Source of the DNA: Roseibacillus sp.
GTDB taxonomy: Bacteria > Verrucomicrobiota > Verrucomicrobiia > Verrucomicrobiales > Akkermansiaceae
NCBI GenBank assembly: GCA_002686085.1
Contig: NZAC01000007.1
Location: 16,755-59,702 of the forward strand
Length of the DNA: 42,948 nucleotides
Direction: 5' to 3'
This document shows positions 1 through 42,948 of this stretch, one piece after another. Numbering within the stretch: the stretch's first letter is position 1; every line of letters begins with the position of its first letter. The notes under the pieces are model-generated. The model made no database searches, was not told where the DNA came from, and saw only the letters and a program-made list of their open reading frames with translations. A program made the translations under genes and the position numbers.

Positions 1-1106
1 GCAACGCAGGCCAAGATAACGAGGGTTGCGAGGAATCCTTCAGTAAGCATCGATCCGTAGCCCACGAACTGGGCGTCGGATTCGGATTTTACCTGCTTGG
101 AGGATGTTCCTGACGAGACGAGGCAGTGGAACCCAGAGATGGCTCCGCAGGCGATGGTGATGAAGAGGAAGGGGAAGATCCAGGGAGCTCCTTCAGGAGC
201 TGCCCGGAAGGCCGGGGCCACGATCTCAAGACTCTGGCGATCGCCTCCCGGGGTGATGGGCGCCCCTCCGATGAGGCCGGCCACCACAAGACCAATCACG
301 ATGAGCCCGAGAGCGGAGATGAGCTGAAGAGAGTTGATGAAGTCGCGAGGCTGAAGAAGGGTCCAGACTGGCAGGACGGACGCAATGTAGGAGTAAAGGA
401 GAAGAATTGCGACCCACGCTATGGTCGGAATTCCGTCGATGACTCCGGGTTCGCCTCCTAGCAGTTCATTAAAGGCTCCGAGAACGCCCACGTTTCCGTA
501 GAAAATCGTGAGATACATCAGACCCAGGGTGATGATGGAGGGAATGAGAATGTTGACGCCCCGCCGGTGCAAATACACTCCAATCAGAACGGCGAGTGGA
601 ATCTGGATAAGGCAGGGGGAAATCGACTGCGGATAGAGGTCCCACACGCTGGCAATCACCAGTCCGAAGATGGCCAGCACAATGGTCAGGGAGAGGAAGA
701 GGACCGAGAGGAAGAGGAGCCGGGTGCGTTTGCTGAGGACTCTCCCCGCGATATCTCCCACGGTCTGGCCCCGGTTGCGGATGGAGACTACGAGAGCTCC
801 AAAATCGTGGACCGCGCCGATCAAAATGGATCCAAAGAGAACCCAGAGGAGCGCTGGTAACCAGCCCCAGATGACGGCGAGGGCGGGTCCGACGATTGGC
901 CCGGTTCCTGCAATACTGGTAAAGTGATGGCCAAAGATGACGCCCTTACGAGTAGGAACGTAGTCGTTACCATCCTCCATTTCTACAGAAGGAACTCGAG
1001 CTTCCGGGTTTAGTTTGAAGATCTTCCGAGCCAGAAATTTCCCGTAGGTATGATAGGCGATAAGGTAAAAGACGAGAGCGCCCAGAGCGATGGCAAGAGT
1101 CTGCAT
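1..1106 (-). CDS. cstA: Carbon starvation protein CstA, C-terminus cut by window edge
   Basis: Inner-membrane transporter of the CstA family; characterised members import pyruvate or peptides. The reading frame starts at the ATG complementary to 1104-1106 and stays open to base 1, so only about 368 N-terminal residues are present (family members are roughly 480-700). Family hallmarks are visible: DYVPTRKGVIFGHHF near residue 50, then AGTGPIVGPALAV, HDFGAL, and ACGAISGFHCLVSSGTSSK near residue 325, followed by GYGSMLTEGFLA. Many hydrophobic segments alternate with short loops. It lies 51 bases downstream of coaD on the same strand and may be the last gene of the mfd-PPIase-coaD run, though its function is unrelated. 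The family assignment is firm; the substrate is not readable from the sequence. Confidence 0.93.
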   Translation of the reverse strand, partial: MQTLAIALGALVFYLIAYHTYGKFLARKIFKLNPEARVPSVEMEDGNDYVPTRKGVIFGHHFTSIAGTGPIVGPALAVIWGWLPALLWVLFGSILIGAVHDFGALVVSIRNRGQTVGDIAGRVLSKRTRLLFLSVLFLSLTIVLAIFGLVIASVWDLYPQSISPCLIQIPLAVLIGVYLHRRGVNILIPSIITLGLMYLTIFYGNVGVLGAFNELLGGEPGVIDGIPTIAWVAILLLYSYIASVLPVWTLLQPRDFINSLQLISALGLIVIGLVVAGLIGGAPITPGGDRQSLEIVAPAFRAAPEGAPWIFPFLFITIACGAISGFHCLVSSGTSSKQVKSESDAQFVGYGSMLTEGFLATLVILACV

Positions 1107-1157
1107 GGTCGGAGAGGTTCAGGACGTGAAGAATACGGCCGGCAAACGATCAGAAGT

Positions 1158-1667
1158 TCACCGGTCTGACTTGTCTGGATCACAGTGAGCGGGAGAGAGA
1201 GCATCAAATACAGGCTCAGGAACATAGCGACGGACTGTGTCTTCCCATCCTTCCGGCCCGATCAATCCCTTTACCATGCTTGAGCTAAGCTCTGCTATAT
1301 CGCGGGGAGGCATCAGGAAAATGGTTGTTATTTCTGGAGCAAGGTCAGCATTAATGTGACGCATCACACGCTCATATTCGTAATCATCGCCAGTCCTTAC
1401 ACCGCGAAGGATGTAAGCTGCTTTTTTCTGTTTGGCGTAATCTACCAGATAACGGTTATCGAAGTGCGAGATCTCAAGGCGTTCACAGGAGGGCACTGAA
1501 GCTTTCAGTAGCTCAAGCCGTTGCTCGACGCTGAAGCTGTATTGCTTTCCGGGATTGGTTCCGATGGCAACGATCAGGCGGTCGAACAATTCTAATCCGC
1601 GTTGGATCATCCAGAGGTGACCGTTGGTTGGAGGGTCAAAACTCCCTGCGTAAACAGCCGTGTGCAT
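1158..1667 (-). CDS. coaD: Phosphopantetheine adenylyltransferase (CoaD)
   Basis: Cytoplasmic enzyme of CoA synthesis that transfers AMP from ATP to 4'-phosphopantetheine, giving dephospho-CoA. The 169-residue length is typical. The nucleotidyltransferase signature GSFDPPTNGH lies at residues 9-18 (the T/HxGH ATP site). Further on are YILRGVRTGDDYEYE near residue 86, a conserved CoaD block, and the C-terminal ELSSSMVKGL matching the ISS..VK motif. The start is the ATG complementary to 1665-1667. It lies 28 bases downstream of the SurA-like gene and 51 bases upstream of cstA, all on the minus strand, so cotranscription is likely. Nothing is missing or unusual. Confidence 0.97.
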   Translation of the reverse strand: MHTAVYAGSFDPPTNGHLWMIQRGLELFDRLIVAIGTNPGKQYSFSVEQRLELLKASVPSCERLEISHFDNRYLVDYAKQKKAAYILRGVRTGDDYEYERVMRHINADLAPEITTIFLMPPRDIAELSSSMVKGLIGPEGWEDTVRRYVPEPVFDALSPAHCDPDKSDR

Positions 1668-1695
1668 GATATTACTGGCCTGCCGGTCGGAGATC

Positions 1696-2673
1696 TTAGA
1701 TGTTCCGCCGGATTATGGCAGTTCGTTTCAGCATCTTGATCCATTCATCATAGCGGGCCGAGCGTTTTTCCATCTCGACCTCCTTGCGCATCCGCTCGCG
1801 CATTTCCGTATCGAGTGCAGGAGTTGGTCCCGGGCTGATCTTGACGATTTTCACAATCGTAAAGCCGATCCTGTCCTTAAGCGGGCCAACAATATCCCCT
1901 TTGGAAGCCTCGAAAATGATATCAGCAAAGCCCACTTCCAGGTCCGAGCGCAAGGTGTCTTGCCAGAGGCCGCCCTTGTCAGCAAAAGCTCCTGATGAGT
2001 GTGTTTCGGCAGTAGCAGCGAAGTCTGCTCCGCCCCGAACTTCTTCGGCAAGCTTTTCAGCGAGGGCGAGTTGTTCCTGCTGGGTGGCGACCGGGTTTTC
2101 CTGATTGATCGCGGGAATGTAGATTTTGCGAAAAGTAATCTTGTCCTCGGTCTGATCGCGCAAATCTGCTGCACGCTGCTTGAAGCGTGATAGGATCTCG
2201 CTCTCAGTAGCAGGCGCAACATCCTTGAACTGTTCCCGTTTGAAGGATTGAACCAGAATCTTTTCCTGTTGCGACCGCTCGAATTCCCGCCGGGTCATTC
2301 TTGTGGACTGGAGATACTTCCGGAATTCTTGTTCGTCGCCGTCGAAATTGATTCGGACAAATCGTTCGACATCCTGTTTTACGATGTATTCGGGGATTTG
2401 AAGCTTGCGCTCTTCGAGGTTGCTCAGGACCAGTTTGTGTTCAATGAGTTCTTCTAATACTTCTTCTCTAGCCTCTGCGAAGGCCCGCTGGAACTTTTCC
2501 CCACGACGAGGATATTTCGCGAGTAGCGAGGAGATGGTGGGGGCAAGCTGCTGCTCGACCTCCCTCGTGCTTATCATCTTGCCATTCACCGTGGCTGCGG
2601 TTTTCAGGAGTGGGACAGGGGCAGCCGTCAGAGGAAACGTCAGGAGTGCGATAAAGAAGAGAATAGTTTTCAT
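1696..2673 (-). CDS. SurA-like parvulin peptidyl-prolyl isomerase
   Basis: Predicted exported folding factor for envelope proteins. The chosen start (complement of 2671-2673) overlaps the mfd stop in an ATGA arrangement and places a signal peptide (MKTILFFIALLTFPLTAA) at the N-terminus; an in-frame upstream start at 2697 would add eight residues ahead of it and is less likely. Residues about 20-165 resemble the helical SurA N-domain (VNGKMISTREVEQQL, then a basic and acidic helical stretch). Residues about 180-290 form one parvulin domain, with FRKIYIP, FAATAETHSSG, KGGLW and VGPLKDRIGFTIVKI. It has one parvulin domain rather than SurA's two, so PpiC/PrsA-like is an equally fair label. Translational coupling to mfd looks positional rather than functional. 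Confidence 0.85.
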   Translation of the reverse strand: MKTILFFIALLTFPLTAAPVPLLKTAATVNGKMISTREVEQQLAPTISSLLAKYPRRGEKFQRAFAEAREEVLEELIEHKLVLSNLEERKLQIPEYIVKQDVERFVRINFDGDEQEFRKYLQSTRMTRREFERSQQEKILVQSFKREQFKDVAPATESEILSRFKQRAADLRDQTEDKITFRKIYIPAINQENPVATQQEQLALAEKLAEEVRGGADFAATAETHSSGAFADKGGLWQDTLRSDLEVGFADIIFEASKGDIVGPLKDRIGFTIVKIVKISPGPTPALDTEMRERMRKEVEMEKRSARYDEWIKMLKRTAIIRRNI

Positions 2674-5594
2674 GGTCGGTTGAGGGACTCTAACCACTCG
2701 ATTGCCTCAGAAAGCATACTGCCCGGATGCTTTGACCTCAAGCGGGGAAACTGGCGGTTATCGACCATGAGGAATCCGCCGTTACGCTGGACCATGAGGC
2801 GATCTCCACGGATCTCGACAGTTTCCACACTTGCCATTGTAGCTTCAAATCTAAGTCGGGTGACCTTAATAAGATTTCTCGTGGGCCGCGGTAATGGGCC
2901 ATAACGATCCTGGAGTCTTGATTCAAAGGCGTTCAGCTCTTCCAAAGAGGTGAGGCTGGCCATCTCTCGGTAGGCCGCGACGCGGGCCTTGGAATCATGA
3001 ATGTATTCTGCGGAGAAATACGCTGGAAGCTTCTCATCATCAACTTCATGGTATTGGGATTCGGAGAAGACAATAAAGTCCGCCCGAAAGACTACGTCGA
3101 CCCTTCGGCGAACCTTATGGCCGCTCAGCTGCTCGACAGATTGTCGTAGCAGCTGGCAGTAGAGGTCGAAGCCTACAGCGGCCATATGGCCCGATTGTTT
3201 CGTGCCGAGCAAATTGCCAGCGCCGCGGATTTCGAGATCGCGCATGGCAATCTTGAAGCCCGATCCCAATGCGGTATATTGTTTGATCGCGCTCACTCGT
3301 TTTTTCGCATCGCCCGTAGAGATCTGGTCTCGTGGCAGCATGAGGATGGCGTATGCTCGTCTGTCAGCTCTGCCGACCCTGCCTCTCAGTTGGTAGAGGT
3401 CCGCGAGCCCAAAACGATCTGCCCGGTCGATCATGATGGTATTGGCGTTAGGAATATCAATTCCGCTTTCGATAATGGTGGTAGAGAGAAGAACATCCGC
3501 TTTCCCCTCGACGAACTTATGCATGACATCCTCGAGGTCCTCCCGGGCCATTTGGCCGTGGCCAATCAGAATCCGGGCTTCGGGAACCAGTTCGAGCAGA
3601 CGCTTTCGTATAATTTCAATACTCTGAACCCGGTTATGGAGAAAGAAAACTTGTCCGCCGCGCTCCAACTCCCGGCGAATGCAGTCCCGTATGACACGTT
3701 CGTCGTAGGAGCAGACTGATGTGTGAACCGGGATGCGGTTCGGCGGAGGAGTGTCGATTGTGGACATGTCGCGAACGCCCATCAGAGAGAGGTAGAGCGT
3801 GCGAGGTATCGGAGTGGCCGAGAGAGAAAGGAGATCAACCTGATGGAAGCGTTCCTTGAATTGCTCCTTGTGCTTAACCCCGAACCGCTGCTCTTCGTCA
3901 ACGATTGCGAGTCCGAGATTATGAAAGACTATGTCCCCGGAGAGAAGGCGGTGAGTACCGATCACGATATCCACACTCCCTTCCGCCACGCCTCGGATGG
4001 TGTCGGTGATTTCGCCAGGTTTGCGAAAGCGACTAAGGAGGTCAATGCGGATGGGGAAGTCGCTCATTCGCTCACGGAATGTTCGCCAATGCTGTTCGGC
4101 CAGTACCGTGGTCGGGACGAGCATAGCGACCTGAGAGCCTCCCGTGACCGCCTTGAAGGCCGCTCGAATGGCAACCTCGGTTTTGCCGAAGCCGACGTCG
4201 CCGCAGATGAGGCGATCCATAGGCTGGGTGGACTCCATGTCCGCTTTGGTTTCCGAGATGGCCTGAGCCTGGTCGGCTGTTTCGGTAAATGGAAAGGAGT
4301 TCTCGAATTCCCACATCCACCGACTGTCTGCGGGGTGTGCATATCCTTGTTTAGAGTCCCGCTCGGCGTGTGTTCGGAGAAGTCGAGCGGCATAGTCCAT
4401 GATCGCTGTTTCTGCGGATTTGCGGACTTTTCCCCACCGGCCATCGCCTAACCGGCTCAGGGCAGGGGTCTTGCCTCCCACTCCTACATATCGGGAAATG
4501 AGGTGGGAGTGGTCGATAGGCACATGCAGAGTGCTCTCGTCCCGATATTCAATGGAGAGCTCTTCCTCCCCGTTCTCTCCGTTTGTCAAACCACGAAAGC
4601 GTCCGATTCCGTAGTCCGCATGGACAACAAGATCGCCTTCGTCGAGTTGATCCAGTTCGGTAGCTGCGGCATGAGAGCGCACCTTCTCGAGGCGGCGGAG
4701 GCGGTTGTTTCCTCCGGAAGGTTGCGGACGGCCGAGTAGCTCTCCCAGAGAAAGAACCGCCATCTTTGCGGAGCGTAGAACGAAACCTTCTGGAATCGAG
4801 AGGTCGAGGAAACGATAGTTGCTTTCCGGAAGTTGAGTTCCGGCTAGTTCGCGAAAACGTTCACGTTCGCCCTCGGATCCCGCTGCAATGTAAATGGTCC
4901 ACTGCTCTGCAAGCCATTGGTTGATGTGATGGAATACAGTGTTCTGCTGTGCTTCTTGGAGCACGAAGTCGCCGGCATTGAAGTGGGCAAAGGGAGTTCC
5001 ATAAGCTTCTACCATGAGGGCTCCGCCGGAGGGGTTGTCAGTAAAAATCATGTCCGCGTTTTTGATTCCTTCTTCAAGCGCGATGATGGTGTCACCTTTA
5101 AAGAGCCAGTCGCAGATTCTGTTCTCCATTACCGGAGAGGTAAGGATCAGTTCAGCATGGTCGAGTCGGCGGATAGAGGTCTGCGAATCGAGATCAAATT
5201 CACGAAGAGAGTCTAGCTGCAGGTCAAAAAACTCGAGGCGCAATGGGTCGGCTGCCTGAGTGGGGAATACATCCAGAATTCCTCCTCGCCGGGCAAACTG
5301 TTGACGGGCGTGGACCTGGGGCACCTGCTCAAGGCCGGCTGCCAGGAATTGCTGCTGCAAGGAGTCAGGAGCGCACTCCTGCCCTGTCCGCAGATGAAGG
5401 AGAGAAGATTTCAGTTGAAGCGGCGCAGGGGCTGGATGGGACAGAGCGTCAGCGGAAGCGACAATGATTTTCTTGCCGGATTTTTCGCGACATTTGGCAA
5501 GGTGCTGAAATGCGGCAAGACGCTCGGCGTCAGGTTCGGGGTCGAGTATTTGAGCGTCAAGGAGGCCTGATGGGGGGTCTGGAATGACCACCAC
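2670..5594 (-). CDS. mfd: Transcription-repair coupling factor Mfd (N-terminus uncertain)
   Basis: ATP-dependent DNA translocase that removes stalled RNA polymerase at lesions and recruits UvrA. From the first canonical start (GTG, complement of 5592-5594) it is 974 residues, against about 1150 for the family. Visible in order: UvrB-like D1/D2 (GGILDVFP, LRLEFFDLQLDSLREFD), the RNA-polymerase interaction domain (GDLVVHADYGIGRFRGL), then the RecG-like motor with Walker A GDVGFGKTE, box II VDEEQRFG, motif III SATPIPRTL and motif VI QLRGRVGR, and the C-terminal TRCF domain. Mfd-like coding sequence continues upstream of 5594 to at least about 5830 (it reads SSELAAWGQKVVV into this start), but that frame contains no ATG, GTG or TTG before its TAA at 5901-5903. 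The true start, or a frameshift, is therefore unresolved. The stop overlaps the next gene's ATG. Confidence 0.95.
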   Translation of the reverse strand: MVVIPDPPSGLLDAQILDPEPDAERLAAFQHLAKCREKSGKKIIVASADALSHPAPAPLQLKSSLLHLRTGQECAPDSLQQQFLAAGLEQVPQVHARQQFARRGGILDVFPTQAADPLRLEFFDLQLDSLREFDLDSQTSIRRLDHAELILTSPVMENRICDWLFKGDTIIALEEGIKNADMIFTDNPSGGALMVEAYGTPFAHFNAGDFVLQEAQQNTVFHHINQWLAEQWTIYIAAGSEGERERFRELAGTQLPESNYRFLDLSIPEGFVLRSAKMAVLSLGELLGRPQPSGGNNRLRRLEKVRSHAAATELDQLDEGDLVVHADYGIGRFRGLTNGENGEEELSIEYRDESTLHVPIDHSHLISRYVGVGGKTPALSRLGDGRWGKVRKSAETAIMDYAARLLRTHAERDSKQGYAHPADSRWMWEFENSFPFTETADQAQAISETKADMESTQPMDRLICGDVGFGKTEVAIRAAFKAVTGGSQVAMLVPTTVLAEQHWRTFRERMSDFPIRIDLLSRFRKPGEITDTIRGVAEGSVDIVIGTHRLLSGDIVFHNLGLAIVDEEQRFGVKHKEQFKERFHQVDLLSLSATPIPRTLYLSLMGVRDMSTIDTPPPNRIPVHTSVCSYDERVIRDCIRRELERGGQVFFLHNRVQSIEIIRKRLLELVPEARILIGHGQMAREDLEDVMHKFVEGKADVLLSTTIIESGIDIPNANTIMIDRADRFGLADLYQLRGRVGRADRRAYAILMLPRDQISTGDAKKRVSAIKQYTALGSGFKIAMRDLEIRGAGNLLGTKQSGHMAAVGFDLYCQLLRQSVEQLSGHKVRRRVDVVFRADFIVFSESQYHEVDDEKLPAYFSAEYIHDSKARVAAYREMASLTSLEELNAFESRLQDRYGPLPRPTRNLIKVTRLRFEATMASVETVEIRGDRLMVQRNGGFLMVDNRQFPRLRSKHPGSMLSEAIEWLESLNRP

Positions 5595-5903
5595 CTTCTG
5601 GCCCCAGGCTGCCAGTTCGGAAGAGATTCGTTCTCTACGACGTGCGGAGCCCCCCAGTAGCCAGAGCTGTGAGTCGGAGTTGAGCGACAGGGATACCAGA
5701 GCAGTTGCGAAGGCTTGCGCAGAAAGTTCGATGGGCCCTACAGACAGGGGTTTTTCGCTTTCACTTATCTTGGAGGTTTCACTGAGGGCGCATCTCTCCC
5801 TTGCGAAAGCAAGGGCGTCCGCAGGCGAGTAGATTGTTGGAGCTGGGGAATCTGAGTTGATTCGTGGGCAGAGAAGGCAGGACGAATGGCCTTGGGCAAC
5901 TTA

Positions 5904-5964
5904 GATCTTCACAAATGTGAATAATTAGGTATTTTGTTAATAACCTGTAAATAACTGAAAGCAC
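5904..5964. promoter_or_regulatory. AT-rich divergent promoter region with inverted repeat
   Basis: Short AT-rich gap between mfd (minus) and the amidase (plus). It holds a perfect 6-bp inverted repeat, TTCACA-AA-TGTGAA, at 5908-5921. Reading rightward, TTCACA (5908-5913) and TATTTT (5930-5935) are spaced 16 bases apart and could be the -35/-10 pair for the amidase, leaving a leader of about 20 bases. Reading leftward, TTTACA followed about 18 bases later by TAATTA could serve mfd. The inverted repeat overlaps both candidate promoters, so a regulator could act there; no regulator is identified. Confidence 0.35.
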
Positions 5965-6783
5965 ATGGGGAGCTTCCTCGCCAATCCGTTAATATTTGTC
6001 ATCACACTTGCATCTCTCGTTCTCACGGGATGTTCATCGCATAGAAGTTTAACGGTCGGCGGGATGCCGGGTTATCGAGGAGGACCCGCTGGAATGCTTT
6101 CCGCCAGTAGCGTTTCTGTGACAGGTGAGAGGTCTTCCGCAATCACGAGTTCCGGGCTCGCTCGGCAGAGGGTTCCTGTTAGTGCCTCTGCATCAGTTCC
6201 GCGCAAGGCCCCGATGACGCTTTTGTCAGAGGTCAGGGTTCACAAGGATTACCTTCCCAAAAGTGCTCGTGGCCGGAAAGGGCAAAGTTCGATGCGCCCC
6301 CGCTATATTACTATCCATAGCACCCAGAACTGGAGTAAGGGTGCGGATCCGTGGCGGCATTCACTTGCTCTGAAACGCAGCAAGCTTGGGAGCCTCTCAT
6401 GGCACTACACTATCGATCAAAGTGTCGCGGTGCAGCATCTGCCTACGAACATTACGGGGCGGCATGCCGACTTCAATGGGCCGGGAAACAAATATTCGAT
6501 AGGGCTCGAGATGTGCGAGCACAAGGGGAACAGTCTGAGCAGGACGATTGATAGAACGGCCAAGCTCGCGGCCTACCTGATGTATAAGCACGGAATTCCG
6601 CTCTCCAAGGTCGTTCCTCATTACCATTGGCCCCGCTACGGCATGAATCCTCCGCATAAGAACTGCCCTCATTTTCTTCTCGATAACGGGCGGCCTGGGA
6701 AAAAGTGGAGAGGGTTTCAGGCCAGGGTGAAATACTACCATGATCTTATCACAATCCCGGGGCCGTCTTATGCGGTTCGGTGA
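5965..6783 (+). CDS. Lipoprotein N-acetylmuramoyl-L-alanine amidase (Amidase_2)
   Basis: Zinc amidase predicted to cut the bond between N-acetylmuramic acid and L-alanine in peptidoglycan. It is 272 residues. The N-terminus has a hydrophobic signal with a lipobox ending LTGC (Cys23), so it should be a lipid-anchored envelope protein, followed by a low-complexity Ser/Ala-rich linker to about residue 95. The Amidase_2 fold begins at RYITIHST (first zinc His), continues with SWHYTID and IGLEMCEH, and gives the other zinc ligands in VVPHYHWPR and HKNCPHF. This pattern fits the AmpD/AmiD and phage-lysin type. The ATG at 5965 is preceded by only a weak GAAAG. Substrate (muropeptide recycling or wall turnover) cannot be decided from the sequence. 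Confidence 0.9.
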   Translation: MGSFLANPLIFVITLASLVLTGCSSHRSLTVGGMPGYRGGPAGMLSASSVSVTGERSSAITSSGLARQRVPVSASASVPRKAPMTLLSEVRVHKDYLPKSARGRKGQSSMRPRYITIHSTQNWSKGADPWRHSLALKRSKLGSLSWHYTIDQSVAVQHLPTNITGRHADFNGPGNKYSIGLEMCEHKGNSLSRTIDRTAKLAAYLMYKHGIPLSKVVPHYHWPRYGMNPPHKNCPHFLLDNGRPGKKWRGFQARVKYYHDLITIPGPSYAVR

Positions 6784-6932
6784 GCTTCAAGTCAGGCTCG
6801 CGTATGGGATTTGACTTCCACCGGAGATTACAAACCGTGGCAAGATCCAAGGTTGGCGATGCTGTGGGAACAGCGTTGTTGTTGACTATGATGAGTGTGC
6901 AGCTGCCTCCGGCCGGGAACCCCCTCTAATCA

Positions 6933-7280
6933 GTGCCGAACAAACCCCGTTATCACTATGTCTGCCAGCGCTGCACGGCATGTTGCAAGTGGCCCGGAGA
7001 CGTGGCAGTAGGGGACTCAGAAATTACAGAGATCGCCTCTTTTCTCGGAATGGAAGAGCATAATTTTGTTCAGGAGTTCACCAGAATCAGGTCGAATAGG
7101 AAGGGCCTTTCTCTTATCGATAAAGATTCGAGCAACGAATGTATAATGCTGGATGGGGATACATGCCGCATTCAGGAGGTGAAGCCTATTCAATGTCGCG
7201 GATTTCCCAATACATGGAATTTTCCCGGATGGGAAAAGGAATGTCAGGCTATCGCAGTGCCCCTCAAAGGAGAGGCCTGA
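6933..7280 (+). CDS. YkgJ-family cysteine-cluster protein
   Basis: Small 115-residue protein of the YkgJ/UPF0153 family, thought to bind zinc or an iron-sulfur cluster; the biological role is not established. The N-terminal cluster CxxCxxCC is at Cys11, 14, 17 and 18. Further cysteines at 70, 78, 88 and 104 (NECIML, DTCRI, IQCRGFP, KECQAI) match the family layout. The start is a GTG at 6933, because an in-frame TAA (6927-6929) lies immediately before it. No membrane segment. It ends 19 bases before the end of the convergent gene at 7300. It shares orientation with the amidase 149 bases upstream, with no evident functional link. Confidence 0.85.
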   Translation: MPNKPRYHYVCQRCTACCKWPGDVAVGDSEITEIASFLGMEEHNFVQEFTRIRSNRKGLSLIDKDSSNECIMLDGDTCRIQEVKPIQCRGFPNTWNFPGWEKECQAIAVPLKGEA

Positions 7281-7299
7281 TGCCTGAATGGTCGGCCCG

Positions 7300-8394
7300 C
7301 TATTGCGTAGGAGGAGTGGTTCGTGACCGTAACCAGCGAAGGGCCTCGATTTCTCCAAGCGCCAGTGCCCGCATGCCATATCCTTCGATCAGCTCGGGTG
7401 AAGTCCGGAGTGCGTCGGTCACGATGGGGAGGTCCCTGATCTGATTCCGGCGATGCTCAATGGAAAGGGACAGCGCCTCGGGATCCATTCCTTCGATGGG
7501 GAATGGTGCGTCAGGAGGAAGATTTTCGTAGGCGTTGCCCTGGATGGAGAGCCCAACCAATCCCGAAATCACATCGTTTTCCCGGGCGAGAGAGGTGCCG
7601 AGGATCGCGTTGCGCCGTCTTGCGATGAAGGCTTCCCCACGAGAGCTTTGCTGGGCATGCTCCTGAAGGTTATGGCTCAGGGAAAGGAGCTGGGCGAGGT
7701 GGGGTAAATCCACTGTCAGCATGGCATAGTATGCGGATGCCTCTGGATTGTTGCCCGCTGCACGAAGTGCCTCGGTGAGGCCAATTATTGACTCTGACGT
7801 AAAGGTCTGGAACTTTTTGCGATCATCGACTTGGCTGAGGATCTCCAGAGCCGGGTTCTTAGCCCCGTTTTTCCAGGTGAGCGCTGCAAGGAGGTAGGAT
7901 GCGAGCGAGTTGTCAGGCTGGGCTTCCTGAAGTTGGCGGGCCCAATGGATCCGATCGTCGTCAGGGAAGTCATCACGTGAGGCGAGGGCAAAGAGAATAT
8001 GCGGATTAGAGGGTTCCCGGATAATGGCTTTCCTCATGAGATTGGCATCTTGCAGAATCATGCCTGCAGCGAGATATCCTTCGGCTGGGTAACCCTTATC
8101 AGCAAGGTAGGTGTTGAGTTCTGCCCGGGTTGGAAGACTGATGCCCGTGATCGCAAGGAGTTCCTCAAGGCTATCGCCCTCTGGAAGCGTCTTCAGGACC
8201 GTCGGGGAAAGAGAAGAGTGATTAGAGCCGGTATCTGATGCAGAATGTCGGGTCGATTTGCGGGAAGGATTTGAGAGGTGAGCGGCATCCTTGGTGTCAG
8301 GAATGCCTCGTTTGAAATCCTCCGGGACGCAGAGCAGGAAGATGAATCCACCTGCCAGAGCAGATCCCAGATGGGTAAAGAGAGGCTTGGTCAC
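7300..8394 (-). CDS. Uncharacterised helical (TPR-like) membrane-anchored protein
   Basis: I do not recognise a named family. It has 364 residues, with one hydrophobic segment near the N-terminus (about residues 8-22), then a Ser/Thr/Lys-rich linker to about residue 65, and an alpha-helical remainder. That part contains TPR-like spacing of small and aromatic residues (AEGYLAAGMILQDANLMRKAI, NPHILFALAS, NSLASYLLAALTWKNGA, EASAYYAMLT). This suggests an inner-membrane-anchored, periplasm-facing scaffold. The GTG start (complement of 8392-8394) overlaps the TGA of the M48 protease gene, so the two are translationally coupled and may work together. The TPR reading is inference from residue pattern only. 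Confidence 0.7.
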   Translation of the reverse strand: MTKPLFTHLGSALAGGFIFLLCVPEDFKRGIPDTKDAAHLSNPSRKSTRHSASDTGSNHSSLSPTVLKTLPEGDSLEELLAITGISLPTRAELNTYLADKGYPAEGYLAAGMILQDANLMRKAIIREPSNPHILFALASRDDFPDDDRIHWARQLQEAQPDNSLASYLLAALTWKNGAKNPALEILSQVDDRKKFQTFTSESIIGLTEALRAAGNNPEASAYYAMLTVDLPHLAQLLSLSHNLQEHAQQSSRGEAFIARRRNAILGTSLARENDVISGLVGLSIQGNAYENLPPDAPFPIEGMDPEALSLSIEHRRNQIRDLPIVTDALRTSPELIEGYGMRALALGEIEALRWLRSRTTPPTQ

Positions 8395-9668
8395 GTTGTC
8401 GAGCCCGGTGGGAGCTTCCGGAGTGCATGAATTCGGACGAGAACGGGTGGATGTGAATAATCAAGAAGAACGCGGAATCGGTGGGGAGTGAGGTTTGACA
8501 GGTTGTCTGCCGAGAGCTTCTTCAGCGCTGTGATCAGATGTTCCGGAGTTCGTTGTGCTCCTGCAGCGTAGGCGTCAGCCTCAAATTCATGTTTGCGTGA
8601 CCATGCATTGAGGAAGACTCCGAGGAACCGGCTCACCGGGCTAAAGAGAATTCCAAAAAAGACAAGACCAGCATGAGGTGAGATGCTGGCTGCGGGGAGG
8701 CCAAACGCAGCAAAAAGTTGACGGGAGAAACCGCTCTCGGGGTCGATAAGCTGACCGAGGAGATAAAACAGGATGGCGAATTGAGCCAAAGAGAGGACGA
8801 TTCGCTGTATGATGTGCTTGCGCTTGAAGTGCCCGATTTCATGGGCCAGTACGGCTACGAGCTCCTCGGTTGAGTGGTTCTCTACAAGCGTATCGTAAAG
8901 AGCGATTTTCTTGTTCTTACCAAAACCCATGAAAAACGCGTTGGACTTCGCCGAGCGTCGCGAGCCGTCCATTACCGTGATCTCAGTGAGAGGAAACTCA
9001 CACTCTTTCGCCATATTGTAGATGGCGTCTTTCAAGGCTCCCTCCTCCATAGGTTCAAATTTATTGAAGAGCGGCATGATCAAGGAGGGAGCAAGGTAGG
9101 TGATCGCCAGCACAAAGACGCTGAAGGTGACCCATGCCCAGAGCCATGCATCGGGAACATTTTGAAAGATGAGAAGAATGCCTGCGAGGAGAGGGCCCCC
9201 AATCAACGCTGTGAGGAGAACGGTCTTTAGCTGGTCCGTTACAAAGGTAGCCCGTGTTGTTTTGTTAAATCCGAAGCGTCCTTCCAGTATGAAGGTGGCG
9301 TAGATTGTTAGAGGCAGACTCAGAATGTAATTTCCGAAAAGGAGGCCGAAGACATAGATGAGTCCGGTGGAAACTTCTCCAAGGGAGAGGGAGCGCGTGC
9401 ACGAGTCCCACCAGGAGAATCCGCCGAAAAACCAGAAGCAAAGGAGGATTGTGAGTGAAACAATCGATGAGAGAATACTAAAGCGGGATGTGGCCCTGGT
9501 GTATTCCTGAGATTGGGAATACTTCGCAGGGTTATAAGTATCGGCGAATTCCTCTGGGAGTTCGGGCTTGAGGGAGCCGAGTGTAAGAAGAGTGGCGACA
9601 AAGTCCAAATTCCAGAGAATAACGAGGGCGATGAGAAGCAGAATGGCGACGGTGTTAAACTCAGGCAT
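8391..9668 (-). CDS. Ste24-like M48 family membrane metallopeptidase
   Basis: Integral-membrane zinc endopeptidase of family M48, similar to CAAX-protease Ste24. It is 425 residues with about seven hydrophobic segments. The zinc motif HEIGH has His276, Glu277 and His280, and the third ligand is the Glu in EFEADAYAAG near residue 359. Other family landmarks: ADTYNPAKYSQSQEYTRA near residue 43, GRFGFNKTT near 130 and NAFFMGFGKNKKIALYDTL near 245. Bacterial members probably act in membrane-protein quality control; prenylated substrates are not expected. The ATG is complementary to 9666-9668. The stop overlaps the GTG of the downstream unknown gene. Confidence 0.93.
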   Translation of the reverse strand: MPEFNTVAILLLIALVILWNLDFVATLLTLGSLKPELPEEFADTYNPAKYSQSQEYTRATSRFSILSSIVSLTILLCFWFFGGFSWWDSCTRSLSLGEVSTGLIYVFGLLFGNYILSLPLTIYATFILEGRFGFNKTTRATFVTDQLKTVLLTALIGGPLLAGILLIFQNVPDAWLWAWVTFSVFVLAITYLAPSLIMPLFNKFEPMEEGALKDAIYNMAKECEFPLTEITVMDGSRRSAKSNAFFMGFGKNKKIALYDTLVENHSTEELVAVLAHEIGHFKRKHIIQRIVLSLAQFAILFYLLGQLIDPESGFSRQLFAAFGLPAASISPHAGLVFFGILFSPVSRFLGVFLNAWSRKHEFEADAYAAGAQRTPEHLITALKKLSADNLSNLTPHRFRVLLDYSHPPVLVRIHALRKLPPGSTT

Positions 9669-10011
9669 GGACTGATAGGAGGTTTCAAGGGTTTAGCCCG
9701 GTCACGCGATTGAAGCAAGAACAGGTCAGGAAGCCTTTCGTTTTCTCTCCTTAATGAGCGTAGGGGAATGTCATGTCTTCTTGCAAGATCATGCAGTTTC
9801 TCGAGGGCGCGGCCGCCCATGGGATTGAAGGAATCTCATTTCTGGATGCTTGACCATTTCTTGAAGGAATAACCCACGAGGGGGAGCGGGAGAGTGATTC
9901 TCTTCAGAACCGATCCTGATGTAATGGTGGGTATTGGCTGTGCAGCTCCTATCGTTCTGGTGTATCCTCGCTGAACTACGGAGGTTTATCCTCCTTGTCC
10001 TAAAGCCCCCG
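9669..10011. other. Intergenic region between divergent genes
   Basis: 343 bases between the M48 protease (minus) and the giant CotH protein (plus), which must carry both promoters. I see no convincing -35/-10 pair. A short hairpin, GGAGG-TTTAT-CCTCC (9980-9994), sits 17 bases before the chosen ATG at 10012. An in-frame TTG at 9934 could extend the giant protein by 26 residues, but the ATG at 10012 gives a proper signal peptide. Confidence 0.4.
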
Positions 10012-13000
10012 ATGGAAACCCTCAGCCTTCGACGAGTCTTGTTTGGTCAGCCTATTGCGTTGGCCATTGGAATTCTGCCTCTGCTGCTCACTATCACTGC
10101 TGCCTCTGCTCCAGTTGCGGTAGATGATCAATATCAGACCGCCGAGGATCTGGTTCTTAACACACAATCAGGGCCGCTCATCTCAACAGATCTTGACAGC
10201 AGTAGTCAGACGATCACTCCGGCGTTTGATGGAGATTGGGACTATCTCGACAAGATGGAGAACCAGCTTGGAGCTGATATGGGCTACCCGGTTGACGGAT
10301 TTGGCAGAGATTGGAACAGTGTGGATTTTGATGTGGGGTCATCCACTGTTGGTCCATGGGGCTCGGGAGTTCTCCCCCTTCAGGGAGGTGTAGTTCAGGC
10401 ATTTCCGGCCGCCACTCCGAATCTTTTGCTTGGGATCGGCGATGGGCCAAATGGTCAGAATTTGGTGACCACCTACCTTTTTAGAAATACCTTCACCTTG
10501 AACGCAGAGGAGGTGAGTGAGCAAAAGTGGATTGCCAATCTCGCGGTTGACGATGGATGCGTGATTTTTATCAATGGAGTTGAGGCTGGCTCGCTTTTTA
10601 TGCCGGATGGGGTCATCGATTCGAATACTCTGGCAGAGAACAGTGATGAGTCGTCCTACTTTTCTGTTGAGCTCGACGTTGCCGGTGTGCTGAGAGAAGG
10701 GCAGAACACGATTGCAGTCGAAGTCCACCAAGCCAATCTTGGAAGCTCTGATATAGGCCTCGACCTAACGCTCGAGGGGGGCGTGGGGGCTTCTGGAGGT
10801 TTTGTGTTCTCTGATGATGTGTTCGGCACAAATCAACCGGATTACGCGGCCGGTAGTCTTGATCCTGATGGAGGGTTCGCTGGTTCGGGGCTTCGGATCA
10901 CAATCGGAGGCCTCGATAATCGATTTGTCCCAGGGCCCCATGCCACCTCGGGAGCTTTCACCCGAAGCTTCTCGATTTCGTCTTCTGCAGCTGTTCGAGT
11001 GGATTTCAGATACAGGCTGGTAAACTCCGATCCGCTCGAGGCAAGTGAGTTCGGCGAGGCGGTCTTTGAGGTTGATGGGGTGCGCTATGGTAGCGATGAG
11101 AATAATTCGTTGGTTCGAATCAGTAATGGCGGAGATTCCGGTTGGAGGTCTGCAAGTTTTACGCTGTCGCTGGAAGCTGGTAGTCATACAATTGCGCTTG
11201 GTGCTTACAGTGGTGGAACGAGCCGGGGCAATGAGGTTATTAACGTGTATTTTGATGACGTCCTTGTTCAGCAGGGAGATGGAGCGATTGGTGGCGTCCT
11301 GAGTAACGATTCGGTCGGTAGTGAACCTGTAGTGTCGGTTATCAGTCCTCCTGTAAATGGGGACGTCAACATGGATCCAAGTGGGGTGTTCCTCTATACT
11401 CCGGACCCGGATTTCTTCGGCACGGACCGGTTTACATATCAAGTTGCCGATGTTGCCGGGGTTTCCGGAGCGGCCGAAGTGGTTATCGAGGTCATGCCCG
11501 TGAATGATGCCCCGGTCGCAATGCCTGAGACCTTTGCGCTTGATGAGGACGAGGTGCTTGTTGTTGATGTTGCCGCGAATAGCCTTCTCGCGAATGACGA
11601 GGACCTTGAGGGAGATGACCTCTCGGCGATTCTTGTGGATGGGGTTATGCAGGGAACTCTGTCTCTCGATGCGGGTGGTCAGTTCGTCTACACTCCCGAG
11701 GAAAACTTTTTCGGTAACGACTCCTTCACCTACCGGGTAAGCGATGGAGAATTGGAGTCGGAGCCTGTGCGAGTCAGTCTCCTAGTTGCGCCGACACCGG
11801 ACGCGCCGGTTGCAAGAGATGACCTTTTTGAGGTTGGAGAGAATGTTGCCCTCCAGGCGATTGTCGATGGTGGAACAGGAAGTGGCGAGGAGGCGGTGAT
11901 TCCCTACGGAGCAGATTGGCGTTACGATGATACGGGGACTGACCTCGGTGAGGCGTGGCGGGAGCCTGATTTTGATGATTCTCAGTGGGCGAGTGGTCCC
12001 GCCGAACTGGGTTATGGTGATGGTGATGAAAATACGCAGGTAGGGTTTGGGGGTAGCCCCAGAAACCGAAACCCAACCACATACTTCCGGCATACTTTTA
12101 CGATTGAGGCGGTAAATTCAATCGTAGGATCAAGGTGTCGTGTTTTCCGGGATGACGGGATTGTCGTGTATCTAAATGGGACAGAAGTAGGTCGCGATAA
12201 CATTGGTGAGAACCCGTCTTATAACGACTTTGCCAGTAGTGCTGAGGACGACGGGGATCTTGAGATCGAGCTCTCGGCGGTGTCTCCAAGCCTATTTGTT
12301 GAGGGAGAAAATATTCTCGCAGTGGAGATTCACCAGAGCGACAGACAAAGCTCCGATATCAGCTTTAATCTGGAGCTTGAAGTTACCAGAGCCCGGAGGT
12401 CGGGCCTGCTCTCGAATGATCTGGACCTGGATCAGGCGGGGCTCGTTGCGGTTCTCGAAACTGGCCCTGTCAATGGGGTGGTCGATCTCGATGAGACCGG
12501 GGCCTTCACTTATACGCCGCGTCTTAATTTCGAGGGAGAGGATCAATTTACCTATCGAGCTGTTAATCAAGAGGGGGCTTCGATTGGAGTTGTCACTATC
12601 AATGTGATGCCGGGAGCGAATGATATCCCTGAGTCGGAACCAGACGTCTATCAGGTGGCAGAAGATGTGGAATACCTTCGTAACCCTGAGCAGGGCGTGT
12701 TGTCCAACGATGTAGATCCCGATGGGGACTTAATTCAGGCAACGCTTGTGGAAACAACGGCTCATGGAGAGCTCGTGTTCAACGAAGACGGTTCGTTCTC
12801 TTATACTCCTAACCGTGATTATTTCGGTCCCGACTCTTTCACTTATACCGTATCTGACGGCATCTCCATATCACCGGTAGAGGTAGTTATGCTGAATGTC
12901 AGCAACGTGCCTGATTCTCCTATGGCCATCGAGGACACCTACGCCACAGATCCCGGTGGATCCATCATAGTAGATGCCCAAGATGGGGTTCTTGCTAACG

Positions 13001-16000
13001 ACTATGATCCGGATCAGTCAGCCCTTGAAGCTGTGCTGGTTAATGGAGTTACGAGTGGGGAGCTGGTTCTTAACCCGAATGGTGCGTTCTTCTACCGCCC
13101 GGCCGATCAGAACCCGGGTCTTGTGTCCTTTGCTTATCGAGCCAGTGATGGAGCTCTTTCATCCCCGGTAACGACGGTGAGAATTTATTTGGACCAAGCT
13201 CCTGCAGGAGTTGCCGATGAATATGTTGTCTCTGAGGATGAGACGCTCGAGATTACTGGCGACGAAGGGGTATTGGCCAATGATAGTGATGCGGAGGGGG
13301 ATTCTTTGGCCGCGGTTCTGCTTTCTCCTGCTGCGCATGGAGTATTGGATCTTCGTTCTGATGGATCGTTTACCTACACGCCGGAAGAGAATTTTGACGG
13401 GCCAGATTCGTTCCGCTATGTCGCTGCGGGCGGTGCGCGCTCTTCAGAGCCGGTTTTGGTTCGGATTGGCGTCTCAGAGGTGAATGATCCTCCTCTGGCC
13501 AGTGAGGATTACTATCTGGCAATTGCTGATCAGGAGCTCGTAATTGGGCCTGAGAGTGGAGTCCTTCTTAATGATATCGATGTGGATAGTCTCTCGCTGA
13601 GTGTATCGGTGACGAGGGCGCCTGCTCATGGGCAGTTGATAATGAATGAGGACGGATCGTTTTCCTATATGCCCTCGCCAGGATTTTCCGGAAGCGATAG
13701 CTTTACCTACAGGGTCAGTGATGGGGCTCTGTATTCCGGTTCGGAGACGGTCAATATTCAGGTGGGTGGAGCCTCGGATGCGATCGTGATCAATGAGATC
13801 ATGTATCACCCAGACAGCGGGGCCACCGGACATGAATTTATTGAGTTGCTCAATATTGGTGACGGACCGGTGAGCGTTGAAGGATGGGAATTCACCAGTG
13901 GGATCGGAATGGTTCTTCCAGACCTTGTTATTCCGGCTGGGGGGTTGCTAGTAGTGGCAGCAGATATCGAGGAATTTGTCGCCGTTTATGGAGCGGTAGA
14001 CCTCCTTGTTGGAGGTTGGAGTGGCTCTCTGAGTAATCGGGGTGAACGTATCCGCCTTGTTGATGATAAAGGGGAGCAAGTCGATGAAGTAGGATATCAT
14101 GACCAGGGAGATTGGGCGGAAAGAACGAGAGTGACTGATACCGGAGAGCTGGGTTGGGTATGGGAGGCAAGGCATGATGGTGAGGGAGAGTCTCTCGAGC
14201 TCATTTATCCATATCTCACCAATCAGTCCGGGCAAAATTGGAGCGCAAGCGATGGTGGGGCAACCCCCGGTGAGGTGAACTCGAATGCTCTCGGTGAAAG
14301 CGAGATTGCGCCTTTTATTCTGGATGTTGGTCACAGTCCTCTGGTTCCAAGCTCGACAGATCCTGTGACGATTCGTGCCCGGCTGAATGACAGCACATCT
14401 CAAGGTCTTTCCGTGACTGTATTCTTCAGGGTGTCTACGCTGGATCCCGGGGATTTCACGGAAGTGGTCATGTCAGACGATGGTCTGCATAATGATGGAT
14501 CCGCTGGCGACGGAGTCTATGGTGTTACCCTGCCCGCCATGGCTGATCGGGAGATTGTTGAGTTCTACCTGTCAGCAAGCGATGGAGCAAATGTCAGGAC
14601 GTGGCCTGCTCCGACCGACATAGGGCAGGTGGCGAACCTCCACTATCAGGTCGACGATGCGCCCAATCCGCCGGGAGAGGGGGTTTACCGCTTAATTATG
14701 ACCGCTTCGGAAAACCGTGCGTTTAACCGAATAGATCGCGATTCGAATGCTCAGCACAACTGCACTCTGGTAGCAGATGACTGCAGTGGTCCGGTTGTAA
14801 GGTATCTTTGCGGAGTTCGGGTTCGAGGGGCGAGTAGCAGACGAGATACCCCTCCGCCGATGCGACTGAGTCTTCCCAGAGATCGGAAGTGGAATGGAGA
14901 AAGCCAGCTCAACCTGAATACACAGTTTACGTGGCTTCAGTTCATCGGCATGAAGTTATTTCAGGTCAGCGACCTTCCCGCGCCGGATAGTAAACGAGTT
15001 GCCATCCGGAGGAACGGGCAGGATCTCGCGCAGGATACGGAAGAAGATTATGGGAGCTTCGTACATCTGCAGCCTCTGAACTCTGAGTTTATAGATGATA
15101 AGTTGTCGGATGATGCGCAAGGTAACCTCTACAAGAAGGTGCGCCCAGATGTGAACTGGGCCTATCGGGGTGGGGACCTCACGCGGTATTCTCGAGACGG
15201 GTGGGGCAAGCAGACCAACGAATCGGAAAACGACTGGACGGACCTCGATGAGTTCCTCCGGATCATGAATCAGGCAGACTCGGATCCAGACTATCTTGAT
15301 CAAGTTGAGGCGGTCGCGAATCTGGATCAGTGGATGCGCTGGTTCGCTGTTGAGACTCTCATCGCCAATGGGGAGACAAATGCGAGTAACGGCACGGACG
15401 ATGATTACAGCATGTATCGGGGGCGTCTCGATCCAAGGTTTCAGTTTATTCCCCACGATCTAGACACAATACTTGGACGAGGTGATGACTCACGGATCAC
15501 GGATCCCGAGCACACCTTGTTCGATATGGTGCGATCGGGAGAATCTCTGGGCCCCTTGGTGCCGCTTTTTGAAGAGCCTTCAATCAGGATTCGCTACTTC
15601 GAGGCCCTTCGCAACTTGATAGAAACCAGTTTTTCCAAAGAAAGATTTGACGCCCTGTTAATCAATCATCTTTCGGGATGGGTGCCGTCGGGAGTCATCG
15701 AGGATATGATTGATTTCATGGATTCCCGTCGTGCCTTTGTGCGACGGGTAGTCGATGGAGAGCTTGGAGGGGCGCCACCCCGACTTGCTCCTGCAACCTT
15801 AACCACGGAAGAGTCTCCCCGCGGTGCGTTGTATCTTAGTGAGCTACTCGTGCTTAACGAATCATCACATGAGGTTGCGGGAAGATATCCGGATTATATT
15901 GAGCTGGCAAATTCCGGGGTAAGGCGCTCCCTCACAGGCTACTCTCTTACCGATGACCCGGCGGATCCGCGGAAGTTTGTCTTTGCGCCAGGTATAGAGA

Positions 16001-17820
16001 TTGATTCAGGTGAACGATTGGTGCTCTACGCGGATTCAAGAGATGGCCCAGGTGTTCGGCTGGGGTTTTCTCTTAGCGCGGCGGGTGAGCAGGTTCTATT
16101 TTACGATCCCACGGGTGTGCTCATTGATTCCGTAACCTTTGGAGCGCAGATACCAGATCTCTCGATCGGTCGGGGTGGAGCCTCGGAAAGCAGCTGGAGC
16201 CTGAATATGCCAACACCTTCGGCAGTCAATCAGGTGCACTCCCTCGGGCTTCCCTCGGGTCTTCGGATTAATGAGTGGTTGAGCAAGCCGGAGTTGGTCT
16301 ACAGCGAAGATTTTGTAGAGCTTTATAATCCAGACCCTCTCCCGGTCTCGCTTGGGGGTCTTCGAATTACGAATGAACCAATGAGTGCTACTCATGGGGC
16401 AGTAATGCCAGCTTTGACGTTCATCAAAGGTGGTGGATTTGTGGTGCTGAAAGCGGTAGGGGCGGGGGCTGAGGGGCCGTCCGAATTGCCTTTCAAGCTT
16501 GAGGCGGGGCATGAATGGCTGGCCATTTATGGAGTTAATGATGTCGAAATTGATCGGGTCCATGCGAGTTGTGATGCGCCCGATCAGTCTCGGGGTCGTG
16601 AGGCTGACGGTGCCGCTCTCTTTGGTAATTTTGACCTGCCGACTCCTGGTCTCTCTAACACCTTGGATCTTACCAGAGAGAATTTGATCCTTCAGTCCCT
16701 GAGAATTACCGAGATTATGTATCATCCGGCAGAGTTTCCTGATTCAGAGTATATTGAGTTACGAAATGTGGGAGATATGGAAATAAGTCTTGCTGGAGTT
16801 GAATTCACAAGAGGTGTCCGATTCAGTTTTCCGGATGTTGTCCTCGGTCCGGGGGCCTACGCGGTGGTTGTATCCGATATAAACGAATTTGAGGCTGCAT
16901 ACGGTGATGGTGTCAATGTTCTGGGAGAGTGGTCTGGGCGGCTCGATAACGACAATGATCGGTTGAGGTTGGAGATTTCTGAGCTCAACGCAGCAGTGCA
17001 TGATTTCACCTATCGTGACTCGTGGTATCCCTCTACCGATGGGGACGGGTATTCTCTGGTGATCGTCGATGAGTCCCTGCGCGCGGAGACATGGAAGGAG
17101 TCAGGTAGTTGGGCTGCAGGAGTGGCAGGTGGCGGATCGCCCGGGATAAGTAGTGGTTTCTTTGTCTTTGGAGGGGCGAATCAGGAGGTTGACCTTCCTG
17201 CGGCAGCAACGCTCGATGCGACGGTGAGCTATGGGTCATTGAGTCGGGATGCGGTGACGCTCAGGTGGAGTCAGCAGGAAGGGCCTGCCCCGGCAACGTT
17301 TGGAAATAGAGATAACGAAGATACAGTTGTATCTGCTGCTGTTGCAGGGCGGTATACCTTTGTTCTAGAAGCTACCTCTGTGGATGGTGCCTCTGAGGCA
17401 GGGGTCGTGTCTGTTATATTCCGAGATTCTTATGGGGCATGGGCCGAGCGTCTGTTTGGAGACGCTGGACAGCTGGCCGCGCAGAGCGAAGCAGACCCGG
17501 ACGCGGATGGGTTGAGCAATCTTGCAGAGTTTGGCCTGGGACTCGATCCTGGTGTTTGGGACAGAGGCGCTCTCGAATCTCCTTTTTTGACTCCGACTGG
17601 AGAGCTTGCTCTGGTTTATTTTCGCCCTTATCTCTCCGCAGCGACTCGAGTAGTTCCAGAGGTCTCCTCGGATCTGCTTTTTTGGGAAGCAGGGCCTGAG
17701 TCGGTCTCGGAATCTGTAATCTGGACCGACGCTGAGGGGGAATGGGTCCAGGCTGAGGACCTTTACCCTTACGATGGGGTCACTCCCCGGTTTATTCGGC
17801 TCCGCGTTGAGGCGAATTAA
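10012..17820 (+). CDS. Giant secreted multidomain protein: cadherin-like repeats, lamin-tail domains, CotH kinase-like domain
   Basis: A 2602-residue exported protein. The ATG at 10012 gives a signal peptide ending near ASA-PVA (residue 37). Approximate order: seven cadherin-like (tandem-95 type) repeats over residues 38-1253, marked by GVLxND, GSFxYTP and DSFTYRVSDG; jelly-roll modules inserted in repeat 1 (65-423) and repeat 3 (629-793); lamin-tail domain (1256-1424, VINEIMYHP); Fn3-like domain (1430-1540); CotH kinase-like domain (1555-1920) with YKKVRPDVNW, NGTDDDYSMYRG and HDLDTILG (His1815, Asp1816, Asp1818); three more lamin-tail domains (1935-2075, 2080-2215, 2225-2380); PKD-like domain (2385-2470); a Ca-binding-like DPDADGLSNLAEFG segment; and a beta-rich tail. 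No sortase or PEP-CTERM anchor is visible. CotH domains phosphorylate proteins in Bacillus spores; the activity and target here are unknown. It is likely a surface or secreted adhesion or matrix protein. Confidence 0.9.
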   Translation: METLSLRRVLFGQPIALAIGILPLLLTITAASAPVAVDDQYQTAEDLVLNTQSGPLISTDLDSSSQTITPAFDGDWDYLDKMENQLGADMGYPVDGFGRDWNSVDFDVGSSTVGPWGSGVLPLQGGVVQAFPAATPNLLLGIGDGPNGQNLVTTYLFRNTFTLNAEEVSEQKWIANLAVDDGCVIFINGVEAGSLFMPDGVIDSNTLAENSDESSYFSVELDVAGVLREGQNTIAVEVHQANLGSSDIGLDLTLEGGVGASGGFVFSDDVFGTNQPDYAAGSLDPDGGFAGSGLRITIGGLDNRFVPGPHATSGAFTRSFSISSSAAVRVDFRYRLVNSDPLEASEFGEAVFEVDGVRYGSDENNSLVRISNGGDSGWRSASFTLSLEAGSHTIALGAYSGGTSRGNEVINVYFDDVLVQQGDGAIGGVLSNDSVGSEPVVSVISPPVNGDVNMDPSGVFLYTPDPDFFGTDRFTYQVADVAGVSGAAEVVIEVMPVNDAPVAMPETFALDEDEVLVVDVAANSLLANDEDLEGDDLSAILVDGVMQGTLSLDAGGQFVYTPEENFFGNDSFTYRVSDGELESEPVRVSLLVAPTPDAPVARDDLFEVGENVALQAIVDGGTGSGEEAVIPYGADWRYDDTGTDLGEAWREPDFDDSQWASGPAELGYGDGDENTQVGFGGSPRNRNPTTYFRHTFTIEAVNSIVGSRCRVFRDDGIVVYLNGTEVGRDNIGENPSYNDFASSAEDDGDLEIELSAVSPSLFVEGENILAVEIHQSDRQSSDISFNLELEVTRARRSGLLSNDLDLDQAGLVAVLETGPVNGVVDLDETGAFTYTPRLNFEGEDQFTYRAVNQEGASIGVVTINVMPGANDIPESEPDVYQVAEDVEYLRNPEQGVLSNDVDPDGDLIQATLVETTAHGELVFNEDGSFSYTPNRDYFGPDSFTYTVSDGISISPVEVVMLNVSNVPDSPMAIEDTYATDPGGSIIVDAQDGVLANDYDPDQSALEAVLVNGVTSGELVLNPNGAFFYRPADQNPGLVSFAYRASDGALSSPVTTVRIYLDQAPAGVADEYVVSEDETLEITGDEGVLANDSDAEGDSLAAVLLSPAAHGVLDLRSDGSFTYTPEENFDGPDSFRYVAAGGARSSEPVLVRIGVSEVNDPPLASEDYYLAIADQELVIGPESGVLLNDIDVDSLSLSVSVTRAPAHGQLIMNEDGSFSYMPSPGFSGSDSFTYRVSDGALYSGSETVNIQVGGASDAIVINEIMYHPDSGATGHEFIELLNIGDGPVSVEGWEFTSGIGMVLPDLVIPAGGLLVVAADIEEFVAVYGAVDLLVGGWSGSLSNRGERIRLVDDKGEQVDEVGYHDQGDWAERTRVTDTGELGWVWEARHDGEGESLELIYPYLTNQSGQNWSASDGGATPGEVNSNALGESEIAPFILDVGHSPLVPSSTDPVTIRARLNDSTSQGLSVTVFFRVSTLDPGDFTEVVMSDDGLHNDGSAGDGVYGVTLPAMADREIVEFYLSASDGANVRTWPAPTDIGQVANLHYQVDDAPNPPGEGVYRLIMTASENRAFNRIDRDSNAQHNCTLVADDCSGPVVRYLCGVRVRGASSRRDTPPPMRLSLPRDRKWNGESQLNLNTQFTWLQFIGMKLFQVSDLPAPDSKRVAIRRNGQDLAQDTEEDYGSFVHLQPLNSEFIDDKLSDDAQGNLYKKVRPDVNWAYRGGDLTRYSRDGWGKQTNESENDWTDLDEFLRIMNQADSDPDYLDQVEAVANLDQWMRWFAVETLIANGETNASNGTDDDYSMYRGRLDPRFQFIPHDLDTILGRGDDSRITDPEHTLFDMVRSGESLGPLVPLFEEPSIRIRYFEALRNLIETSFSKERFDALLINHLSGWVPSGVIEDMIDFMDSRRAFVRRVVDGELGGAPPRLAPATLTTEESPRGALYLSELLVLNESSHEVAGRYPDYIELANSGVRRSLTGYSLTDDPADPRKFVFAPGIEIDSGERLVLYADSRDGPGVRLGFSLSAAGEQVLFYDPTGVLIDSVTFGAQIPDLSIGRGGASESSWSLNMPTPSAVNQVHSLGLPSGLRINEWLSKPELVYSEDFVELYNPDPLPVSLGGLRITNEPMSATHGAVMPALTFIKGGGFVVLKAVGAGAEGPSELPFKLEAGHEWLAIYGVNDVEIDRVHASCDAPDQSRGREADGAALFGNFDLPTPGLSNTLDLTRENLILQSLRITEIMYHPAEFPDSEYIELRNVGDMEISLAGVEFTRGVRFSFPDVVLGPGAYAVVVSDINEFEAAYGDGVNVLGEWSGRLDNDNDRLRLEISELNAAVHDFTYRDSWYPSTDGDGYSLVIVDESLRAETWKESGSWAAGVAGGGSPGISSGFFVFGGANQEVDLPAAATLDATVSYGSLSRDAVTLRWSQQEGPAPATFGNRDNEDTVVSAAVAGRYTFVLEATSVDGASEAGVVSVIFRDSYGAWAERLFGDAGQLAAQSEADPDADGLSNLAEFGLGLDPGVWDRGALESPFLTPTGELALVYFRPYLSAATRVVPEVSSDLLFWEAGPESVSESVIWTDAEGEWVQAEDLYPYDGVTPRFIRLRVEAN

Positions 17821-17924
17821 TATGGATCAGAAATCCGAACTGTATGGTGGAGTTCTTTCGCCGCTCATGGAATCGATCTCAGGATTGCCGTGAGTTTAAA
17901 CCTGAGGTAATTTGGCGCTGAGCC

Positions 17925-19991
17925 ATGAACAAGTGCTGGATAGCTCTCCTCCTGATGTTGCCAAACCTGTTGGGTGCTGGTTTCGGGCAGGAAGTTAAGG
18001 AGGAGGCTCTTGAAACCACCGAAGAAGGGGGGGGAGGAGAGGCTTCAGTTCTCACACGTCCTGATGCGAGGACGATGACCTTGAGTATACCCGGTCTTCG
18101 AGGATTGATCACCGACCGTAATGGCAGGCCCCTTGCAGAAAATAGAGTCGGATATCAGCTCGCGCTTCAGTTTGTGCATTTTACCGATCCAGTTGATGCC
18201 GATATCCTGAATTGGGCAAAGGAGCGTCTGGCGCATGCGTCAAAGATCGCGGGGAAGAATTATGAAGTAGCAGATAGGGATCTACTCTCTCACTACAAGC
18301 ACCGGCGCTGGCTTCCACTTGTTTTTGGTGCTTCCCCGGTTCCGCCCGAGAAGGAAAAGGTCTTTAATGAGCAACTTATGCCCGGCTTGATCATGCATCC
18401 AGTCTACTTGCGACATTATCCGGGTGGAGACTTAGCTGCTCATGTCATCGGGTATGTGAGAAGCAAAGGTCGATTACCTACCGGTCCTATCGTTCATGGG
18501 GATCTTCTTTTTGAGGATACTCGTGGAGACGCTGGTCTCGAGAGAACGATGAATGAAGATCTGACCGGAAAAGCGGGTGAGCGAAAGCTGATTTTTGATT
18601 CCAACGGTCGGAAAATTCGTGATGAGCTGACCGAGCGTCCTAGGATTGGTCGGACGGTTGTCACAACCTTGAATCTAGATTGGCAGCAGCACGCGGAAAA
18701 AGTTCTTAAAGATAGCTGTCAGCGTGGGGCCTTCGTTGTTGTCGATATTCCTACAGGCGAAGTTCTGGTTCTTGCTTCGAGACCTAGTTACGATATTAAT
18801 GTATGGATTCCGCGTATCAGTAACGAGGAGTTGGGAGTGCTCACGGAGGATACATCCCGTCCCATGTTTGGTCGAGCGTTCCAAGGGTTATACCCTCCGG
18901 CCTCAAGCTTCAAGCCAGTGGTAGCTCTTACCGCATTAACCCAGAAAGTAGTTGAGGAATGGACGGAGGTCGACTGTCCGGAGTTTATTGAAGTAGGGGC
19001 AAACCCACCAACTCAGATGTGGAACTGGACTAAAGAGCCGGAGGGACTTATGAACGTCACCCGAGCACTTGCACGTTCGAACAACTGCTGGTTCTATTTG
19101 GTTGGGATTGATACGGGGCCAAGTTCATTTCTTTCAACAGCGAGAAGACTTGGGTATGGATCCCGTTCCGGCTTGCCTCTGTTCGGGGAGTCCTCTGGAC
19201 GTGTCCCGACTAATGAGTATGTGCTAAAGAATTACGGAAGACCTTTTACCGATGGAGATACAGCGAATTACTCCATTGGTCAGGCCTGGGAAGCTACTCC
19301 ACTTCAGGTGGCACAGTCCATGGCTGGTATAGCGAACGGATCAGTATTACCGAAATTGCAGTTGATCCGGCAGGTTCAGGACCCCTCAGGAGGAGTCCTT
19401 GAGGCGGCTGACCCGCAGTCTCGTAATGCTCTGGATCTGGATCCGGATGCAGTGCAGATTGTTCATCAGGGTATGTATGATGTCGCCCATTCCGCCTGGG
19501 GTACTGGGCGGAGGGGAAGTTTAACATTTGCCGAGGTTTGTGCAAAGACAGGGACAGGTCAATGGATCCCCGCGCTCGATCAGGAGGTTGCTTGGTATGC
19601 AGGCTTCTTCCCTGCCGAAAACCCGAGGCTTGCATTCGCAGCACTTTACGAAGGGGATCCTGGAGAGGATATTTCCGGGGGCAGGAAAGCAGCTCCAATG
19701 ATTCCGGCATTTTTCGAGGAATTTAAGGAAGTCATCGAGAATATGATTCGTCCTCCGTCCAAGGCGCTTGTCGTTATTGAGGAGGGAGAGGAGCCTTCTT
19801 CAGCGATCCCCGCAGCGCAGCCAATTGACGAAGATGGCAACCTGATCACTCTGAATGGAAAAATACTGAAGGCAATTCCTGTTGAAGAGTGGGAGGAGGA
19901 CGGCGAGCCGGTAGATCCTGTGGGGGAAGCCTTGCCTGCTATTCCTGTTGATGACGCACCCGTGGCGATACCGGTTGAAGAGGATGAATAG
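17925..19991 (+). CDS. Class B penicillin-binding protein, PBP2 (MrdA)-like transpeptidase
   Basis: D,D-transpeptidase for peptidoglycan cross-linking. It is 688 residues. The pedestal starts at LRGLITDRNGRPLAEN; HYPGGDLAAHVIGYV and GLERTMNEDLTG follow. The catalytic domain has all three active-site motifs: SSFK (Ser327, Lys330), SNN (Ser385-Asn387) and KTGTG (Lys541-Gly543). The start is fixed by an in-frame TGA just upstream (17919-17921). The N-terminus is therefore a short hydrophobic stretch with signal-peptide character followed by an acidic linker, rather than the usual cytoplasmic tail plus anchor. The C-terminal 80 residues are an acidic, proline-rich tail with repeated AIPV(E/D)(E/D). 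No rodA, mreC or mreD gene is adjacent. It probably heads a four-gene run to 22702. Confidence 0.9.
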   Translation: MNKCWIALLLMLPNLLGAGFGQEVKEEALETTEEGGGGEASVLTRPDARTMTLSIPGLRGLITDRNGRPLAENRVGYQLALQFVHFTDPVDADILNWAKERLAHASKIAGKNYEVADRDLLSHYKHRRWLPLVFGASPVPPEKEKVFNEQLMPGLIMHPVYLRHYPGGDLAAHVIGYVRSKGRLPTGPIVHGDLLFEDTRGDAGLERTMNEDLTGKAGERKLIFDSNGRKIRDELTERPRIGRTVVTTLNLDWQQHAEKVLKDSCQRGAFVVVDIPTGEVLVLASRPSYDINVWIPRISNEELGVLTEDTSRPMFGRAFQGLYPPASSFKPVVALTALTQKVVEEWTEVDCPEFIEVGANPPTQMWNWTKEPEGLMNVTRALARSNNCWFYLVGIDTGPSSFLSTARRLGYGSRSGLPLFGESSGRVPTNEYVLKNYGRPFTDGDTANYSIGQAWEATPLQVAQSMAGIANGSVLPKLQLIRQVQDPSGGVLEAADPQSRNALDLDPDAVQIVHQGMYDVAHSAWGTGRRGSLTFAEVCAKTGTGQWIPALDQEVAWYAGFFPAENPRLAFAALYEGDPGEDISGGRKAAPMIPAFFEEFKEVIENMIRPPSKALVVIEEGEEPSSAIPAAQPIDEDGNLITLNGKILKAIPVEEWEEDGEPVDPVGEALPAIPVDDAPVAIPVEEDE

Positions 19992-20054
19992 GTTGGCGAC
20001 TTGGCGCTGGACGTTTCATGCTCATAGGTCCACACACAACAGGTCTGATTAGTA

Positions 20055-20492
20055 ATGGATATCCAAATAGCAACTCTCTGTGACTTTGCCGCCGACTATG
20101 GAAACGGTAAAATGGTGATTAACGGTACTTTCGATGCGCTACGCGCTACGAAGCTGCCGGTAGTGCATCCCCATTGTTCTCTTGCGATGCGGATATGTGT
20201 TCTTCCAGAGGACTCTGGTGATCACCGGATGACGATCAATATTATTGATGAGGATGGAAATTCAGTGGACCCATCCAAGATGCCGATTCGTGCGGATATG
20301 CCGATCAAGGTTCCGGATGAGGTGCCTTTCCTGACCCGAAATCTTGTTCTCAACTTCCAGGGATTGAAGTTTTCCAGTGCAGGAATTTATCATGTCGACG
20401 TTACAGTAGATGGAGAACTTGTTATCAGGCTTCCCCTCCGAGTTGTGAAAGTCCAGGGTCAGGCCGCTCCGGGGCCGCCTCCAGGGGAATAG
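20055..20492 (+). CDS. DUF6941-like small cytoplasmic protein
   Basis: A 145-residue protein without signal or membrane segment, predicted to be all-beta. The opening IATLCDFAADYGNGKMVINGTFDAL resembles the DUF6941 pattern (LCD.A....GK....G.F), followed by MRICVLPEDSGDHRMTINIIDEDG and a C-terminal strand pattern GIYHVDVTVDGELVIRLPLRVV typical of the same proteins. No function is known to me. It lies 63 bases after the PBP and 20 bases before the SDR gene, so cotranscription is likely. The family call rests on memory of the motif and should be read as probable. Confidence 0.7.
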   Translation: MDIQIATLCDFAADYGNGKMVINGTFDALRATKLPVVHPHCSLAMRICVLPEDSGDHRMTINIIDEDGNSVDPSKMPIRADMPIKVPDEVPFLTRNLVLNFQGLKFSSAGIYHVDVTVDGELVIRLPLRVVKVQGQAAPGPPPGE

Positions 20493-20512
20493 GTAAGTAT
20501 AGTAATATTACG

Positions 20513-21334
20513 GTGGATTCCCCTCTTCTCTACGACTGTTCGCTAATTACAGGGGCCTCAAGTGGCCTCGGAGAGGAATTCGCCTGTCAGCTTGCCCCTC
20601 ATTGTCGAAGACTTGTTCTCGTAGCGCGTCGTGAGGAAGAGTTGGCGCTTTTGCGAGATCGGTTACAAGGTGAACATTCCGGGCTCAAGGTAGAGGTTGT
20701 GAATGCTGATCTGACCTCGGCGGAGGCGCGAGAGGAGTTGATTGCCACCGTGAAGGAGCATGATTGGGCCCCCAGTCTTCTGGTCAATAACGCTGGAATG
20801 GGAGATTATGGAGAGTTCTTGACAGGGGACTGGGATAAGATGGAGCAGATGTTGAGCTTGAATATCATCGCTCTGACTCACCTGACCCATGGGTTTCTTC
20901 CTGATATGGTCCAATCGGGCCATGGTGCAGTGCTGAACGTCAGCTCCCTCGCCTCGCTACTTCCTATTCCAGACTTCGCAGTTTACGCAGCGAGCAAATC
21001 CTACGTGACCAGTTTTTCTGAGGCCCTGCGGCTCGAGCTGATTGATCACGAGATCCCAGTCCTGACCGTTTGTCCGGGTCCGGTGCACACTGGCTTTGGA
21101 GAGATTGCGGACCGGGAGGGATCCCTTGAGGAGAGTCCTGTCCGCGAGTGGTTCTTTGTTTCCAAGGAGGAGGTCGTCTTGGAAGCGTTGCTCGCACTGC
21201 AGCGTGAGCAGCCTCGTTCATACCCAGGATTGAAGGTTTCCCTGATTGCCACTGCGCTTGCCACCATGCCGCCCGGGATATTGCGGTATTTCATGCGCAA
21301 CAGACCGCGCGCTGTTCCGGAAGAGGGAGATTGA
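20513..21334 (+). CDS. Short-chain dehydrogenase/reductase (SDR family)
   Basis: NAD(P)-dependent oxidoreductase with a classical SDR Rossmann fold. It is 273 residues. Visible motifs are the cofactor-binding TGASSGLG (residues 13-20), ADLT near 65-68, NNAG (92-95), catalytic Ser144/145, and YAASK with Tyr158 and Lys162, followed by PGPVHTGF. Arg39 and Arg40 after the second strand suggest an NADP preference (inference). The substrate is unknown. The start is the GTG at 20513; a 10-bp perfect palindrome, GTAATATTAC (20502-20511), directly precedes it. It lies 20 bases after the DUF6941-like gene and 12 bases before the GH75-like gene. Confidence 0.9.
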   Translation: MDSPLLYDCSLITGASSGLGEEFACQLAPHCRRLVLVARREEELALLRDRLQGEHSGLKVEVVNADLTSAEAREELIATVKEHDWAPSLLVNNAGMGDYGEFLTGDWDKMEQMLSLNIIALTHLTHGFLPDMVQSGHGAVLNVSSLASLLPIPDFAVYAASKSYVTSFSEALRLELIDHEIPVLTVCPGPVHTGFGEIADREGSLEESPVREWFFVSKEEVVLEALLALQREQPRSYPGLKVSLIATALATMPPGILRYFMRNRPRAVPEEGD

Positions 21335-21346
21335 GTCTGCTTTACT

Positions 21347-22702
21347 ATGTCCCGAAATCGTAAAAAGTCAGCTCGCCTGCCGCTCGATTATCGAGGGGTA
21401 ATTTTTGGATTTGGTCTTTTGGCTGTGGGAGTATTCGGGCTTCTTGTCCTGCTTACGCCACTGGGTGGGAAGGTGAAGAACGGTCTTAGAGAAATCGTGA
21501 GGCAAAGGTCAGCTGCGGTTGAAAAAAGCAACGGAGAGAAGGCGTTGATGAAGAGAGGACCGGAAGAGTCGCTCTCCCCGCTCGAGTCGGATCCCGATCC
21601 AAAGTTTCCCCGTGGAACTCTTCGGCCTCTCTCCGGCACGAATATCAGGAGTCTTTCTAAGGGGATTAATTTGAAAGTTGTGTTCGATGCAGAAGAGGGG
21701 GAGCTGGCATCTATGGAACGAGATGACGGGGACTCCTATCTTGCCGAGTATTCCCTGAAAGTGCGTATGCCTCGCCCGGCGACGTCACTGTCAGACGTAG
21801 TACTGACAAGTCCCCACCTCATGGAGCTCTTTCCGGGGTTGAGGGACATGATTCCACAAGGAAAAGTCTCGGCTTGGTATCGCCAATTGTATGCGAATAA
21901 ATCTGCCAGAATCAAAAGTGACATAGGTCGATTGAGTGAGATCCTCAGCAGGCATAACTTTTACGATTGCGAAACGATTTTGAACCTGCGCTCGGAGGCA
22001 ACCGGGCAGCGACTCTTCATGATGCAGGCTGAGATGGATGTCGTTTCTGATGGGTCGGATGGGGATAGGCTGCCGCAGATGCCAGATGCGATTGTAAACT
22101 CAACAAACTACCAGCCATTCACCAGTTACCGATGGAGGAAAACAGGATCCACGCCTAATCCCATGATTGCAGGGTGGGAGGCTAGGATCGGCAATGCCAA
22201 AAAGGAGCTGGAGGATCCCTCGGTGGGAAAGGATCGCGCTGCTTGGCTAAGGAGCAGGATGAAGATGCTGGAGGCAGGTGTCGCGGATATGAAATTCGCG
22301 AGCTTTCTCATTGCTGAGTATGACCCATTCATTGTTATTCCAACGAATATAGTGAAAGATCGACGGGACCCCTACGCTCCGAACATTGGAGATTTTGCGG
22401 TCGTTGTTCATGGACGAGTGGCCTACCCGGCTATCGTCGGGGATGCGGGGCCCACCTACAAGGTTGGAGAGGCGTCCTTGCGGATGGCTCGTGAGATCAA
22501 CGCTAATGCAACCCCATACAGTCGCCCGGTATCAGACCTAACCGTTACTTATCTTGTGTTTCCCCGGAGTGCAGATGACCCGAAGAGTGCTCCTGACTAC
22601 GGGCGTTGGCGTGCACGTTGTGAAGAGCTTATTAATCGGGTCGGAGGCCTGGGGGAAGGCGTTGAGCTGCATCAGTGGAGAGATCTACTCCGGTTAGAGT
22701 GA
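21347..22702 (+). CDS. Membrane-anchored protein with GH75 chitosanase-like C-terminal domain
   Basis: A 451-residue protein. A basic N-terminus is followed by a single membrane segment at residues 18-38, placing the rest outside the cytoplasm. Residues about 40-315 are not recognised. The C-terminal part (about 320-430) matches the glycoside hydrolase family 75 (fungal-type chitosanase) layout: EYDPFIVIP, GDFAVVVHGRVAYPAIVGDAGP, YKVGEASLRMA, VTYLVFP. The likely catalytic acids are Asp366 and Glu375 within the GDxGP and GEAS motifs. Characterised members cut chitosan; here the substrate could be another aminosugar polymer, including peptidoglycan glycan (inference). It starts 12 bases after the SDR gene. 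The GH75 assignment is by motif recognition, without alignment. Confidence 0.75.
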   Translation: MSRNRKKSARLPLDYRGVIFGFGLLAVGVFGLLVLLTPLGGKVKNGLREIVRQRSAAVEKSNGEKALMKRGPEESLSPLESDPDPKFPRGTLRPLSGTNIRSLSKGINLKVVFDAEEGELASMERDDGDSYLAEYSLKVRMPRPATSLSDVVLTSPHLMELFPGLRDMIPQGKVSAWYRQLYANKSARIKSDIGRLSEILSRHNFYDCETILNLRSEATGQRLFMMQAEMDVVSDGSDGDRLPQMPDAIVNSTNYQPFTSYRWRKTGSTPNPMIAGWEARIGNAKKELEDPSVGKDRAAWLRSRMKMLEAGVADMKFASFLIAEYDPFIVIPTNIVKDRRDPYAPNIGDFAVVVHGRVAYPAIVGDAGPTYKVGEASLRMAREINANATPYSRPVSDLTVTYLVFPRSADDPKSAPDYGRWRARCEELINRVGGLGEGVELHQWRDLLRLE

Positions 22703-22751
22703 AGCCGGCTTGGGTGCTGCCGCTCTGTTGCTACTGAGTGGCGATGAAGGA

Positions 22752-22916
22752 TTAGGTGTGAAGAGTATCGATTGGCTGATTCCTGCCAATGGACGTCTGA
22801 AAATGCTGAATTCCCTCAGCGAGAAGCCATAGACTGTAGATAGCCACCGCAATGGAAACATTTTGGCTGGCTGGTAATGGGGGATCGTTGGCCTGTGTGG
22901 AACCAAGGCCCTTTAT
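22752..22916 (-). pseudogene. Possible remnant of a SpoU/TrmH-type RNA methyltransferase C-terminus
   Basis: In the 292-base gap between two convergent genes, the minus strand carries an open frame of about 54 codons without a start. It contains SQNVSIAVAIYSLWLLAEG, which resembles the conserved C-terminal SAM-binding knot motif of SpoU methyltransferases (SLNVSVAAGI.LYE). An in-frame TAG lies just upstream (22917-22919) and the stop is at 22752-22754. This looks like a decayed tail, but the similarity is short and judged by eye. Confidence 0.3.
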
Positions 22917-22994
22917 CTAGACAGCCTCAGAAGATGTCCTGCTGAACCGTTGCGCGGTGGGTCGCCCTGCTATGAGGCACCCTATCGGCTGCAT

Positions 22995-25919
22995 TCATGG
23001 CTTTTCGAGAGCTACCTCGTATTGCCTTGCGAGATTTAGAGCGGCTTCAGAAATTTTATCCTTCAAGCCAAGAAGAGAAGGAAGTTCTCGGGTCAAAGAG
23101 GACTCAATTGGTCCTTTTTCCCGGGGAGGCAGTGGTGCGTGTCGGCCTAGGGACTGATCAACAGCTGGAGGATTAGTCCAGATAGAGAGGAGTCGTAGTG
23201 CCTCCATTCGATCGCTGAGAAGCATTTCTGCATTGGCAGAAAAACGAAGGAGACGGGAAGCGTTTTGATCTCCTCCCGTTCGGAATGCGCTATGGAGAAT
23301 TCTCCTGAGGATCATACGGGATAGCGGGCGTCCCTGCTGGCCGGGGGCGTATTCGTCCAATAATGCGGCTACGGCGGGACGAGATTTCTCGATCGGAAGA
23401 TCGTGAACTGCTCTGATGGCTTCATCCGCAATCTCGCTCTCCTCGTCAAAAAAGAAATGAATGAGACCTGGAGAGGCCAACCGCCTGAGCGCTAAGACAG
23501 ATGCCATGCGGATTGCTTTGCTGGAGTGCTTGGCCAAGGCCACAAGTTCACCCTCGGTGCCTGATTGTGTGAGTGCCATGACGCCTGCATGTCGGAGATA
23601 GGGGTCCTTGTCCCCGTTTTCGGCGAGTAAAAGGAGTGTGGGGTTGAATGCAGCTCTCACTCGAAGGCGAGCGAGTGAAATAGCAGCGAAGGCGCGCACT
23701 CGCGAAGAGGGGTCCTGCAAGGAATTAACCAATCGTCCCGCGTCCTTGAGGGGAGACTCCCCGAGGGCTCGAGCCGCTTGAGCGCGAAGCTCTTCTACAG
23801 GGTTTGCAAGTAGCTCTAAAAGACGTTCGGTGGATGCTGCCGATCCACGGCGTCGTGCTCGAATCCAGAGGCCCCAGGTGCCGTGGAGAGCAAGATTGAG
23901 GCTCTCTTTTTGTCGAGTTGCATTGATGAAGTAGGGAACGGCCTCCGGGCGGTCGGCGAGAGTGAGCTGGGCCCGTAGGCGGACGCGGTAATCCTCGTGT
24001 TTCATCAGCTCAAATAGCTTGATGGAGGCGAGTTTCTGGATGTCGCCTCCGGCAAATAGAGGAGCCACCCCGGGATGATCGGGGGGACGGTTTGGACTTT
24101 GTCGGGCTGAAAGAGCAAAGATTCTTCCAGGACGCTCTGAGTTGCTTTGCCCAATTATATCACAGATGTAGAGGTGACCATCGGTTCCGAATACGAGGTC
24201 AGTTGCCATGGTGCCCCAGATCAGTTTTTGCGGAGTTTCCATGCTCATACCGGCACCTTTTCTAGTGAGCTGGAAAGACCAGGTTCCAGAGCTTTCCGGG
24301 GTGCCGCCGTTATCGCACAAAAGAAAGGAGTTTAGTAAGCGATCAGGAAATCCCGTTCCGGGATGATAGGTGAATCCTGCGGGTTTAACATCGAGGACAC
24401 CAACGGGAGGGAGAAGAAAAGCTGCTTGGTTGTTGTGAAAGGTGTCCCATTGGCGCTCTTGCATCCACTGATTCACAGGTCGCTTGGAATAGCCTATTTC
24501 CCGATGGAAAGTATGGAGATTTTCATGGCCCGTACGCCATCCGCTGTCCGCACCTTCGACAACGTATATGACTCGAGCTTTGTCACCCTGGCCAGAATCG
24601 CTATCTACCGTCACAGGATTGCCCCAGCGATCGAAGGCGATGCCCTGAGGATCTCGCAATCCACTATGAACAACTTCAAAGTTCGAGCCATCTGGATCGA
24701 ACCGGAAAACTGCGCCCTGATCATTATAAGAGAATCGGCGGCTTTCCTGCGTTGAGACATTCATGGCCCGGTCGCCAACGGTTCCATAAATCCGGCCATC
24801 AGGGCCCTGCGCGAATCCGTCGAGACCATGTCCCGCCAGCGAAATTCTTGGCCCAAAACCGGACAGTAACTTTTTCTGCTCGTCCGCCTTTCCGTCCTCA
24901 TCGGTATCGCGAAAGGACCAGATATGAGGAATGCAGGCAAAATAGACTCTCTCGTCGAGAGAGAAGACGCCACCTGCTGCTCCATCGAGGAGGTCGTCAA
25001 ATCCATCAGCGTAAATCGTATTTTGGTCGGCGATGCCATCTTTGTCGCTGTCTTTCAGAAGGCGAATTCTGTCGGACCGATCGGTCATTTTTGCGATGGG
25101 ATACCGATGATTCCATTTCTGGTGAAGTTTCCTTCGGTCGTTTAATGTCACGGCTGCGAGATCGTCATTGAGCCAATAGGGGTGGTTTTTGGTGCTTGGT
25201 ACGCAATGCCCGAAACGATGCGCTTCTGTTACAAACAGGTTGCCGTCCGTATCGAAGGAAAGGGCATTTGGAGAATAAAGGCCGTGATCTGCATAGGTAG
25301 CGAAGATCTTGAGATTGCTCTCCTTTGGAATCTGTAATCCTGGTATCTGGGAGGTGGCAGCAAGCCCCGGAATCACTGGAAGGCCATTTCTGGTAGCAGG
25401 GGGGAATGAGGGTTCTGGTTTGTTGCTGAACAGGATGTGGTCAATCAGGATGTAACCGTGCGGGCGGGTTGAGGCATCGACAAGCCTCAGTGCGGCCTCC
25501 TTCCCTTTGAGAGCGCTGACATCCCACGTCTTCGGGAGCATGTTGTAATCGGACCGACCAATGGCCTCTCTTACAATTTTCTTATCCACCAGGAGCTGAA
25601 TGGAGGTGAGTCCCTTTAGGTTCCCACCCCCGATCAAAAAACTGATATAGGATTTACGAATAGTGAAGGGAGATGAGGTCAGCGAACCCATCCCTTTGGG
25701 GCCCTGAGTAAAAGAGCTGGCGAAGGATTCCCCTGCAAACCCGGTAACTTCGCCAGGCTGGTTTCCGCCTTGCGTGGAAGAGGCAGATTCCCCAAAGGCG
25801 TTGCCTGTCATGCGCCATGCTTCAAAGCCTCCCTTCTCGAAGTCTTCAAACAGGGTTTGCTCTGCGGCTAAAATTACTGTGAGGGACAGGGAAAAAAGGA
25901 TGGAGGAAAGAAGAGCCAT
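22995..25919 (-). CDS. PVC-type secreted beta-propeller dehydrogenase-like protein with HEAT repeats
   Basis: The protein from the chosen ATG (complement of 25917-25919) is 974 residues and begins with a signal peptide (MALLSSILFSLSLTVILAAE); a TTG at 25964 would add 15 residues in front and is less likely. Residues about 20-165 form a beta-sandwich module (FEDFEKGGFEAW ... SFLIGGGNLKGL). Residues about 190-600 are a six-bladed sorbosone/glucose-dehydrogenase-like propeller with SPNALSFDTDGNLFVTE, DSDKDGIAD, DTDEDGKAD and GLRDPQGIAFDRWGN. Residues about 620-960 are helical HEAT-type repeats (VRAFAAISLARL, ALGESPLKDAG). Such proteins usually end with a c-type heme CxxCH domain in PVC bacteria; none is present here. 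It may oxidise or bind sugars outside the cytoplasm. It lies 97 bases after ligA. Confidence 0.85.
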   Translation of the reverse strand: MALLSSILFSLSLTVILAAEQTLFEDFEKGGFEAWRMTGNAFGESASSTQGGNQPGEVTGFAGESFASSFTQGPKGMGSLTSSPFTIRKSYISFLIGGGNLKGLTSIQLLVDKKIVREAIGRSDYNMLPKTWDVSALKGKEAALRLVDASTRPHGYILIDHILFSNKPEPSFPPATRNGLPVIPGLAATSQIPGLQIPKESNLKIFATYADHGLYSPNALSFDTDGNLFVTEAHRFGHCVPSTKNHPYWLNDDLAAVTLNDRRKLHQKWNHRYPIAKMTDRSDRIRLLKDSDKDGIADQNTIYADGFDDLLDGAAGGVFSLDERVYFACIPHIWSFRDTDEDGKADEQKKLLSGFGPRISLAGHGLDGFAQGPDGRIYGTVGDRAMNVSTQESRRFSYNDQGAVFRFDPDGSNFEVVHSGLRDPQGIAFDRWGNPVTVDSDSGQGDKARVIYVVEGADSGWRTGHENLHTFHREIGYSKRPVNQWMQERQWDTFHNNQAAFLLPPVGVLDVKPAGFTYHPGTGFPDRLLNSFLLCDNGGTPESSGTWSFQLTRKGAGMSMETPQKLIWGTMATDLVFGTDGHLYICDIIGQSNSERPGRIFALSARQSPNRPPDHPGVAPLFAGGDIQKLASIKLFELMKHEDYRVRLRAQLTLADRPEAVPYFINATRQKESLNLALHGTWGLWIRARRRGSAASTERLLELLANPVEELRAQAARALGESPLKDAGRLVNSLQDPSSRVRAFAAISLARLRVRAAFNPTLLLLAENGDKDPYLRHAGVMALTQSGTEGELVALAKHSSKAIRMASVLALRRLASPGLIHFFFDEESEIADEAIRAVHDLPIEKSRPAVAALLDEYAPGQQGRPLSRMILRRILHSAFRTGGDQNASRLLRFSANAEMLLSDRMEALRLLSIWTNPPAVDQSLGRHAPLPPREKGPIESSLTRELPSLLGLKDKISEAALNLARQYEVALEKP

Positions 25920-26016
25920 CGAGTTTGATTGGAGCTGAATACGGCTTATACGGTGCGCAGGCAATTGGACCAGAGCTATAATGTCAAGGTGTGTCTAGGG
26001 CTACGGCTGGGAGCTC

Positions 26017-28296
<2,280 letters not shown>

Positions 28297-28351
28297 TCAG
28301 GTGGGGAAACTCCAATCACAAGACGGAGGGATCTCCTGAGACCGCCAATAG

Positions 28352-28759
28352 CTAATGCGCTGGTTTCCGCAGTGCATGAAGAGGTTTGCAGATCAGGGCC
28401 CCAGAAAGCCCCCCGAGGAGGTCCGCAATCCAGTCACCAAGGTCATTGCCTGAACGGCCAGGGATCCAGGATTGATGCCATTCGTCGATGGCCCCGATCA
28501 TAGCGAGGGCAATGACGACAACGACAAGGTTATGGATCCATGAGTAGGACCCACGAAGGTGCAGTGTGATTGACAGGAGGACAGCTCCGATCAGGAAATA
28601 CACAAAGTGAAGGATTTTATCAAATCCTGGTAGATCTAGGGTGCTGACTTCGGGAGGGGGTCTGCCTGAGAGGATCCATAGGATGGAAACCCACAAAGCG
28701 AATCCTAAGAGCCATAGGCGGCTCTTTCGCAAAAGAGAGGAGAATCCGGCGCCAGGCAT
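28352..28759 (-). CDS. VanZ-like small membrane protein
   Basis: A 135-residue integral-membrane protein with about four hydrophobic segments. VanZ-family hallmarks are visible: FDKILHFVYFLIGAVLL near residue 45, IDEWHQSWIPGRSGNDLGDWIADLLGG near residues 90-116. The founding VanZ gives low-level teicoplanin resistance; most chromosomal members have no known role. Its ATG (complement of 28757-28759) shares one base with the TGA of the antitoxin-like gene (TGATG), so it is translationally coupled to the toxin-antitoxin pair. It lies 85 bases before ligA on the same strand. Confidence 0.85.
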   Translation of the reverse strand: MPGAGFSSLLRKSRLWLLGFALWVSILWILSGRPPPEVSTLDLPGFDKILHFVYFLIGAVLLSITLHLRGSYSWIHNLVVVVIALAMIGAIDEWHQSWIPGRSGNDLGDWIADLLGGLSGALICKPLHALRKPAH

Positions 28760-29037
28760 CAGCGGTCGTCACCGCGTTGTTCAATCTCCAGTCGTTCTGC
28801 GAGCCACTGCTTCATCATGGACTGATAATTGAGAAACCGCTCTCTCGCAATACGCTTGATTCGGGAGAGCATTCTGGGATCGAACCGTAGAGTGATAGTC
28901 GTTGATTCGCGGCCGTCAGGAACGTGCTCGGACGCTTTCATCAGCTGGGGTATCAGTTCGTGGTCTTTCCAGAACTCCGCTTCCTCAGCCTCACTCGAAA
29001 AGTCAGGGATTTCACCCCATGTAGAAATGGATTTCAT
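28759..29037 (-). CDS. BrnA/CopG-like antitoxin
   Basis: A 92-residue protein with an acidic N-terminal half (EEAEFWKDHELIPQL, the CopG/BrnA antitoxin opening) and a C-terminal ribbon-helix-helix-like part: TTITLRFDPRMLSRIKRIARERFLNYQSMMKQWLAERL. The RHH strand would bind operator DNA, and the N-terminal part would bind the toxin. It starts 3 bases after the toxin gene ends, giving the toxin-first order seen in brnTA operons. By family precedent it should autorepress the operon; no operator was identified. It overlaps the start of the VanZ-like gene by one base. Confidence 0.82.
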   Translation of the reverse strand: MKSISTWGEIPDFSSEAEEAEFWKDHELIPQLMKASEHVPDGRESTTITLRFDPRMLSRIKRIARERFLNYQSMMKQWLAERLEIEQRGDDR

Positions 29038-29040
29038 GCT

Positions 29041-29319
29041 CTACTTGTATTCAGCATATTTACGATCGTAGTACTTCCGCTCGCCCTCAGTGAGATCCCT
29101 CACAGCTACAACTCGAACTTTTTTGCCGTCGGACCAGAAGCAGAGGAACAGGTAACGGTCTTCAACAGTGCGGCCGAGTGCATAATAGCGAGTTTCCCCA
29201 TCCCTGCGATCCCGATCAGGGAGGAACCTGACCGAAAAAGGGTCTTCAAGGGCCTCTTCGATCTCGCGGGGCTTTATGTCCTTTAGATCGAAGTGAACAT
29301 CCAACAGGTCGAGTTCCAT
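29041..29319 (-). CDS. BrnT-like toxin (RelE-superfamily ribonuclease)
   Basis: A 92-residue protein of the BrnT type; BrnT is a RelE-fold mRNA-cleaving toxin. Features matching the family: IKPREIEEALEDPFSVRFLPDRDRR (helix then the DP.A strand), GETRYYALGRTVEDRYLFLCFW, and the basic C-terminus KVRVVAVRDLTEGERKYYDRKYAEY, where Arg and Tyr residues would form the active site. The N-terminus (MELDLLDVHFDLKD) diverges from the usual F.WD..K. pattern. The ATG is complementary to 29317-29319. It is followed 3 bases later by its antitoxin. Toxicity is inferred from family and gene order. Confidence 0.82.
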   Translation of the reverse strand: MELDLLDVHFDLKDIKPREIEEALEDPFSVRFLPDRDRRDGETRYYALGRTVEDRYLFLCFWSDGKKVRVVAVRDLTEGERKYYDRKYAEYK

Positions 29320-29634
29320 CCGGGCTTCAAACCTAAGGTAAGGAGAGCCGATTCCACAATGAAATAAGCGGGTTCTGAAGATGGATAAATAAAAGAGAGC
29401 GCATGATCGCCTTCTTTCTGAAGAAATGGGGCTAAAGAATCCACCGAGAGAGAGCAGAGGCCTGAGGCTATGCCGTTAGGGTCCTGCTTACCGAGGGCGA
29501 GGGTCTCCTCGCAAGGCATGCGGGAAAGGATTAGGATACCGGAACCGAATTGTGGCGATGCCAATCTTCCTCAGTTGTGCTAGATATTGCGGTGTGAGGG
29601 TTCAAACTCCCAATTGAGGTGATAACCTTGTGGA
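29320..29634. other. Intergenic region upstream of the toxin-antitoxin genes
   Basis: 315 bases between the DUF4340 gene end and the toxin start, both on the minus strand. It must hold the toxin-antitoxin promoter, but I see no clear -35/-10 pair. A TTG-initiated minus-strand frame of 93 codons (29283-29564) runs through it and overlaps the toxin start out of frame. It has no recognisable family and I do not call it a gene. A short CCTTG-TGGAT-CAAGG hairpin (29626-29640) spans the end of the DUF4340 gene. Confidence 0.3.
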
Positions 29635-31614
29635 TCAAGGCTCTGCGGTATCGAGTAGAGAGCTTTTCAAGCTGGAGTAGGCTTCGGAACCAATGACGAA
29701 GTAGTTGGGATTGCCTGTAACTTTGCCGTAGAATATCCGATTTCTGGGAGAAGAGCTGGCGGCAGCGAGTTCAAAAGAGGATTCACGGAATCCCTTCAGC
29801 TCACCCTCCTCATCAAGTTCCTGAAAGATTGCGGTCAGCCTAAAGCTTGGGGAGCGCAGGGCCCGGGCGGCAGCAGGGCTAGCCGGGTTCAGCCATTGCT
29901 CAACACGTAGTTCCTCCATGAACTTGAGCAATTGATTGGCCCGATGCTTGTTCAGCGCAGGAGTTACATCCTCTTCGTATTGGCGAGCGCTCCACTCCTC
30001 AGACAAGAATTTGTATTTTAGAGTCAGAGCAGGATCTCCGAGGGGAACAGAGATAGGGAAATGCTCTATCTTCATGGCGCTGAGATCAACAATTGAGAAC
30101 GGCATGAGTAACGAGTCCTGCCATTGGTAGACTTCGGCCGCTATGGAGGTGTAGCTTGCAGGGCTGATCTCTGCGACCGTTGAGGTTCCCTGCCTCATGG
30201 CGAAGCACCGTCCTTCTGGTGAGCGGCCAAAGATGATGTCGACTGGTTCGCCTTGCTTCAGCTCAAGGAGGATTCTTTTTGTCGGGGGGGAAAGTCCGTA
30301 ACGGGATAGGTTGGCAGCGGCATTCGAAGCAAAGCCGACAACTTCATCGCGTGTAAGAGATGCTAAAACCTTTGCAACGCGGGCTTCGTTAGCGGGCGAT
30401 ACCTGATTCTTTTCCTGCAGGGTCCATCGAGGGCGTCCGGTCCGGTCTTTTCCAAGGAACACATGAATCGAAGAAGACCGTGTGGACTGATGGATGGTCA
30501 TGGATCTAAGAGCAGAGATTTCGAAGTCGGCGAGTGTTCGATCCCTGAGCTGATCAACCTTGAGGGGGAGCTGTGCAAGCGAGATTGCACCGGCTACTGG
30601 ATTGCGAGGCAGCTCAAATACAAGTCCTGGCCGCTCCTCAGAGGTTGCAAGCACTGTGTCAGCCTCGGGAGGAGCAGGAGGCTCAATTGTCAGAATTGTC
30701 GAGGAGGATGATTGGCCGGTTCCAGAGCCTTTCGATGTAAGTTCAAGTTGGAGTAAAAATGCTCCAGGTGGACGCGGTGGAATGGTGATTGATTTTCGTT
30801 CATGTATCCGAATTGCTCTCATCTGGGAGAGCCCGACGATAAGACCATTTACCATGGCCGGCTTGGTTCTCGTTTCGAGGGGTTTCATCATGCGCCACAC
30901 GGAGGATTGATCAGGACTTCTACTGAGCATGATTTCTCTTCCTTCTGATCGAATCCTGATACCCGAAATACTTTTCTGATCTATGAGAACAGGATGATGG
31001 TCGCGAAGCCGACTCAGGCCACGATCAAGAATACGACGAATATTAAATGGGACCTTTTTTGGGGAAGAACAGACATACACATGATCATCCAGTGACTTTT
31101 CCCGGGGTTTCACGAAGAATGTCTCATGGAGGTGGCCATCTTCCTCGTCCAGACGGTGCCATGCTGATCGCCGGCCTACGGTAAAATCCGCGAGAAGCTG
31201 TCCGCCCCCCCTTTTGAGTGTTATCTGGTATGGGCCGGCGTTGGAAGCGGAGGCGCGCATCCCGCTCTCTTCCTCCGTTATCGCTCTGCTCTTGAAGCTG
31301 TCTTCTATCCGGAGGTGGCGAGCAGCGTAAATGATGGTCTGAAGGATGGCGTAATCAGCGCGGTCTCGCACCGGTGTAATCATTTGCCAGACTCCTTGGC
31401 GCTTTACGAATCTTGTTTGATCGCTCCCTCCTTTTTGAATGATGAGCTCTTCAACATCGCTGAGTTCAAAATCGGAGTAGAGCAAGCTGCCTGCAGGTTC
31501 AGAAGTGGTTCCGAATATGACTCCGAGATCCTTGTTGCTCAGGTGTATGGCGGCCATGCTGCCTGCCATAATGGCAATGATCGCAAGAATCAGGGTGAAC
31601 CTTCGGGAAAGCAT
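29635..31614 (-). CDS. DUF4340 domain protein of an ABC/Gld-type operon
   Basis: About 659 residues from the ATG complementary to 31612-31614. One N-terminal membrane segment (FTLILAIIAIMAGSMAAI) is followed by a large extracytoplasmic part. DUF4340-type features recur: SDVEELIIQKGG ... FVKRQGVWQMITPVRDRADYAILQTII, then a second copy-like block RPRWTLQEKNQVSPANEARVAKVLASL, and RYGLSPPTKRILLELKQG. An alternative GTG start (complement of 31675-31677) lies directly after the upstream stop and would add 21 residues; I prefer the ATG because it places the membrane segment near the N-terminus. The gene is the last of four in an operon with GldG-like, permease and ATPase genes. Its role is unknown; it presumably forms part of the transporter assembly. 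Confidence 0.83.
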   Translation of the reverse strand: MLSRRFTLILAIIAIMAGSMAAIHLSNKDLGVIFGTTSEPAGSLLYSDFELSDVEELIIQKGGSDQTRFVKRQGVWQMITPVRDRADYAILQTIIYAARHLRIEDSFKSRAITEEESGMRASASNAGPYQITLKRGGGQLLADFTVGRRSAWHRLDEEDGHLHETFFVKPREKSLDDHVYVCSSPKKVPFNIRRILDRGLSRLRDHHPVLIDQKSISGIRIRSEGREIMLSRSPDQSSVWRMMKPLETRTKPAMVNGLIVGLSQMRAIRIHERKSITIPPRPPGAFLLQLELTSKGSGTGQSSSSTILTIEPPAPPEADTVLATSEERPGLVFELPRNPVAGAISLAQLPLKVDQLRDRTLADFEISALRSMTIHQSTRSSSIHVFLGKDRTGRPRWTLQEKNQVSPANEARVAKVLASLTRDEVVGFASNAAANLSRYGLSPPTKRILLELKQGEPVDIIFGRSPEGRCFAMRQGTSTVAEISPASYTSIAAEVYQWQDSLLMPFSIVDLSAMKIEHFPISVPLGDPALTLKYKFLSEEWSARQYEEDVTPALNKHRANQLLKFMEELRVEQWLNPASPAAARALRSPSFRLTAIFQELDEEGELKGFRESSFELAAASSSPRNRIFYGKVTGNPNYFVIGSEAYSSLKSSLLDTAEP

Positions 31615-31677
31615 GGTGCCGATAGATGTACTATAATAGCGCGCTTGAGGACGATCTGTTGATTCCTGAGTTCCCAC

Positions 31678-33222
31678 CTAGGAGCGTCGACTATTCCAGA
31701 CAAAGAGTGAGATCAGGAGGAAGAGCCCCGGTATGAAGAACATGTTGAGCTTGTTGACAAAGGATACTTTCTGGGAGGAGAGGAGAAGCTTGTAGTAGCG
31801 AATCGGTTTTGGGCCAATTCCGGAAAGCTCCTCTCGGCCGATGAGCCAGTTACTAGTATTGCGCAGGAAGTCAATATGCTCCTTCTGCCTGCTTCGGGGC
31901 CGCAGGAAGTCCTTGTTGGCCACGATGATCATGCGAGACGTATTGTCCGCGGTCCGCTCGTTGCGCTCATTACCGCGGGAAACTGAGGCTGCAAGATAGT
32001 GTGGGCCGGGTAGAGGGCTCGAGCCGTCAAGCGGTTGAGCGGTAACGCTTTCGTTCGCGGAGATCAGGGCGAGGGGAAGGATTTGTCTTAGTTCGAGATC
32101 TTCGGCGTTCTCCCTCAATTCCAGTGACGAGGTTGCCCCCTCAAACAGGGTAGAGGCATTGCCAAGGTCTCCCACCGCTGCCGCGTTGGTGAAGGTGGAG
32201 GGAATATCGAAGGCTCTCTGGCTTCCTTTTGCCGTCGACAAACGCACCGCTCTCGGAGTCACCCCGTGCTCTCTCAGGAAGGCGCGAATATTGGGAGGTT
32301 GTTCCTTTATGGTAGGATCCAAAACTACGAAGAGAGCTGCTTTTGGTCGTTTCCAATAGTTGCGGAGGGCATCCATCTCTTGAGCGTTAAGATCGAAGCG
32401 CGGGGCAACCAGGGCGACCCCGGCTGCATCATCGGGTATTTGATCGAGTCCTGAGATTTTGAATGGTGCCATCTCGATGTTCAGGCTGGCAAATGTCCGG
32501 CTCAGAAAAGTCCAGGGGGCATCCTCTTCAGATCCCCCGATCTGGCTTTTATCAGCCACAAAATACATGCGGCGGGGGTCGCCCTCGAGAGCGCGGCGGA
32601 GGGAGGCTGTTATCTGGTCCTCGTCCTGGTAACCAATCAGTCGCCGCCCCCTTCGCTGGTCGTTGCTGAACACCAGCATATCTTGAACGGGGATAAACCG
32701 AATGTGGGCTTTTCGCATTTCTTCCTCGTTTCGTTCGGGGGTCTCGGAGCTGCTACTCGTAGCAAGAGCGGGGAGGGCGTTGATGATGATGGTGTCTTCA
32801 ACAAACGCGGTGTCGTATTTGTCTGCGATCGCGATCGCGGTATCACTGTCGCGCACATAGTCTATCAACTGAACCTGGATTGCTCCCTTGCTGAGGCGTT
32901 CGTAGGCGTGGAGTAAAGAGGAGATTCTCGGATAGTGAGCAGAATTTCTCCGAACTGCGGCGATAATTTCAACAGGGCTTTCCCGCGTGCTGAAAGACTT
33001 GGATTGCAACAGGCTACGAGTCTGGGTGGAGAGGGAAAAATTCTTGTTCTGACTCAGGTCCCAGACTGATGGATGAGTGCCCGCAAAGTAATTCAGGGAG
33101 AGTAGAATGACCAGACTAAGGCAAAGTTGCAGCATCATCATGCCGCCCTCAGATCTTGGACGCTTCCGACCTTCCTCTGATGGTAGGGTCTGCTCCTCGA
33201 GCTTGTCGGGGTTCTCAGTCAT
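31678..33222 (-). CDS. GldG-like ABC transporter auxiliary protein
   Basis: A 514-residue protein of the GldG/ABC_transp_aux type. A charged cytoplasmic N-terminus is followed by a membrane segment (about residues 28-46), then FSLSTQTRSLLQS, the typical N..F.LS..T...L opening of this family, and a long extracytoplasmic region including VQLIDYVRDSD and a DUF4350-like stretch (GVALVAPRFDLNAQEMDALRNYW). A second membrane segment closes the C-terminus (MFFIPGLFLLISLFVWNSRR). In Bacteroidetes GldG works with GldA and GldF in gliding; in non-gliding bacteria the function is open. It lies 15 bases after the permease gene and abuts the DUF4340 gene. Confidence 0.88.
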   Translation of the reverse strand: MTENPDKLEEQTLPSEEGRKRPRSEGGMMMLQLCLSLVILLSLNYFAGTHPSVWDLSQNKNFSLSTQTRSLLQSKSFSTRESPVEIIAAVRRNSAHYPRISSLLHAYERLSKGAIQVQLIDYVRDSDTAIAIADKYDTAFVEDTIIINALPALATSSSSETPERNEEEMRKAHIRFIPVQDMLVFSNDQRRGRRLIGYQDEDQITASLRRALEGDPRRMYFVADKSQIGGSEEDAPWTFLSRTFASLNIEMAPFKISGLDQIPDDAAGVALVAPRFDLNAQEMDALRNYWKRPKAALFVVLDPTIKEQPPNIRAFLREHGVTPRAVRLSTAKGSQRAFDIPSTFTNAAAVGDLGNASTLFEGATSSLELRENAEDLELRQILPLALISANESVTAQPLDGSSPLPGPHYLAASVSRGNERNERTADNTSRMIIVANKDFLRPRSRQKEHIDFLRNTSNWLIGREELSGIGPKPIRYYKLLLSSQKVSFVNKLNMFFIPGLFLLISLFVWNSRRS

Positions 33223-33237
33223 GACAGATCGTTGAGG

Positions 33238-33990
33238 TTAGCTTTTCCAGCGCCGGTAGTTGAGGGCGTGATGAGTCATGAAAAGCACGAAGGCGGCTGC
33301 GCTGAGGTAATAAATGATTGTGCTGCTGCTTATCAGTCCTCTTGAAAAGTCGCGGAGGTGTTCGCTGGCCGAGATGTGGTGAAATAGAGAGGCTGCGGGA
33401 AACTGATCCCCGTAGATAACTGTGATATATCCAAGAAAGTAATGGATGAACAGTAGTCCTACTGTAATCACTCCAGCAATAATCTGGCTGGAAGTCAGTG
33501 ATGAAGCAAAAGTGCCAATGGCAATAAAGAGGGAGCCCATGAGCACGATCAGAAGAAATACTCCTCCCAGAGAGCCGGTGCTGAAGGGAGGGTCGAGATC
33601 AGTTAGGAGGCCAAAGATTTGAAATTGAAGGAAACTTGGAATCCAAAGAACAAGATAGAAGCACAGGGTGGCGAGGTATTTTCCCAGAACGAGCTGTGCA
33701 GTCTGTACGGGTGCGGTCAGGAGGGTTTCTAGGGTGCCTGCCCTCTCCTCTTCGGCAAAGAGGCGCATTGTAATCAGCGGAAATAAGGCGAGGAAGTAGA
33801 ACCAGAACTGAGGCATGTGGAATACAATGTAAACCAAGCTCTCCGGGATTGGGGCGTCCTGAAGAGCCTTCATAGCGCTGGAGACCGACCAGCCCTGCAT
33901 AACCGTGATAAGAGAGAGAAGAATCCATCCAAATGGACTCTGGAAGAAGCCTCGGAACTCCTTGCGGAGAATAATTAAAAGGGTGCCCAT
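33238..33990 (-). CDS. ABC transporter permease (GldF/ABC-2 type)
   Basis: About 250 residues with six hydrophobic segments. The start at the ATG complementary to 33988-33990 lies one base after the ATPase stop and begins MGTLLIILRKEFRGFFQSPFGWI, the standard GldF/NosY-like opening. An upstream in-frame start at 34125 would overlap the ATPase gene by 134 bases and is rejected. The conserved RLFAEEERAGTLETLLTAPV block, which couples to the ATPase, is at about residues 79-97. It forms the membrane channel of the system together with the ATPase; the exported substrate is unknown. Confidence 0.9.
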   Translation of the reverse strand: MGTLLIILRKEFRGFFQSPFGWILLSLITVMQGWSVSSAMKALQDAPIPESLVYIVFHMPQFWFYFLALFPLITMRLFAEEERAGTLETLLTAPVQTAQLVLGKYLATLCFYLVLWIPSFLQFQIFGLLTDLDPPFSTGSLGGVFLLIVLMGSLFIAIGTFASSLTSSQIIAGVITVGLLFIHYFLGYITVIYGDQFPAASLFHHISASEHLRDFSRGLISSSTIIYYLSAAAFVLFMTHHALNYRRWKS

Positions 33991-33991
33991 T

Positions 33992-34924
33992 TCAGTCCTT
34001 CCTCGTAAGTTCGACAAAAACATCCTCCAGCGTAGCTGCGTGACGATGCAGGCTGCGTAGAGGCCATCCTTCTTCTCGGGCAAGATTCGCAAGTCGCTCA
34101 CGGGTATCGGTTCCCGATTCAACAAGAATGGAGAATTCGCCCCAGTTTCCGCGATTCCGCTCGTGAATGACTTTCTTGACCTGATCCAGGGCGCTCATTT
34201 TCTCCTGGGCTCTCTCGGGATCAGCCTTCACCTCTATGGAGATACGGCCAGCACTGCGCATCGTGGAAACGAGATTAGAGGGAGTGTCCGAGGCGAGGAC
34301 GGTTCCTCCATCAATAATCACTATTTTGTCACAGATCATTTCCACCTCACTCAGAATATGGGTGGAAAGAAGGATCGTGTGGGACTCTCCAAGCTCCTTT
34401 ACAAGATTTCGAATCGATCGAATCTGGTTTGGGTCGAGCCCATTCGTCGGTTCGTCGAGGATGAGCAGGGGTGGATCGTGAATCAGGGCGTCGGCCAGTC
34501 CTACCCGCTGACGGAATCCCTTGGATAGCGTCTTGATCATCTTGCGGCGGACATCTCCCAAGCCGCACCGATCAATGACCTCATCCATACGGCGGCGAAG
34601 GAAATCTCCCCTTAGTCCCTTAATATGACCGCGAAACCGCAAATATTCACGTATTCGCATGTCTCTGTATAACGGGACCGATTCAGGAAGGTAGCCTATG
34701 CGGCGGCGGGTTTCCAGAGGGTGTTCGGCTACGTCCAACCCATCAACGGTGGCGGTCCCGCTGGTTGCGGGCAGAAACCCGGTCAGGATACGGATTGTGG
34801 TGGTCTTCCCGGCACCATTTGGGCCCAGGAAGCCGACTACTTCTCCGTCCGCGGCCTCGAATGAGGCGCCTGATACCGCGGAATGTCGGCCGAAGCGTTT
34901 GGTGAGATTGTCAACCTTGATCAT
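33992..34924 (-). CDS. ABC transporter ATP-binding protein (GldA-like)
   Basis: A 310-residue ATPase and first gene of the four-gene operon. Motifs are Walker A GPNGAGKTTT (residues 34-43), Q-loop region YLPESVPLYRD, signature LSKGFRQRVGLADAL, Walker B LLILDEPTNGLDP and the switch His in LLSTHIL. The C-terminal extension (about 220-310) is the usual regulatory part of the GldA/CcmA-like group. It energises the permease and GldG-like assembly. The ATG is complementary to 34922-34924. It is transcribed away from sucA across a 134-base gap. Confidence 0.95.
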   Translation of the reverse strand: MIKVDNLTKRFGRHSAVSGASFEAADGEVVGFLGPNGAGKTTTIRILTGFLPATSGTATVDGLDVAEHPLETRRRIGYLPESVPLYRDMRIREYLRFRGHIKGLRGDFLRRRMDEVIDRCGLGDVRRKMIKTLSKGFRQRVGLADALIHDPPLLILDEPTNGLDPNQIRSIRNLVKELGESHTILLSTHILSEVEMICDKIVIIDGGTVLASDTPSNLVSTMRSAGRISIEVKADPERAQEKMSALDQVKKVIHERNRGNWGEFSILVESGTDTRERLANLAREEGWPLRSLHRHAATLEDVFVELTRKD

Positions 34925-35058
34925 CTTGGGTATGACGAGAACCGGATTGCATGTGCGATTGACTCTCCGAGTAAGAGACCTTAACTAAAACGAAACGTGG
35001 CCGGCACCAAGGAAGAAAACCCCAAGAGCCGTCTGCGAACCCCTTCTGGTCACGCTCG
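34925..35058. promoter_or_regulatory. Divergent promoter region between the ABC operon and sucAB
   Basis: 134 bases that must serve both operons. On the plus strand TTGACT (34959-34964) is a good -35 match; 17 bases further lies TAACTA (34982-34987), only a poor -10. That would leave a leader of about 70 bases before sucA. No repressor site was identified. Confidence 0.25.
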
Positions 35059-37869
35059 ATGAACTCATCCGTCACCGCCCGCATGAGCGCTAATCTGCTC
35101 GAAGCGAATTATGAACGCTGGCTCGAGGACCCCACTGCTATTGAGCCTGCTTGGGCGGCGTTTTTCGAGGGCTTTGAGCTGGGAACGGCCCAGCTGGAGG
35201 TGCTTGGAGAGGCTGACCAGAATGGCGCTGCCTCGGTTAAAACGGAGAGGGGGTACGAGGAGGACTCGGAGGCTCTGCCTGATTCAGTGCATTCAGCCTT
35301 TCGAGGCAGGCTGGTGAGTCTCGTCTATAATTATAGGACTCTTGGGCACACTCAGGCTCATATTAACCCTCTCGATGACTCGCCGAAACGAAATCCCCGG
35401 CTAGACCCCATCAAATTCGGTTTCGAGGAGAAAGATTTTAGTCGGCGCGTATCCACCCAGTTCTTCCGAAATGGGGCGGAAATGAAGTTGGGTGAAATGA
35501 TCTCCGGATTGGACGCGACTTACTCTGGATCGATTGGGTTTGAGTTCATGCATATCCACAACACGGAAGTGCGTAACTGGATTCGCGAAAAGATTGAAGA
35601 GCGGGTGACTGAGGCCAATCCTTCTCGTGAAATGAAGGAAAAGGCTCTAGGCTGGATTTTGGAAGCAGAGCTTTTTGAATCTTTCATTGGGAAAAAGTTT
35701 TTGGGAGAGAAGCGTTTTTCTTTAGAGGGTGGAGAGGGGCTAATGGCGATTCTCAATCGAATTCTTGAGATGTCCCCAGGTGTTGGAGTCAAAGAGGTAG
35801 CGATGGGGATGGCCCACCGCGGTCGACTGAATGTCCTTGGCCAGATTGTTCGCAAATCTCTCCGCACGATCCTTTACGAATTCACGCCAAATTATGTTCC
35901 CGACCTCGTAGCGGGCGATGGAGACGTCAAATACCACCTTGGGTATGAAAATGTTCGGGCCTTTCCTGATGGAGAGGTCCGAGTCAGCCTGGCGGCAAAT
36001 CCTAGCCATCTGGAGGCAGTAAATGCGGTGGTCGAAGGTAAGGCGAGAGCCCGGCAACGAATTCTAGGTGATGATGGGTCGAAGACAGACCGGAAGCAGG
36101 TGCTGCCCCTGCTTATTCATGGGGATGCGGCTTTCGCAGGTCAGGGTTCAGTTGCTGAAGTTCTTAACCTTTCTCAGCTTCCTGGATATCGCACGGGAGG
36201 AACAGTTCATGTCATTATCAATAATCAGATAGGGTTCACGACCATGCCGTCTGACGCTCGGTCCTCTTCCTATGCCACTGATGTGGCCAAGATGATTGAA
36301 GCTCCTATTCTGCATGTGAACGGAGAGCGACCCATGGAATTGATCTGGGCTGCGGAATTTGCGTTCGCCTTTCGCCAGAAGTTCGGCAGAGATGTCGTAA
36401 TCGACATGTATTGTTACCGCCGCCAAGGCCACAACGAAACAGATCAGGCGGCCTTTACTCAACCTCATATCTATCGGCAGATATCGAAGAGGAAGCCCCT
36501 CGGGAGGCTCTATGCCGATGAACTAATTGAAACTGGCGTCATGAGCGCTGAGGAGGTTCAGGCCGGGCATGATGAGATATGGAGTCGGTTTGAGTCGGAA
36601 TATGATGAGATGAAGCGTCTTGAGGAGGAGGGGAGCCGAAGTATCTATACAGGATCTACGGCCAAGGCTCAGGAAAGCTTCAACCATGACCCGGTTCATA
36701 CGGGTGTCACCCGGGATCTTCTGCAGCACGTCGGAAGCGTTCTAACGTCCGTCCCAGAGGGCTTTAAGCTGCACCCTACTCTGGCGAAACGATTTATGCC
36801 GCGGCGTGTAGACGCATTGAAGAATGGCGGTCCGTTCGACTGGGCATTTGCGGAGTCGCTAGCGTGGGGTGCTCTCTTAAAAGAAGGCTACCCCGTGAGG
36901 CTCTCGGGGCAGGACTGTCGCCGAGGTACCTTTAGTCAGCGCCATGCGGTTTTCTATGATTATGAAAATCGCGATCGCCACATACCTCTCTATCATATCG
37001 ATGCGGAACAGGCCAAATTCTGTGTCTACAATAGTCTTCTTTCAGAGGCTGCTGTGCTTGGCTTTGATTACGGCTATTCTCTGGGCTGTCCTCAGATGCT
37101 GATCATGTGGGAGGCTCAATTCGGTGACTTTGCGAATGGCGCCCAGGTGATCATTGACCAGTTTATTTCTTCCGCAGAATCGAAGTGGCAAGTGCCCAGC
37201 AGCGTAGTGATGCTGCTGCCGCATGGTTACGAGGGCATGGGGCCTGAACATAGCAGTGCGCGTCTCGAGCGGTTTCTCCAGCTTTGTGCTGAAAAAAACA
37301 TGACCGTGGCCAACCTGTCCACGCCCGCGCAATATTTCCATATTCTGAGGAGGCAGAAGCATCGGAGCTTTTTGAAGCCTCTCGTTCTCATGACGCCTAA
37401 GAGTCTCCTGACAAGGCCGGAGGCGGTTTCTAGGGAAGAGGATTTTCTTGAGGGGGAATGTTTTCGAGAGATATTGCAGGATCCGCAGATTGAAGAGCTG
37501 GATCTTGAGAAGGTCGACCGCGTTGTATTCTGTTCAGGGAAGGTCTATTACGACCTTATGCAGCATCGGAAAGAGAACGATCTAAGCCATACCGCGATCA
37601 TCCGGGTTGAGCAGCTTTACCCCTTCCATGGTGAGATGGTTAAAAAGCTGATTGAGCCTTTCAAGCGTGCGGACACATTCGTCTGGTGCCAGGAGGAGCC
37701 TCTTAACATGGGGGCATGGTCCTACATCTGGTCGAGGCTCGAGCAGTGCGTAGGGTCTCGCCGGGTGCGCTATGCAGGTAGGGATAGGGCTTCAAGTCCG
37801 GCCGCGGGATCGAAAGCAATGCACCTGCGTGAGCAGAAGAAGCTCGTGGAAAAAGCGTTCTCGGTGTAA
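35059..37869 (+). CDS. sucA: 2-oxoglutarate dehydrogenase E1 component (SucA)
   Basis: Thiamine-diphosphate-dependent E1 of the 2-oxoglutarate dehydrogenase complex, which decarboxylates 2-oxoglutarate and passes succinyl to SucB. It is 936 residues, a normal length. The N-terminal helix NLLEANYERWLEDPTAIEPAWAAFF is the family's E2-binding-type segment. Core motifs: GLDATYSGSIGFEFMHI, GMAHRGRLNVLGQ, LAANPSHLEAVN, HGDAAFAGQGSVAEVLN (thiamine and active-site region), INNQIGFTT, CYRRQGHNE. C-terminal: GQDCRRGTFSQRHAVFYD, LPHGYEGMGPEHSSARLERFLQ, EEPLNMGAW. It is followed 32 bases later by sucB. No lpd gene lies in the window. Confidence 0.98.
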   Translation: MNSSVTARMSANLLEANYERWLEDPTAIEPAWAAFFEGFELGTAQLEVLGEADQNGAASVKTERGYEEDSEALPDSVHSAFRGRLVSLVYNYRTLGHTQAHINPLDDSPKRNPRLDPIKFGFEEKDFSRRVSTQFFRNGAEMKLGEMISGLDATYSGSIGFEFMHIHNTEVRNWIREKIEERVTEANPSREMKEKALGWILEAELFESFIGKKFLGEKRFSLEGGEGLMAILNRILEMSPGVGVKEVAMGMAHRGRLNVLGQIVRKSLRTILYEFTPNYVPDLVAGDGDVKYHLGYENVRAFPDGEVRVSLAANPSHLEAVNAVVEGKARARQRILGDDGSKTDRKQVLPLLIHGDAAFAGQGSVAEVLNLSQLPGYRTGGTVHVIINNQIGFTTMPSDARSSSYATDVAKMIEAPILHVNGERPMELIWAAEFAFAFRQKFGRDVVIDMYCYRRQGHNETDQAAFTQPHIYRQISKRKPLGRLYADELIETGVMSAEEVQAGHDEIWSRFESEYDEMKRLEEEGSRSIYTGSTAKAQESFNHDPVHTGVTRDLLQHVGSVLTSVPEGFKLHPTLAKRFMPRRVDALKNGGPFDWAFAESLAWGALLKEGYPVRLSGQDCRRGTFSQRHAVFYDYENRDRHIPLYHIDAEQAKFCVYNSLLSEAAVLGFDYGYSLGCPQMLIMWEAQFGDFANGAQVIIDQFISSAESKWQVPSSVVMLLPHGYEGMGPEHSSARLERFLQLCAEKNMTVANLSTPAQYFHILRRQKHRSFLKPLVLMTPKSLLTRPEAVSREEDFLEGECFREILQDPQIEELDLEKVDRVVFCSGKVYYDLMQHRKENDLSHTAIIRVEQLYPFHGEMVKKLIEPFKRADTFVWCQEEPLNMGAWSYIWSRLEQCVGSRRVRYAGRDRASSPAAGSKAMHLREQKKLVEKAFSV

Positions 37870-37901
37870 GAAAGGGCGCGTAGCCCACACCTGATTGATC
37901 T

Positions 37902-39464
37902 ATGGCCCTTGAAGTCAAAATTCCTGCTGCCGGTGAGTCCATAAATACGGCGACCGTTGGTCAGTGGCACAAGGCGGATGGAGAGACGGTAGCAAAGGGA
38001 GAAGTCCTCGCGACGATTGAAACTGATAAGGTCTCTAGTGAGGTTGAGGCACCTATAGACGGTATTATTCAAGTCGTGGTCCCAGAAGGGGAAGAGGTGG
38101 CAATTGGCACGGTTATCGCTGAGATAACCGAAATAGCAGAGGTTGAGGATGGCGAGGATCCAAGTATACCGGGTGAGGCAAAGGTGTCAGGGAAAGTGGA
38201 TACTGAGGAAATGGTGAGCGTGGAAAATTCGGAGAGTAACGATTCTGAGCCCTTTGGGTTCACCGCTTTGGATGAGGGCCCGGAAATTTTTGCTATCAAG
38301 GTTCCTGCGGCAGGGGAATCGATCGCCTCAGCCACAATAGCGCAATGGCACAAGAGGGATGGAGAAACTGTGAGCGCTGGCGAAACTCTTGTTACTCTCG
38401 AGACGGACAAGGTGTCTGCAGAAATCGACGCGGAATCTTCAGGGCTCCTTAATATCCTTTCCCCCGAAGGCATGGAGGTTTCCATCGGTGCGGTGATTGG
38501 GACTGTTACGGTTGGGGAGGTGCCGGAGGCCGATGCGGATGTGGGCTCTGATGTTCCGGGCGGCGAGAAACCTGAAAAGCTAACCTCAGGTCAATCGGAG
38601 AAGGAGCATGTTCCGTCAGTCGCGGAATCGGATAGACAGGGCGCCTCCTCGGCGGCCGCCGCTCTGCTCTCGTCTTCTCTCCTGTCGGAGAGGACAGCTG
38701 AGGAAGCAGAAGGGCAAAGCCAAAGATTACAAGAAGCCCCTGAGGGTGCGCCCGATTCGGATGGTGGTCGCACCACACGGCGTCGGATGACGCCCCTGCG
38801 AAGGAAGATAGCCACCCAGCTTGTTAACGCACAGCAGACAGCTGCAATTCTGACGACTTTCAATGAGGTCGATATGTCGGCAGTGATGCAACTCCGGAAG
38901 ACAGTCCAAGAAAGCTTTGTCGAAAAGTATGGGGTCAAGTTGGGGTTCATGTCTCTCTTCGTGAAGGCGGTGGTGCATGCTCTGAGAGAGGTGCCTTCCC
39001 TGAATGGACGAATTGAAGGACAGGAAATCGTAGAGAACCATTTTTATGATATCGGTATCGCGGTTGGTACTGACAAAGGCCTTGTCGTTCCAGTGATTCG
39101 GGATGCGGAGGCGAAGGACTGCCCGCAAATTGAACACGATATTCTCGCTTACGCGGAGCGCGCGAGGGAGGGCAAGATACAACTCGAAGATTTGCGGGGT
39201 GGAGTTTTCACCATTTCTAACGGGGGAATCTATGGGTCACTTCTGAGTACTCCGATTCTCAACCCACCACAGAGTGGGATTCTCGGGATGCATACGATCC
39301 AGGAGCGTCCGGTGGCGGTCGATGGCAAGGTTGAGATCCGTCCCATGATGTATCTGGCGCTCAGTTATGATCATCGGATGGTTGATGGAAAAGAGGCCGT
39401 GACGTTTCTGATCAAGGTGAAAGAGTGCCTCGAGAGCCCAGCCAGTCTTCTTCTTGAATTGTAG
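37902..39464 (+). CDS. sucB: Dihydrolipoyl succinyltransferase E2 (SucB) with two lipoyl domains
   Basis: E2 core of the 2-oxoglutarate dehydrogenase complex. It is 520 residues. Lipoyl domain 1 (1-76) has the modified Lys43 in ETDKVSSEV; lipoyl domain 2 (129-207) has Lys170 in ETDKVSAEI. Most SucB proteins carry one. A Gly/Ser/Glu-rich linker (about 208-285) follows, where the E1/E3-binding domain should be; no canonical PSBD signature (P.AR.LA.E..VD...V.GTG..GRI...D) is visible. The catalytic domain starts at [16 protein letters not shown] and includes [33 protein letters not shown] and the active-site YDHRMVDG (His491, Asp495). Pairing with sucA supports 2-oxoglutarate rather than pyruvate specificity. 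Confidence 0.96.
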
Positions 39465-39470
39465 AAGGCG

Positions 39471-39489
39471 TTGGCCGCCGAGCGGCTAA
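39471..39489 (+). terminator. Stem-loop after sucB, possible weak terminator
   Basis: An 8-bp stem with a CGA loop (TTGGCCGC-CGA-GCGGCTAA, including one G-T pair) ends 25 bases after the sucB stop. It is followed by A residues and GTTT rather than a clean T run, so it may be an RNA-stabilising hairpin instead of a terminator. Confidence 0.35.
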
Positions 39490-39537
39490 AAAGTTTCATG
39501 CGTTCGCAAACTACAATACTGGCTGGAGATTGGTGCC

Positions 39538-40476
39538 ATGTGTGAACTTCGTCGGTTCCTGAAAGGTTTTGCGATCGGGTCCGCGAATGTCATTCCCGGT
39601 GTCTCTGGGGGAACAATTGCAGTAATCACTGGGGTCTATGAGCGTCTGATCGAGGCTCTAAACAGATTTGATGGAACAACGGTCCGACTTTTGTTGAGAT
39701 TGAATTTTCGAGGAGCGTGGCAACGCGTAGACGGTCGCTTCCTTTTTGGACTTGGAATCGGCGTGGTCGTGAGCATAGCCACGATGGCACGGCTGATGGA
39801 GTGGGGATTTGAGAACCAACCTGTCTTAATCTGGGCGTTTTTCTTTGGGTTGATCGCTGCCTCTATTCCTTCACTGGGATCCCTTGTGAAAAGGTGGACT
39901 ATCGGCCCTGCACTCGGGGTAGTTGCTGGGGCAGGAACCGGTGGTGCGATAGCATTCCTGCAGCCTGCTAGCGGCAGTGATAATATGATCTATCTTGCTC
40001 TCTGTGGGGCAGTGTCGATATGCAGTATGATCATACCAGGCCTTAGTGGATCATTTGTTCTGCTTCTTATGGGAGGATACAGGCTCGTCATGGTTGATGC
40101 GGTTAACAGTCTCACCGCAGGAGAAATAGGAAGGTCTTTGGATATCCTCATCCCCTTTCTCATCGGTGGGGTAGCAGGTGTAGTACTGCTGTCGCGTTTG
40201 CTGAGCTGGCTCTTTCGGACGGTCCATGATCTCGTGATGGCTCTAATTACAGGATTTGTGGGAGGATCTCTTATTGTGATTTGGCCTTGGAAAATCACGC
40301 TCACAGAGAAGTTCATTCGTGATGGCGAAGAGATGGAAAAGATCACCGGATTTACTGGGTGGTTTCTCCCCGACATAGGATCCGGAGCGACTTGGACTGC
40401 CTTGGGGTGTATGCTGGCAGGGGCGAGTCTGGTCTATGCAGGCGCGCGGCTTGGAAGCAGGAGAGAAACGAGCTAA
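39538..40476 (+). CDS. DUF368 family membrane protein, probable undecaprenyl-phosphate translocase (PopT-type)
   Basis: A 312-residue integral-membrane protein with about eight to nine hydrophobic segments. The DUF368 signature is at the N-terminus: GFAIGSANVIPGVSGGTIAV (residues 10-29), repeated in part in the second half (SICSMIIPGLSGSFVLLLMGGYR, about 160-182), reflecting an internal duplication with inverted IPG.SG motifs. Family members have been shown to recycle undecaprenyl phosphate across the membrane for wall synthesis; the role here is inferred from that. The ATG at 39538 has a weak GGAG upstream. The next gene starts about 76 bases downstream if its internal ATG is used. Confidence 0.9.
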   Translation: MCELRRFLKGFAIGSANVIPGVSGGTIAVITGVYERLIEALNRFDGTTVRLLLRLNFRGAWQRVDGRFLFGLGIGVVVSIATMARLMEWGFENQPVLIWAFFFGLIAASIPSLGSLVKRWTIGPALGVVAGAGTGGAIAFLQPASGSDNMIYLALCGAVSICSMIIPGLSGSFVLLLMGGYRLVMVDAVNSLTAGEIGRSLDILIPFLIGGVAGVVLLSRLLSWLFRTVHDLVMALITGFVGGSLIVIWPWKITLTEKFIRDGEEMEKITGFTGWFLPDIGSGATWTALGCMLAGASLVYAGARLGSRRETS

Positions 40477-40552
40477 CCGCAGATGCGGTCTGATAGGGAA
40501 CTTGATGGGTATTGACTTGCGCGAGTCTAATTTTCGACAAATACTGAAATAT

Positions 40553-41074
40553 ATGAAAAATGAGGAGGAGGATTTGGTAATGCTGAAAGATAAGTTTGTC
40601 TCTCAGTGGGGTGTTATGGGAACTCAATGGGGGATCAATCGCACCATGGCCCAGATTCATGCTCTCCTCATGACCAGTCCGGAGGCCATGACTACAGATG
40701 AGGTTATGGAGGAGCTGAGTATTAGCAGGGGAAACGCTCACACTAATCTGAAAGAGCTGGTGAATTGGGGGTTGTTGAGGATCGTGACCAGGAAGGGAGA
40801 GCGGAAGGAGTATTTTGAGGCTGAGCTCGACGTCTGGGAAATTTTCCGTCGAATTGTCCGTGAACGAAAAAAGAGGGAAATTGATCCGGCTCTCGATCTT
40901 CTTGAGGGGTGCCTGGCGGACAGCCAAGGCATGAAGAGCGCAGGCGGGCGCGCTTTTAATGAGCAAATGAAGTCCTTGGAGGAATTCGTGCGCTTTGTCT
41001 CCAAAATGTCTGACAGGGTAGCTGGAATGCCCCACGGCAAAGCAATGCAGCTCGCGATGAAGCTTTTTGGTTAA
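40553..41074 (+). CDS. GbsR/MarR-like winged-helix transcriptional regulator
   Basis: About 173 residues from the ATG at 40553. The protein has the GbsR layout: KDKFVSQWGVMGTQWGINRTMAQIHALLMTSPEAMTTDEVMEELSISRGNAHTNLKELVNWGLLRIV is a winged-helix DNA-binding domain (about residues 10-90), followed by a charged helical C-terminus for dimerisation. Start choice is open. In-frame starts exist at 40436 (overlapping the DUF368 gene), 40505 (preceded by AGGGAA), 40553, and 40580 (preceded by GAGGAGGAGG at good spacing). The DNA-binding domain is intact from any of them. The target is unknown; neither neighbour is an osmoprotectant gene as in Bacillus gbsR. Confidence 0.87.
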   Translation: MKNEEEDLVMLKDKFVSQWGVMGTQWGINRTMAQIHALLMTSPEAMTTDEVMEELSISRGNAHTNLKELVNWGLLRIVTRKGERKEYFEAELDVWEIFRRIVRERKKREIDPALDLLEGCLADSQGMKSAGGRAFNEQMKSLEEFVRFVSKMSDRVAGMPHGKAMQLAMKLFG

Positions 41075-41283
41075 AATCAGCTCGTGAGGCTCTACCGGTT
41101 GTTGCCGACATGAGGCTGTTCGAGCCCTAGTTCGATAGAAAGTTCGGTTTCAGGTGGCACCATGGAGCATTTTTCTCCGCCAGCTGTCACAACGAGGTTA
41201 TATGAGGCGAAAAAGTTCACTATTCCTGAATGAATTCTTTGAGCGAGCAGGCAACTTAGACTAGGATTTGTCAGAAGAGGTCT

Positions 41284-41307
41284 ATGAAACTCTCAAGAAA
41301 GGTTTAA
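41284..41307 (+). CDS. Seven-codon leader ORF before the AI-2E family gene
   Basis: An ATG at 41284, preceded by AGAAGAGG at good spacing, encodes MKLSRKV and stops at TAA (41305-41307) directly before the GTG start of the transporter, in the same frame. It could couple translation, or be the residue of a longer N-terminus interrupted by a stop. No expression evidence. Confidence 0.25.
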   Translation: MKLSRKV

Positions 41308-42495
41308 GTGACAGGAAGACGTAACATAGAGGCGGGAATTCGAACTCTGCTGACTCTCGCCACGGTGGTGATTGTGATCGCTGGCTTGAAGGCAGCGGGA
41401 AAGTTTTTTGTGCCGTTCCTTCTCGCGCTGTTTATTGCGACGGTGAGTTTTCCGATAACGGCGTGGCTCAGACGCCACAAGGTGCCACGGTTTTTTGCCG
41501 TTATAACGACCGTCCTTGTGGATTTCGCCTTCCTTGCGGGAGTGGTGTTGATCGGGATGACCTTGATCGGCGACCTGCAGGAAAAGTGGGAAAGTAAGTA
41601 TCAGGTGGAAAGCACCCAGAAACTCAAGCAGGCAGAGGACTGGGCCGTTGCGACGATCGTGAAGTGGTCAGACATACCGGAGCTCGAAGCGCGAAAGAAT
41701 GTTCGAGCCTACGTGACGGAGGATCTGACCCAGCAGCTCAGCAGTATTAAGGTAGAGGATATTGTGGGACTGGGTACTAATGTGGTTGGGCGGGTGACTT
41801 CTTTCCTTGGGTCCGCATTCATAGTGGTTTTGTGTACAGTCTTCATGCTGACCGAGGCCCGCATGTTCGGAAGGCGGTTAAGTTTAATCGGGGAGGCCCG
41901 TGGGCCTAACTTCGAGCGAATGTTGCACGCGGGAAAAGATATTCAGAGATTTCTTGGGATCAAAACCATGGTGAGTCTGGCGACGGGTTTTCTTGCTGGC
42001 TTTCTCTGTTGGGCGGCTGGTCTCGATTTCTTCATTCTTTGGGGCATTCTAGCTTGGGCCTTAAACTATATTCCGGTGATGGGATCCATTCTGGCAGGGA
42101 TTCCTCCCACCATTCTCGCCCTTGTTCTCATGGGATGGCCGAGCGCTCTGGCAGTTGGGATCGGCTATGTTGCGATCAATACATTCTTGGGGAATTTTGT
42201 GGAGCCGATGATGATGGGGCGGCGTTTTGGCATTTCGACTCTGGTTGTGATCGTCTCTGTGATGTTCTGGGGCTGGGTGTGGGGTCCGGTTGGTATGTTC
42301 CTGGCCGTTCCCATCATGATGATGCTGAAAGTGATCATGGAGAACAGCTATGAGTTTCGCTGGATAGCGGTCGCCATCAGTAAGGAAAAGCGCGAACAGT
42401 CTGAAGAAGAACAGGAGCTTAAGGAGGCCGTGGAGGCAGCTGAGGGGGGCGCGTTGCCCGAAGGTATTGCCCCCGAGGGTGGGTCTTCTCAGTGA
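41308..42495 (+). CDS. AI-2E family (PerM/TqsA-type) membrane transporter
   Basis: A 395-residue integral-membrane protein. An N-terminal pair of hydrophobic segments (LLTLATVVIVIAGLKAAG, FFVPFLLALFIATVSFPI) leads to the PFLLA.F.A....PI...L signature. A periplasmic or cytoplasmic alpha-helical stretch follows (about 95-165). The C-terminal half has the conserved LDFFILWGILAWALNYIPVMGSILAGIPP and NFVEPMMMGRRFGISTLVVIVSVMFWGWVWGPVGMFLAVP blocks. The tail (about 360-395) is acidic. The family includes AI-2 exporters and Na+/H+ antiporters, so the substrate cannot be stated. The start is the GTG at 41308, with AAAGG five bases upstream. Confidence 0.93.
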   Translation: MTGRRNIEAGIRTLLTLATVVIVIAGLKAAGKFFVPFLLALFIATVSFPITAWLRRHKVPRFFAVITTVLVDFAFLAGVVLIGMTLIGDLQEKWESKYQVESTQKLKQAEDWAVATIVKWSDIPELEARKNVRAYVTEDLTQQLSSIKVEDIVGLGTNVVGRVTSFLGSAFIVVLCTVFMLTEARMFGRRLSLIGEARGPNFERMLHAGKDIQRFLGIKTMVSLATGFLAGFLCWAAGLDFFILWGILAWALNYIPVMGSILAGIPPTILALVLMGWPSALAVGIGYVAINTFLGNFVEPMMMGRRFGISTLVVIVSVMFWGWVWGPVGMFLAVPIMMMLKVIMENSYEFRWIAVAISKEKREQSEEEQELKEAVEAAEGGALPEGIAPEGGSSQ

Positions 42496-42505
42496 GGGCC
42501 AGGCT

Positions 42506-42541
42506 GATCTGGATCCGGAAGCCTGCTCTCCTCCAGATTTT
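42506..42541 (+). terminator. Possible terminator after the AI-2E family gene
   Basis: A 7-bp inverted repeat, ATCTGGA (42507-42513) and TCCAGAT (42532-42538), with an 18-base loop, ends in TTT and is followed by CCCGTTTT. The stem is short and the loop long, so this is only a candidate. Confidence 0.3.
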
Positions 42542-42580
42542 CCCGTTTTCCAGCAAGTACACTACGAAATTTGCATCAAC

Positions 42581-42948
42581 ATGGAGCGCTTTCAGAAGCT
42601 AGCTATTGCGGCGCTAATCTCGGTATTGTTGCTTCTTTTTGTAGGAGCAATCGTGAGAGCAACGGGCTCAGGTCTTGGCTGCCCTGACTGGCCGACCTGC
42701 TGGGGAAAGCTCGTTCCCCCCACGAAGGTTGACCAGATAGATTTTGACAAAATTAATCTCGAGAAGTTCAGGAAGAAAGCAGAGCGGTTCGGCCGGGATC
42801 CTGCAGAAGTAACCCAAGACTCCCTTCGGGCTGAATTCAATCCTCTTCATACTTGGGTCGAGTATATCAACCGTCTTTGTGCTATGCCTGTAGGGCTTCT
42901 GTCTATGGCTTTGATGGCTGCCTCATTCTTACGAAGAAAAAGAAGCGG
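42581..42948 (+). CDS. ctaA: Heme A synthase (COX15/CtaA family), N-terminal part only
   Basis: Membrane enzyme that converts heme O to heme A for cytochrome oxidases. The frame runs from the ATG at 42581 off the window edge, so about 122 residues are visible of an expected 300-350. The first membrane segment is followed by the family signature VGAIVRATGSGLGCPDWPTCWG (Cys34 and Cys41 are the conserved loop cysteines), a charged loop (about 45-85), then NPLHTWVEYINRL, which carries the conserved heme-ligand-region His of the second helix. The long loop between the first two helices with a cysteine pair fits CtaA-type organisation. It lies 85 bases after the AI-2E family gene. Confidence 0.92.
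   Translation, partial: MERFQKLAIAALISVLLLLFVGAIVRATGSGLGCPDWPTCWGKLVPPTKVDQIDFDKINLEKFRKKAERFGRDPAEVTQDSLRAEFNPLHTWVEYINRLCAMPVGLLSMALMAASFLRRKRS

Follow-up and report, generated by a model that had tools for sequence, protein, structure and literature searches.

The window, by which we mean the whole 42,948-nucleotide stretch of Roseibacillus sp. DNA analysed here, raises the question of whether two repeats of one long protein are built around other domains, so that their first strands lie far upstream of the rest of their fold. The open reading frame that contains both repeats occupies positions 9934-17820 (+; 2628 aa) and likely starts at Met 27, at position 10012. Seven tandem repeats are found in it both by the Pfam model Big_9 (7 stretches; whole-protein E 1.4e-106) and by the NCBIfam model tandem-95 (7 stretches; E 1.5e-113), in each case above the curated cut-off. 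Pfam also matches Cadherin_4 and Cadherin_5, four stretches of lamin tail domain (LTD), one CotH kinase domain (residues 1628-1907, 76 bits vs a cut-off of 23.8) and one PKD domain. Repeats 2 and 4-7 are continuous, as had been noticed in a sequence-only reading of this DNA, and have matches to the Big_9 profile. The same profile covers repeat 1 (R1) only from its position 9 and repeat 3 (R3) only from position 22. The opening strands are APVAVDDQY at 10108 (R1) and DAPVARDDLFE at 11800 (R3), and the turn segments follow at a distance, GVLSND at 11290 and GLLSND at 12400. Judging from the probable signal peptide, the mature protein would begin with split repeat 1. The features, with the evidence for each, are as follows.

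10012-10107 (+): probable Sec-type signal peptide (residues 27-58), read by eye; relatives open similarly
10108-10167 (+): repeat 1, opening strand(s) APVAVDDQYQTAEDLVLNTQ; rejoin test, AlphaFold2 strands E12-17 and E22-25
10168-10203 (+): SGPLISTDLDSS, most likely the first strand of module M2, lying ahead of JR1; MAM/CBM-type structural alignments, continuous M2 in L096 and L086
10204-10785 (+): JR1, GH2-N-like jelly-roll, most likely inserted into M2; structure model and sequence comparison
10792-11271 (+): rest of M2, a jelly-roll resembling MAM/CBM16/CBM61; nothing convincing in Pfam
11281-11502 (+): repeat 1 remainder, from GGVLSND; Big_9 E 7.2e-12, 8fxr_P3 aligned over model residues 7..471
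11503-11799 (+): repeat 2, continuous; profile matches, AlphaFold2 model
11800-11874 (+): repeat 3, opening strand(s) DAPVARDDLFEVGENVALQAIVDGG; rejoin test, AlphaFold2 strands E107-112 and E117-119
11875-12390 (+): JR3, GH2-N-like jelly-roll inserted into repeat 3; GH2 beta-glucuronidase N-terminal domain at Z 13.8, 3w5m at E 1.2e-7 (phmmer)
12391-12618 (+): repeat 3 remainder, from GLLSND; 8fxr_P3 at Z 12.5, 86 residues aligned over model residues 102..372
12619-13773 (+): repeats 4-7, continuous; Big_9 and profile matches
13774-14100 (+): first lamin tail domain (LTD); Pfam
14815-15654 (+): CotH kinase domain; Pfam E 4.8e-21
17173-17418 (+): PKD domain (K319L-like); Pfam E 3.2e-9

The sequence-only reading had taken R1 and R3 to be split by long modules, and the rejoining of strand and remainder agrees. 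Scored against an independent repeat profile made of continuous repeats only, from five named loci, the R1 remainder alone gave 57.7 bits, and 73.8 bits with its opening strand rejoined; for R3 the score rose from 70.4 to 82.3 bits. The joined scores were reached by none of 1000 random upstream pieces, which here and in every other rejoin test, relatives included, were drawn only from the C-terminal half of the window protein, and by none of 500 strand shuffles for each repeat. The residues that truly precede the turn, i.e. the end of the inserted module, add only 0.2 (R1) and 1.2 bits (R3). Among relatives, the R1 test was passed in 22 of 22 rows of alignment A1, with gains of 6.9-17.3 bits and 0/1000 random pieces reaching the joined score, and all 32 R3-type slots, from 31 proteins, beat all 1000 random pieces. 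The bounds of 25 of these slots were set automatically and those of 7 by hand: two (L065, L089) had failed automatically because of a wrong upstream piece, and five had stayed unscored because the turn motif was too narrow. R1 and R3 are split repeats, and their opening strands belong to the repeat that follows the insert. A recent insertion was considered and rejected, since the R3 query (strand, JR and remainder) finds matches over 276-277 of its 277 residues in 13 of the 14 other genomes of the genus, the exception (G012) having two weaker matches only, and since other families carry the split R3 too.

We modelled residues 524-990 (R2-R4) and 54-622 (R1-R2) with AlphaFold2, using 35 and 37 sequences, respectively. 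Mean pLDDT was 93.2 for the R2-R4 model and 86.9 for the R1-R2 model, in which confidence is low for the opening region of R1 (blocks of 10 residues at 70 and 61); pTM was 0.49 and 0.65, and the models therefore do not predict domain orientation. The elements of R3 (two short strands, the insert, the LLSN turn and five strands) come in the same order as in the continuous R2 of that model. VIA-align placed both split repeats on a continuous Ig-like stretch of 88 residues (69..156) of the collar sheath protein of phage Milano (8fxr_P3): 86 residues at 1.6 A for R3 and 84 residues at 1.8 A (Z 11.5) for R1. Both alignments start in the opening strand and finish in the remainder. As R3 has about 75 residues in range behind its insert, at least about 11 aligned residues must precede the insert. 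The alignments span both inserts, which favours nesting over separate folds, and the flanking strands thus form one predicted fold in each repeat; the outcome that would have refuted the sequence-only reading, flanking strands without a common fold, did not appear. Foldseek matches of the R2-R4 model included fucoidan hydrolases and cadherins among other multi-domain chains, but no TM-score exceeded 0.28, which is too low to settle anything. That R1 and R3 are instead plain tandem domains whose ends have degenerated, with the opening strands as remnants or linkers and the later repeats complete alone, is very improbable: the remainders do score well by themselves and Big_9 does align R1 from position 9, including residues of the preceding module, but the opening strand brings its gain in every R1 row and every R3-type slot, and the structural alignment crosses the insert in both repeats.

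The two inserts lie at the same point, which had suggested a tolerated loop. Our comparisons support a single permissive slot used in both R1 and R3, which follows the opening strand pair and precedes the xLxND turn (repeat-profile positions of about 22-25). Its cargo varies among relatives, and the slot is therefore a plug-in site. We counted 34 proteins of this family, leaving out L094 as an apparent duplicate of L071 with the same domain positions. The R1 slot holds JR1 and M2 in 33 of them and M2 alone in one (L086). In the genus, as in several relatives, the R3 slot is filled by JR only; in others JR is preceded by a further module, M3 (about 190 aa), which was read in L089, L091 and L093 as DSWDGN...DESWAIDN or similar and, judging by how the inserts open and by their lengths (362-365), probably occurs in L063, L064 and L066 as well. 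In L086 there is a second carrier of the R3 type, and here too a single plain repeat separates the carriers; L077 has the R1 carrier and lacks the R3 carrier, and the sequences of L062 and L090 stop before R3. The named loci that show the R1 arrangement carry the labels Verrucomicrobiales, Akkermansiaceae, Akkermansia muciniphila and, once, Planctomycetota, which makes a host within the Verrucomicrobiota most likely for the window. The Planctomycetota locus (L091, QEVJ01000005.1), a MAG, combines the R1 arrangement (41% identity) with an R3 carrier, and reflects either inter-phylum transfer or a misbinned contig. The species name of L094 (CALQKQ020000014.1), filed as Akkermansia muciniphila, looks doubtful.

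There is a second protein family, with open frames of 937 (L021), 1092 (L023), 1161 (L025) and 786 aa (L026, the front part of which lies in another frame). In its first repeat, 202 (L023) and 211 (L021) residues separate the last two strands, and the rejoined score was reached by 0/1000 random pieces in both. Its second repeat carries JR in the usual slot (0/1000 in L021, 2/1000 in L023). A candidate final strand of this second repeat, beyond further JR modules, found no support, as random pieces reached its score in 564/1000 (L021) and 328/1000 cases (L023).

The R1 and R3 inserts were thought to share one jelly-roll domain, and this holds: JR1 and JR3 are 32% identical in an alignment of 28 JR domains. 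JR has the fold of the N-terminal sugar-binding domains of GH2 (Z up to 13.8, for JR3 against a beta-glucuronidase). The likeness to this sugar-binding domain is one of fold with a weak sequence match, Glyco_hydro_2_N (PF02837) giving 22.9 bits on the protein and 18.3 bits on JR3, below the gathering cut-off of 28; the window protein has no GH2 catalytic domain among its Pfam matches, unlike GH2 enzymes. No Pfam family matches more than 4 of the 28 JR members at E 0.01 (best E 5.5e-5), and an NCBIfam rhamnosidase model matches 14 of the 28 weakly (JR3 20 bits vs a cut-off of 1720). The best PDB sequence match, at E 2.5e-4 with the JR profile, is the putative rhamnosidase 3w5m, whose residues 253-351 resemble JR and cover 108 of the 176 residues of the JR3 query; its enzyme part is absent from the window protein. 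The R3 query (repeat plus JR) was matched in 98 of 142 relatives and in 121 of 387 genomes drawn from the phylum, and the best 80 loci include some from several other phyla, where JR mostly stands without an adjoining tandem-95 repeat. In the window's own genome (G000), 46 first-look candidates were found for the R3 query and all 17 that were scored matched, which gives at least 17 matches; on sequence matching, this genome is rich in JR domains or repeats. M2 has the fold of MAM, CBM16 and CBM61 (Z 11.2-13.2, R1 model) and, unlike these, is most likely split by JR1. Searches with 13 M2 rows found no MAM, CBM16 or CBM61 match in Pfam at E 0.1 (best E for any family, 0.021), and the best E against PDB sequences was 0.87. 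M2 is rare, occurring in 31 of 142 relatives and 2 of 387 genomes of the phylum draw. There are thus two module families, JR (widespread) and M2 (rare), that existing Pfam models match weakly or not at all.

A second beta module at 10800-11280 had been described in R1. It exists, as M2 (10792-11271), but JR1 is most likely inserted into it, with the first M2 strand ahead of the jelly-roll, near 10168-10203, a layer that the sequence-only reading had missed. Among the 50 alignments listed for the R1 model, 18 are to MAM, CBM16, CBM61 or similar chains (two of them MAM-Ig) that bypass JR1; all 18 start at model residue 22-27, before JR1, and end at 394 or later. By these alignments the first strand of M2 is LISTDLD (window residues 82-88), with JR1 in the loop behind it. 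Continuous M2 is consistent with this. In a Rhodospirillaceae MAG (L096) it reads LIEADFNSDLDGFTYSDDAFGT (in a longer stretch, TLIEADFNSDLDGFTYSDDAFGT), and in L086, where M2 fills the R1 slot without JR1, LPLVSASFNGGNSGEFVYADDTFGT; the window has the first half of this motif before JR1, as LISTDLDSS, and GGFVFSDDVFGT behind it. A rejoined-M2 profile gained 8.0 and 6.9 bits from the openings of the L096 and L086 M2, joined scores that were reached by 1 and 3 of 1000 random pieces and by 9 and 5 of 1000 shuffles, for the two sequences that represent continuous M2. Searches for further continuous M2 in viral contigs and plasmids (L096 query) and in phages (L086 query) found none. In alignment A1 all 22 R1 rows have the M2 strand motif before JR1 in a loose form (18 of 22 in the strict form), and so do, in the strict form, 6 of 6 cassettes within DUF7933 repeats (see below), vs 0/165 strict and 9/165 loose before other JR domains. 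Where JR1 is absent (L086, L096) the motif directly adjoins M2.

Of the other alignments listed for the R1 model, 8 are GH2 chains on JR1 alone and 22 are GH2 chains running from 32-40 to 391-395 at rmsd 3.8-5.4. The latter read JR1 and M2 as consecutive domains, and are compatible with modules standing side by side in the R1 slot as well, i.e. with single nesting, LISTDLD being a linker or a part of JR1. Such an arrangement has a precedent in the R3 slot of relatives, where M3 and JR are adjacent, and would suit the low model confidence at the LISTDLD strand. We nevertheless consider it improbable, given that the motif stands before JR1 and is nearly absent before other JR domains, that it moves up to M2 where JR1 is missing, and that the strand is included in all 18 MAM/CBM alignments. 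Model and sequence comparison together point to repeat 1 most likely holding M2, itself split by JR1: a domain in a domain in a domain.

The search for other proteins with a nested arrangement, which had been suggested along with the sequence-only reading, returned, in addition to the 34 proteins of the family above, M2[JR1] in a second setting. In 6 of 6 proteins of 1646-1796 aa each (L079:3695-8728, on contig C49 of the window's own genome, L083, L084, L085, L088 and L092), it sits in the third repeat of DUF7933, another Ig-like repeat. Profile positions 2-45 of this carrier lie before the cassette and 64-114 behind it, with an insert of 380-385 residues, and the joined score was reached by 0/1000 random replacements of either half in all six. 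The part behind the insert came out clean (from profile position 46-58) in 4 of 6 proteins and ran into M2 (from 13-14) in 2 of 6 when bounds were not set by the motif; with motif-set bounds it was clean in 6 of 6. In a tree of 32 cassettes the six from DUF7933 and four from cadherin-like repeats (L063, L064, L089, L090) meet at an open fork (89/88), which lies in a starred group of 12 (96/94). In the best tree the DUF7933 cassettes are divided between two starred groups, three in each; they form a single group in 28% of 200 bootstraps. The tree, with its midpoint root, suits a move of the cassette from cadherin-like repeats to DUF7933 without proving one. We give an even chance to a broader proposal, by which M2[JR1] would be a ready-made nested cassette, moved whole from the cadherin-like slot into an unrelated DUF7933 loop, and Verrucomicrobiota surface proteins would gain specificity by plugging cassettes into standard repeat slots. 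If so, three levels of domain nesting would arise stepwise.

Taken together, these results make it probable that the window protein is secreted and that its N-terminal repeats form a stalk, in which R1 and R3 are split carriers of jelly-rolls, M2 holds JR1 within R1, and the modules face sideways and recognise glycans. The seven repeats would make up an Ig/cadherin-like stalk. In R1 and R3 the chain is predicted to exit after the opening strand pair, to fold the jelly-roll module or modules, and to re-enter at the xLxND turn; in R1 this would happen twice over, the slot holding M2 and the loop after the first M2 strand holding JR1, as the model and relatives suggest. A plugged-in module starts and ends at the same loop and would hence jut out to the side of the stalk, leaving its far face free, as in the split domains of RTX adhesins, and a plain repeat would separate successive carriers.

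For split domains, PMC12077191 refers to Graham et al. 2024. The same split-domain design is already known from RTX adhesins, where one N-terminal strand is followed by a sugar-binding domain and then by the bulk of the fold, so that the binder is projected outward (PMC10865825, PMC12077191). The UKD of FrhA from Vibrio cholerae is an Ig-like domain split into 12 aa, a sugar-binding insert and 106 aa (PMC10865825). AhLap of Aeromonas hydrophila is described as having extender domains between carriers and an insert in an insert, made of beta-roll, vWFA and insertion sequence (PMC12077191). FrhA, AhLap and MpIBP share with the window protein an Ig-like N-terminal strand parted from its bulk by an inserted domain. 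In contrast to RTX adhesins, however, here an LTD-CotH protein uses its N-terminal tandem-95/Big_9 repeats as carriers, and the inserts are JR, M2 and M3, with M2[JR1] also found in DUF7933 repeats. The RTX motif GGxGxD has 0 matches in the window protein and no RTX family is among its Pfam matches; by these signatures the protein is not an RTX adhesin.

The likely job of the modules would be the recognition of glycans on particles, cells or polymers, because they have the folds of carbohydrate-binding domains; the analogy with RTX adhesins also suggests a putative role in ligand binding. A shared fold alone, however, shows no function. The plugged-in modules could instead be structural spacers or dimerisation modules that bind no ligand, which we regard as less likely than not. 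The weakness of the family matches given above would fit spacers. Against them stand the varied modules found in one slot, which may reflect selection for specificity, the module folds themselves, and the fact that RTX adhesins carry glycan binders by the same design (PMC10865825, PMC12077191).

Searches of the open-licence literature found nothing on Verrucomicrobiota with CotH kinase and lamin tail domain, with a split domain, or with CotH kinase and cadherin, and nothing for queries on nested or inserted domains. Within the literature searched, what seems new is the split-domain design in Verrucomicrobiota LTD-CotH proteins with tandem-95 carriers, the M2[JR1] unit, whose layers are also documented one by one, and the presence of this unit in DUF7933 as well. 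This suggests an equivalent of the RTX-type split-domain design, with varying cargo, in the giant proteins of a different phylum. A unit that nests a domain in a domain in a domain, and whose layers occur on their own too, offers a natural series for how nested domains arise and fold. An opening strand far from its xLxND turn provides a sequence rule by which candidate binding modules could be sought in unannotated giant proteins.

Two observations concern the surroundings of the repeats. A 225-aa open frame on the minus strand (10765-11442), antisense to M2, is most likely a shadow of the coding strand. The ten neighbouring proteins scanned, which gave no hint of a joint function, include a penicillin-binding protein, a short-chain dehydrogenase, a GH75-type chitosanase, an amidase, an NAD-dependent DNA ligase and 2-oxoglutarate dehydrogenase; the GH75 chitosanase-like protein lies downstream, at 21347-22702 of the window (E 4e-11).
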